Source: a bacterium HR30
Lineage (GTDB): Bacteria > Desulfobacterota > Binatia > HRBIN30
Reading direction: 5' to 3'
Assembly (NCBI GenBank): GCA_002898795.1
Contig: BEIG01000015.1
Coordinates: forward strand, 1-45,243
Length of the DNA: 45,243 bases
Shown: piece after piece, positions 1-45,243 of the stretch
Layout: every line of letters begins with the position of its first letter
Numbering within the stretch: position 1 is the stretch's first letter
Notes under the pieces: model-generated
Database searches by the model: none
The model's input: the letters and a program-made list of their open reading frames with translations, nothing else
What the model was told of the DNA's origin: nothing
Program-made: the position numbers and the translations under genes

Positions 1-1028
1 GCCAACCACAATTGTCCATCTTCGTAGGCCAACTGAGGGGGCGGCACACTTAAGTGAGTTGCGGCAGGCGATGGTGGTTTCCCTGGCTGCTCTCGGTGGT
101 GTGGCATTTTGTGGTCAGCCGCCACGGACCCCGTGTCCTCTTCCCTGGACAACTCTGCACTCACGTCCTGGACGCCGCGTTGTAGAATGCGCCACAAGCC
201 GGCGGAGCTTTCTTCTTGGCTTCCATCGTCGTCATCCTCGCGGGATTTGAACCATTCGTACCGTTCCTCATCGGCTTCGTCCTCGCACTCTCGTTCGTCT
301 TCCTTAAAATGGGCATCGGCAAAAGCATCCTCATCGAGTTCGTCATCCTCCCAGCAACCCTCGTTGTGCTGCCAGTCTTCGTCCCAGTCCTCCTCTTCGT
401 CCGAGTCTTCATCCCAGTCCTCGTCCCAGTCCTGGTCTTCCTCCCCGTCCCAGTCTTCAACCCGCTCCTCATCGTCGTGCTCCTCGGTGTCGAGGCCCTT
501 GTCACCAAGGTCTTCGTCTCGGGCACCATGGTCTTCGTCCTCTAGAAATTCACGCAGAAAAAACGTTTCCTTTTCCTCGGTGAAGTCGTCTTCTTCGTCG
601 TCGGTGGGTCTGCTGCCCGGCGCGCGCTGCTTACGACCGCGGCCAACAGCAGCCCCTCGCCCGAGCCGCCGGCGCTGCCACCCCGCCAAACAATGTGGGC
701 AAAAGAAATGGATTCGGCCTTGACACTCGCTGCACGCAAGAAACCCTAGATCGCTGCACTCGGCGCATTCCCCTAGAGGTTCGGACCGCGAGTGGCAGTA
801 GCGGCACCATGTCTGTCCCCGTCCGCCACATCGGTGACATTCCTCCCCGTACAGGTCGCAGCCAACACCGTTACAGTCGGGGCACTCGATGTAGCGCGTG
901 CCCTTACAGACACGGCAGCGATCCGCGCCGGGTCCGCCGCAGTTCCAACATGGCATCATGCCGGTGCCCTGGCAGTGCAGGCAAACGGCCCAACCTCGGC
1001 CCTCACAGAACACACACTCCCTAGCCAT
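1..1028 (-). CDS. Ten-CxxC zinc-ribbon-like protein with acidic Trp-rich region (3' end missing)
   Basis: Reading the minus strand from ATG at 1028-1026 gives an uninterrupted frame to base 1 (342 codons, no stop), so the gene leaves the window. A GGGGG stretch lies just upstream of the ATG. Residues 5-113 hold ten CxxC pairs, with first cysteines at 5, 16, 27, 38, 49, 64, 75, 88, 99 and 110; most steps are exactly 11 residues. Several pairs are followed by GxG or GG, as in the DnaJ cysteine-rich domain (CxxCxGxG), but there is no J domain. Residues about 143-270 are very rich in Asp, Glu and Trp, with recurring DEDW-type units, and a less biased Pro/His-containing part follows. Ten pairs could bind about five zinc ions if two pairs share one ion, which is inference. 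Function unknown; a chaperone-like, scaffold or nucleic-acid role is possible. The acidic coding DNA makes strong low-complexity shadow frames on the other strand. Confidence 0.85.
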   Translation of the reverse strand, partial: MARECVFCEGRGWAVCLHCQGTGMMPCWNCGGPGADRCRVCKGTRYIECPDCNGVGCDLYGEECHRCGGRGQTWCRYCHSRSEPLGECAECSDLGFLACSECQGRIHFFCPHCLAGWQRRRLGRGAAVGRGRKQRAPGSRPTDDEEDDFTEEKETFFLREFLEDEDHGARDEDLGDKGLDTEEHDDEERVEDWDGEEDQDWDEDWDEDSDEEEDWDEDWQHNEGCWEDDELDEDAFADAHFKEDERECEDEADEERYEWFKSREDDDDGSQEESSAGLWRILQRGVQDVSAELSREEDTGSVAADHKMPHHREQPGKPPSPAATHLSVPPPQLAYEDGQLWL

Positions 1029-1736
1029 GATTCCCCCTTTTCCCCACTCCATCCTGAGCGACAAAGCCTACGGCAGAGCCGCTGGGTCTGACTGTCTTCT
1101 CAAGGTCAATGTTCATGCCGGCACGCCCGAGGGAGTGAGCCCAGCGTTGTCGGGAGCCAACGAGTCTTGGAACCTTCGGACGCAGGTCATGAGGCCAGTG
1201 CGAAGAACACCACGCAAAATGACGCAGGAGTACGCCACCGCTCCTACCCTTGTAGCCCCCCGCCCAAGCCTTCTGCCCTGCTTCGAAGTGAACGTCCCGT
1301 GGCGTCGGTTCTTTCGATCTCAGCGAACGGCCGAGAATCTGCGGCCACTGCTCTTTCGAAGTCAGCACTCGTGAATAGCGGCTGCGGATGTGCGCGGCTT
1401 CTCCCTCGCCACTGGGCTGACTGCTGACCAAAAACCGTGCCTGCATGGGGCCATGTAACTCGGCGCGCCCGGTCTCGGCCACCGGGCGGGCGAAATGCTT
1501 GGATGCCTTGCTCTGACTTGTTCACGATACCCCCTTGGGAAACAGTGCCTGCCGCAAACAGCATAAACAGACAAGAGGCCCAACCGACACGGCAACGTTG
1601 CCACGATCGACCGCCATCTACTGGAGAGCATCGTGAAGTGCCCGGTTGCGCGCGGCACGCCCGCGGTCGCAGGCCCCACTGCCATCCCAAACGGTAGTGG
1701 TGCTGGGGCGTAAGCTGTGATAGGGGCAAGAGCGCC
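1029..1736. other. Intergenic region, no gene recognised
   Basis: About 700 bases between the multi-CxxC gene and a small membrane protein gene. Open frames exist on both strands, but their translations are Arg/Pro/Ser-rich, overlap one another and match no family I know. The promoter of the leftward multi-CxxC gene should lie near 1030-1100, but I see no convincing -35/-10 pair. Confidence 0.5.
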
Positions 1737-2015
1737 ATGCGACGAATGGACCACCGCCCGCTTCGACAGCGGCTCAGGCTGGTGATCGTATGCGGAATTC
1801 TTTTGACCTTTGCTTGTGGGACGGTGACTTCGTCACAGCGTGCAGTTTCGCCCCACGTTGTGGAGTCGCCCGGTTTCGTCAGCCTCGACGAGCCGACATC
1901 TCCGGAGACCAAGACTCCCCCCGATCGCGAGCGATGGGAAGGAGCGGCAACCGCCGTGCTCTTCGTGCTCGTCGTTTTGGGCAGCGCGGCCCTTCCGATC
2001 CTACTGCTTCTTTAA
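1737..2015 (+). CDS. Small membrane-anchored protein, unknown function
   Basis: A 92-residue protein. Residues 1-14 are basic and lead into a hydrophobic stretch (about 15-30, ending LTFACGTV) that could be a signal peptide or first membrane segment. The Cys at about 27 sits in a weak lipobox-like context. A Ser/Pro/Glu-rich middle (about 32-66) is followed by a strong hydrophobic segment (about 69-92) that ends the protein. A GGGGCAAG stretch lies about 8 bases upstream of the ATG. The stop codon is 11 bases from that of the convergent MgtC-like gene. I do not recognise the family. The membrane layout supports a real gene, but it is short and an internal Met (codon 4) could be the true start. 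Confidence 0.5.
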   Translation: MRRMDHRPLRQRLRLVIVCGILLTFACGTVTSSQRAVSPHVVESPGFVSLDEPTSPETKTPPDRERWEGAATAVLFVLVVLGSAALPILLLL

Positions 2016-2026
2016 CTCCACCCGGC

Positions 2027-2719
2027 TCACTCGCCCGTCGGCGCGATGTCGAACTCCAGAACTCTCGGCTCCTTTCGCCAGCGCTCCGCCAAGCCTTCGA
2101 AGCTAGCGCGCCGAAAGGAATGAATGACCATAGCGTACTCGAAGGCGCGCCCTTGGTCGATCAAGTGGTAGCTCAAACTCGCTACCTCTGCCTTGTGTTC
2201 GCGCACCATCGCCCGCAACTCATGCTCTTCCGGGACGTTTCCTCGGTCGAATCGCACCGAGCAATGGGCGTAAAGTTGCGTCGGCATGCGGTCCTCCATC
2301 CACCGAAAAACGGCCAAGGTTCCCAGAACCGCAGCGGTTCCAAGGACCGCCGGTAAAAACAGTCCGACCCCGTACAAGACTCCAAGCACGGCGGTGATCC
2401 AAATCGAAGCTGCTGTGGTTAGGCCCCGCACTGTCAGCCTCTCCTTAAAAATCACTCCCGCTCCGAGGAAACCGATGCCCGTCATGATTCCCGCCGCCAT
2501 ACGGGTCGGATCGGTCCGCACGGTCTCGAGCGGAACCCCCCCGATCCATTGCCACTGATGGGTAGTCACCAGCATCAGTAAGGCTGACGCTAAGCAGACC
2601 AGGGCGTGCGTACGAAACCCGGCGGGCCGGCCGTGGAACGTTCGCTCCAATCCGATCAAGCTGCCCGCAAGCCACGCCGAACCTGCGTGAAAGACAATGT
2701 GGGCAATGTCGTGTTCCAT
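2027..2719 (-). CDS. MgtC/SapB family membrane protein
   Basis: A 230-residue protein with the MgtC layout. Four to five hydrophobic segments lie in residues about 8-135, and the family signature GLERTFHGRPAGFRTHALV is at about 23-41. A Gly-rich stretch (GIMTGIGFLGAGVIFKE) follows, then a soluble C-terminal domain of about 85 residues, as in the longer MgtC proteins. MgtC proteins sit in the inner membrane. In pathogens they help growth at low magnesium and inside macrophages, partly by affecting the F1Fo ATPase; in free-living bacteria the role is less clear. Only a weak purine-rich ribosome site precedes the ATG. It is convergent with the small membrane protein gene, and I see nothing that ties it to a magnesium riboswitch. 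Confidence 0.88.
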   Translation of the reverse strand: MEHDIAHIVFHAGSAWLAGSLIGLERTFHGRPAGFRTHALVCLASALLMLVTTHQWQWIGGVPLETVRTDPTRMAAGIMTGIGFLGAGVIFKERLTVRGLTTAASIWITAVLGVLYGVGLFLPAVLGTAAVLGTLAVFRWMEDRMPTQLYAHCSVRFDRGNVPEEHELRAMVREHKAEVASLSYHLIDQGRAFEYAMVIHSFRRASFEGLAERWRKEPRVLEFDIAPTGE

Positions 2720-2970
2720 GCCGCCGCTCTAGCAGATGGGGGATCCAATTTGACAGAAGCAGGGACTTGTTGCGGCCAACCTCGGGGGAGCCGGCTTTCG
2801 TTCCCAAGGGTGAGAGGCCGGCCAGCGGTTTCCTTCGGTGGTATTGGGCCTACGACTCGGTCACGAACTTTGCAGCGGGCGCAGTTTACAACAGGCAATT
2901 GGGAACACATATTCGCGCACGCTTCCAACCAGCCGCGTAGCGGTGTGGGTAAAAGAAAGTCGGGCGAAAA

Positions 2971-2975
2971 GGAGG
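2971..2975 (+). promoter_or_regulatory. Ribosome binding site deciding a start
   Basis: GGAGG lies nine bases before ATG 2985. The same frame is open further upstream, back to 2838, but that extension has no ribosome site and no family resemblance, so 2985 is taken as the start of the phosphoesterase-fold gene. Confidence 0.75.
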
Positions 2976-2984
2976 ATTCGAACC

Positions 2985-3749
2985 ATGAAAGTGTTAGCCA
3001 TCGGGGATTTGCGAGAAGAATTTGCGTACCTCGATCGCTTGAGCGAGGTGGTGAAAAACGCGCGCGTACAAGCAGTGTTATTCAGCGGCAACGTGCTTCG
3101 TGCCGAAGCTCGCCAGGCCGAATGGGAGCGTGCGAAAGCCGAGGGTCGGATGCCCCGCCTCGATCAGCCCGAAGTGGTGCGAGAGCGCCGCGACGACGCC
3201 GAATCCATGGCCCGGTTCTTCCGTAGCTTGGACCAGCTTGGGGTGCCTGTCTTTGTGGTCCCCGGACGCAATGATGCTCCGGAGCGCTTTTTCCTTCAGG
3301 CGGCGTTCAACTCGGAGGTAGTGGAGAAGAGCATTCACATGGTCCACCGAAGCTTCGCCCCCTTGGGCCGCGGATTTGTTGTGGCAGGCTTCGGCGGGGA
3401 GGTGACCGTGAACGAACGGGATCATGAGTTCTTCCTCCTGTACCCAGGCTGGGAAGCACAATTTTCGCTCGACTTTCTCCGGCATCTCGAGCAGGTAAAA
3501 CTTTTCATCGCGCACACAGCCCCTACGGCTCCCCTCGAGGGTGGGCACCAAGCGAACGGTCACGAGGCCATCAGCCACATTCTCAAGACCTACAACCCCC
3601 ATCTCGCTGTATGCTCTCGGCCTCGCGGAGAGAAAGGCAAAGTCGTGGTCGGCAACACTCTAGTCGTATCGCCCGGCCACTTGTCGAACGGTGACTATGC
3701 CATCATCGACGTCGAGGAGAAGAGCGTATCGTTTGGCGATTTGCGCTGA
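2985..3749 (+). CDS. Metallophosphoesterase-fold protein with altered metal ligands
   Basis: A 254-residue protein. It begins MKVLAIGDLREEF and later shows FSGN, VVPGRNDAPE, FIAHTAPTAP and VVGNTLVVSPGHL, in the order and spacing of calcineurin-like phosphoesterases of the YfcE/Icc (COG2129) type. The family's metal ligands are GDxH, GD, GN(H/C)D, a lone His and GHxH. Here they read GDLR, GN, GRND, HTAP and CSRPR, so several ligands are replaced while the fold-defining residues remain. I infer a protein that has lost or changed its metal-dependent activity, perhaps now a sensor or binding protein. It stands alone on the plus strand between two minus-strand genes. The frame is intact, so it is not an obvious pseudogene. 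Confidence 0.75.
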   Translation: MKVLAIGDLREEFAYLDRLSEVVKNARVQAVLFSGNVLRAEARQAEWERAKAEGRMPRLDQPEVVRERRDDAESMARFFRSLDQLGVPVFVVPGRNDAPERFFLQAAFNSEVVEKSIHMVHRSFAPLGRGFVVAGFGGEVTVNERDHEFFLLYPGWEAQFSLDFLRHLEQVKLFIAHTAPTAPLEGGHQANGHEAISHILKTYNPHLAVCSRPRGEKGKVVVGNTLVVSPGHLSNGDYAIIDVEEKSVSFGDLR

Positions 3750-3857
3750 CCACTCAGAGGAGAGCAGTCACACGAAGGGACAGGATCTGCACACTCCGCT
3801 GTAGCGTTCATCCCTCGCCAAGCACTTCCCCGCAAGGCGTGTGGCCAAGGGTTCGTG

Positions 3858-3881
3858 GAGCGCACACCTCTCCGTGCGCTC
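3858..3881. repeat. Perfect 8-bp inverted repeat at convergent gene ends
   Basis: GAGCGCAC (3858-3865) and GTGCGCTC (3874-3881) can pair around an 8-base loop. The right arm overlaps the yjbQ stop codon. It lies between the convergent phosphoesterase-fold gene and yjbQ and could help end transcription of either, but there is no T run. Confidence 0.45.
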
Positions 3882-4302
3882 ACTCGCCAATGATTTTGAT
3901 CAGCACACGCTTGCGGCGGCGGCCGTCGAACTCGCCGTAGAAAATTTGCTCCCACGGGCCAAAGTCGAGCTTGCCGTGGGTAATCGCCACCACGACTTCA
4001 CGGCCCATCACCTGCCGCTTGTGATGAGCGTCGCCGTTATCCTCGCCGGTTCGGTTGTGGTGGTAACGCTCCGGGCTCGGATCGTACGGGGCAAGTTGCT
4101 CGAGCCAGCGAGCGTAGTCTTCCAGCAAGCCCGGCTCGTCGTCGTTGATGAAAACGCTCGACGTAATGTGCATCGAATTGACCAAGCACAACCCCTCTTG
4201 TACCCCGCTCTCGCGCACAGCGGCCTCTACCTCACGGGTAATGTTGACGAACCCCATCCGCGACGGCACGTGGAGAACAAGTTCTTTCCGATACGACCGC
4301 AT
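3880..4302 (-). CDS. yjbQ: YjbQ family protein (UPF0047)
   Basis: A 140-residue protein matching the length of the YjbQ/UPF0047 family. Seen motifs are [12 protein letters not shown] at about 42-53, [16 protein letters not shown] at about 79-94 and [19 protein letters not shown] at about 109-127. These correspond to the family's conserved His/Asn/Asp cluster and the G-x-W-Q-x-I type motif. Family members are small trimeric proteins annotated as having weak thiamine-phosphate synthase activity; the physiological role is unsettled. It starts 47 bases after the mpl stop on the same strand, so it is probably co-transcribed with the murein recycling genes. I see no clear ribosome site. Confidence 0.88.
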
Positions 4303-4349
4303 ACGCTGTTGCTATCAACTCCAGCTCTGGCCTGTCTAGCGCCTCTCTT

Positions 4350-5857
<1,508 letters not shown>

Positions 5858-5861
<4 letters not shown>

Positions 5862-6985
5862 CCCAAAGCCTCCCGGATCAGGTCGTGTAAGCGGGGGCGG
5901 AATTCCCGGATCTTGTCGTTGTCTCGTCGGGGATGCACCCGGTTGGACAGTAGCACCACGTGGCAACGCTCCGCCAAGTCAATCCACACGGAACAACCGG
6001 TGAAGCCCAGGTGACCCACGGACTCGGCCGAAAAGTGCCGGCCCGCACTCGACCCTTGTGGAGACGGCGTGTCCCAGCCCAAGCACCATGTCGAGCCGGG
6101 CACCGTGGGGTCCTTCGTCCAGAACTCACGAATCAGCCGTTGCGGAATCATTCCTCCCACGCGGTAATAACAATCTTCCAAGCAGCAAAGTAAGGTATCG
6201 ATGTCACGGGCTGAAGAAAACAAGCCGGCGTGGCCGGCAACGCCTCCCATCGCATATGCGTTGTCATCGTGCACTTCACCCCACAACAGCTTTTGCCGCC
6301 ACGGGCATTCCTCGGTCGGCGCAATCATTTCCGTGATTGGTTCGAGGCGGCGAGCCCTCAGTAGGCCGAGATCGACAAAGCCGGTAGAGCGCATGCCCAG
6401 CGGACGAAAAATCCGTTCCTGACAAAACCGATCTAAACTCATGCCGCTCAATTGCTCGATCACGGCGCCCAGCAAAATAAAGCCAATGTCGCTGTACAAA
6501 GTGCGGGTGCCTGGCTCCGCTTCTGCACGCTCGCGCTCGATGAATTGGTAAACAAACGCCTTGGCCGCGCTGGTACCGAGAAAGTTCACCCGCCCGCCCC
6601 GCCGTTCCTCCGCAAGTACTTCCTTGTAGTACGGCTTCCACGCGGGCAACCCAGAACAGTGGGCCAGGAGCTGGCGCAATGTCACTTGAGCCTTGCCATG
6701 AACGCTGAAGTTCGGGACAAAGCGGGCTACCCGGTCATCGAGGCGGATCTTGCCTTCTTTCACCAACAGCATCATGGCAACAGAAGTCGCCAGCGGTTTC
6801 GTCAGCGAGGCCACGTCAAAAATCGTATCCTCGCGCATCGGAGCTACTTGAGGAACGAGCGATCGGCTTCCGAATGCTCGTAGATAAAAGAAGGCGTCGC
6901 CCTGGCGCACTAAAAGAACGGCCCCAGGAAACACGCCTTCGGCGAGAGCCTCTTGCATCGCTTCTTCCACGAGCTCGAACGCCAC
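5858..6985 (-). CDS. Serine hydrolase, class C beta-lactamase/DD-peptidase fold
   Basis: A 375-residue protein starting at GTG 6985, chosen because AAGGAG (6992-6997) lies six bases upstream. A TTG at 7018 in the same frame would overlap ldcA. The nucleophile motif SxxK is S60-L-T-K63. A YSD tripeptide (LYSDIGFILLGAVIEQLSG) replaces the usual YxN, and HLGFTG near the C-terminus fits the KTG/HxG motif. The family includes AmpC, DD-carboxypeptidases and esterases. No signal peptide is visible, so it should be cytoplasmic. It sits between ldcA and mpl with 10-base and 4-base junctions, so a role on recycled muropeptides is a reasonable inference. A plain esterase is also possible. Confidence 0.85.
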
Positions 6986-6995
6986 GGCCGTCTCC

Positions 6996-7925
6996 TTACG
7001 CAGCGCTTCTCGCCGCAACCCAAGGCTCTAAAAATTCCAGCCGATCGTCGGCAAGTCGCGCGCGCACCCCGAGCGGTAAGGTCAGAATGCCCGTGCCGTG
7101 ACCGCTCGGCACTTCACCTGCCACAGGCACTCCCAACGGGTCGGTATGCCGTGCGACGACATCCCACACGTCCCAACTGCCCTCCGGTCCCGTGCATCCG
7201 ACCATCTCCCCCCACAGCACGCCCGTGGTACCATGCCATAAACCAGCTTGCGACCACTGGGTGAGCATACGGTCGATGCGGTAAGGCTTTTCGTTGACAT
7301 CCTCGAAAAACCAAATCGTTCGCTCCAACTTCGGCGCAAACGGCGTACCGAGCAAGCTCGTCAGGATACTCAAACATCCGCCGCGGAGCACACCTTCGCC
7401 CTCGCCTCGCCGTAGACTGCGCGGCAGTGCAAGCACTCGTCTGGCTCTTCCCGCGAGCACTTCGAGCAAGCCATCCAACGCTTGCTGGCGGCGAGCGAGT
7501 GCCGAGACCACCGGCCCATGGAAGGCGACGATGCCACAGTGGTCCACCAGGAACTGCAGCAACGCCGTGCAGTCACTGCTGCCAACGAAAATTTTCGCAT
7601 GGGAGCGCAGCACGCGAGGGTCGAGCAGCGGCAACAAGCGTGCACATCCGTAGCCGCCGCGGGCAGCAAACACCGCGTCGACCGCCGGGTCGAGAAACAG
7701 TTCCACCAAGTCGCGCGCGCGCTCTTCATCCGTGCCCGCGAAGTAGCCAAACCGTGCCCACAGGGCACGGCCCAAACGCACCCGGAATCCCGCTGCTTCG
7801 AGGCGTGCAATGCCTCCTTCAACTTCGTCCCGATTGACCGCTCCAGCGGGGGCCACGATGCCCACACATGCACCCGGAAGGAGTGCTGGCGGCGCAACTC
7901 GGGGTTGGGCCTCAGCAACGCTCAC
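6996..7925 (-). CDS. ldcA: LD-carboxypeptidase (murein tetrapeptidase)
   Basis: A 309-residue cytoplasmic peptidase of family S66. It removes the terminal D-Ala from recycled murein tetrapeptides to give the tripeptide that Mpl uses. Seen motifs are PGACVGIVAPAG at 17-28, FAARGGYGCARLLPLLD at about 86-102, the nucleophile region FVGSSDCTALL with Ser117, FHGPV, FFEDVNEKPYRIDRML holding the expected catalytic Glu, and PSGHGTG with the expected catalytic His. The start is a GTG at 7925; the only purine-rich site (TAAGG) lies very close to it, so the start is moderately sure. It is followed directly by the serine hydrolase and mpl, which forms a consistent peptide recycling set. Confidence 0.93.
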   Translation of the reverse strand: MSVAEAQPRVAPPALLPGACVGIVAPAGAVNRDEVEGGIARLEAAGFRVRLGRALWARFGYFAGTDEERARDLVELFLDPAVDAVFAARGGYGCARLLPLLDPRVLRSHAKIFVGSSDCTALLQFLVDHCGIVAFHGPVVSALARRQQALDGLLEVLAGRARRVLALPRSLRRGEGEGVLRGGCLSILTSLLGTPFAPKLERTIWFFEDVNEKPYRIDRMLTQWSQAGLWHGTTGVLWGEMVGCTGPEGSWDVWDVVARHTDPLGVPVAGEVPSGHGTGILTLPLGVRARLADDRLEFLEPWVAARSAA

Positions 7926-7964
7926 CTTAGGGAACCCGTAGTGCCGTGAGAGGCACGCAGCGCA

Positions 7965-8318
7965 TTATCCGATAGATTCGCTTTTCCGGTCGGCCTCCTC
8001 AGCGGCACGCAAAGCAATCGCCGCGTGCGCAAAGGAGCCTCCGGCCCGTAGCGTCATGGCCACGAAAATCGCCTCGGCAATCTCGCCGTCCGACGCGCCC
8101 GCTTTCTTGGCGCGCTTGACGTGGACGTCGATGCAATACGGGCACTGCGTGATGTGCGCCACGGCAATGGCAATGAGCTCTTTAGTTTTGAGCGGTAACT
8201 CTCCGCCTCGAAATACCGCTCGCTCGAAATCGACGAAGCCCCGGAACATTTCTGGCTTCAGTTCGCGCAAGCGCCGCAAACGTCGGCTTTCGTCTGGGTG
8301 GTAAAAACATTCAGCCAT
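7965..8318 (-). CDS. Carboxymuconolactone decarboxylase/AhpD family protein
   Basis: A 117-residue, mostly helical protein of the CMD family. The redox and proton-relay motif reads ITQCPYCIDVHVKRA with Cys59, Cys62 and His66, in the CxxCxxxH arrangement of AhpD-like alkylhydroperoxidases. The Glu often found six positions before the first Cys is missing or shifted; H55 is close by. The C-terminal helix GGSFAHAAIALRAAEEA is typical. GGAGG at about 8327-8331 precedes the ATG. It stands first in the leftward run ahead of ldcA, 39 bases away, and may share its transcript. A thiol peroxidase-like role is likely, but the substrate cannot be read from the sequence. Confidence 0.88.
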   Translation of the reverse strand: MAECFYHPDESRRLRRLRELKPEMFRGFVDFERAVFRGGELPLKTKELIAIAVAHITQCPYCIDVHVKRAKKAGASDGEIAEAIFVAMTLRAGGSFAHAAIALRAAEEADRKSESIG

Positions 8319-8368
8319 GGCAACGTCCTCCTGCAGCTCAACGTCGCATGTCGAGCGGCGGAGTACAA

Positions 8369-9658
8369 TCAGTCCGCCATGTGGGTCAGCGTTTGCAAAC
8401 TGAAGTGGCCCTCCGGGAAAGCCAGTTCGATGAACTGTGTACTGTAGCGGCCCCCGATGGCGGCCCGATTGGTCTTGTCGTTGACGCCAACGACCATGTT
8501 GGGGGTGACGGTTTTAAAGCTGCCGTCGTCGTTGCTCGACCAGTGGAACGCGCACATCGCATTGTAAAAGTACTCGCCAGCGCGGTTGTGAACCAGTTTC
8601 CACCAAATCCGGTACAACTCCTTATCCATGTACATGATCACCTTGCCAAAGTTGTAAAAGGGATCTTCCGATTCTCCTTGGATAATCCACACCGGCCGGG
8701 GAATCATGACCAAGTTCTCGACCACGAGCCAAGGAGCACCCTTGGCGCCGGGCGATTCGTAAGCCGCAGTAAAGTAGGGGATGGCCACTTCGGCCCGCGT
8801 CGGCGAAATCCAGCGTTGCTTCACCGGTTCTGGGGAAAGCACCGGCGCCAGCACCTTGCCTTCTCCCAGTAGCTTCCACTTGTAGTATTCGACCTTGCCC
8901 GCGTAACAATTCACGTCGTCGGCGTAAATGTCGAGACCGGCAACTGGGTCCGACCGTGTGGCTGTGTTCACCCGGCGCACGCGCCGTGTGGCAGGTACGT
9001 AAAACCAAGCTTGGTCTTGCGATTCCCAGTCGTTAAATCGCTTCCCGAGCCCTGCCACTCCGTCAACGTCCTGTGGCTCCATCACGCCCGTCAAACTCGC
9101 GCCGCGCAAGTTCTCTGGGTTGTCGATTGGACCAAAGTGGCGGCCAAGGAAGCCATGGCCGTGGAGCCACAGTTTAATCCGCTTGTACTCACCGCCACCG
9201 TCGATGCCGTTCAACGTAAACGTTGCCCCGCCGCCACCAGCCACGGCATTTGCCGCCTCGAAATTCCAAGCCATCTTGCAGGCGGCAAAGGGATCGTTGA
9301 GAGCGTCGATGCGGGGAAACGGAAACCCAAAGTAAAAGCTCGGCATCTTTCCGGTTGCGAGGTCTTTCAGTCCGCAAGTTTTCGGATCCACGTCGTACTT
9401 TCCAGCGTTGGCCTCGCTCGCTTGCCAGAACTTCGCCGAATAATTCTGCCGAAGCCGCTCAGGGTCCACCTCGACAACTTTGAAGTAATATTCCCCGTTG
9501 CGCACACGCTTCAGCACGGGTTCTGGCAAGAGGCCCTCGCCTTGCTGCCAGTTGTTCGCGCTCAGCACCCAGCTTTTCGGCTCCTCTGCGCGGCTTGCGG
9601 CGGCAGCACAACCAAGCGCCACGCAAACCGCTCCGAGAAGCATTCGCACCGGCAACAT
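8369..9658 (-). CDS. DUF1329 family exported protein
   Basis: A 429-residue protein with an N-terminal signal peptide (residues 1 to about 24, ending SRAEEPKSW). The DUF1329 hallmarks are present: a signature near PSFYFGFPFPRIDALNDP, RRVRRVNTATRSDPVAGLDIYADDV split by short gaps, and the C-terminal stretch GGRYSTQFIELAFPEGHF. DUF1329 proteins are periplasmic or outer-membrane associated, share the LolA/LolB-like beta-sheet lipid-binding style, and often accompany RND exporters or sterol and polyketide metabolism. None of those is adjacent here. GGAGGA sits just upstream of the ATG. It lies 78 bases downstream of the symporter start side, as a separate gene on the same strand. Confidence 0.85.
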   Translation of the reverse strand: MLPVRMLLGAVCVALGCAAAASRAEEPKSWVLSANNWQQGEGLLPEPVLKRVRNGEYYFKVVEVDPERLRQNYSAKFWQASEANAGKYDVDPKTCGLKDLATGKMPSFYFGFPFPRIDALNDPFAACKMAWNFEAANAVAGGGGATFTLNGIDGGGEYKRIKLWLHGHGFLGRHFGPIDNPENLRGASLTGVMEPQDVDGVAGLGKRFNDWESQDQAWFYVPATRRVRRVNTATRSDPVAGLDIYADDVNCYAGKVEYYKWKLLGEGKVLAPVLSPEPVKQRWISPTRAEVAIPYFTAAYESPGAKGAPWLVVENLVMIPRPVWIIQGESEDPFYNFGKVIMYMDKELYRIWWKLVHNRAGEYFYNAMCAFHWSSNDDGSFKTVTPNMVVGVNDKTNRAAIGGRYSTQFIELAFPEGHFSLQTLTHMAD

Positions 9659-9736
9659 CCAAATCCTCCGCTGACGAAATCCGTAGCCGCTTTGTCCTGC
9701 AGAGAGAGGAAAAAGTCAACCTGACCAGTGCTCGGC

Positions 9737-11065
9737 CTAGCCCTGGGGGTTGTGCCGAGCCGCAGAAGCCTCGGGGAGTGTCTGCGGCTGGCCCTCCCAA
9801 GCGGCAACGACCACAGCAACGACCAGATCGCCAAGTACATTGAGCACCGTGCGGCACATGTCGAGGAAGCGATCCACTCCGAGAATAATTCCGATTCCCT
9901 CGGCAGGTACGCCAACCGCGACGAGCACCGGCACAATCAGTGGCAGCGAACCACCAGGCACTCCAGCGGTGCCCACTCCTGCAAGCACGGCCATGCCCAC
10001 CACAAGGAGCTGCTGCCCGACGGTCAACTCCACGCCAAAGAATTGGGCGAGAAACAACACCGTGACCCCCTCGAACAATGCGGTGCCATTTTGGTTTGCC
10101 GTGGACCCAAGAGTCAAAACGAACCCTGCAATTTCCCGTGGTACGCCCAGCCGTTCCTGCGCTACTGCGAGCGTTGTCGGCAACGTGGCATTGGAGGAAC
10201 TCGTGGAGAAGGCCGTGAGCACAACCGGTTGCACGGCGGAAAGGAAAGAGCCCACTGACCGTCGCGCAAACACGCGCAGGAGTACCGAGTAGGTGACCAG
10301 CAGGTGCAGGGCGAGCCCCAACAGCACCACGCCCACGTATGCCGCAAGAGGCTGCAAAACTTCGTAGCCGAAGCGGGCGGTCAGTGTGAACATCAGGCAG
10401 CCCACACCAACTGGCGCCAGGCGCATCGCCAAACCGACCACGTGCATGGACACTTCGTACACACCCTCGAGCCAAGCGGTGAGCACGCCAACCGTTGTTT
10501 TCCGGCCACGCGCTAGTCCGAGCCCAAAAATCAAGGCGAAGACCATCACCGCCAGCATGTCACCCTGTGCCGCGGCTTTCACAGGGTTGTCGGGCACCAG
10601 GCCCGCAAGAGCTTCGAGTCCCACTGGCGCACGGCCAGCGGCCAGCGCTGGGTCCACCCGCTTCGTGCTCGCTACTAAGGCCGCTCGTGCCTCCTCGGGT
10701 ACCGCGGCTCCTGGTTCCGCAATGTTCACGAGCAAGACCCCGATCAGTACCGACAAGGTCGAGATCACCACCGTAACCGCAAGAGTTTTCATGCCCACAC
10801 GCCCAAGGGCGGCCAGGTCGCCAAAGGCGCTCACACCAAGGCTCAGCGCGGAGAACACCAGGGGAAGAACGATGAGAAAAATGAGCCTCAGAAAAAGACG
10901 ACCCACCGGCTCCGTGAAGCCGTCAATCGCCGCATTCAACCAAGGGTGCGCGGGCCAGGCAGCGTGAGCCGCCACCCCAAGCGCCGTACCCAACACCAAC
11001 CCAAACAAAATAGCGCGATGGGAGATGCGTATCGCTCCTCGCTCGGCCTCTTCGTAGTGTCCCAC
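9737..11065 (-). CDS. Dicarboxylate/amino acid:cation symporter (DAACS family)
   Basis: A 442-residue inner-membrane protein with about eight hydrophobic segments and two re-entrant hairpins. Family motifs are present: the Ser-rich hairpin STSSSNATLPTT, NQNGTALFEGV, GVGTAGVPGGSLPL and DRFLDMCRTVLNVLGD. It takes up glutamate, aspartate, C4-dicarboxylates or neutral amino acids with sodium or protons. The segment-7 motif reads NQNGT rather than NMDGT; the Asp there helps bind sodium in the archaeal homologue, so cation use may differ. Start: GTG 11065 has GGAGG (11072-11076) six bases upstream and begins just before the first conserved part. The frame is open to 11116 but without a ribosome site. 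Substrate not predictable from sequence alone. Confidence 0.9.
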   Translation of the reverse strand: MGHYEEAERGAIRISHRAILFGLVLGTALGVAAHAAWPAHPWLNAAIDGFTEPVGRLFLRLIFLIVLPLVFSALSLGVSAFGDLAALGRVGMKTLAVTVVISTLSVLIGVLLVNIAEPGAAVPEEARAALVASTKRVDPALAAGRAPVGLEALAGLVPDNPVKAAAQGDMLAVMVFALIFGLGLARGRKTTVGVLTAWLEGVYEVSMHVVGLAMRLAPVGVGCLMFTLTARFGYEVLQPLAAYVGVVLLGLALHLLVTYSVLLRVFARRSVGSFLSAVQPVVLTAFSTSSSNATLPTTLAVAQERLGVPREIAGFVLTLGSTANQNGTALFEGVTVLFLAQFFGVELTVGQQLLVVGMAVLAGVGTAGVPGGSLPLIVPVLVAVGVPAEGIGIILGVDRFLDMCRTVLNVLGDLVVAVVVAAWEGQPQTLPEASAARHNPQG

Positions 11066-11071
11066 TAGTGT

Positions 11072-11076
11072 CCTCC
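11072..11076 (-). promoter_or_regulatory. Ribosome binding site deciding the symporter start
   Basis: GGAGG on the minus strand, six bases before GTG 11065. It supports this GTG over the upstream in-frame candidate at 11116. Confidence 0.7.
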
Positions 11077-11137
11077 GGTGCTGTGGTATATGCGGGGGAA
11101 TGAGGTCGCGCCACAAGATGGCGCAAGGAGAACAGGA

Positions 11138-11530
11138 ATGAAGGGTCGAACGCCGGTACGATGCAGGAAACGGCCTCCGTGGTGGGGGCTCCTTCTCGTC
11201 ACAAGCCTTGCGGCCTGGTGTTGTTGGACGCCGCGCAGCGCCAGCGGCAACGATTGCATGGTCTTGTTACCCATGTTCCAGCGGGGCCTTTCCGATGCAG
11301 AGATCGCGGAGCAGACGCAGCTTCCTTTTGCCGTGGTCGAGTCATGCCGGAGGGAGCTCTCGCGGCCCTTACCAGCCGGGCCGGCAGGTGTTCCGCCTAT
11401 GGGCGCGGTTGGTCCCCCGCCAGCAGGCGCTGCAAGCCGACCTCCCAGTGGTGCCGTTGGTCCACCGCCCATGGGTGCACCAGGCCCTCCCCCAGTTGGT
11501 CGCGACATTCAACGGCTACCCAATCGATAG
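11138..11530 (+). CDS. Exported protein with Gly/Pro repeat tail
   Basis: A 130-residue protein starting at ATG 11138, with AAGGAG at 11125-11130. A basic N-terminus and a hydrophobic core (WWGLLLVTSLAAWCCW, about 14-29) form a signal peptide or membrane anchor ending near SASG. Residues about 37-74 form a small helical, Cys-containing domain (DCMVLLPMFQRGLSDAEIAE then QLPFAVVESCRREL) that looks like a helix-turn-helix-sized motif outside the cytoplasm. The tail (about 78-130) is built from GAVGPPPxGA-like units, so it is extended and flexible. Function unknown. It is divergent from the symporter gene. The repeats make the antisense strand open too, but the ribosome site and signal peptide favour this strand. 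Confidence 0.6.
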   Translation: MKGRTPVRCRKRPPWWGLLLVTSLAAWCCWTPRSASGNDCMVLLPMFQRGLSDAEIAEQTQLPFAVVESCRRELSRPLPAGPAGVPPMGAVGPPPAGAASRPPSGAVGPPPMGAPGPPPVGRDIQRLPNR

Positions 11531-12027
11531 CTGTCGGGGCGCGAAGGTTACTGCTGGCCCGATGGGGACCAGTAGTTGCGGCGAGATCAAGTCCGGTCAC
11601 ACTTGGTCTCGAGGAACTCTTCGCCGCGTGTTTTTCGCCAACGTGCCGGTGATCCTAAAGCTGCCGCCAAGGTGAGCGCTGGGGCAATCGCGCTGCTCGG
11701 CACAGCACGCGGTCAGCCGGCGGTATCACTTGCGGCTCTCCACACATCTCTTGCCGCGCCCGTACGTTCTGGGGAGCGCGCAGACCAGCAAGCCTTTGCC
11801 GCCTTGGCCACTTGGTCGGCCACGGGATCTCCTTACCGCCCCTCCATGCCTGCGTCGCTCGGATGCCAGGGCCGGCTAGTTCTCCGCACGGCAATGGGCG
11901 CCGAGATACCCTCCCACACAAAACAAAGGACGACTTCTTCTGGGGAGAACTCAGACAGGGCGAAATGGTTCCACGGGGATCCGGCGCCAACACCGCCCTT
12001 CGGGCCGCAAGCAACATGCAGCGCTGG
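11531..12027. other. Intergenic region, no gene recognised
   Basis: About 500 bases between two genes for exported proteins that face each other. Frames on both strands are open by GC bias, but their translations have no recognisable domain, signal peptide or ribosome site. I see no clear terminator hairpin with a T run. Confidence 0.45.
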
Positions 12028-12663
12028 TCACGGCTTGGGGCTTGCACCCGCAGGAGGTGACGGCGTAATCCCGGAGGGGGCCGCTGGCGAGGTGGTACTG
12101 CCCTTTTGCACTTGGAGCCGGCGGCCCACGGTCCAAGGACGGTCGAGCAAGTACGCATGTTCGCGCAAGAGCTTTTCATGCTGTGCGGGCGTCAGAAGTT
12201 CCAGCACCGCAATCTTCGCCTGATTACTCACGCCCCACTGGGCGGCAAAGGCGCGTTCCCAGTCCTCGCTGGCTTTCCGGGCAGCCGCCCAATCGCGTTT
12301 CGCCACTGCAGCGTGAAACCGATCCCGCGCTTCATTTTGCTGACGAATCGCTTCGCTGGTTTTTGCCTGTGTCTCCGCCATGGCGGCGTCCATGCGCTTG
12401 CGCTGATCCTCGGACAAGCCAAATGCCTCGATGTAGTCTGGTTGGTTCCACCAGTAATCCGCGGTGGGCGGCACGGGAGTGGGCCGAGTGGGAACCCCGG
12501 TGGCGGCTGCTCTCGTTTGCTCCACGTTGGGGATCACGAAGCGGATGGTCGGAAGTTGCTTCGGCTGCGCCTGTGCGTGCGCTCGGGGCACGTTGACTAC
12601 GACGCTTAGAAACAGCGCCACGGTTATCGCGGTTTTCACCACCCAAGCTCTTCCATTCATCAT
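12028..12663 (-). CDS. Periplasmic Spy/CpxP-like (LTxxQ) protein
   Basis: A 211-residue protein with a signal peptide (about 1-31, ending RAHAQA). The mature part has a Pro-rich linker (about 50-66), then WWNQPDYIEAFGLSEDQRKR and a long amphipathic helical region that ends in LTPAQHEKLL. Helix, LTxxQ, helix is the pattern of the Spy/CpxP/CnrX-like family of periplasmic chaperones and stress or metal sensors. The tail (about 190-211) is Pro/Ser-rich. GAGGT lies about five bases before the first of two adjacent ATG codons. It is divergent from moaB with a 66-base gap. No two-component system adjoins it, so the stress link is inferred from family only. Confidence 0.7.
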   Translation of the reverse strand: MMNGRAWVVKTAITVALFLSVVVNVPRAHAQAQPKQLPTIRFVIPNVEQTRAAATGVPTRPTPVPPTADYWWNQPDYIEAFGLSEDQRKRMDAAMAETQAKTSEAIRQQNEARDRFHAAVAKRDWAAARKASEDWERAFAAQWGVSNQAKIAVLELLTPAQHEKLLREHAYLLDRPWTVGRRLQVQKGSTTSPAAPSGITPSPPAGASPKP

Positions 12664-12714
12664 GTACTACCTCTGCCCTTCCTTTGCGTTCCCTTCCGCA
12701 ACAGTCTCGCCTTG

Positions 12715-12720
12715 CTACAA
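12715..12720 (+). promoter_or_regulatory. Possible -10 element of the moaBDE operon
   Basis: TACAAT stands ten bases before moaB ATG 12730. A match to the -35 hexamer is weak (TTCCGC about 16 bases upstream). If used, the mRNA leader would be only a few bases. Confidence 0.3.
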
Positions 12721-12729
12721 TGCGCGGTC

Positions 12730-13242
12730 ATGACAAAGCAAGAACACTCTGCCCACCGCGCTGTCGATATCGAGGTGGTGGGCTGCGCAGTGATCACCGT
12801 AAGCGACAGCCGCACGGCTGCGGACGACGAAAGCGGTCAACTCATCTGTAAACTCCTTCGCGATGCCGGCCATGAGGTGGTTCAGTACCGAATCTTAAAA
12901 GACGAACCAGCATTGATCCTCGGCGCGCTGCAAACACTTCCGGAAAAGGCCGCAGCCGTGTTGATCAACGGCGGCACAGGTCTTGCGCGCCGAGATACGA
13001 CCTATGAAACGGTTAGTCGCTTGTTCGACAAAGAAATCAGCGGTTTTGGCGAATTATTCCGGGTACTCAGCTTCCAGGAAATCGGAGCGGCGGCGATGCT
13101 GAGCCGAGCAACGGCCGGTGTGGTTGGGCGACGCGTTGTGTTCTCGATGCCCGGGGCTCCCAAGGCAGTGGAGTTGGCCATGAAAAAGCTCATTCTTCCC
13201 GAGCTCGGACACGTTGTCGGCCTCGTGCGCGGAATGAAGTAA
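12730..13242 (+). CDS. moaB: Molybdenum cofactor protein MoaB/MogA type
   Basis: A 170-residue protein with the molybdopterin-binding fold. Visible are AVITVSDSRTAADDESG at 20-36, the MPT-binding loop INGGTGLARRDTT at 79-91, the acidic stretch ISGFGELFR, and SMPGAPKAVELAM near the C-terminus. MoaB/MogA proteins adenylate molybdopterin before molybdenum insertion. The size suits MoaB rather than the MoeA or Cnx fusions. ATG 12730 is taken as the start; an in-frame TTG at 12712 lies inside the likely promoter (TACAAT at 12715-12720), so the leader would be very short. moaD follows 15 bases later and moaE overlaps moaD, forming one operon. Confidence 0.9.
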   Translation: MTKQEHSAHRAVDIEVVGCAVITVSDSRTAADDESGQLICKLLRDAGHEVVQYRILKDEPALILGALQTLPEKAAAVLINGGTGLARRDTTYETVSRLFDKEISGFGELFRVLSFQEIGAAAMLSRATAGVVGRRVVFSMPGAPKAVELAMKKLILPELGHVVGLVRGMK

Positions 13243-13257
13243 CGGCCGAGCCGAGCT

Positions 13258-13521
13258 ATGACCGTGAAAGTACGTTTTTTTGCCGTCCTGCGAGAGCGTA
13301 CGGGGGTGAGCTCCACGGTACTCACCTTTGAAGGGTCCCCCTCGGTCCATGAAGCCTGGCAGCTCTTGCAACAGCAGTACCCTGTGCTTGGCCCGTTCAG
13401 CGAGTGTGTCACCTTTGCCGTGAACCGCGAGTACGTGAACCAGCACCACCGCTTGCACGATGGCGACGAACTGGCACTGATTCCGCCAGTGAGCGGAGGA
13501 TGCGATCGGGAGGTACAGTAG
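13258..13521 (+). CDS. moaD: Molybdopterin synthase small subunit MoaD, extended C-terminus
   Basis: An 87-residue ubiquitin-like sulfur carrier. Family features are VKVRFFAVLRERTG at 3-16, VNREYV, LHDGDELALIPPVSGG at 66-81. In canonical MoaD the Gly-Gly (80-81 here) is the C-terminus and becomes a thiocarboxylate that gives sulfur to the MoaE active site. Here six more residues, CDREVQ, follow before TAG. Their codons also contain the GGGAGG ribosome site (13508-13513) for moaE. Either the tail is trimmed by a protease, or this copy works otherwise. The sequence gives no hint of a frameshift. It lies between moaB and moaE in one operon. Confidence 0.9.
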   Translation: MTVKVRFFAVLRERTGVSSTVLTFEGSPSVHEAWQLLQQQYPVLGPFSECVTFAVNREYVNQHHRLHDGDELALIPPVSGGCDREVQ

Positions 13522-13967
13522 TGGAGCAAACTCGGCTCGTAGCGCGAATCCTGCACAACCCCATTGACCTTGGGGAGATGCTCGCCATGGTTAGCGACCC
13601 AAGCTGCGGCGCCACTGTTCTGTTCGTCGGCTCTACGCGCGACCATAACGAGGGTCGGCAAGTGCTGGAGCTGTACTACGAAGCCTACGAAGAGATGGCG
13701 CGAAAGGAAATGGAAAGAATCGCCCAAAGTGCTTTGGCACAATGGAACCTGGGCAAAATCGCCGTAGCACACCGCCTTGGCCATGTACCCTTAGGGGAGG
13801 CCAGTGTGGCCGTCGCCGTCTCCGCACCACACCGCAGCGAAGCCTTTACCGCTGCTCGGTACGTCATAGACGAGCTAAAAAAGACCGTACCCATCTGGAA
13901 GAAAGAGGTGTTCGAGGGAGGCCAGGTTTGGATCGGCCTGCAAAGCGGTTCTGGAGGTCCTAAATAA
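13521..13967 (+). CDS. moaE: Molybdopterin synthase large subunit MoaE
   Basis: A 148-residue catalytic subunit that converts cyclic pyranopterin monophosphate to molybdopterin with sulfur from MoaD. Seen are GATVLFVGSTRDHNEG at 30-45, LYYEAYEEMA at 51-60, AHRLGHVPLGEASVAVAV at 83-100 with the conserved His-Arg, SAPHRSEAF at 101-109, and the Lys-rich active-site stretch ELKKTVPIWKKE at 118-129. The start is GTG 13521, one base overlapping the moaD stop and seven bases after GGGAGG. An ATG at 13500 in the same frame touches its own GGAGG and is poorly spaced. A strong hairpin terminator follows at once. Confidence 0.92.
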   Translation: MEQTRLVARILHNPIDLGEMLAMVSDPSCGATVLFVGSTRDHNEGRQVLELYYEAYEEMARKEMERIAQSALAQWNLGKIAVAHRLGHVPLGEASVAVAVSAPHRSEAFTAARYVIDELKKTVPIWKKEVFEGGQVWIGLQSGSGGPK

Positions 13968-14001
13968 AAAGGCGCTAAGGGGAAAACCCCTTAGCGCCTT
14001 T
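13968..14001. terminator. Bidirectional intrinsic terminator after moaE
   Basis: A perfect 15-bp stem (AAAGGCGCTAAGGGG at 13968-13982 with its complement at 13987-14001) closes on an AAAA loop. A-rich sequence before it and T-rich sequence after it serve both directions. It begins at the moaE stop and lies 18 bases from the stop of the convergent small membrane gene. It is the clearest terminator in the window. Confidence 0.92.
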
Positions 14002-14019
14002 ACCACCAGTCCAAGGTAC

Positions 14020-14220
14020 CTACGCCGCACATCCCAGAGCACGCTCGTGTAGCGCACTCGGCTGTTCTACGTCTCCAGCGTGCACGTCGCGCTCGAGCAA
14101 TAGCGCCACCGCGGACACTAGGAGCAAGACGCCCGCACTCAACAGCACCCAATTCACTGTCGGCACGACAAGGGGCACGCTTGGAATCACTGCCGTCCAA
14201 AGCCAGGCTGTCCAAGCCAT
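14020..14220 (-). CDS. Small two-segment membrane protein, unknown
   Basis: A 66-residue protein starting at ATG 14220, with AAAGGAGA centred about ten bases upstream. An upstream in-frame ATG at 14265 lacks a ribosome site. Residues about 3-20 (WTAWLWTAVIPSVPLVVP) and about 24-42 (WVLLSAGVLLLVSAVALLL) are hydrophobic and probably form two membrane segments or a hairpin. A charged C-terminal tail follows. I do not recognise a family. It is a single gene, convergent with moaE across the shared terminator, and unlikely to act in cofactor synthesis. Confidence 0.6.
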   Translation of the reverse strand: MAWTAWLWTAVIPSVPLVVPTVNWVLLSAGVLLLVSAVALLLERDVHAGDVEQPSALHERALGCAA

Positions 14221-14837
14221 CTCAAATCTCCTTTCAACCAAAAGACTAACCTCTCGAAACATCAAGTAAACCCCATCTTAAATGAAAACGAGCTTGGATT
14301 CGTAAAATGGCCGCTAATGAGTAAAGTCGGGCTGGCCCTGACCGGGCCAAGGGCGGACTGGGCTGGATTTGCGAACCGTTCGAAGGGTGCCGCTCTTCGC
14401 CGCAGGGAAATCGCGCGGTTCGCGCTATCATGATGCCGTCGATCGAGGCACGGGCAACCTCCGAGGTCCAAGGGTGCACCGCTGCGATTGGCCACGGCTT
14501 GTCAACGATGACGGGACGAGTGTTCTTTCTGCTCGCTTCTTCTCCGCTATGCGTTCCGGGGTTTTCACCGTGCGCCGCAACGGGCTCGCCAAAAGGCAGG
14601 GGGTTGAGTCTCTACCCCTCGACCCGCCTCGCCATGCATCGCAGGGAGGTGGGGTTCCGACGTTTTGGCGTGGGCGTCCCGCGAACTTCAGCCCAAGGAG
14701 CCTCTCTCCTCGTTAGAGCTCGCTCCGAGAGCACCTGCGGCCTCACACAGAGCACGCATCCTCCAACCTCTTCGGCCTGCTAGCCAAACCAGAAGCCGAC
14801 GCGGATCGTGGCATGGTTTTGGCGAAACGCGTAGTGC
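14221..14837. other. Intergenic region between divergent genes
   Basis: About 615 bases. The end near 14221-14300 is locally AT-rich (TTTACT, TTAAAT, GTAAAA) and should hold the promoter of the leftward small membrane gene. The rest has overlapping GC-driven frames without recognisable products. The pilin operon promoter should lie before 14838, but I see no clear hexamers and no convincing ribosome site. Confidence 0.45.
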
Positions 14838-15293
14838 ATGGTTCCTGCGCGTGGTTCGAAGGGACTGAGTATCGTCGAGCTCATAATCGGTCTTTTCGTG
14901 ATTGGGCTGGCCGCCACCATGGCACTGTTCCAATGGAGCCAGGCGCGTGACGGCGCCGCTTTGCGCGCCGGCGCGCGACAAGTCATGCTTGATCTATTCA
15001 GCGTGCGGCTTCGGGCGGCGGCAACAAACCGCACTCATCGGCTCGTGTTCTCGGCCGGAGCCGCAAGTTACCAGCCTCAGTGGCGCAATGGGTCGGCGTA
15101 CGTGAATCTGGGTCCGCCCGTACCTTTGCCCCAAGGGGTTACGGTGGCCCGTTGTAACGCGACTGCCCAAGCCATCGCCTTTCGGCCGCGGGGCAATGCG
15201 GCGACATTTGGCACGGTCGTTTTACGTAACCGCCGGGGCGAGGAGCGGGGAGTCGTGGTCGATATTGCCGGGAGGGTGCGTTTACAGGAATGA
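14838..15293 (+). CDS. GspH/FimT-type minor pseudopilin
   Basis: A 151-residue type IV pilin-like protein. The short basic leader ends at Gly9, followed by LSIVELIIGLFVIGLAATMA, a class III prepilin site cut between Gly9 and Leu10 with Glu at mature position 5. The hydrophobic N-terminal helix leads into a beta-rich domain in which FRPRGNAATFGTVVLRNRRG fits the GspH/FimT C-terminal pattern. Such subunits sit near the tip of type IV pili or type II pseudopili and help start assembly. It is first of four genes joined by ATGA overlaps or a three-base gap. No prepilin peptidase or assembly ATPase lies within the window. Confidence 0.85.
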   Translation: MVPARGSKGLSIVELIIGLFVIGLAATMALFQWSQARDGAALRAGARQVMLDLFSVRLRAAATNRTHRLVFSAGAASYQPQWRNGSAYVNLGPPVPLPQGVTVARCNATAQAIAFRPRGNAATFGTVVLRNRRGEERGVVVDIAGRVRLQE

Positions 15294-15652
15294 GACGGCA
15301 ACCCGAGGCAGGTGTGTCCCTGGTCGAGGCCATTTTCTCGGCGGCTGTTTGGGGAATGGTTTCTGCCGTTGTTGCTTCTGCTCTCTTCCAGGCAAAGGCG
15401 CTAGGCGACCATGCGGAGAAACTTTCCAAGGCGGTGCTTCTGGCGGCCAATGCCCTGGAGCAAACAAAGATTACGGGGGAGGCTGCACCACCCCCCACGC
15501 TCGAAGGGTACGAGCAACAAGTAACGGTCCGTCCATTCCAAAACCGGCCGCATCTTCAGGAAGTGGTCGTCGAAGTAGTGTGGGGCTCGACCGAAAGGCG
15601 TGGCGTTACCCTGCGTACACTACTGTTCCGATCCCCACATCTTGGTTCTTAG
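15290..15652 (+). CDS. PilV-like minor pilin
   Basis: A 120-residue protein. It starts at ATG 15290 inside the stop of the preceding gene (ATGA). The leader ends at Gly8, followed by VSLVEAIFSAAVWGMVSAVV, with Glu at mature position 5. The soluble part is short (about 85 residues), ends in a beta-rich region and has no cysteines. Position second in the cluster and the VSLVEA-type start match PilV or GspI-like subunits. Probably part of a minor-pilin tip complex with its neighbours. Assignment to PilV rather than GspI is by gene order only. Confidence 0.78.
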   Translation: MRRQPEAGVSLVEAIFSAAVWGMVSAVVASALFQAKALGDHAEKLSKAVLLAANALEQTKITGEAAPPPTLEGYEQQVTVRPFQNRPHLQEVVVEVVWGSTERRGVTLRTLLFRSPHLGS

Positions 15653-15655
15653 CGT

Positions 15656-16216
15656 ATGTGGTTCACCGAAGTGCTCGTTGCACTCATGCTGATGGGGTTG
15701 TTGTGGACCGGAGTTCTCGCTTTTGGCCGATCCGCGCTCGGGCTCGTTCGTGTTTACGAGGCCAGGCGAGAAGCAATACGAACCAACATTCTCGCCCTCG
15801 ACATGTTCGCAAGGGAATGGCGGCTAGCCGGTTACAGCGCCACAGCCGAGCGAATGGGTGGCATCTTGGCGCCAACGGGACAATCCGTTGAGTTCCGTGC
15901 TGATTTCGATGGTGACGGCACCACCTCCGGGTTTCACGAACGCATTGCTTACTACTGGGACGCACCCCGTCAGGCGGTGATGCGCTCGACGCAAGACGCT
16001 AGCCCACAACCTTGGCTTCAAAAGGTGCCGGAGGGCGGTTTTGTCCTCACTTACTTGGACGATACCGGCCAATCACTACCTCCGGAAAACACCGCCCCAG
16101 AGCTCATTGCCGGCGTGCGCCTGAGCATCCAGACGCGTTGGGAAGAACCGTTGCCACAGCCTGTAGTGAGTAGCCGGTTTCTCGCCATTGTGGTCGTAGG
16201 TCGGCGAAACCGATGA
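15656..16216 (+). CDS. PilW-like minor pilin lacking a leader peptide
   Basis: A 186-residue protein whose first residues, MWFTEVLVALMLMGLLWTGV, resemble the mature start of a type IV pilin, with Glu at position 5 and the long hydrophobic helix. The usual basic leader and Gly before the cut site are absent. They cannot be supplied by an upstream start, because an in-frame TAG (15650-15652, the stop of the previous gene) comes two codons before the ATG. The rest has PilW/GspJ-like features: LDMFAREWRLAGYSA, VEFRADFDGDGTTS and a C-terminal beta region. A calcium-binding-like acidic loop DFDGDGT is notable. The gene is followed by the PilX-like gene with an ATGA overlap. Confidence 0.75.
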   Translation: MWFTEVLVALMLMGLLWTGVLAFGRSALGLVRVYEARREAIRTNILALDMFAREWRLAGYSATAERMGGILAPTGQSVEFRADFDGDGTTSGFHERIAYYWDAPRQAVMRSTQDASPQPWLQKVPEGGFVLTYLDDTGQSLPPENTAPELIAGVRLSIQTRWEEPLPQPVVSSRFLAIVVVGRRNR

Positions 16217-16692
16217 CATTTTGTAAGGCGTTTCCACAGGAAAAAGGGGGCGCTCTAATCGTGGTGTTGGGTTGGAGTAGTTTCTTGCTGCCACTGGTAA
16301 CATGGCTTTATTTCCAAGCCCGAAGTGACCAGCTCGTCACCCAAAACTTGCGCAAAGAACTCGACGCGTTCTACACGGCCGAGGCCGGGCTGAACTTTGC
16401 GTTAGCAACCATCGCCGACTGCGACTCGGTCGCCTGTGCGATGCGCGGTCCCGATGGCGTCAGCGGTACGGCCGATGACGGGCTTGTGGCGCCAGGGTCG
16501 AGCGACTGGATGCCATACGGTGACGAGGGCCGACGGTTCCGGGTGTACCTAACCCAAGTGGACGACACGACCCTCCGCATTCGGTCCATCGGCAGCGGCT
16601 GGGGAGCTGGCACGAGCGAGGTGGAAGCCCTCGTACGCTGGCAACCCGATGGAACACAACACGTTTTTTGGAACCAGGTTCTCGAACCTTAG
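16213..16692 (+). CDS. PilX/GspK-like minor pilin
   Basis: A 159-residue protein. Its basic start leads to KGGALIVVLGWSSFLLPLVTWL, the PilX/GspK-type N-terminus in which a small residue follows the Gly and Glu5 is missing. The later YTAEAGLNFALATIA is the characteristic PilX segment. A short beta-rich domain with Asp/Gly loops follows. In known systems the PilX or GspK subunit caps the tip complex. It closes the four-gene cluster, overlapping the preceding stop by four bases. No terminator hairpin is evident after the stop. Confidence 0.8.
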   Translation: MTFCKAFPQEKGGALIVVLGWSSFLLPLVTWLYFQARSDQLVTQNLRKELDAFYTAEAGLNFALATIADCDSVACAMRGPDGVSGTADDGLVAPGSSDWMPYGDEGRRFRVYLTQVDDTTLRIRSIGSGWGAGTSEVEALVRWQPDGTQHVFWNQVLEP

Positions 16693-17116
16693 CTGGCTTC
16701 GGCCGACTACTCCGCGGGCTGTTTGAAAATCTTCGGCAAAACCACGACCAAGCCCAATCGGCTAAGCCCTGCTTCCGTCGGCGATCGCTAACGCGTTAGC
16801 CTGAATTTTCTCCAGCTTCTCGACGCGGCGTTCAGCTCGGCCACACGGTCCTCAAGGTTAGAGCGGCATTGTGGCCAAACGGACGCGAGCTTTCTGGTTC
16901 CCGTGCCAGAGGTGCGCCGCAAGGGTAGCCCAGATTCATGGCTTACGGGCCTCACGGGCATTGCTGTGTTCTGGGTAAGCGACCGCGCGGCGGGGAATGC
17001 GGCCACCGGCGCATCTCTTCCCAATGTACACGCCGAGGGGTATAGGGGAACAATCCCGTTTCGCTGCACATGCGTAGGAGAAGGGAACCAAACGTTCGAG
17101 TAGCGCTATTTGCCCT
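16693..17116. other. Intergenic region with palindromes
   Basis: About 420 bases without a convincing gene. It contains a palindrome cluster near 16781-16800 and, on the minus strand, two short coiled-coil-like peptides in different frames that might be a decayed gene end (see findings). The promoter for the response regulator and tmk genes should be at its right end, but I cannot define it. Confidence 0.45.
16787..16800. repeat. 14-bp perfect palindrome
   Basis: GCTAACGCGTTAGC is fully self-complementary and is preceded by the overlapping 8-bp palindrome GCGATCGC (16781-16788). It could be an operator or a protein-binding site upstream of the response regulator gene, 317 bases away. Its role is unknown. 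Confidence 0.5.
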
Positions 17117-17500
17117 ATGCCGATTCGAGTTTTGGTCGTGGACGACAACCCAGATAGCCTCGTCATCACCCGGGGTATTCTCGAGCCAAAGGGCTACGAG
17201 GTGATCGAAGCCACAAGCGGCCCACAAGCGCTCGCGCTGGTGGAGCAAAGCCCTCCGGATGTGGTGCTCCTCGACATCATGATGCCCGGAATGAGCGGGC
17301 TCGAGGTGCTTCAACAATTGAAGGAGCGTTACGAAACTGCCCGCATTCCGGTCATCCTCGTCACGGCAAAAACTGCAGACGAGGATGTGGTGCAAGGCTA
17401 CCAATCTGGAGCCGATTACTACATCACCAAGCCGTTTACTGGGACGCAACTCTTGTATGGGATCGAGTTGGTCCTCGGGCGCGAGAACTCGTGTGACTAA
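17117..17500 (+). CDS. Single-domain response regulator (CheY-like)
   Basis: A 127-residue receiver domain with no output domain. The acidic pocket is D9-D10, the phosphoacceptor is D53 (VVLLDIMMP), the switch Thr is T83 (ILVTAKT) and the conserved Lys is K105 (YYITKPF). All key residues are present, so it should be phosphorylated by a histidine kinase that is not in the window. Many bacteria place such a gene next to tmk or pili genes. Here it stands between the pilin cluster and tmk and overlaps the tmk start. It may regulate motility or pili or share only the transcript; the partner is unknown. Confidence 0.9.
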   Translation: MPIRVLVVDDNPDSLVITRGILEPKGYEVIEATSGPQALALVEQSPPDVVLLDIMMPGMSGLEVLQQLKERYETARIPVILVTAKTADEDVVQGYQSGADYYITKPFTGTQLLYGIELVLGRENSCD

Positions 17501-18116
17501 CCGTGGCCACCTCATTGTTTTCGAAGGGGTCGAAGGCGCGGGCAAATCCACCCACCTGCAACGGGCAGCGGCTGCTTTGCGTGCTCGTGGTCGAGCCGTC
17601 GTGGAAACGGCGGAGCCTGGTGGCACGCCCTTAGGGAAGCGCCTTCGAGCCCTGCTGATGGATGCAAACAACGCTGCCCCGACGCCCTGGACAGAGTTGT
17701 TCCTCTACCTGGCTGACCGCGCGGAACATGTGGCCACGTTCCTCCAACCCGCTCTGGCGCGTGGGGAGTTGGTACTCTGCGATCGGTTTTCCCCTTCCAC
17801 CCTAGCCTACCAGGGCTACGGGCGTGGGCTCGACTTGCATGTTGTCCGACAACTCGACGAGGTTGCGCGCCAGGGCCTCCAGCCCGATTTGGTGATCTTG
17901 CTGGACTGTCCGGTCGAGCTTGGTCTCGAGCGGGCAGGTCGCAACGATCGTTTTCACCGGGAGTCTCTAGCTTTCCACGAGCGGGTGCGCGCTGGATTCC
18001 TGGCCCTCGCAAGCGAAGCGCCAAACCAGTTTGTTGTGATCGACACTCGTGCCCCGGCAGATCGGGTGCACGCTCAAATCCTTGCTGCTGTTGACCGATG
18101 CCTCGCGCTGGACTGA
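17493..18116 (+). CDS. tmk: Thymidylate kinase
   Basis: A 207-residue enzyme that phosphorylates dTMP to dTDP with ATP. Seen are the P-loop FEGVEGAGKST at 10-20, the substrate stretch TAEPGGTPLGKRLR, the DR(F/Y) motif LCDRFSPSTLAYQGYGRGL, DLVILLDCPVELGLERAG and the lid region RNDRFHRESLAFHERVR. The GTG at 17493 overlaps the response regulator stop by eight bases, and the family start pattern begins a few residues later. Only a weak ribosome site is seen, so translational coupling is likely. holB overlaps the end by 19 bases. Confidence 0.95.
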   Translation: MTNRGHLIVFEGVEGAGKSTHLQRAAAALRARGRAVVETAEPGGTPLGKRLRALLMDANNAAPTPWTELFLYLADRAEHVATFLQPALARGELVLCDRFSPSTLAYQGYGRGLDLHVVRQLDEVARQGLQPDLVILLDCPVELGLERAGRNDRFHRESLAFHERVRAGFLALASEAPNQFVVIDTRAPADRVHAQILAAVDRCLALD

Positions 18117-19057
18117 CTCGCTTTGCCGACTTGGTGGGGCTCGACTCCGTCCATTCCACCCTGCGGGACAGTGTACGGCGGGGGCAGGCCGCGCAAAGCC
18201 TCTTATTGGTTGGCGCGGAGGGCGTTGGCAAACGCAGCCTGGCTCGGGCCTGGGTAGCGTGGCTCTGCTGTCAGCAGGGGCACGAAGTTTCGGATGCTTG
18301 TGGCGAGTGTCCCGCTTGCATTCAGCTCGCTGCCGGGACTTACCCCGATGTTCTTTGGATTGCGCCTCCTCCGGGCAAGCGCGAGATCAGCATCGAGCGG
18401 GCTCGAGAACTCAAGCGATTTCTTGCCCTCGCCCCGCCTGCGGGTGGTGCACGCATCGCGGTAGTGGAAACGGCAGAGTCGCTCACCACAGCAGCACAAA
18501 ACGCGCTCCTCAAAACGCTCGAAGAGCCCCCACCCCGCACTTGGCTGGTGCTCACCACCAATGCTCCGGATGCCTTGCTGCCAACCGTGCGCTCGCGCTG
18601 CCAGCGGGTGGCCGTACCCCCCTTACCGCCCGACCTCATGCGGGAAGCACTGTTGCGTCACGGGCTTTCCCCTGAGGAGATCGGCCCACTTTTGCCGCTG
18701 GCGCAAGGCAGTGTGGGCCGGGCGCTCAAGCTCCGCGAAATCGTCTCCGGCGAATTAGCCCGTACGATCGCCGAGTTTCTTGGCACGATCGATCGGGCCC
18801 GCTATGCGGCTATTGCTCGCTTTGTCGAGGAACTTAACCGTGACGACGGCGCATTGGAGGCTCGGCTACAAATAATGATCGAGGTGCTACGCACACAGGC
18901 GCTAGAATCTTGGCCAGAGCGACCAGGCGCCTCCCGCCTCGCGTTGGCGCGGGCAGAGGCTTTGTTCCGCGCATGGCGCACGCTACGCGAGGGCTATCCC
19001 AATCGGTCCCTCTTGCTCGAAAGTGTTCTGCTCGAAATGGCAAAGGCACAACCATGA
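18098..19057 (+). CDS. holB: DNA polymerase III delta' subunit
   Basis: A 319-residue AAA+ clamp-loader subunit that helps load the sliding clamp at the replication fork. It has a P-loop-like GAEGVGKR at 39-46, a zinc module with cysteines at 57 or 58, 68, 71 and 74, the sensor region AVVETAESLTTAAQNALLKT followed by LEEPPP, and the SRC motif at 166-168 that supplies the arginine finger. Overlap with tmk and an ATGA overlap with ricT show a tightly packed operon. The tmk-holB-ricT-metG-tatD order is known from many bacteria. Confidence 0.95.
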   Translation: MPRAGLTRFADLVGLDSVHSTLRDSVRRGQAAQSLLLVGAEGVGKRSLARAWVAWLCCQQGHEVSDACGECPACIQLAAGTYPDVLWIAPPPGKREISIERARELKRFLALAPPAGGARIAVVETAESLTTAAQNALLKTLEEPPPRTWLVLTTNAPDALLPTVRSRCQRVAVPPLPPDLMREALLRHGLSPEEIGPLLPLAQGSVGRALKLREIVSGELARTIAEFLGTIDRARYAAIARFVEELNRDDGALEARLQIMIEVLRTQALESWPERPGASRLALARAEALFRAWRTLREGYPNRSLLLESVLLEMAKAQP

Positions 19058-19965
19058 GCGAACCCACCACAGAAACAGTCGCGGAAGAATCACGGCCACG
19101 CCAACTAGTCGGGGTCAAGTTCCACAACGTCGGGCCCATCCACGCCTACGACCCGAGCGGACTGGAGCTGCGTTGGGGAGACGTGGTCGTGGTCGCAACC
19201 GAAGATGGACAACGCCTTGGGGTCGTTACCGCGCTTCCGTCCAACTACGAAGCTCCGGCGGAGCCAGTTCGCCGCGTTCTCCGAAAGGCCAACGAAGCGG
19301 ACTTCGATCGTGAAGATCGCTTGCGCGAGCAAGAGCAGCGCGCTTTTCGGCTTTGCCTCGCCCGCATCCAGGAACGCGAGTTGCCGATGAAACTCGTGCG
19401 GGTGGAACAAAGCCCCGACGGTGGAAGAATTGTCTTTTACTTTTACTCCGAGGGACGCGTGGATTTTCGCGACCTCGTGCGCGAACTCGCACAAGCCTTG
19501 CACACTCGCATCGAGATGAAGCAAATCGGCTCCCGCGAAGAAGCGAAGATGATCGGGGCAGTCGGCCCGTGCGGGCGCGAGCTTTGCTGCTCCACGTTTT
19601 TGCGGAACCCGGGTGGCGTGTCCGTCAAGATGGCGAAAACTCAGGGACTGTCACTCAACCCCTCGAAACTCGCTGGAATGTGCGGGCGACTCAAGTGTTG
19701 CTTGCGCTACGAATACGACACGTATCTCGAACTTGGGCGGAGCTTACCTCAGGTGGGCAAAAAGGTTCTCTCGGTTCACGGGGCGGGGGTAGTGCAACGG
19801 CAAAATATCTTAAAGCAAACGGTTCTTCTTCAGCTCGAAGAAAGCGGCGCCATCGTCGAGGCCAGCTTGGATGACCTCGTGGTAGCGAAAACCGAAACCG
19901 AAGCTGGCCAAACCGTCGAGGCTGCTCCCCCGAAGGGCAGCGATTCGCCCGAGGAGACCGCGTAG
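19054..19965 (+). CDS. ricT: PSP1/RicT (YaaT) family protein
   Basis: A 303-residue protein with the PSP1 C-terminal domain. The start at ATG 19054 overlaps the holB stop; a longer frame would lie inside holB. Two conserved cysteine sets are present: GPCGRELCCSTFL with Cys173, 178 and 179, and GMCGRLKCCLRYE with Cys210, 215 and 216. In Bacillus the homologue works with RicA and RicF, binds iron-sulfur clusters and affects RNase Y and phosphorelay signalling. No ricA or ricF is visible here, so partners may differ. The C-terminal 40 residues are acidic and low in complexity. Confidence 0.92.
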   Translation: MSEPTTETVAEESRPRQLVGVKFHNVGPIHAYDPSGLELRWGDVVVVATEDGQRLGVVTALPSNYEAPAEPVRRVLRKANEADFDREDRLREQEQRAFRLCLARIQERELPMKLVRVEQSPDGGRIVFYFYSEGRVDFRDLVRELAQALHTRIEMKQIGSREEAKMIGAVGPCGRELCCSTFLRNPGGVSVKMAKTQGLSLNPSKLAGMCGRLKCCLRYEYDTYLELGRSLPQVGKKVLSVHGAGVVQRQNILKQTVLLQLEESGAIVEASLDDLVVAKTETEAGQTVEAAPPKGSDSPEETA

Positions 19966-20035
19966 CCCGCGTGCCCTCGAAAGCGAGGTCAGCGCACGTG
20001 CCACAACTTCCTGAGTCCGATAAAGAAGACAGGCC

Positions 20036-21589
20036 ATGGAACGTTTCTACGTGACCACGCCCATCTACTACATCAACGCGGAGCCACACCTCGGCCACAC
20101 CTATACGATGGTCGTGGCCGACACCCTGGCACGCTTCTACCGCGCCAAAGGGGTCGAAACATTCGTGGTTACAGGCACAGACGAACACGGCGACAAAATT
20201 GCGGCGATTGCTGCCGCACACGGCGAGAATCCGAAACTGTATGCCGACCGCATGAGCCCCCTCTTCCAACAAGCGTGGCAGGAGTGCGGGTTTTTGGTGG
20301 ATCAGTTCGTTCGCACTACCGATCCCCGGCACGAACAACTCGTGCAAGAGTTTCTGCAACGAGTGTACGACAATGGCGATATTTATTTCAGCCGCTACGC
20401 CGGCCTTTATTGCACGGGGTGCGAACGGTTTCTCACAGAAAAAGAACTTGTCGGCGGCAACTGCCCGGACCACAAACGGCCGCCCGAACCAATCGAAGAA
20501 GAGAATTATTTCTTCCGCATGACCCGTTACCTTCCCGCGGTGCAACAATACTTCGAAGCCCACCCGGATGCGATTTACCCCGAGCACTACCGCAACGAGG
20601 TACTGGCCATGCTGGCAAGCGGCGGCATCGGCGACCTGTGCATTTCTCGACCTAAAACCCGCCTCGACTGGGGGATCGAGTTGCCCTTCGACCGCCGGTA
20701 CGTGTGTTACGTGTGGTTCGATGCGCTCATCAGCTACGTGAGCGGACTGAAAATGCGTGGCGACGACACCTTTCACGCTTTTTGGCCGACTGCACATCAT
20801 GTCATGGCCAAAGACATCCTGAAACCACACGCAATTTTTTGGCCTTCCATGCTACTTGCGCTGCGCCTGCCCTTGTTCCGACGCCTCCTCATCCACGGCT
20901 ACTGGGTTCGTGGCGAAGCGAAAATGTCGAAAAGCCTTGGCAACGTCATCCGGCCCTTGGACATGAAGCAGCAGTTTGGCATCGACACCCTGCGCTATTT
21001 TTTGCTGCGGGAGATGGCCTTTGGGCAGGACGCGTCGTTCAACGAAGACGCATTTGCTGCCCGAGCCAATGCAGACTTGGCCAACGGCCTAGGCAACCTG
21101 GCAAGCCGTGTGCTGTCGATGCAACAGCGGTATTTCGACGGTCAGGTGCAGCCTTTGGATCCGCCCACAGCCGCCGACGACGATCTTCAGGGTGCCTTCG
21201 CTCAGGCGTTGGTCGAAGTGCCGGAATGGACAGAGCAGCTTGCCTTTCACCGCGCCCTCGAAGCCCTGTGGCGCGCTCTCGACCATGCGAACAAATACGT
21301 CGTCGACACTGCGCCCTTTACCCTGGCGCGGGAACGCCAGCAGCTTCCCCGCGTCGGCGGTATTTTGCATCGGTTGCTCGAGTGCCTTTACACCACGGCC
21401 ACGCTCTTGGCCTGGTTCCTACCGGAGACCAGCCAAAAAATCTTTTCTCTACTCGGGGTTACAGCCCCAGTGCGTTTGCCCACCTCACTCGGATGGGGTG
21501 AGCACTTTCCCATCGGGCATCGAGTACAACCCCCCATCACCCTGTTCCCGCGCATCGACTTACAAAAGGAAGCAACCCCGAGGGCGTAA
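20036..21589 (+). CDS. metG: Methionyl-tRNA synthetase
   Basis: A 517-residue class I aminoacyl-tRNA synthetase that charges tRNA-Met. HLGH is at 18-21 and KMSKS at 296-300. The zinc knuckle shows YCTGCERF and GNCPDHKRPP, which is the one-knob type with Cys, Cys, Cys and possibly His. The anticodon-binding helical domain follows (about 355-470). The C-terminal tRNA-binding OB-fold (EMAP-like) domain found in longer MetRS is absent, as in many bacterial short forms. The start is ATG 20036 after a weak purine stretch. tatD follows 43 bases downstream. Confidence 0.96.
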   Translation: MERFYVTTPIYYINAEPHLGHTYTMVVADTLARFYRAKGVETFVVTGTDEHGDKIAAIAAAHGENPKLYADRMSPLFQQAWQECGFLVDQFVRTTDPRHEQLVQEFLQRVYDNGDIYFSRYAGLYCTGCERFLTEKELVGGNCPDHKRPPEPIEEENYFFRMTRYLPAVQQYFEAHPDAIYPEHYRNEVLAMLASGGIGDLCISRPKTRLDWGIELPFDRRYVCYVWFDALISYVSGLKMRGDDTFHAFWPTAHHVMAKDILKPHAIFWPSMLLALRLPLFRRLLIHGYWVRGEAKMSKSLGNVIRPLDMKQQFGIDTLRYFLLREMAFGQDASFNEDAFAARANADLANGLGNLASRVLSMQQRYFDGQVQPLDPPTAADDDLQGAFAQALVEVPEWTEQLAFHRALEALWRALDHANKYVVDTAPFTLARERQQLPRVGGILHRLLECLYTTATLLAWFLPETSQKIFSLLGVTAPVRLPTSLGWGEHFPIGHRVQPPITLFPRIDLQKEATPRA

Positions 21590-21632
21590 CCACACTAGAG
21601 GCGATTGACCGACATTGCCCTAGGAGCCGAGG

Positions 21633-22532
21633 ATGTCCGCCGCCGACCGCACAGCCCCACAGCTTCCCCATCTTCCACCGGAAGTGATCGCCATCGATTC
21701 CCACTGCCACCTGCACGACCGTGCGTATGACGAAGACCGCGCCCAAGTCCTTCAGCGTGCCGAGGCCGCGGGGGTACGGGTGCTGATCGAGATTGGCGCT
21801 TCTGACGGGGTCGAAGGGAACCAACGGGCCTTACGCCTTACGGAACAACATCCGGGCGTGTTCGCCACTGTCGGGATCCACCCTCACGACGCCAAGGAGG
21901 CTACGCCTGCGGTCCTGTCGAGCTTGGAAGCACTCGCTTCCCATCCTCGGGTGGTGGCCATCGGAGAAACTGGCTTAGACTACCACTACAATCATTCTCC
22001 CCGAGAGCAACAACAAGACCTCCTCCGTTATTTCGTTCACCTTGCCCGTCGCGCTGCGTTGCCGCTTACCGTGCACCTGCGTGAGGCGGACGACGACGCA
22101 CTCATGATTCTCCGGTCAGAGCAAGCTCAAGAGGTGGGTGGGGTCATCCACTGTTTCACCGGCGACTGGGCCACAGCCCGGCAGCTTCTCGACCTCGGGT
22201 TCTTCCTTTCGTTCAGCGGGGTAGTCACGTTCAAGAACGCAGAGGCCCTGCGCGAAGTCGCGCGTAAGGTTCCGCGTGATCGGTTTTTACTGGAGACCGA
22301 CTCGCCCTATCTCGCACCTGTCCCAAGGCGTGGCCGACGCAACGAGCCGGCGTTTGTCTTGTACACCGCAGCTTGTGTTGCCGAGGTGCGGAAAGAAAGC
22401 CTCGAAGAGGTGGTGCAACAGGCAACCGAAAACACTACGCGCTGCTTCCCGCGAATCCGCCTGCCGGAGACGAAGCCCGCACTCAAAGCACCGGATGCGC
22501 CAAGGGGGAACGGGATCGCAAAAAGTGACTGA
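21633..22532 (+). CDS. tatD: TatD family metal-dependent hydrolase
   Basis: A 299-residue TIM-barrel deoxyribonuclease-type hydrolase. Metal ligands are all in place: H24 and H26 (IDSHCHL), E112 (GETGLDYH), H148 (TVHLREAD), H173 (VIHCFTG) and D223 (ETDSPYL). Family members are 3'-5' exonucleases linked to DNA repair and quality control. AGGAG precedes the ATG by about nine bases. The last 20 codons beyond the catalytic domain overlap the 3' end of the convergent PD-(D/E)XK-like gene by 50 bases and are low in conservation. It closes the tmk operon. Confidence 0.92.
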   Translation: MSAADRTAPQLPHLPPEVIAIDSHCHLHDRAYDEDRAQVLQRAEAAGVRVLIEIGASDGVEGNQRALRLTEQHPGVFATVGIHPHDAKEATPAVLSSLEALASHPRVVAIGETGLDYHYNHSPREQQQDLLRYFVHLARRAALPLTVHLREADDDALMILRSEQAQEVGGVIHCFTGDWATARQLLDLGFFLSFSGVVTFKNAEALREVARKVPRDRFLLETDSPYLAPVPRRGRRNEPAFVLYTAACVAEVRKESLEEVVQQATENTTRCFPRIRLPETKPALKAPDAPRGNGIAKSD

Positions 22533-23292
22533 TACACGTACCCAAGTTCCCAGCTAGGTCCGGCTCGCTATTGGTGACAAACAAGCAGTTGCGGGCCGTG
22601 AATATTTCTCCGCGGAGTCGGCGCATACGCCCGAGCTGCGGAAGTTCCTGACGTGCCGCACGCTGAATCGCCGGCACGAGTTTGTCTAACATTCGCAACT
22701 GGGTGTCGTTGATGAGCACTGCCATATCCGGCGCCAGAGTAGCGACCCGCTTCACGAAGGCTGCCATCTGTGCCGCTTCAATGTTGCGCGGGGCAGCGGA
22801 TTTCGTCTCCACGTACAACAGCAAACCTTCCGCAGTCGCAACCACGTCATAGTCGCCCCCTCCGCGGGCCTTGCTCGGACGCAAGTTCCACAGGCTCGCC
22901 ATACCGAACTCTCGATGCAGCACTTCGGCAACGTACCACTCCAAAGTGGGACCGAACGACCGCACATCGGCTCGCTTGAGCTCGGCCTTCCCCTCTCTCC
23001 TCTGGATTAACCCGAGTTCTTCCAGTTCGCCGAGATACTGCTTCGCGACCTCGAGCGAGCAGTAGTGGGTCAGTTGTTCCGCCGTCGCCCCGTGTCGCAA
23101 GCGAATCAAATCGCGCAAAAACAAGCGGAAAGAGTAATGCCCAAGCAGCTTGTACAAACGTTCCCTCGCTTCCTCACTCGAGGGAACGAGGGCGCCCTCG
23201 CGCCGACCAAGCCGGCACACGACTCCGCGTCGGCGTAACGCATCCAGTACTTCGCGTTCGAGCGGCTTCAGCCGGTCCGCGGGCGCATCCAT
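22483..23292 (-). CDS. Winged-helix plus PD-(D/E)XK nuclease-like protein
   Basis: A 269-residue protein. Residues about 45-108 look like a winged helix (SFRLFLRDLIRLRHGATAEQ, then a recognition-helix-like stretch). Residues about 115-170 carry a nuclease core: E118 in a helix, GGGDYDVV with D147/D149, a hydrophobic strand LLLYV, then E162-T-K164, giving the D-x12-E-x-K arrangement of PD-(D/E)XK enzymes. The last part (about 180-269) is helical and basic. I know no named family for it. The combination suggests a DNA-binding nuclease or repair factor. It is divergent from uvrC (175 bases) and convergent with tatD, overlapping it by 50 bases. The catalytic assignment is an inference from motif spacing. 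Confidence 0.75.
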   Translation of the reverse strand: MDAPADRLKPLEREVLDALRRRGVVCRLGRREGALVPSSEEARERLYKLLGHYSFRLFLRDLIRLRHGATAEQLTHYCSLEVAKQYLGELEELGLIQRREGKAELKRADVRSFGPTLEWYVAEVLHREFGMASLWNLRPSKARGGGDYDVVATAEGLLLYVETKSAAPRNIEAAQMAAFVKRVATLAPDMAVLINDTQLRMLDKLVPAIQRAARQELPQLGRMRRLRGEIFTARNCLFVTNSEPDLAGNLGTCISHFLRSRSPLAHPVL

Positions 23293-23315
23293 GTGGGTCT
23301 CTTGTCATCTTGAAC

Positions 23316-23341
23316 GGACTGGGTTGCAACCCTTGGAGTCC
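23316..23341. repeat. Palindrome in the uvrC divergent promoter region
   Basis: A perfect 12-bp palindrome, GGGTTGCAACCC (23321-23332), is flanked by GGACT and AGTCC (23316-23320 and 23337-23341), which can also pair with a four-base bulge on one side. It lies between the start of the nuclease-like gene and uvrC, a good place for an operator. It does not match the LexA consensus sites I know. Confidence 0.45.
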
Positions 23342-23453
23342 TTCTTGCGCACGGCGTTTTCTTCCACTGAGCGAGCGCTCCAGCGGCTTTGCGCCCTGCG
23401 GTTCGGTTAGGCTCGCATCCGCACACCGGCCTTCTCGCAGGTGGCATCACGGT

Positions 23454-23459
23454 TATACT
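23454..23459 (+). promoter_or_regulatory. Likely -10 element of uvrC
   Basis: TATACT ends eight bases before GTG 23468. The -35 region (around TTCTCG, 23432-23437) is weak. With a usual 6-8-base gap from the -10 element to the start of transcription, the first base would fall at or next to the GTG, so the mRNA could be leaderless. Confidence 0.5.
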
Positions 23460-23467
23460 TGCCCTTC

Positions 23468-25489
23468 GTGACGGACGTACCTCCCCCTGCAGACTCACCT
23501 TCGGCGCCGGCCTGGGCGGAAAAGCTCGAGTCGATCCCGGCTCGCCCTGGGGTCTATCTACTCAAGGATGCCTCCGGAAAGGTGATCTATGTGGGGAAAG
23601 CCAAAAACCTGCGCAGCCGTGTGCGCCAGTACGTCCGAGGCGGTGACGAGCGTTCCCAAATTCGGTTCCTCCTATCCAAGGTCGCCGACGTGGAAACATT
23701 GGTTACCGCCAACGACAAAGAGGCGCTGATTCTCGAGAACAACCTCATCAAGCAGTACAAGCCCCGGTACAACATTCGTTTGAAGGACGACAAGTCCTAC
23801 GTCAGCGTGAAGGTGACGTTGCAAGACCCGTGGCCGCGCATTTTGGTAACGCGCCGCATCGTCAAGGACGGCAGCCGCTACTTCGGTCCCTATGACTCCG
23901 CAGCGAGCGTGCGCGAAACTCTCGACACCATCCGCAAAGTCATTCCCCTGCGGACCTGCCCCGACGCAGTATTTCGCAACCGCTCCCGCCCTTGTCTCGA
24001 GTACCAAATCAAGCGTTGCCTAGCACCATGCTGCCTGCCCGTAGACCGCCAAGAATACGAACGACACCTGCGCGAGGCCATCCTGCTTCTCGAAGGGAAA
24101 AGCCAACAACTCCTCCACCAACTGACTGCGGAGATGGAGCAAGCTGCCGAGGAGTTGCGGTTCGAAGACGCCGCCCGTCTTCGCGACCGCATTCGTGCGA
24201 TCGAACGCACCCAAGAGCGGCAGCAAGTCTTCGCCCACCACCGAGGTGACATGGACGTCTGGGGATTTTATCGAGAGGGCGGCTTCCTGGAGGTCGAGGT
24301 GTTGTTTCTCCGTCAAGGGAAACTCACCAGCCATCAGCGGTACAGTTTGAACGACCTCGAGTTCCCCGACGAGGAGATCCTGTCCATGTTGCTGCAGCAG
24401 TTTTACCAGGGCGATCGCTACATCCCCGACGAGGTTTTGGTTCCGTCGGCGCTCGACGACGCGGAAACGTTGGAAGAATGGCTCTCCGAACGGAAGGGAC
24501 AACGAGTGATCGTTCACCGCCCGCAACGAGGCGACAAGGTTCGCCTCGTCGAACTGGCACAAGAAAACGCCGCGCAAGCGTTCCGCCAGCGCCAAGACAC
24601 CGCCCATCAGCGAGCACGCATGTGTGTCGAGCTGCAACGAGCCCTCCACCTGCGCCGTTACCCGCATCGGATCGAGTGCTTCGATATCTCGAACTTGCAA
24701 GGCCGAGTTGCGGTTGGTTCTCAAGTGACCTTTGTGGACGGCGAGCCAGACAAGGATCTCTACCGTCGTTACCGGATCAAAACCGTGCACCAAGCCGACG
24801 ACTTTGCCATGATGTCCGAAGTGCTGTCGCGCCGCTTCTTGCGAGCCCAAGAGGAAGGCGCCTATCCGGATTTGATTGTCATCGACGGCGGCAAGGGACA
24901 GCTCAACGTTGCGCTCGAGGTGTTGAAAAACCTCGGAATCGACCAGGTCGAGGCCATCGCGCTCGCCAAGGATCGTGTCGAGCGCGCACCCCAATCGCGA
25001 GAGTTAAACCGCAGCGAGGAGCGGGTGTTCCTGCCTGGGCGAAAGAACCCCGTGGTACTTCGCCGCAACAGTAATGCGCTTTTCTTGCTCCAGCGTTTGC
25101 GCGACGAGGCGCATCGCTTTGCCATCACCTACCATCGCAAACTGCGCTCGCGAGAGCGGCTACGCTCTGCGCTAGACTCGATTCCCGGAATTGGCGCTGT
25201 GCGGCGCCGCAGGCTTCTTCGACATTTCGGCAGCGTGCGCCGCATGCGCGAGGCAAGCATCGAGGAGCTGATGCAAGTGCCAGGAATCTACCGCAGCTTG
25301 GCTGAGCAAATCCTTGTCGCTCTCAGGGGAGAATTTTCGCCGCCACCATCCGAAGCGCCTTCTGCCAGCCCGATTGAGTCCGCCACAACGGAGCCCCAAC
25401 GGGACACGCAGTTGGCGGGCCCACCAGCGGACGATAGTCCGAATGGATTACCCTCCAGCGACGATTCAACGCCAGGGGATGGGTCGTAG
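23468..25489 (+). CDS. uvrC: Excinuclease ABC subunit C
   Basis: A 673-residue repair nuclease that makes both incisions in nucleotide excision repair. The GIY-YIG domain is GVYLLKDASGKVIYVGKAKN early in the protein; the Cys-rich part RPCLEYQIKRCLAPC follows; the UVR motif is about 70 residues later; the RNase H-like domain is marked by ECFDISNLQG and VIDGGKGQLNVAL; the C-terminal helix-hairpin-helix pair lies near IPGIGAVRRRRLL. A Pro/Ser-rich tail of about 50 residues is extra. GTG 23468 is preferred: it is the first start after the probable -10 element. The frame is open to 23441, but that start would lie upstream of the promoter. Confidence 0.95.
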   Translation: MTDVPPPADSPSAPAWAEKLESIPARPGVYLLKDASGKVIYVGKAKNLRSRVRQYVRGGDERSQIRFLLSKVADVETLVTANDKEALILENNLIKQYKPRYNIRLKDDKSYVSVKVTLQDPWPRILVTRRIVKDGSRYFGPYDSAASVRETLDTIRKVIPLRTCPDAVFRNRSRPCLEYQIKRCLAPCCLPVDRQEYERHLREAILLLEGKSQQLLHQLTAEMEQAAEELRFEDAARLRDRIRAIERTQERQQVFAHHRGDMDVWGFYREGGFLEVEVLFLRQGKLTSHQRYSLNDLEFPDEEILSMLLQQFYQGDRYIPDEVLVPSALDDAETLEEWLSERKGQRVIVHRPQRGDKVRLVELAQENAAQAFRQRQDTAHQRARMCVELQRALHLRRYPHRIECFDISNLQGRVAVGSQVTFVDGEPDKDLYRRYRIKTVHQADDFAMMSEVLSRRFLRAQEEGAYPDLIVIDGGKGQLNVALEVLKNLGIDQVEAIALAKDRVERAPQSRELNRSEERVFLPGRKNPVVLRRNSNALFLLQRLRDEAHRFAITYHRKLRSRERLRSALDSIPGIGAVRRRRLLRHFGSVRRMREASIEELMQVPGIYRSLAEQILVALRGEFSPPPSEAPSASPIESATTEPQRDTQLAGPPADDSPNGLPSSDDSTPGDGS

Positions 25490-25514
25490 CCAAACGGCGG
25501 CAAATAACCAAAAT

Positions 25515-25546
25515 CCCCGAACCCACCGCACCCTTTTTGTTCGGGG
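25515..25546. repeat. 8-bp inverted repeat after uvrC
   Basis: CCCCGAAC (25515-25522) and GTTCGGGG (25539-25546) pair around a 16-base loop rich in T. It follows the uvrC stop by 26 bases and may help end uvrC transcription or protect its mRNA, although no T run follows on the plus strand. Confidence 0.45.
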
Positions 25547-25704
25547 ACTACTGCCGGCGCCCTCAAGCCGGGGGCCGTGCACGCCGTTGCTCAGCCAGCA
25601 CTCCGACCCCCTCACGCACGAACGCAGGGTCAAAGAACTGGGCACAACCGCCACTGGGGGACGCCAGCAGCCCCGCATCGACGCCTTCACAGAACCCCTT
25701 TTCC

Positions 25705-25770
25705 AAAAAACGAAAAGCGCCAGACCCGTGAGCGGTTTGGGGGCAGGGGCTCACGGGCCCGACGCTTTTC
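25705..25770 (-). terminator. Intrinsic terminator of the Cys-rich gene
   Basis: On the minus strand a hairpin is formed by GAAAAGCG/CGCTTTTC and CCCGTGAG/CTCACGGG, separated by a small internal loop, with a 17-base apical loop (arms 25712-25732 and 25750-25770). A GTTTTTT run (25705-25711) follows directly. It lies about 80 bases past the stop of the leftward Cys-rich gene. Confidence 0.78.
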
Positions 25771-25847
25771 CCGCAAGCGGCTTTGCGCCACTTGCGCCGC
25801 GGCCACGGGGGCAGGTGACCGCGTGTTTGTACAGGGGCAATTCAGCT

Positions 25848-26630
25848 TTATGGACTAGTCGACGAACTATTGCAAGAGGCCTCGCATTCTTTTTCCGCAA
25901 CCTTGCAAGCTTCGAGATCCGTGCGGAGCTGCCTCATGCAAGCCCCAGTGCAAGAGCGTGCGGTCTGAAGAGCTGACTGGCACTCCGCCGAACTCCAGCC
26001 TGCGGCACAAGCCTGTCGCGCAGCAACAATAGGCTCAACGCAAGCCCTGAGGCAGCTTGCCGCCTTCTGCTGCGCAGCCGACTTACAAGCAGTTTCCTGA
26101 GCCTTACAGTTCATCCGGCACGACGGATCTACGGGCGGTAGCGGGCAGTCAGTTGGAACGAGTGGGCAAGCCGCTTTGCAGGCCTGCTCTGTCGATTTGC
26201 ACTGGGCATGGGCCGACCGGAACGCAGTGGTGCACGGTTGGGCACACTGTACATATGCCGCCCAAGCATCGAGGCACGCCTGCGACCCCGGCACGCTACA
26301 GGCTGCCCTCGCCGCTGCCAAGGCGTCAGCGCAGTTCGTAGTCAAACAACTTTGCAAGGTAGCGCGAGCCTCAGCCTTGCAATTTCGCTCTGCCTGATCG
26401 CACTGGTGTTTGCAGGACGGGTCGATTTGTCCTCCAAGCAAGGGACACCGTGGGAAAGGATGCCCGTGGTGATGATTGTCATCGTCTACCCGGGGCCCCT
26501 TGTCGTGGTCCTCATGGTGTCCGGATGGGCCGCGGTGGTGATTGTCACGCGCCAGAGCCACCGAGGCACCAGCCCCTGCTAACGCCGCAATTGCCAGAGC
26601 CGCCGTGAGCCAAAATCTCCTACGTTTCAT
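25848..26630 (-). CDS. Exported protein with two 13-cysteine repeats and His-rich segment
   Basis: A 260-residue protein. Residues 1-28 form a signal peptide (basic start, hydrophobic core, ending VALA). Residues 29-60 are rich in His and Asp (nine His), suggesting metal binding. Two repeats follow. Cysteines in the first are at 62, 73, 77, 84, 95, 100, 111, 119, 129, 133, 144, 151 and 155, and in the second at 162, 171, 175, 182, 193, 197, 208, 217, 227, 231, 242, 249 and 253, with nearly the same spacing. The sequence between is Ala/Gln/Lys-rich and helical. The 26 cysteines are probably paired as disulfides after export. Start ATG 26630 has AGGAGG upstream; an in-frame TTG three codons earlier is too close to it. 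Function unknown; I know no family. Confidence 0.8.
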   Translation of the reverse strand: MKRRRFWLTAALAIAALAGAGASVALARDNHHRGPSGHHEDHDKGPRVDDDNHHHGHPFPRCPLLGGQIDPSCKHQCDQAERNCKAEARATLQSCLTTNCADALAAARAACSVPGSQACLDAWAAYVQCAQPCTTAFRSAHAQCKSTEQACKAACPLVPTDCPLPPVDPSCRMNCKAQETACKSAAQQKAASCLRACVEPIVAARQACAAGWSSAECQSALQTARSCTGACMRQLRTDLEACKVAEKECEASCNSSSTSP

Positions 26631-26707
26631 GGATCCCAACCCTCCTTCTTGCCAATTCTTCGACCGACGAGAGCTACGATCAACCCAGGCTGACCCGTTA
26701 CTTCCTC

Positions 26708-26720
26708 AGGCTTCAAGCCT
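26708..26720. repeat. 13-bp inverted repeat in a divergent promoter region
   Basis: AGGCTT and AAGCCT face each other around a single C. The site lies 78 bases upstream of the Cys-rich gene start and 156 bases before nagA, so it could be an operator for either gene. No binding protein can be named. Confidence 0.4.
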
Positions 26721-26875
26721 TGCCATCCTCACTGCTCCACAGTCTGCCTGTAAGGATGAAAGTTGTCCACAATTTATTGCTCCCCATCGTTGCCCACGCT
26801 TGCCTCTTGTTCCCCGTTCGGCAAAGTGGGCCCGAAACGAATCCGCTATCTGGGTCAAGTGGAAGGAAAGAACCC

Positions 26876-28039
26876 ATGGAAAAATTGCTCATCCGCCAAG
26901 GGCGGGTCTTGTTACCTCACGGTTGGAGCGAAGAGACAGATGTCCGGGTGGAGGCAGGGCTGATCGATCGCGTGGACAAGGACCTTGCTGCACCCGCTGG
27001 GCGGGAAATCGATGCTAGGGGCTGCATGGTCGTGCCCGGGTTTGTCGACCTCCACATTCACGGTGGCTTCGGTCGGCTTTGCGAAACCGGAGATCCCGAG
27101 GCGATTCTCGAGCTATCGAGGCAACTTCCCCAATTCGGCATCACAGCTTTTCTCCCCACGGTGGCGACTTTGCCCCGACAAAGGTTGCAAACCGTGGTCG
27201 AGGCAATCGCCATGGCGACCGGAGGGGAACCAGGGGCCCGAATTTTGGGGATCCACCTGGAGGGTCCTTTTCTCAATCGCCACTGTGCTGGCGCTCAAAA
27301 TCGCCGCTGGATGCGAGCGCCCGATCTCGCCGAGTTTGACGACCTCGTTGCTCGCAGCGGGGGTCTTATCAAGATGATGACGATTGCCCCAGAACTACCA
27401 GGAGCCATCCCTCTTATCGCTGTGGCGGTGGAACGAGGAGTCGTGGTGGCCCTCGGCCACAGCGAGGCCAATGAAGAAGAGGCGCTCCTGGCAATCGATG
27501 CGGGGGCAACCCATGTAACTCATTTGTACAACGCCATGCGCCCGTTTCACCATCGCGAACCTGGTCTTGTCGGTGTCGCACTCACCGACCCGACGGTCAC
27601 GGTAGAACTCATTGCCGATGGCCACCACGTGCGCCCGCGCGCGCTCGACCTTGCGTGGAGGCTGCGCCGCGGAACGGACATCGTCTTGGTCAGTGACGCG
27701 GTTGCGCTGGGTTTACCCGAAGGGGAGCACGAGCTTTTGGGCACGCGCTGCGTGGTGCAAAACGGCGCCGTGCGTACCGCCAACGGGGGAAAATTGTTCG
27801 GAAGCTGCCTCGCACTGGATGGCGCCGTGCGCAATCTCTGTCGATGGCTCCCGACCGTTGCTCCGGAACGGATCTTGGAAGCCGCAAGCACAACCCCGAA
27901 CCGGGTACTCCGCCTAGACAACACCTTCGGTCGAATCGAGGCCGGCTACCAAGCCGATTTGGTCGTTCTCGACGAGAACTACCAAGTCGCGTACACGATC
28001 GTTGGTGGTCGAGTGGTATACGAAAGGGCTGCTCCCTAG
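26876..28039 (+). CDS. nagA: N-acetylglucosamine-6-phosphate deacetylase
   Basis: A 387-residue amidohydrolase that removes acetate from GlcNAc-6-phosphate, in amino sugar and cell-wall recycling. The metal and catalytic residues are H60-x-H62 (DLHIHGG), E129 (HLEGPF), H195 (GHSEA), H216 (THLYNAM) and the catalytic Asp274 (LVSDAV). It starts at ATG 26876 with GGAAGGAAAG just upstream; a longer frame back to 26720 has no ribosome site. No nagB or GlcNAc transporter is adjacent. It fits the murein recycling theme of the ldcA-mpl cluster, although it lies about 19 kb away. A HIT-like gene follows 21 bases later. Confidence 0.92.
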   Translation: MEKLLIRQGRVLLPHGWSEETDVRVEAGLIDRVDKDLAAPAGREIDARGCMVVPGFVDLHIHGGFGRLCETGDPEAILELSRQLPQFGITAFLPTVATLPRQRLQTVVEAIAMATGGEPGARILGIHLEGPFLNRHCAGAQNRRWMRAPDLAEFDDLVARSGGLIKMMTIAPELPGAIPLIAVAVERGVVVALGHSEANEEEALLAIDAGATHVTHLYNAMRPFHHREPGLVGVALTDPTVTVELIADGHHVRPRALDLAWRLRRGTDIVLVSDAVALGLPEGEHELLGTRCVVQNGAVRTANGGKLFGSCLALDGAVRNLCRWLPTVAPERILEAASTTPNRVLRLDNTFGRIEAGYQADLVVLDENYQVAYTIVGGRVVYERAAP

Positions 28040-28060
28040 GGTGTCGAATGGAGCCTGTAC

Positions 28061-28378
28061 GTGGACAAGCAGGCGTGTGAGCTGTGCGTCCTGACTCCGA
28101 GCACCCGCTGGTACGCCGAGTACAACGAGCCGCTTCGCTTTGTCATCATCGACTGCGACTCGTGTGATGTGCCGATGGCAGTTCTGCGGGAGCATCGGGC
28201 CACGGTGCAACCTTGGGAACGCGGCATCATCGAATCTGCCCTGCGGGATGTTGCGGACCAACGATTCCCCCAAGGCTGGTTTTTCGACGACCACATGCGC
28301 CAGATTCCCGATCACTATCACATCCACGCCCGCCCCCTGCCCAGTTGGGCTCCTTCGAACAGGGCACGAAAAGTCTGA
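28061..28378 (+). CDS. Small HIT-like protein with zinc CxxC pairs
   Basis: A 105-residue protein. The near-C-terminal H85-Y-H87-I-H89 fits the HxHxH histidine-triad motif. The N-terminal C6-x-x-C9 and later C32-x-x-C35 and H45 resemble the zinc site of HIT proteins. HIT enzymes hydrolyse or transfer nucleoside phosphates. The middle (PMAVLREHRATV) matches the segment before the triad. The protein is shorter than typical HIT proteins (about 110-150) and the fold-level match is mine, not verified. The start is GTG 28061 with GGAG seven bases upstream. It follows nagA by 21 bases, probably on the same transcript, with no known pathway link. Confidence 0.6.
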   Translation: MDKQACELCVLTPSTRWYAEYNEPLRFVIIDCDSCDVPMAVLREHRATVQPWERGIIESALRDVADQRFPQGWFFDDHMRQIPDHYHIHARPLPSWAPSNRARKV

Positions 28379-29520
28379 GTGTCGAACTTACAAGACTATC
28401 TCGCAACCCGATTGGCAACGCCAAGCCGAACTGGAGCAAAGGAAAGACTTGGCTGGAAAGAAGCGGCCTCTGCAACTGGATGCGTTGGCCCATAGCCGTC
28501 ACGAACGCAAACGCTGTGGCCACAGTTTCCTTTGCACCACGCCTCGTCAGCCGCCTAGACCAGCAGCGCCGCACACGTGCATTGCGGCCCTCTTCGTTGC
28601 GCTGGGCGTGCTAGGGGAGCAACGCCTGGGCGCCCTGTCCCGCACGCCGACGACGGAAATGGTCGAACCACCTCCTTTTTGCCTCCAGGACCCGATTGGC
28701 GCCGCTCGACCAGTGCCCACCACGGCACCCGCCGCTGCGCCGCACGCGGACAAGGCATCGCGCCAGGCATGATCCAATCCAAGGGCAAGCCGACCGCGGG
28801 GGGTCGAGCGTCTTGGCCATGTTCCGTGAGGGTCTTTGAGGATCCGCTCTCCAACTTTGGTCCTCCACGGAGGCAGAGGCAGTGCGTGGACTGGCACGGG
28901 AGCACTCCGCCATGAGTATCTATTATGGCGGAAGCAGGGCTGCGGCGGGGCTCGGGGCCGACGGCTACGTTTCCGTGGCTCAACGTGGTGCGGCGATGGA
29001 GTTGGTGTGAACCAAGGCTCATCGGCCCCGGCTGGTACGACCTACCGACCGAGCACTGGGTGGTTCCATCGCGGCATGGAAGCTCGTGCTTGCACGGGAG
29101 TCGAGTTGGCGAGACTTCTCTAGGATTGTGCGCTGGTGCGGGCGCAGCCGCTTTGGGGTGGGAATGTGATGGTCTCTTTTTTAATCGCGTGGCCGTCCTG
29201 GCTCACCGCCGCTCAACCCCTCGCCCACGCTGACCCACGTACCCTAACGAGTTCCCCACTCTTCGCCGAGGCGGGAAACTTGCGCAGGTACGAGCCTGCC
29301 CGTCCTACGACTTCGCTCGGTCAGCAGCAGAAAGCCAATTCTGGAAAACCTCCTTGGCCAGGAACAAGGTGCAGCCTGCGGTCAAGAAATCATTGTGGCG
29401 CATTGACCACCTCACCTCACATCCCAAGAGCGGTGGCGCTGGCCATGAAAGGCAACGCACAAGTTCGTTGTTCCCCAAAACTTGCTGCGCGAAGGATGCA
29501 TCGGTAGCTTGTGGGGGATC
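28379..29520. other. 1.1-kb region without a recognisable gene
   Basis: The largest gap. Frames of 80-200 codons exist on both strands, but their composition is Arg/Pro/Ser-rich, they overlap each other and none begins with a ribosome site or shows a domain. I searched by eye for RNase P RNA, SRP RNA, tmRNA and tRNA signatures and saw none. The promoter of the mla operon should lie at the right end; a GGGGG ribosome site precedes mlaF. It may be decayed sequence. Confidence 0.45.
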
Positions 29521-30324
29521 ATGTCGAGTAGCGCGGTCTCTTCGCACCAATGTCCGGTCGCGTTTGAGCGGGTGTCGATGCGGTTCGGAACGAGACCCGT
29601 ACTGATCGACTTCTCTTGCGAGTTTCCCGGAGGCCGGATCTCTGTCGTCCTCGGAGGGAGCGGCGCCGGCAAAACCACCATCCTGCGTCTCATTGGCGGG
29701 CTCATTCAGCCGCAAGAGGGCCGCATTTGGGTGGCTGGCACAAATGTCGTGGGTTTGTCGGAGCGACAGCTTTATGAGGTGCGCCGCAAGCTGGGCATGA
29801 TGTTCCAGGGTGGGGCCTTGCTCAACTCGCTCACTGTTTACGAAAATCTCGCTTTCCCTCTGCGGGAACACACGCAGTTGAGCGAGCAGGAGATTGCCGA
29901 GCGAGTGCACGCCACCCTTGCGGCCGTGGGGCTTAGGGACGTCGATCATCTTCTTCCCGGGGAGCTATCGGGCGGCATGATCAAGCGCGTAGCACTTGCG
30001 CGCGCCATCCTGCGCGACCCGCAAATTCTCCTGTGCGACGAGCCTTTCTCCGGACTCGATCCGATCTCCGTAAAACGCATCGAAGCGCTGTTGCGCCGGA
30101 TCAACCAAGAACGTGGGATCACCATGATCGTCTCTTCCCACCACATCCCCTCCACCATGCGTATGGCCCATCACGTCGTGCTGCTGTGGGATCACAAGGC
30201 TGTTCAGGGAACACCGCAAGAACTGGCGTCCAGCCCGGATCCGCAAATTGCGGATTTTTTCAACGAAGAACTCCATGAAGAGGGCGTTCGCGAGCCGCAG
30301 CACACACCGGTTCATCGCTGGTAA
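29521..30324 (+). CDS. mlaF: Mla phospholipid transport ATP-binding protein
   Basis: A 267-residue ABC ATPase of the MlaF/Ttg2A type. The Walker A is GGSGAGKT at 45-52, the signature LSGGM at 149-153 and Walker B ILLCDEP at 169-175. The LSGGM signature and MMFQGGALLNSLTV stretch are characteristic of this subfamily. It powers lipid transfer between the outer and inner membranes through MlaE and the MCE protein MlaD. ATG 29521 is preceded by GGGGG; an in-frame start at 29482 lacks one. mlaE follows with a six-base gap. Confidence 0.93.
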   Translation: MSSSAVSSHQCPVAFERVSMRFGTRPVLIDFSCEFPGGRISVVLGGSGAGKTTILRLIGGLIQPQEGRIWVAGTNVVGLSERQLYEVRRKLGMMFQGGALLNSLTVYENLAFPLREHTQLSEQEIAERVHATLAAVGLRDVDHLLPGELSGGMIKRVALARAILRDPQILLCDEPFSGLDPISVKRIEALLRRINQERGITMIVSSHHIPSTMRMAHHVVLLWDHKAVQGTPQELASSPDPQIADFFNEELHEEGVREPQHTPVHRW

Positions 30325-30330
30325 GGTACC

Positions 30331-31107
30331 ATGACCCGTTTCATTGCAGACCTTGGTTACGCGACGATCCGGTTTATCCTCGAACTCGGGCGTATTGCCG
30401 CATTCGCTGCCGATGTGGGGCGCGCTGTGATCACTCCGCCGGCACGCGTGGGCGCGTTTGTTGCCGAGCTATTCAACATCGGGGTTCTTTCGCTTCTCAT
30501 CATTTGCGTCAGTGGGGCAGCTGTCGGCATGGTGTTAGGCTTGCAAGGGTACAACACCTTGGTTCGATTCGGAGCAGAAGAGTCGCTGGGAGCCGTCGTT
30601 GGCTTGAGCCTCATTCGGGAGCTCGGGCCAGTGTTGACAGCGCTGCTCACCACGGGCCGCGCGGGTTCTGCGACCACGGCGGAAATTGGCACCATGGTGG
30701 CCACCGAGCAGCTCGACGGCTTGCGAATGCTTGCCATCGACCCAGTCCACTTGGTCGTTGCCCCGAAAACGTTGGCCATGGTGGCGGCGATGCCATTGCT
30801 GTCCGCCTTGTTTATCGTCTGCGGCCTGGCCGGTGGTTACCTCGTTGGGGTTGCCCTGATGGGGGTCGACGCGGGCAACTACGTTTCCAGCCTACAAAAC
30901 GCGGTGGACTTCCGTGACGATGTGCTGGGCAGCGTGTTGAAAGCCTTCGTCTTCGGCATCCTCGTGGGCCTGATTTCCACCTTCCGAGGGTATACGTGCC
31001 AGCCCACGTCAGCCGGGGTTAGCGCCGCCACGACCTCGACCGTCGTGGTTGGTTCCGTGTCGGTTTTGTTGTTCGACTACATCATCACTGCGTTGTGGGG
31101 GGTATAA
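30331..31107 (+). CDS. mlaE: Mla permease MlaE
   Basis: A 258-residue inner-membrane protein with five or six hydrophobic segments. It has the family stretch VVGLSLIRELGPVLTALLTTGRAGSA (broken here by no gap; only the LIRELGPVLTALL core is quoted as the motif) and EIGTMVATEQLDGLRML, which form the coupling region to the ATPase. The permease domain is followed by the RGYTCQPTSAGV segment conserved in MlaE. It forms a dimer at the centre of the MlaFED complex. It lies six bases after mlaF and ten before mlaD. Confidence 0.93.
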   Translation: MTRFIADLGYATIRFILELGRIAAFAADVGRAVITPPARVGAFVAELFNIGVLSLLIICVSGAAVGMVLGLQGYNTLVRFGAEESLGAVVGLSLIRELGPVLTALLTTGRAGSATTAEIGTMVATEQLDGLRMLAIDPVHLVVAPKTLAMVAAMPLLSALFIVCGLAGGYLVGVALMGVDAGNYVSSLQNAVDFRDDVLGSVLKAFVFGILVGLISTFRGYTCQPTSAGVSAATTSTVVVGSVSVLLFDYIITALWGV

Positions 31108-31117
31108 AGGGGTAAAC

Positions 31118-31609
31118 ATGAATCGCTCACCACGCCGCGATCTCATTGTCGGTTTGTTCGTGTTGGCGGGGCTTGCCGCCTTGGCGTATTTGTCGATGAA
31201 CGTCGGCGGCCTCACTTTTCGTAACCAAGGGGGGCTTATGCTTTATGCTTCCTTCGACGAAATCGGCGGGCTCAAACCGCGGGCACCGGTGGTCATTGCC
31301 GGGGTCAAGGTCGGACAAGTGGTCGACATCGTTCTCGACGATGACTACCGCGCCCGTGTGCGCATGGATTTGCGCCGCGACCTGAAGCTGCCGGTAGATT
31401 CTACTGCTTCGATCGTGACCGCGGGCTTGCTAGGCGACCAGTACATCTCCATCCAAGTGGGCGGAGACGATCGCTACTTGGAAAATGGCGGCACCATTAC
31501 GATGACGGAATCCGCCCTTAGCCTCGAGCGGCTGATCGGAAAGTTTATTTATTCCTTTGAACGGGGCGGCAATGGCAGCGACAAAGCGTCCGATGGGGGC
31601 AAGCCGTGA
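31118..31609 (+). CDS. mlaD: MCE domain protein MlaD
   Basis: A 163-residue protein. One N-terminal membrane segment (about 8-30) is followed by one MCE domain (about 38-120) with LYASFDEIGGLKPRAPVVIA and GLLGDQYISIQVG. Such proteins form a hexameric ring in the periplasm that carries phospholipid from MlaC or to it. A Lys/Gly-rich short tail follows. ATG 31118 is preceded by AAAGGGG. The mlaA start overlaps its stop (GTGA). Confidence 0.92.
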   Translation: MNRSPRRDLIVGLFVLAGLAALAYLSMNVGGLTFRNQGGLMLYASFDEIGGLKPRAPVVIAGVKVGQVVDIVLDDDYRARVRMDLRRDLKLPVDSTASIVTAGLLGDQYISIQVGGDDRYLENGGTITMTESALSLERLIGKFIYSFERGGNGSDKASDGGKP

Positions 31610-32337
31610 AGCAGGCATTCCTACGCAGGTGCTGCCTTCGGATCTCGATCGCCGGCCTTTTCTTTCTCCGCGCCGGGTTGGTTTTCGCGCAGGAGTACGA
31701 CCCGTGGCAGCGTTTCAATCGAGCGATGTTTACCTTCAACGACACCATCGACACCTATGCCTTGGAGCCGGTAGCCAAAGCGTGGGACCGGATCGTCCCG
31801 GAGCGGGTAGAACAATCCGTGACCAACCTGTTTCAGAATGTCTACACCCCACTGGTCGCGATCAACAACGTGCTGCAGGGTAAACCACACCACGCAGCCG
31901 AGGATGTCGCGCGCTTCATGGCCAACTCGACCTTCGGCCTGTTTGGATTGTTCGACGTCGCCAGCCACTGGGGGCTGGAAAAACACGACGAAGATTTCGG
32001 CCAAACCCTGGCCGTCTGGGGAGTCCCCGCGGGCCCTTACCTCGTCTTGCCCTTTGTTGGCCCCTCGTCTCCACGCGATGCCGTAGGCTACGCTGTGGAC
32101 TCCGTCGCAACTGTCTACTGGTTTTTTGCCGACATCCGCTTCACGATTGGTCCGCAAACCGTTCAGGTCGTGAACAGCCGCGCTCAGGCCCTCGATGCCG
32201 TGCGAGAATTGAAAACCGCCTCGGTCGACTACTACGCCGCCGTACGCAATGCTTACTTGCAACGCCGGGCAAGGCAAATCAAAGACCAACAAGAAAACGC
32301 TGGCCCAGATGAAGAGTTGTATCGCATCGAGGAGTGA
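31606..32337 (+). CDS. mlaA: MlaA/VacJ family protein without lipobox
   Basis: A 243-residue MlaA-family protein. In Gram-negative bacteria MlaA sits with porins in the outer membrane and removes misplaced phospholipids. Family features are YDPWQRFNRAMFTFND near residue 30, LFQNVYTPLVAINNVLQGK, and FGQTLAVWGVPAGPYLVLPF. The signal peptide ends FA|QEYDPW with no Cys after it, so the lipid anchor typical of E. coli MlaA is missing; it should be released by signal peptidase I. The start GTG 31606 overlaps the mlaD stop. mlaC follows after three bases. Confidence 0.9.
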   Translation: MKQAFLRRCCLRISIAGLFFLRAGLVFAQEYDPWQRFNRAMFTFNDTIDTYALEPVAKAWDRIVPERVEQSVTNLFQNVYTPLVAINNVLQGKPHHAAEDVARFMANSTFGLFGLFDVASHWGLEKHDEDFGQTLAVWGVPAGPYLVLPFVGPSSPRDAVGYAVDSVATVYWFFADIRFTIGPQTVQVVNSRAQALDAVRELKTASVDYYAAVRNAYLQRRARQIKDQQENAGPDEELYRIEE

Positions 32338-32340
32338 CCG

Positions 32341-33003
32341 ATGACGTACGGATGCCACCAACCACCGCTGTTCGTCGCCGTTTGTCGCACCGGCACCTGG
32401 TTGCTCTTCGCGTTGAGCCTGTTCTCGGGTGCGACCGTGAAGGCAACGGAAAACCCACGTGAGGTCATCGAGCGCACGGCCGATGCCGTGTTAGCTGTCC
32501 TCCGCGACACTTCGCTGACCAGCGACGAAAAGCGCCGGCGCATCGAGGACATTGCCTCCAACCGCTTCGACTTCGATACCGTGGCTAAACTGGTGCTAGC
32601 TCGCAACTGGAAGCGGCTGTCGCCCGAACAGCAAGCTCGCTTCGTGCAGGAGTTTCGCAAGCACCTCTCCCTCACCTACGGGCGCAACGTCGATCAGTAC
32701 AGTGACGAGCGCGCGGAAGTCACTGGCGAGCGGCAAGAGGCAGACGGCGACTGGACGGTGAAAACCCGCATCGTTCGGCCCCAGGGAGGCGAGCCAGTGC
32801 TGGTGGATTATCGTTTGCGGAAGTTCGGAGACCAATGGAAGGTCATCGACGTCATCATCGAAGGCACGAGTCTCGTGGCAAACTTCCGCTCGCAGTTTCA
32901 AGAAATTGTCAGCCGAGATGGTCCGGAAAAGCTTCTCCAACTGCTGGAAGAAAAAAACAGCCGTGGCGAACCTCTGGGGCAGGTACCCGGTCGGAAGAGT
33001 TGA
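32341..33003 (+). CDS. mlaC: Periplasmic phospholipid carrier MlaC
   Basis: A 220-residue protein of the Ttg2D/MlaC family. The signal region (about 15-36) ends near TVKA. The mature part shows NPREVIERTADAVLAVL, the helical region RFDFDTVAKLVLARNWKRLS, TYGRNVDQYSDE and a C-terminal beta part with DYRLRKFGDQWKVIDVIIEG. MlaC carries phospholipid across the periplasm between MlaA and the MlaFED complex. It ends the operon. No MlaB (STAS) gene is present in the operon. Confidence 0.92.
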   Translation: MTYGCHQPPLFVAVCRTGTWLLFALSLFSGATVKATENPREVIERTADAVLAVLRDTSLTSDEKRRRIEDIASNRFDFDTVAKLVLARNWKRLSPEQQARFVQEFRKHLSLTYGRNVDQYSDERAEVTGERQEADGDWTVKTRIVRPQGGEPVLVDYRLRKFGDQWKVIDVIIEGTSLVANFRSQFQEIVSRDGPEKLLQLLEEKNSRGEPLGQVPGRKS

Positions 33004-33016
33004 GAGGTTACTCAGC

Positions 33017-33033
33017 AGTTACGGGACGTAACT
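33017..33033. repeat. 7-bp inverted repeat between mlaC and uvrA
   Basis: AGTTACG and CGTAACT pair around GGA, directly between the convergent mlaC and uvrA stop codons. It may act as a short terminator or mRNA end, although no T run follows. Confidence 0.4.
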
Positions 33034-33055
33034 CGAGCCGCCGGACCACGCTTGC

Positions 33056-36000
33056 TCATTCCGCGGCAGCACGTGTTGCTGGCACCTCGTCAGCCGCAAG
33101 CAGGTGACGAAGGTAACGCGCCGTCAACGACTGCTCCACAGCCAGAACTTCTGCAATCGTGCCCATTGCCACCACGGTTCCACCGGCCTCTCCTCCACCC
33201 GGACCAAGATCGATGATCCAGTCTGCCTCCTTCACGATATCGAGGTTGTGCTCGATCGTGACCACCGTGTGTCCACGGTCCACCAAGCGATGCAGTAACT
33301 CGATGAGCCGCTCGATATCGGCAAAATGCAGGCCTGTGGTCGGCTCGTCGAGTACGTAAAGGGTGCTAGCCTGCGCAGGCTTGGCGAGCTCGTAGGCCAA
33401 CTTGAGCCGTTGTGCCTCGCCGCCCGACAGCGTGTTACTGGCTTGCCCGAGCGTAAGATATCCGAGCCCCAAGTCACGCATGAGCTCCAAAGTCGAGCCA
33501 ACCCCGGGAACCGCTGCAAAAAACGTTGCCGCTTCCTCGATGGTCATCGCCAAGACTTCGGCAATGGTTTTGCCGCGATAGCGTACGGCCAGCGTTTCGT
33601 CATTGTACCGCTGGCCACCGCACGCATCGCAAACCACGAATACGTCAGGCAGGAACGACATCTGCATTTTGAGTCGCCCTTGCCCCGCGCACCGCTCGCA
33701 ACGCCCGCCGGCAACGTTGAAACTAAAGCGACCGGCTGCGTAACCGCGGGCTCTGGCGTCGGGCGTTCCGGCGAACAACTTCCGGATGGCGTCGAACACA
33801 CCTACGTAAGACGCCGGAATCGATCGCGGCGTGCGTCCGATCGGGCTTTGGTCCACCTCGACCACTCGCTCGATACCCTGGCAAACGATTTCGCGATACC
33901 GGCCAGGGGGAGGCGCAACCAGACCAAGCTGGCGTCGGAGCCCACAATATAAAATGTCGCGCACGAGCGTGGACTTTCCCGAACCCGACACACCGGTGAC
34001 ACACGTCCAGGCTCCGATCGGAATGTCGACGTCGAGATCCCGTAGGTTATGTTCCTGAGCCCCGCGGATTTGGATGCGCGGTAGTTTGGCCACGTCGCGT
34101 ACTGGACCCAGGCGCCTTCGCGGGCTACCGAGAAACTTGCCAGTGAGCGACTCGGGTATCCTGCGCAGTTCCGAAGGCCGCGCCACCGCTACCACCTGCC
34201 CGCCATGACTACCCGCCCCAGGACCTAAATCGACAACTAGATCTGCAGCTTCGATCGTCGCCTCGTCGTGTTCCACGACAATGACGGTATTGCCCCGATC
34301 CCGCAGTTGACGCAGGGCGGCGAGCAGTCGGGCGTTGTCGGCTGGGTGCAGCCCGATGGTTGGTTCATCCAAGATGTAACAAACTCCGCGCAAATTCGAG
34401 CCAAGTTGCGCCGCCAAACGAATGCGCTGCGCCTCGCCCCCCGACAGGGAGTCGGCACTGCGGTCGAGCGCAAGATAGCCGAGCCCCACGGCATCGAGGA
34501 ACTCGAGCCGCGGGAAGATTTCTTTGAGCGCGGCACTGGCAATTTCCTGTTCTCGGGAGCGCAGAGGCATGGCTGCCAAAACAGCCCGTGCCGTCGAAAC
34601 CGGCAAAGCCGTGATTTCCGCAATCGCCCGGCCATGCCACCGCACCGCCCGCGCTCGGGCGTTCAGCCGACTGCCACCGCACTCCGGGCACGGTTGCTCT
34701 CGGAGAAGCCCGCTCCACGCACTCGCTTCCTCGCTCTCTGCAACGCTCGATTCCCGCAGCACCTGAACCAAAGAGCCCACGCCGTCGCCCGTAAGCTCGC
34801 GCCATTGCGCCGCGGTAAGCTCCCCTGCAGGGGTCTTCCACAATTCCGGGTGTTTCCGGCCCCAACGTTGCAAGACACGCCACAGCACTTCATCTTCTGG
34901 TTCCACTATCCCCTTGAGCGCCACCCCAACGGGCAAAGTTCGAGGCAACGCGTGCCGTAAGTCGAAATCCACCAGGCTTCCTGCGCCAGAGCACCGTGGA
35001 CAAGCCCCGCGCCGACTGTTGAACGAGAACATGCGAGGGTCGAGAGGCTCATAGCCGAGGCCGCACTCCGCGCAGTAGAGTTTCTCGCTCAGAACGTGTT
35101 CGTTGCCGTCACGGATGGCAATCAGCGTGCCTCCGCCATAACGCAAGGCAAGCTCCACGGCTTCGGTGGCCCGGCGGGAGTCGTTCGCTTTCAACTCCGC
35201 TATGACCATGTCGATATCGTGCTCCTGGAAGCGCGCCAGCGGTCTTGTCTTCGGTAGCTCCCACCACTCGCCGTCCACCCGGAAGCGGGAAAAGCCTGCC
35301 CGTTGTGCTTTGGCGAACAAGGCAGAGTACGAACCCTTACGCCCCCGGATGATGGGGGCCAGAATCGTCACCGGCCCGCTCCGCAACCAACGCACCACCT
35401 GGGATTCGATTTGCGACCGGCTCAAAGTGGACAGGGCCCGATCGCACTGCACACAATGTTGTACGCCCAGTTTGGCATACAGCAGGCGCAAGTAGTGGTA
35501 GATTTCCGTCATCGTCGCCACGGTCGACCACTTCCCCCCGCGGCTCAATCGTTGTTCGATGGCCACGGTCGGCGGAATACCCGCCACCAGATCTACGTTC
35601 GGCCGGGGCAACACACCGACAAACTGCCGCGCGTAGGTGGAGAGACTATCCACGTATCGATGCTGCCCTTCCGCGTACAGAATGTCGAAAGCCAGGGTCG
35701 ACTTTCCCGACCCGCTCAAGCCCGTGATGACGATGCAACGGTCGCGCGGTAGTTCCAAATTGATGTTTTTCAGATTGTGTTCCCGCGCGCCGAGGATCGA
35801 GATGTAGCCGGCACGCTGCCGATGCCGAGTGCCACCTTCGACGCGGCGGCTGGCGTAGTTTCCAACACTCTCCGCGGTCGCAGTGCTTCCTCCCTCCAGT
35901 GCGCGACGCAAGTAAGGAGCGGTAGGCGAACCCTCGGCCCGAGCTACCTCTTCCGGCGTACCTTGTGCGAGTAAGTACCCTCCTCCGGCGCCACCCTCAG

Positions 36001-38650
36001 GACCAAGGTCGATCACCCAGTCCGCGCATTTCACCACCTCCATGTTGTGTTCCACGACCACCAGGGAGTGACCGGCATCGACCAGCCGCTGCAGCGCCTG
36101 GAGAAGGCGCTCCACATCTCCCAAGTGCAGACCGATGGTCGGCTCGTCGAGAATGTAAAGCGTGTGCGGCGCGCTGCGTTGGTTGAATGCAGCGGCAAGT
36201 TTCAGCCGTTGCGCTTCCCCGCCGGACAGCGTGTTCAGTGGTTGACCTAGGGGCAGATAATCCAGGCCAACATCGTGCAACGACTGAAGCCGGCTTTGCA
36301 CCGCTGGTTCGTCGCCAAAAAACTCGCACGCTTCGGCAACGGTCAGCTTCAGCACCTCGTCGATGCTTTTGCCACGGTATTTCACTTCCAGTACTTCCGG
36401 AACGAACCGCTTCCCCCCGCACTCGCTGCACGGCAGATAGACATCGGAGAGAAATTGCATTTCGACCTTTTCAAAGCCCTCTCCCCGACACGTCCGGCAG
36501 CAACCCACCGGAGAGTTGAAGGAAAACGTGCGGGCGTCAAAGCCCCGAAGCTGGGCCAGAGGCGTGCTCGCAAACAAGCGCCGGATCGGGTCGAACGCAC
36601 CGACATACGAGGCCGCAATGGCCCGCGGCGTCGTTCCTACGGGCGACTGATCCACCAGAACCACAGCGCGAATCCACTCCACACCGTCGATGCCATCGTG
36701 TAAACCCGGACGTTCCACCGAGCGCCCCAGGTGCCGCGCCAGCGCTCGGTACAAGATCTCTTCTACGAGCGTCGATTTGCCCGAACCGGAAACGCCGGTA
36801 ACGCAAACGAACCGTGCCAACGGTATGCGAACGGTCAAGTTTTTTAGGTTGTGCTCGCGTGCGCCACGCACAGTTAGGCACAGGTCAGGCACCACCTTGC
36901 GCCGTCGCGGCGGCACGGGGATGGAGCGCCGGCCAGAAAGAAATGCGCCCGTGCTCGACTTTGCCGCACGGGACAACCCCTCAGCCGGACCGCTGTACAC
37001 AACCCGCCCGCCGCGGCTTCCGGCGCCTGGTCCCAAATCGATGATGTGATCTGCAGCACGAATGAGCTCCGGGTCGTGTTCGACCACAACCACGGTGTTT
37101 TCCTTGGCAACCAGCTCCTTGAGAATCTGCACCAGCCGGCGGCTATCGCGCGGGTGCAGCCCCACGGATGGCTCGTCCAGGATGTACAAAGTGTTGACCA
37201 GCGAAGACCCCACGGCAGTGGTCAAATCCACCCGCGCCAACTCTCCTCCGGATAAGGTCCGCGATGGTCGATCCAACGTCAGGTACCCAAGGCCAACGTC
37301 GCACAGGTAGCGCAGCCGCTGGCGGATTTCGCCAAGAATCACCTGCGCCACCTCGTCCGCAGAGCCGGGAAACTCCAGGTGACCGAAAAAAGCACTTGCC
37401 TCCTCGACACTCATCCGTTGCACGTCCACCAGAGTGCGGCCACCAATCCGGTACCAAGTAGCCTCCGGCTTCAGCCGCCCGCCGTTGCATGCGGGGCAAA
37501 GCCGATAACTCCGGTAGCGCGAGAGAAACACCCGCACGTGCATTTTGTACGTGCGGCTCTCTAGCCATCGAAACCATCCCTTGACGCCAAAAAAGGTGTC
37601 GTCCCCCTCGAGAATCAAAGCGCGCTGTTCCGGGCTCAGTTCTCGCCACGGACGGCGCAAGGGAATTTTGCGTCGCACGCAAAACGCTTCGAGCTCGCTT
37701 CGTTCCCAGGCAGTCGACTTCGTCGTCCACGGCTTGATTGCCCCTTCTTCGATGGAAAGGCGGTCGTTAGGAACCACGAGGTCGAGATCGACATCGATGA
37801 TACGGCCAAACCCACGGCATTGCTCACACGCCCCCAAGGGGCTGTTGAAGGAGAACAAATTCGGTACCGGTTCAGGAATCCGCAGGTGGCACTGCGGGCA
37901 CTCTCGCTCCGCCGAGTGCCGTTCGATTCGCTTCCCCTCATCCACGTACACCACGCACATCCGGCCCTTGCCCCAATGGAACGCCTGCTCCACAGAATCG
38001 GCAGCCCGCGTGGTGTCTCGCAACGGTAACGTCAAGCGGTCTACCACCACCAACAGTGGCGACGGCAAGGGCTCCCCCAGTTCTTCAAGCACACGCACTT
38101 CCCCGTCGACGAACACGCGGCGGAAACCAGCCGCCTGGAAACCGGCCAGCGTATCGGCCCAGGGGAGGTCCGCCGCTAGGGGTACTTCGAAGCCAATTAG
38201 GAGGCGCGTGCCGTCCGAATGGCTCTGAATCTGTGCCACGACATCGTCGACACTCTCCGCTGCCACAGGGCAATTACAATGTGGGCAGTAAGGTACGGCC
38301 AGTTTAGCCCACAGCAGTTTTAAGTGATCGTGCAACTCGGTCATGGTGCCGACCGTGGAGCGCGAGGTTTTCACCGTGTTGCCTTGGGAAATGGCAATGG
38401 CCGGTAAAATCCCCTCGATTCGCTCCACGCGCGGCTTGTCCATACGCTCCAAAAACTGGCGCGTGTACGCCGAGAACGTTTCCACGTACCGGCGCTGCCC
38501 CTCAGCGTAGAGTACGTCAAAGGCCAGGGTCGACTTACCGGACCCCGATGGGCCCGTAATCACGGTTAGAGCATTCACTGGCACATCCACATCGATGTGC
38601 TGCAAGTTGTTTTGGTAGGCACCGACCACCCGGATGAAGGAATCAGCCAT
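33056..38650 (-). CDS. uvrA: Double-length UvrA (two UvrA copies fused)
   Basis: A 1864-residue excinuclease subunit. It consists of two complete UvrA units, residues about 1-946 and 947-1864, each with two ABC ATPase cores. Walker A sequences lie near residues 33 (GPSGSGKST), 618 (GVSGSGKST), 976 (GLSGSGKST) and 1553 (GVSGSGKST). Signatures LSGGE and Walker B ILDEP or VLDEP occur four times, and all four Cys4 zinc modules (for example ECPQC with CEQC, CRTC with CSEC) look intact. Normal UvrA is about 940 residues and acts as a dimer, so here the dimer is covalent. Chlamydial and some deltaproteobacterial UvrA proteins are similar. ATG 38650 is chosen; an in-frame GTG at 38677 after AGGCGG is possible. 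Confidence 0.93.
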
Positions 38651-38746
38651 CGTTCGCCAAGCTTCAAAACGTCGCACAAGGGCCGCCTGCCGCGCAATGG
38701 AGGCAGGAGGCTCTTGGCGTTGGGAGTGTTGCCGTCTCGCCGGTAG

Positions 38747-40162
38747 CTACAATTGCAAGGCTTGCAGTTCGAGATACTCGTCTAAACCGTATTTCCCGAG
38801 CTCGCGTCCCAACCCCGATTGTTTGAACCCCCCGAAGGGAGCAAGCGGATTATAACGCCCGCCGTTAATCGATACCTGGCCAGCGCGGATCCTGCGAGCC
38901 ACACGCTGGGCACGCTCCGGGTCGCCCGACCACACGGCCCCGGCCAACCCGAACACCGTGTCGTTCGCCAACTCCACCGCATGTTCTTCGTCGTCGAACG
39001 GAAGGATGCAAAGCACCGGGCCGAAAATCTCCTCACGCGCGATCGTCATCTTTGGCGTGACATCGGCAAACACCGTGGGGCGCACGAAGTAACCCCGTGA
39101 GCATCCATCCGGGGGTTCGGGTCCTCCCGTGACCAGCCGTGCCCCTTCGGCAATGCCCAACTGGATGTAGCGCCGCACCCGGTCTCGCTGCGCTGCCGAA
39201 ACTAAAGGGCCGAGCTTCGTTCGCTCATCAAAAGGATCTCCCACGGTGAAGCGCTCTGCTGCGGCGCGCGCCAATTCCACCGCTTCTTCGTAACGCGTGC
39301 GAGGGACCAGCAAACGGCTCAACGCATTACAGCTTTGGCCGGAGTTCAGGTAACACTCGTTTACACAGGACTGCACGGCCCGCGCCAAGTCGGCATCGTC
39401 GAGCACCACGCACGGGCTTTTCCCTCCCAACTCCAAGGTCACTCGTTTCACGCTGCGGGCGGCCAACTCGCCCACTCGTTTCCCCGCACGTGTCGATCCG
39501 GTGAAGGAAACCATGTCGACATCGGGATGCTGGGCTAGGGCTTCGCCAACAATCGGACCATAGCCAGTCACCAGGTTGAACACTCCCGGAGGCAACCCAA
39601 TGGCGTCGAAAGTCTCTGCCAGCTCGAACGCGGTCAAGGGCGCTAGTTCACTCGGCTTCAACACCAATGTACAGCCGGCAACGAGCGCAGGGGCCACTTT
39701 GCAAATTGCCTGGTGCAGCGGGTAATTCCAGGGCGTAATCGCGGCCACCACGCCCACTGGTTGCCGCAGCACCAGGGAGTTGCCCACACGTTCTTCCCAC
39801 GGGTACGTCTGGACGCACTCTACGTACGAGCGGGCAACCACCGGCGGCAGACCGGCCTGGATCGCCCGCGAAAGCTTGATGGGCATCCCAACTTCCGCCG
39901 TAATCGTTTCTGCAATCCTTTGGCTGCGGGCCTCGAGTTGCTCGCTGAGCTCCCGCAAGAAGCGAGCTCGAACGGCCACAGGCGTGGCAGCCCACGCGGG
40001 CTGCGCACGCTTTGCCGCCTCCACCGCACGATCGACATCCGTGCCAGTGGCCGAGGGCACGGTGGCGATCACTTCTTCGGTGGTCGCGTGAATCACGGCA
40101 ATGCGGTCGCGGGTACTCGGCTCCACCCACTGTCCGCCAATGTACAAGCGGTCACGGTTCAT
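38747..40162 (-). CDS. NAD(P)-dependent aldehyde dehydrogenase
   Basis: A 471-residue enzyme of the ALDH superfamily. Catalytic residues are N146 (TPWNYP), E244 (TLELGGKSP) and the nucleophile C278 (NSGQSCNA). The nucleotide-binding [10 protein letters not shown] and the C-terminal [10 protein letters not shown] are also seen. It oxidises an aldehyde to an acid, substrate unknown. The start is ATG 40162, with GGAGGA ten bases upstream; a longer frame to 40339 starts in the gap before the DUF4139 gene and has no ribosome site. Neighbours on the same strand share no obvious pathway. It is convergent with nothing and 96 bases after the uvrA start, on the same strand. Confidence 0.93.
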
Positions 40163-40215
40163 CGGCTCATTTCCTCCAACGTGATCGCGGCCGAGCAAGC
40201 CTACCTGCTTCCTAA

Positions 40216-41694
40216 CTACCAGGTGTACTTGACGCGATAGCTCACACTCGCTGCGCCCTTGGCCGGCACATCCACAAGAAATTCGATCGTGCGCGCATCT
40301 TTTTTCGCAAACTTCGGCGTGCTTTCCACGATCTCCCACTGCTGGGCACGATACAGGGTTTCTAACACTCGCACGCGGACCGGCTTTGCCTTGTGGTTGC
40401 GGAGCTCGATCGCGAGAGCTTCCTCCATGCGCCGCTGTTCGCTTTGCAGCAGAAAGTCTCTTTGCCGGCGTTCGGCCACCACATCGAAAGCCGTCCCTAG
40501 TGGCAACATCACTTCCTCGCCCGCAGCCGTATGAGGCAGGTCACCACCACCGAGAAAGCGCCATGCGCCGAGTCCCTCGCCCTGGCGTTGACCTACCCGC
40601 ACCACCCCGCTCGGCAAGGGGATGCCAAGCTTCGCTTCTTTCTTGTTCGCGAAGCGCAAAAAGATTTCCACGGGCAAAGTGCGGCCAGCACCTGGCTCGC
40701 GCTCGGTCACAGGAGAGCCCCGGCTTCCAAAACCTTCCGCAACCGGGTTGTGGCAGAGAAATTCTTGCTCGTACGGTACATCGCGAAACACGCCCAGCGC
40801 ATCCAAACGCAATGTGGCACCGGCTGGTAACGCAACGGGACGCGGGAGCGAATATTCGTAGTACTCACCAACAGGCTGTGCTCGGGCCGCATCGTTTGCC
40901 TTCGCCATCGCCATCACTTCCCGCTGCCACACCTGAGCTTGCGGCCGTGCCCGCGGCAAGGGGCGACGCACCTCGCCAGCCACGAGCTGCAGCCGAGCCT
41001 CGGACCACGAGAGATCGGTCCGGTTTTCCACCAAAAATGCGCCGGCGAGTTCCAACCGCCCCTGGTTTTCCATCGGCCCCGGCGCAAGCGTTACGGTGTA
41101 GTCGGCCAACCAACCCACCGCCGAGGCTTCATAGCGAGCGACCACGGGAAAGGTTCCGCTTCGATCGGCCTCGACCTCCCAGGCAACTGCCGGGCGAAAT
41201 GTGGGCAATGATTCGGCACTGGCTTCCACGCGGCTGAGGTCGGGGAAAATGTGCACGTGTCCTTGAGCATCGCGCACGGCAAGCTGTGGTGCCGCTTGGA
41301 CGACGATGCCCTCGAACAATTGGCCTCGCGCGGGTCGAGGCTCGACCCGAACCGGCTTTCCTACCAGAGCAGCCAACAGCGGCTGCCCTTCAGCAAGGCC
41401 GGGCAAGAAAGTCTGCGCCAAAGTGCGCACCTCACCAGCCTCCTTGGTCACGGTGAGGCGAACGGAATTCGGGTCCACGCTGCGGGGCAAGGGCTCCCAC
41501 AACACCCGGTTGTACCCTGCAGCCAAGGCAATTCTGCGCTCCTCTTCCACCCAGGCAAAACCACTGTCGGCTTCGCCCAGACGCGCAGAGTACACGGTTA
41601 GCGTAACTTGCTGCTGCTCTGCCTGTTGTGCCGCCACCGGAGCCGTCACAAACGACAGGAACACTGCGCATAGAATCGCAGCGGCTACTGGCAT
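40216..41694 (-). CDS. DUF4139 domain exported protein
   Basis: A 492-residue protein with a signal peptide (about 1-22, ending PVAAQQA). The DUF4139 features are the N-terminal [20 protein letters not shown] region, then [20 protein letters not shown] and [10 protein letters not shown] (a typical GLxWxAxY-like site), and a C-terminal part with [12 protein letters not shown] and [15 protein letters not shown]4139 proteins are periplasmic or surface exposed, beta-rich and of unknown role. AAGGAGG precedes the ATG. It lies 23 bases after surE, so the two may share a transcript. Confidence 0.85.
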
Positions 41695-41717
41695 GGTTTT
41701 TCGCCTCCTTGTTTCCG

Positions 41718-42500
41718 TTAGCGTTCCAATCGCTCCAGCAATTTTGGAGGCAGTGCCACGGAGAAATCCAGGCGAAGCGGCGTGATCGCAATATAGCCGC
41801 GGCGAACCGCAGCAACGTCTCCGTGATCCTCCAAAGGCTCCAAGTAACTGAAGCGATGCCGGAAGCGACCCAAAGCTTCGGGCACGAACAACGGCCCGTA
41901 GCGGGTCCGGGTAACGCTGGTAACCCGACGCGGGGTATCCCGCGTGGCGTCGGCCGGCAGGTTCACGGAAAACACATCGACCGATTGCGGAAACCCCACT
42001 TCTGCCAGCGTGCGGGCGATGTCACTCGCCACCAGGGCTACCCTCTCCGCGCAGGAACTCACGGCAGCGTAGCGCGCCTCCCCCTGCAAACCAAACGCAT
42101 CGTTCGGAACGGCCATCGAAAAGGCAACCGCAGGTAAGCCAGCAATCCACGCTTCGAGCACAGCACCTACCGTACCGCTCGACAACACAAAGGCCGATCC
42201 GAAGTTGAGTCCCAGGTTGATGCCCGCCACGACCAAATCCGGCCTTTCCCAACCCAGCGAGTGCACCGCCAAGTTCACACAGTCGGCGGGCGAGCCGTCG
42301 ACAATGGCCCACGGAACTCCGCTACGACTTTCCAACTCCACGCTCACGGGAGCAAAGCGGGTAATGGCTTTGGCAATCCAGCTTTTCTCCTGCGCTGGCA
42401 CCACCACGGAAACCTCCGCCCACTGCGACAGCGCTTCGAGAAACGGCAGAAGCGTGGGGGAGTCAGCGCCGTCGTCGTTCGTCAGGAACACACGGGGCAC
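41718..42500 (-). CDS. surE: 5'/3'-nucleotidase SurE
   Basis: A 260-residue metal-dependent nucleotidase that hydrolyses nucleoside monophosphates. The N-terminal FLTNDDGADSP includes the DD metal site (D9, D10). GSPADCV and VVAGINLGLNFG are the family's substrate and metal sites, and SSGTVGAVLEA follows. The start is GTG 42500 with GAGGTGA just upstream. It lies 15 bases after dnaB and 23 before the DUF4139 gene. SurE in many bacteria is linked to stationary-phase survival. Confidence 0.93.
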   Translation of the reverse strand: MPRVFLTNDDGADSPTLLPFLEALSQWAEVSVVVPAQEKSWIAKAITRFAPVSVELESRSGVPWAIVDGSPADCVNLAVHSLGWERPDLVVAGINLGLNFGSAFVLSSGTVGAVLEAWIAGLPAVAFSMAVPNDAFGLQGEARYAAVSSCAERVALVASDIARTLAEVGFPQSVDVFSVNLPADATRDTPRRVTSVTRTRYGPLFVPEALGRFRHRFSYLEPLEDHGDVAAVRRGYIAITPLRLDFSVALPPKLLERLER

Positions 42501-42515
42501 GGAATCACCTCAGGT

Positions 42516-43889
42516 TCATAGCTCTTCGTCGACAGGGATCGCGACCTCCATCTCCGTGCGATTCTCGAACCGTGTGTACTGCGGTAGATAGGTGAGTTTC
42601 ACCACGTCCACCGGACCATTGCGCTGCTTGCCAATGATGACCTCCGCCTCGTGCTCGTCGGCATTCTTGTCGTAGACGTAAGGCCGGAACAAAAACAAAA
42701 TCACGTCCGCATCTTGCTCGATCGCGCCCGACTCGCGCAAATCCGCCATCACTGGCCGGCGGTCGGAGCGAGCCTCCACCTGCCGATTGAGCTGGGAAAG
42801 CGCCATCACTGACACGTCGAGCTCCTTGGCCAAGGCCTTGAGCGATCGGGAAATGCTGGAAATTTCTTGCTCCCGATTGTCCATCCGTTCGTGGGAGCGC
42901 ATCAACTGCAGGTAGTCGACGATCACCAAGCCGAGCTTCGCTTCTTGCTCTCGCTTGAGCCTGCGCGCTTTGGCCCGCAACTCGAGCACGGAAAGACCTG
43001 GGGTGTCGTCGACGTAAATGGGCAAGCGACTCAAGCGATCGGCAGCAGCAACGATCTTCGGGAAGTCTTGGCCCGACAAAAACCCAGTGCGCAACTGCTG
43101 GCTATCCACACTCGCCTCGGCACACAACATGCGCAAGCCTAGTTGTTGCTTCGACATCTCCAAGGAGAAAATGGCGACACCCACACCTCCCTCTTGCGCG
43201 GCGTTCACGGCGACGTTCAGGGCGAAGGCGGTTTTGCCCATGGACGGACGTGCCGCCACGATCACCAGGTCCGACGGTTGTAGTCCCGAGGTCAGACGAT
43301 CCAGATCCAAGAAGCCCGTCGGAACACCGGTAATCAGCCCCCGGCGCTCGTAGAGACTTTCCACGGTGTGCACGGCGGTGAACATCAAATCGTTCATCGT
43401 CGCAAACTGTGGGCGCACCCGCCGCTCAGAAATCTCGAAAATGCGGTGCTCTACTTGGTCGAGAAAGTCGTCCACTTCTCCGGACCGCATTTCATAGGCC
43501 CGTGCGGCAAGTTCCGTAGAGGCAGCGATCACTTCGCGGAGCACGGCCTTCTCGCGCACAATGCGGGCGTAGTAGGCGAGATTGGCTGCGGTGGGCACCT
43601 TCTCCGCTAGCTCCGCGAGATACGCCGCCCCGCCAATCTCTTCGAGCTGCCCCTCCACGGCCAGTTCGTTCGACAGCGTGACGACGTCGACTGGCTCCCC
43701 TCGCTGATTCAGGGCCAACATGGCGCGAAAGATTTTCTTGTGCGCCTCGCGGTAGAAATCGTTGGCGTCCAGGATTTCGATCGCGCGATCGATCGCCCGG
43801 TGGTCTAACAAAATTCCCCCTAAAACCGACTGTTCCGCCTCGAGATTTTGCGGTGGGATCCGGCGTGTATCTTCACCCTGGCCTTTCAT
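42516..43889 (-). CDS. dnaB: Replicative DNA helicase DnaB
   Basis: A 457-residue hexameric helicase that unwinds DNA at the fork. The N-terminal DnaG-binding domain (about 10-110) has RIPPQNLEAEQSVLGGILL; a linker follows; the RecA-like domain has Walker A ARPSMGKT at 213-220, FSLEMSK, Walker B LVIVDYLQL and the arginine-finger region LSQLNRQVEARSDRR plus DLRESGAIEQDAD. No intein interrupts it. ATG 43889 is preceded by GGGGGCGG. surE follows immediately. hsdM lies on the other strand, 514 bases away. Confidence 0.96.
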   Translation of the reverse strand: MKGQGEDTRRIPPQNLEAEQSVLGGILLDHRAIDRAIEILDANDFYREAHKKIFRAMLALNQRGEPVDVVTLSNELAVEGQLEEIGGAAYLAELAEKVPTAANLAYYARIVREKAVLREVIAASTELAARAYEMRSGEVDDFLDQVEHRIFEISERRVRPQFATMNDLMFTAVHTVESLYERRGLITGVPTGFLDLDRLTSGLQPSDLVIVAARPSMGKTAFALNVAVNAAQEGGVGVAIFSLEMSKQQLGLRMLCAEASVDSQQLRTGFLSGQDFPKIVAAADRLSRLPIYVDDTPGLSVLELRAKARRLKREQEAKLGLVIVDYLQLMRSHERMDNREQEISSISRSLKALAKELDVSVMALSQLNRQVEARSDRRPVMADLRESGAIEQDADVILFLFRPYVYDKNADEHEAEVIIGKQRNGPVDVVKLTYLPQYTRFENRTEMEVAIPVDEEL

Positions 43890-44403
43890 AGCCGCCCCCG
43901 CATAGCACACTTGGCGGAGTAAAGCATTGCGAGGCCGTTGCTAGCGTACGGCAAGGGTAACGGTCCGTATCCCCCGAGCTTCACTTTCGCGCCGTGAGTT
44001 CGCAGAGGGACAGCTTTACCTTTGCCGTGCCATGCTCCGCGCACCGGAAAAACCAAAGCACGGCAGCGTGCGCCTGCCGAGACATTGGCGGAGCGCTGGA
44101 GAAAACCGATCATCGACGGCACATCGGTTCGAGTTCGTTCCATGCCGTCGTTTGCGGTGACAGTGGGGAAAAACCGTATCCCCCATCGCACCAGCATCGC
44201 CGTTTCACGCCGCCGCGGTGGCTGCGCTAGTGACCCTGGTTGCGGTGGAGCAACAGCGGGCCGCTACGATAGTAGCCCCGTCGCAAGTGACGGTTCCCCT
44301 TTCTCCCTCGTTCCGTGAGGCCAGAACCGTAGGGCCCACCGTCGTGCATACACACCACCAGTTCGTGTAAAAACCGCGGCGCCAACTACGAGGAGCCCTT
44401 GCA
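43890..44403. other. Intergenic region between divergent dnaB and hsdM
   Basis: About 514 bases. No convincing gene. It contains a direct repeat, CCGTATCCCCC at 43965-43975 and 44174-44184. The promoters of dnaB and hsdM should lie here. AGGAG (44391-44395) is the ribosome site of hsdM. Confidence 0.5.
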
Positions 44404-45243
44404 ATGGAAAACGGCCAACTCACTTGGATCACCAATTTCATCTGGGGTATCGCGGACGACGTGCTGCGCGACCTTTACGTGCGCGGCAAGTACCGCGACG
44501 TCATCCTGCCGATGACCGTGATCCGTCGGCTCGATGCAGTGCTCGAACCCACCAAGCAGGAAGTGCTCGCCATGAAAGCCTTGCTCGACAAAGAGAGGGT
44601 CGTACACCAGGACGCTGCTCTGCGACGGGCCGCCGGCCAGGCCTTTTACAACACCTCCCCGTTCACGCTCCGGGACCTCAAGGCACGGGCCAACCGCCAG
44701 CAACTGGAGGCCGATTTTCGCACTTATCTCGACGGCTTCTCGCCCAACGTGAAGGAAATCATCGACAACTTCGAGTTCCGCCACCAAATCCCCCGTCTTG
44801 CCAAAGCCGATGCCCTGGGCACGCTCATCGAGAAGTTTCTCGACCCGTCCATCAACTTGAGCCCGCAGCCCGTGCTCAATAGCGACGGAACTGTCCGACT
44901 GCCCGGCCTCGACAATCACGCCATGGGTACGATCTTCGAGGAACTGGTGCGCCGCTTCAACGAAGAAAACAACGAGGAAGCAGGTGAGCACTGGACTCCG
45001 CGTGATGCCGTCCGCCTGATGGCCCGCCTCATCTTCGAACCCATCGCCGATCAGATTACCGACGGTACCTACCTGCTGTACGATGGGGCCTGCGGCACGG
45101 GCGGGATGCTCACCGTGGCTGAGGAAACGCTGCTGAAATTGGCGCAAGAACGCGGCAAGCAGGTTTCCGTGCACCTGTTCGGCCAGGAGATCAATGCCGA
45201 AACCTACGCCATCTGCAAAGCAGATCTTTTGCTCAAAGGGGAA
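44404..45243 (+). CDS. hsdM: Type I restriction-modification methyltransferase HsdM, 3' end missing
   Basis: The first 280 residues of HsdM, running to the window edge without a stop. The family N-terminal helical domain begins WITNFIWGIADDVLRD and has YRDVILPMTVIRRLDAVLEP. The later EHWTPRDAVRLMARLIF and YDGACGTGGML correspond to the HsdM methyltransferase start and its S-adenosylmethionine motif I, usually DPACGTGGML. The first residues of the catalytic core are seen; the NPPF motif would lie beyond the edge. HsdM pairs with HsdS to methylate adenines. AGGAG lies eight bases before ATG 44404. The genes hsdS and hsdR are expected downstream, outside the window. Confidence 0.9.
   Translation, partial: MENGQLTWITNFIWGIADDVLRDLYVRGKYRDVILPMTVIRRLDAVLEPTKQEVLAMKALLDKERVVHQDAALRRAAGQAFYNTSPFTLRDLKARANRQQLEADFRTYLDGFSPNVKEIIDNFEFRHQIPRLAKADALGTLIEKFLDPSINLSPQPVLNSDGTVRLPGLDNHAMGTIFEELVRRFNEENNEEAGEHWTPRDAVRLMARLIFEPIADQITDGTYLLYDGACGTGGMLTVAEETLLKLAQERGKQVSVHLFGQEINAETYAICKADLLLKGE

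Follow-up and report, generated by a model that had tools for sequence, protein, structure and literature searches.

The left end of the stretch of DNA that we analysed (the window, 45,243 nucleotides, which is the entire contig C15 of G000, a draft genome of 3.73 Mb in 211 contigs) encodes a protein in which closely spaced cysteine pairs are followed by a long acidic region, which raises the question of what such a protein folds into and what it could do. The first-pass annotation had described ten CxxC pairs, mostly 11 residues apart, with GxG-like followers as in DnaJ repeats and a long acidic Trp-containing region behind them, and closer analysis bears this out. The minus-strand frame 1028->3 stays open for 342 codons as far as the window edge and contains exactly ten CxxC motifs, starting at residues 5, 16, 27, 38, 49, 64, 75, 88, 99 and 110; the successive spacings are 11, 11, 11, 11, 15, 11, 13, 11 and 11, i.e. 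11 in seven of nine steps. Five of the ten motifs (1, 2, 3, 5 and 6) show the full CxxCxGxG form on direct reading of the sequence. The 20 motif cysteines are packed into 113 residues, and while residues 1-117 hold 21 cysteines, residues 118-342 hold two. The layout is 5|5, the longest spacer (15) being the central one; a second, smaller insertion separates motifs 7 and 8 (spacing 13, and 18 in the related genome G001). A basic stretch (residues 117-142, computed pI 12, charge about +9) joins the array to the tail. In residues 141-280 Asp and Glu make up 52% and Lys and Arg 8%, with eight Trp; the computed pI and charge of residues 142-280 are 4.1 and about -62. The basic stretch and the central position of the longest spacer had gone unmentioned in the annotation. 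In the G001 relative, Trp is placed between acidic residues with a significant regularity that none of 5000 shuffles reaches; in the window tail 731 of 5000 reach it, and the regularity is not significant. The locus comprises the following features:

678..1028, minus strand: ten-motif CxxC array, residues 1-117 (motif count; 20 cysteines invariant in 34 aligned arrays)
840..872, minus strand: central loop between motifs 5 and 6, residues 53-63, predicted hairpin tip (spacing 15 versus 11)
606..680, minus strand: basic linker, residues 117-141 (computed pI and charge)
189..605, minus strand: acidic Trp-containing tail, residues 142-280 (computed pI and charge)
3..188, minus strand: C-terminal part to the contig end, continuing on contig C171 (L004:5001-5268, minus strand; 30-base overlap)
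1737..2015, plus strand: lipoprotein-like ORF of 92 aa, transcribed away from the array gene (tblastn matches at the same place in G001 and G002)
2027..2719, minus strand: MgtC-family gene, conserved neighbour (PF02308, E 3.2e-37)

The gene could be followed leftward beyond the window: the last 30 bases of contig C171 are the first 30 of the window, and the joined frame is open and encodes 431 aa. We infer the join from an overlap of just 30 bases backed by synteny, since the tRNA-Ala(GGC) gene that comes next on C171 also stands beside the array gene in G001 and G002. A promoter scan found nothing and a terminator scan gave no excess; neither Rfam nor tRNA scanning of the window gave a hit, and neither an operon partner of the array gene nor a client or sign of expression was found.

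Our search of the genus covered three genomes, G000, G001 and G002. G001 carries an intact homologue of 352 aa (L008:8058-9116): none of the 20 motif cysteines is missing, the central spacer is the same, and there is an acidic, Trp-containing tail. Comparison of the homologues' neighbourhoods, as the first-pass annotation had proposed, revealed a gene order common to all three genomes (mgtC, lipoprotein-like ORF on the opposite strand, array gene, tRNA-Ala), in which mgtC and the tRNA flank the array gene, with tRNA-Ala(GGC) downstream of it in 3/3 cases. The mgtC gene, 84% identical in G001 and G002, lies about 1 kb from the array gene with the opposite-strand ORF between them. This 92-aa ORF (window 1737-2015, plus strand) is kept in its position in 3/3 genomes; it has no Pfam match, and 'lipoprotein-like' is our reading of its sequence. 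Around the tRNA-Ala(GGC) (L004 on C171, and L032) the order agrees on the mgtC side and seems to differ on the other, where G000 has a RidA-like gene (PF01042) and G001 and G002 have different ORFs. Since the order seems to differ beyond it on the side away from mgtC, the tRNA may mark a rearrangement border.

The array is far more divergent than its neighbour: 42% identity versus 84% for MgtC, with 51, 50 and 73 differences at codon positions 1, 2 and 3 over 116 codons versus 31, 17 and 118 over 231 codons of mgtC. Still, 29 of 95 non-Cys sites are identical between the window and G001 arrays (shuffle mean 8.7, maximum 19 in 10,000), while the tail is kept in composition without alignable sequence. 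Judged by these comparisons, the array evolves fast, yet is under some constraint. The annotation had held that a frameshift could show the frame not to be conserved; the frame is kept in G001 but broken in one of the three species, G002, where fragments of the array are spread over three frames beyond mgtC, together with an in-frame stop and an acidic stretch. We read this as a broken copy of the gene; an assembly fault is less likely, since the array lying in three frames plus a stop favours a real lesion. Because of the broken frame and the fast divergence, the gene would appear to be dispensable at least in G002. Outside the genus, the array gene had no match in 12 other genomes of the order. 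In a phylum sample, 20 of 395 genomes matched a two-row profile, one of them being the window genome; none of the other loci has the ten-motif layout, the best Cys-rich frames being DnaJ proteins, short arrays, multi-CxxCH proteins and unclear frames. An antisense or chance ORF is ruled out by the conserved sense-frame Cys pattern, and on this comparative evidence the gene is real, conserved and genus-restricted.

Acidic Trp-rich stretches are not peculiar to the array protein, since the genus also conserves a separate 55-aa acidic Trp-rich ORF (G000 contig C77:13312-13475, inside L005:4195-4476, plus strand) just upstream of a D-Tyr-tRNA deacylase gene (PF02580). The ORF shows 91% and 85% identity to its counterparts in the other two genomes of the genus, and four further genomes of the family yielded no match.

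Does the protein belong to a named family? The annotation knew of none with this layout, which stands insofar as the window protein reaches no curated Pfam or NCBIfam cut-off. It has no J-domain match, which a DnaJ (type I Hsp40) would have, among Pfam hits up to E 1, in line with the annotation, and PF00684 (DnaJ_CXXCXGXG), which matches 26 of the 34 aligned arrays at E <= 0.01, is not listed for it up to E 1. The whole protein scores 15.2 bits and the array alone 19.1 against PF25436 (BSD2_CRD), both below the cut-off of 27 bits; that family has four motifs and two zinc sites, and the window array has ten motifs. The Anti-TRAP family PF15777 matches 3 of the 34 arrays and is not listed for the window array at E <= 0.01. 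Nothing useful came from NCBIfam, PHROGs or PADLOC: P0001 and P0002 match 0 PADLOC anti-phage defence families at E <= 0.01, and phrog_28723, of unknown function, matches P0002 weakly (0.054) and one phage array at 2e-7. Searches with back-translated peptides found no close relatives in genome contigs or viral contigs. No plasmid matched the array protein; among uncultured large phages, three records matched, with 32-36% identity. Sequence profiles match the DnaJ structure 1exk (E 2e-6) and BSD2 (E 1e-5). The array protein is not the DnaJ of the window genome, since two separate genes there exceed the PF00684 cut-off; a profile search, with the window sequence included in the profile, found only one array gene in this genome.

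The part of the annotation's statement that does not stand concerns the array as such, which is not unique to the window, since arrays of the same period are widespread. We scanned viral contigs and bacterial and archaeal genomes for four CxxCxG motifs at 11-residue steps and obtained at least 120 matching stretches in the former and at least 117 in the latter; an earlier pattern scan listed 80 loci, of which 60 lacked an open frame covering the match, and several of the remaining 20 turned out to be low-complexity runs of Cys. Record titles among the matches listed include Bacteroidota, Spirochaetes, Planctomycetota, Chloroflexi, Heimdallarchaeota, a haloarchaeon and others, and motif counts of 8 or 10 dominate among these matches. 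By our reading of 22 proteins, the array mostly lies within a larger protein or at its end, and these proteins are often membrane-anchored or secreted. An N-terminal array with an acidic Trp tail was not picked out in any of the 81 genome-derived arrays among the matches listed, of which L264 alone reached 50% Asp/Glu in a 50-residue stretch. What sets the window protein apart is the combination of ten motifs right at the N-terminus and a long acidic tail behind them, seen only in the genus among the genomes searched.

Two groups of proteins stood out during this survey. L034, L073 and L106, from viral contigs, are 517-552 aa long, carry 10-14 CxxC motifs at the C-terminus and share similar N-termini (MxxRYxDFxxES-like) and a middle region; we would guess that they are possibly virion or early-injected proteins. 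L264, L265, L308 and similar loci (records from Nitrospinota, Bacteroidia and Myxococcales) encode large proteins in which an array of 8-11 motifs is preceded by a related N-terminal region (NRWARSIPNH-like in several of them) and the C-terminal parts are hydrophobic; they would seem to form a widespread family that is as yet uncharacterised. We found no description of longer CxxCxG arrays in the openly accessible literature searched, a scope that makes this a weak negative.

The spacers of these arrays are arranged symmetrically. We analysed 222 viral loci, of which 118 have an in-frame array, and 80 of the 117 listed genome loci, of which 79 have one; a shared-word filter, not a tree, reduced the 198 arrays of this set to 151 non-redundant ones. 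Even motif counts outnumber odd ones (109 versus 23 arrays with six or more motifs, among the matches listed). The longest spacer is exactly central in 93 of the 109 even arrays and off-centre in the other 16 among the matches listed (shuffle mean 12.7, maximum 27 in 5000). Among the same matches, mirroring of irregular side spacers is seen in 24 of 81 pairs (null mean 11.2, maximum 21), and in 12 pairs the two spacers are of equal length (null mean 2.8, maximum 9). Under a more stringent redundancy filter, the longest spacer is central in 72 of 86 arrays among the matches listed. The rule also holds in loci that were not used to form the idea: the remaining 37 listed genome loci gave 36 with an array and 30 new arrays, and the longest spacer was central in 18 of 23 of the matches listed (null mean 2.3, maximum 10). 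This symmetry is not forced by the search pattern, because eight motifs with one break contain a run of four wherever the break lies. The window array follows the rule, with its spacer of 15 in the centre. In the DnaJ cysteine-rich domain the motifs pair in nested fashion, 1 with 4 and 2 with 3. A central longest spacer together with mirrored side spacers implies that motif i should face motif n+1-i. We reject stacked independent zinc ribbons as improbable in view of the central and mirrored spacers.

Structure prediction is in agreement with this topology. All 20 cysteines are invariant in our alignment of 34 ten-motif arrays, the window included. The alignments used for prediction had been picked for ten motifs and a central break (33 of 44 such arrays in A2 and 32 of 44 in A3, plus the window row), so the models may be biased in favour of symmetry, even though no topology was supplied to the network. 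AlphaFold2 yielded a weak model of the window array (pLDDT 68.1, pTM 0.38), best around the central turn (residues 51-70, mean pLDDT about 90-92), in which the strand register sums are 120, 120, 122 and 122, the jump of 2 corresponding to the two extra residues between motifs 7 and 8. For a ten-motif phage array the best model reached pLDDT 89.8 and pTM 0.64 (the other four, 29.9-45.0), with a register sum of 118 constant over all five nested strand pairs; a constant register sum is the signature of one antiparallel hairpin. BSD2 (6ekb) aligns with the predicted array model over 61 of 62 residues, spanning model residues 11-107, with rmsd 3.5 and a Z of 7.0, a range that the tool calls common, values below 8 possibly reflecting a common arrangement. 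Much of the chain between the ends of the alignment is left out, so that BSD2 corresponds to separate stretches of the two arms, as expected if it is a shorter hairpin. Foldseek ranks BSD2 first for both models (E 7e-4 for the phage model; E 0.015, rmsd 12.9 for the window model, which has no match at E <= 0.001). We consider a nested hairpin likely for the array, and zinc binding, which motif conservation and knowledge of the family suggest, very likely indeed. A DnaJ/BSD2-type cysteine-rich fold, lengthened from two to five zinc sites, is fairly well supported by the spacers and the models. The annotation's stacked zinc-ribbon rod is accordingly modified: the array is probably a zinc-stabilised rod, but a single nested, zinc-pinned hairpin fits the spacer symmetry and the models better than stacked ribbons.

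What might such a rod do? The N-terminal 117 residues would form an elongated DnaJ/BSD2-type cysteine-rich domain, in which the chain would go out via motifs 1-5, turn at the central loop and come back via motifs 6-10, with the motif pairs 1/10, 2/9, 3/8, 4/7 and 5/6 each clasping one zinc ion to give five zincs in one antiparallel beta-hairpin rod. Like BSD2/ZnJ2 and the DnaJ zinc domain, the rod would most likely hold segments that a partner protein exposes; solubility of the complex, or a preference for a basic client, would come from the basic linker and the acidic tail. We give this scheme as a whole, a J-less elongated zinc hairpin that grips a partner and carries a basic linker and an acidic tail, an even chance of being right. 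Our assignment as a J-less holding chaperone or adaptor of the BSD2/ZnJ2 type, also roughly evenly balanced, is favoured by the precedents of ZnJ2/BSD2, the DnaJ zinc domain and Anti-TRAP; that the acidic tail determines the client or the charge is a more tentative suggestion. ZnJ2, a zinc-binding protein with four CXXCXGXG motifs and no J domain, is reported to prevent aggregation independently of DnaK (PMC5818400); in DnaJ, the four repeats are reported to make up an antiparallel beta-sheet that contains two zincs and to possess holding activity (PMC8262869).

The same features could be read differently. Binding of a specific regulatory protein by the array, as Anti-TRAP binds TRAP, with the acidic Trp tail competing with nucleic acid at a basic surface, would make the protein a charged mimic or anti-regulator. 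Anti-TRAP, with its zinc-bound CXXCXGXG motifs, is a structural neighbour of the models and inhibits an RNA-binding protein (PMC2896485), and the genus conserves the 55-aa acidic Trp-rich ORF beside the tRNA-deacylase gene; yet Anti-TRAP has two motifs and acts as an oligomer, its matches cover only 32-35 columns, the partner is putative, and the tail is kept in composition and not in alignable sequence, all of which leaves this reading rather improbable. Unlikely, too, is a metal reservoir, in which the 20 cysteines would serve as a buffer for zinc or a different soft metal, with divalent cations bound by the acidic tail. The density of cysteines (20 in 113 residues), the tail charge of about -62 and the conserved place beside an MgtC-family gene, which would fit ion stress, are what such a role predicts, whereas the ordered 11-residue period, the conserved Gly and the central symmetry point to a folded scaffold, and with mgtC about 1 kb off and an opposite-strand ORF between, co-transcription is only presumed.

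The state of the gene in G002, in three frames with an in-frame stop, the lack of a match in 12 genomes of the order outside the genus, and the array differences at codon positions 1, 2 and 3 (51, 50 and 73 of 116, against 31, 17 and 118 of 231 in mgtC) might mark a fast-decaying genus-specific orphan with little or no present function. We regard this as quite unlikely, given that the two intact copies keep 20/20 motif cysteines and 29/95 other sites within the same architecture and synteny. Use of the CxxC pairs as a thiol-disulfide oxidoreductase or redox switch has a counterpart in DnaJ, whose activity of this kind is mapped to the zinc-2 site (PMC8262869), but the four-motif, J-less ZnJ2 neither reduced insulin nor induced disulfides (PMC5818400), and we hold such a role to be very unlikely. 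The holding chaperone or adaptor built on a zinc hairpin is the reading that we favour.

The result of widest interest is the mirror rule for long CxxCxG arrays. If right, it would give a structural reading for many unannotated phage, bacterial and archaeal proteins, convert motif number into zinc-site number and rod length, and place the DnaJ zinc region at the lower end of a range of sizes. A bolder and doubtful extension is that long CxxCxG arrays are modular, widespread zinc-pinned hairpin rods whose length is set by symmetric addition of motif pairs, the DnaJ domain being the shortest common case, and that the genus fused a five-zinc rod to an acidic tail as a dedicated assembly chaperone or nucleic-acid-mimicking adaptor. 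The window protein would then be a compact J-less example with a charged tail, suited to biochemical tests.

Set against known systems, the window protein is probably a lengthened member of the DnaJ/BSD2 cysteine-rich structural class, as sequence and models suggest, with a tail not seen in named families. Chloroplast BSD2/ZnJ2 (PF25436) comes closest: it has the 11-residue step within each half, a longer central spacer and no J domain, and BSD2 is the best PDB match both by sequence and by model; it differs in having four motifs instead of ten and no acidic tail. The type I DnaJ/Hsp40 cysteine-rich domain (PF00684) shares the CxxCxGxG motifs and the antiparallel zinc fold (PMC8262869), but has four motifs in a protein that carries a J domain and client-binding domains. 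Anti-TRAP (AT) of Bacillus likewise combines zinc-binding CXXCXGXG motifs with the absence of a J domain (PMC2896485), whereas it has 53 residues and two motifs and forms trimers and dodecamers. The uncharacterised long arrays of viral contigs, bacteria and archaea (for example L054, L201, L307 and L263) resemble the window array in their 8-14 motifs, period of 11 and central loop; unlike these, which lie mostly within or at the end of larger proteins, the window array is N-terminal and bears an acidic tail.
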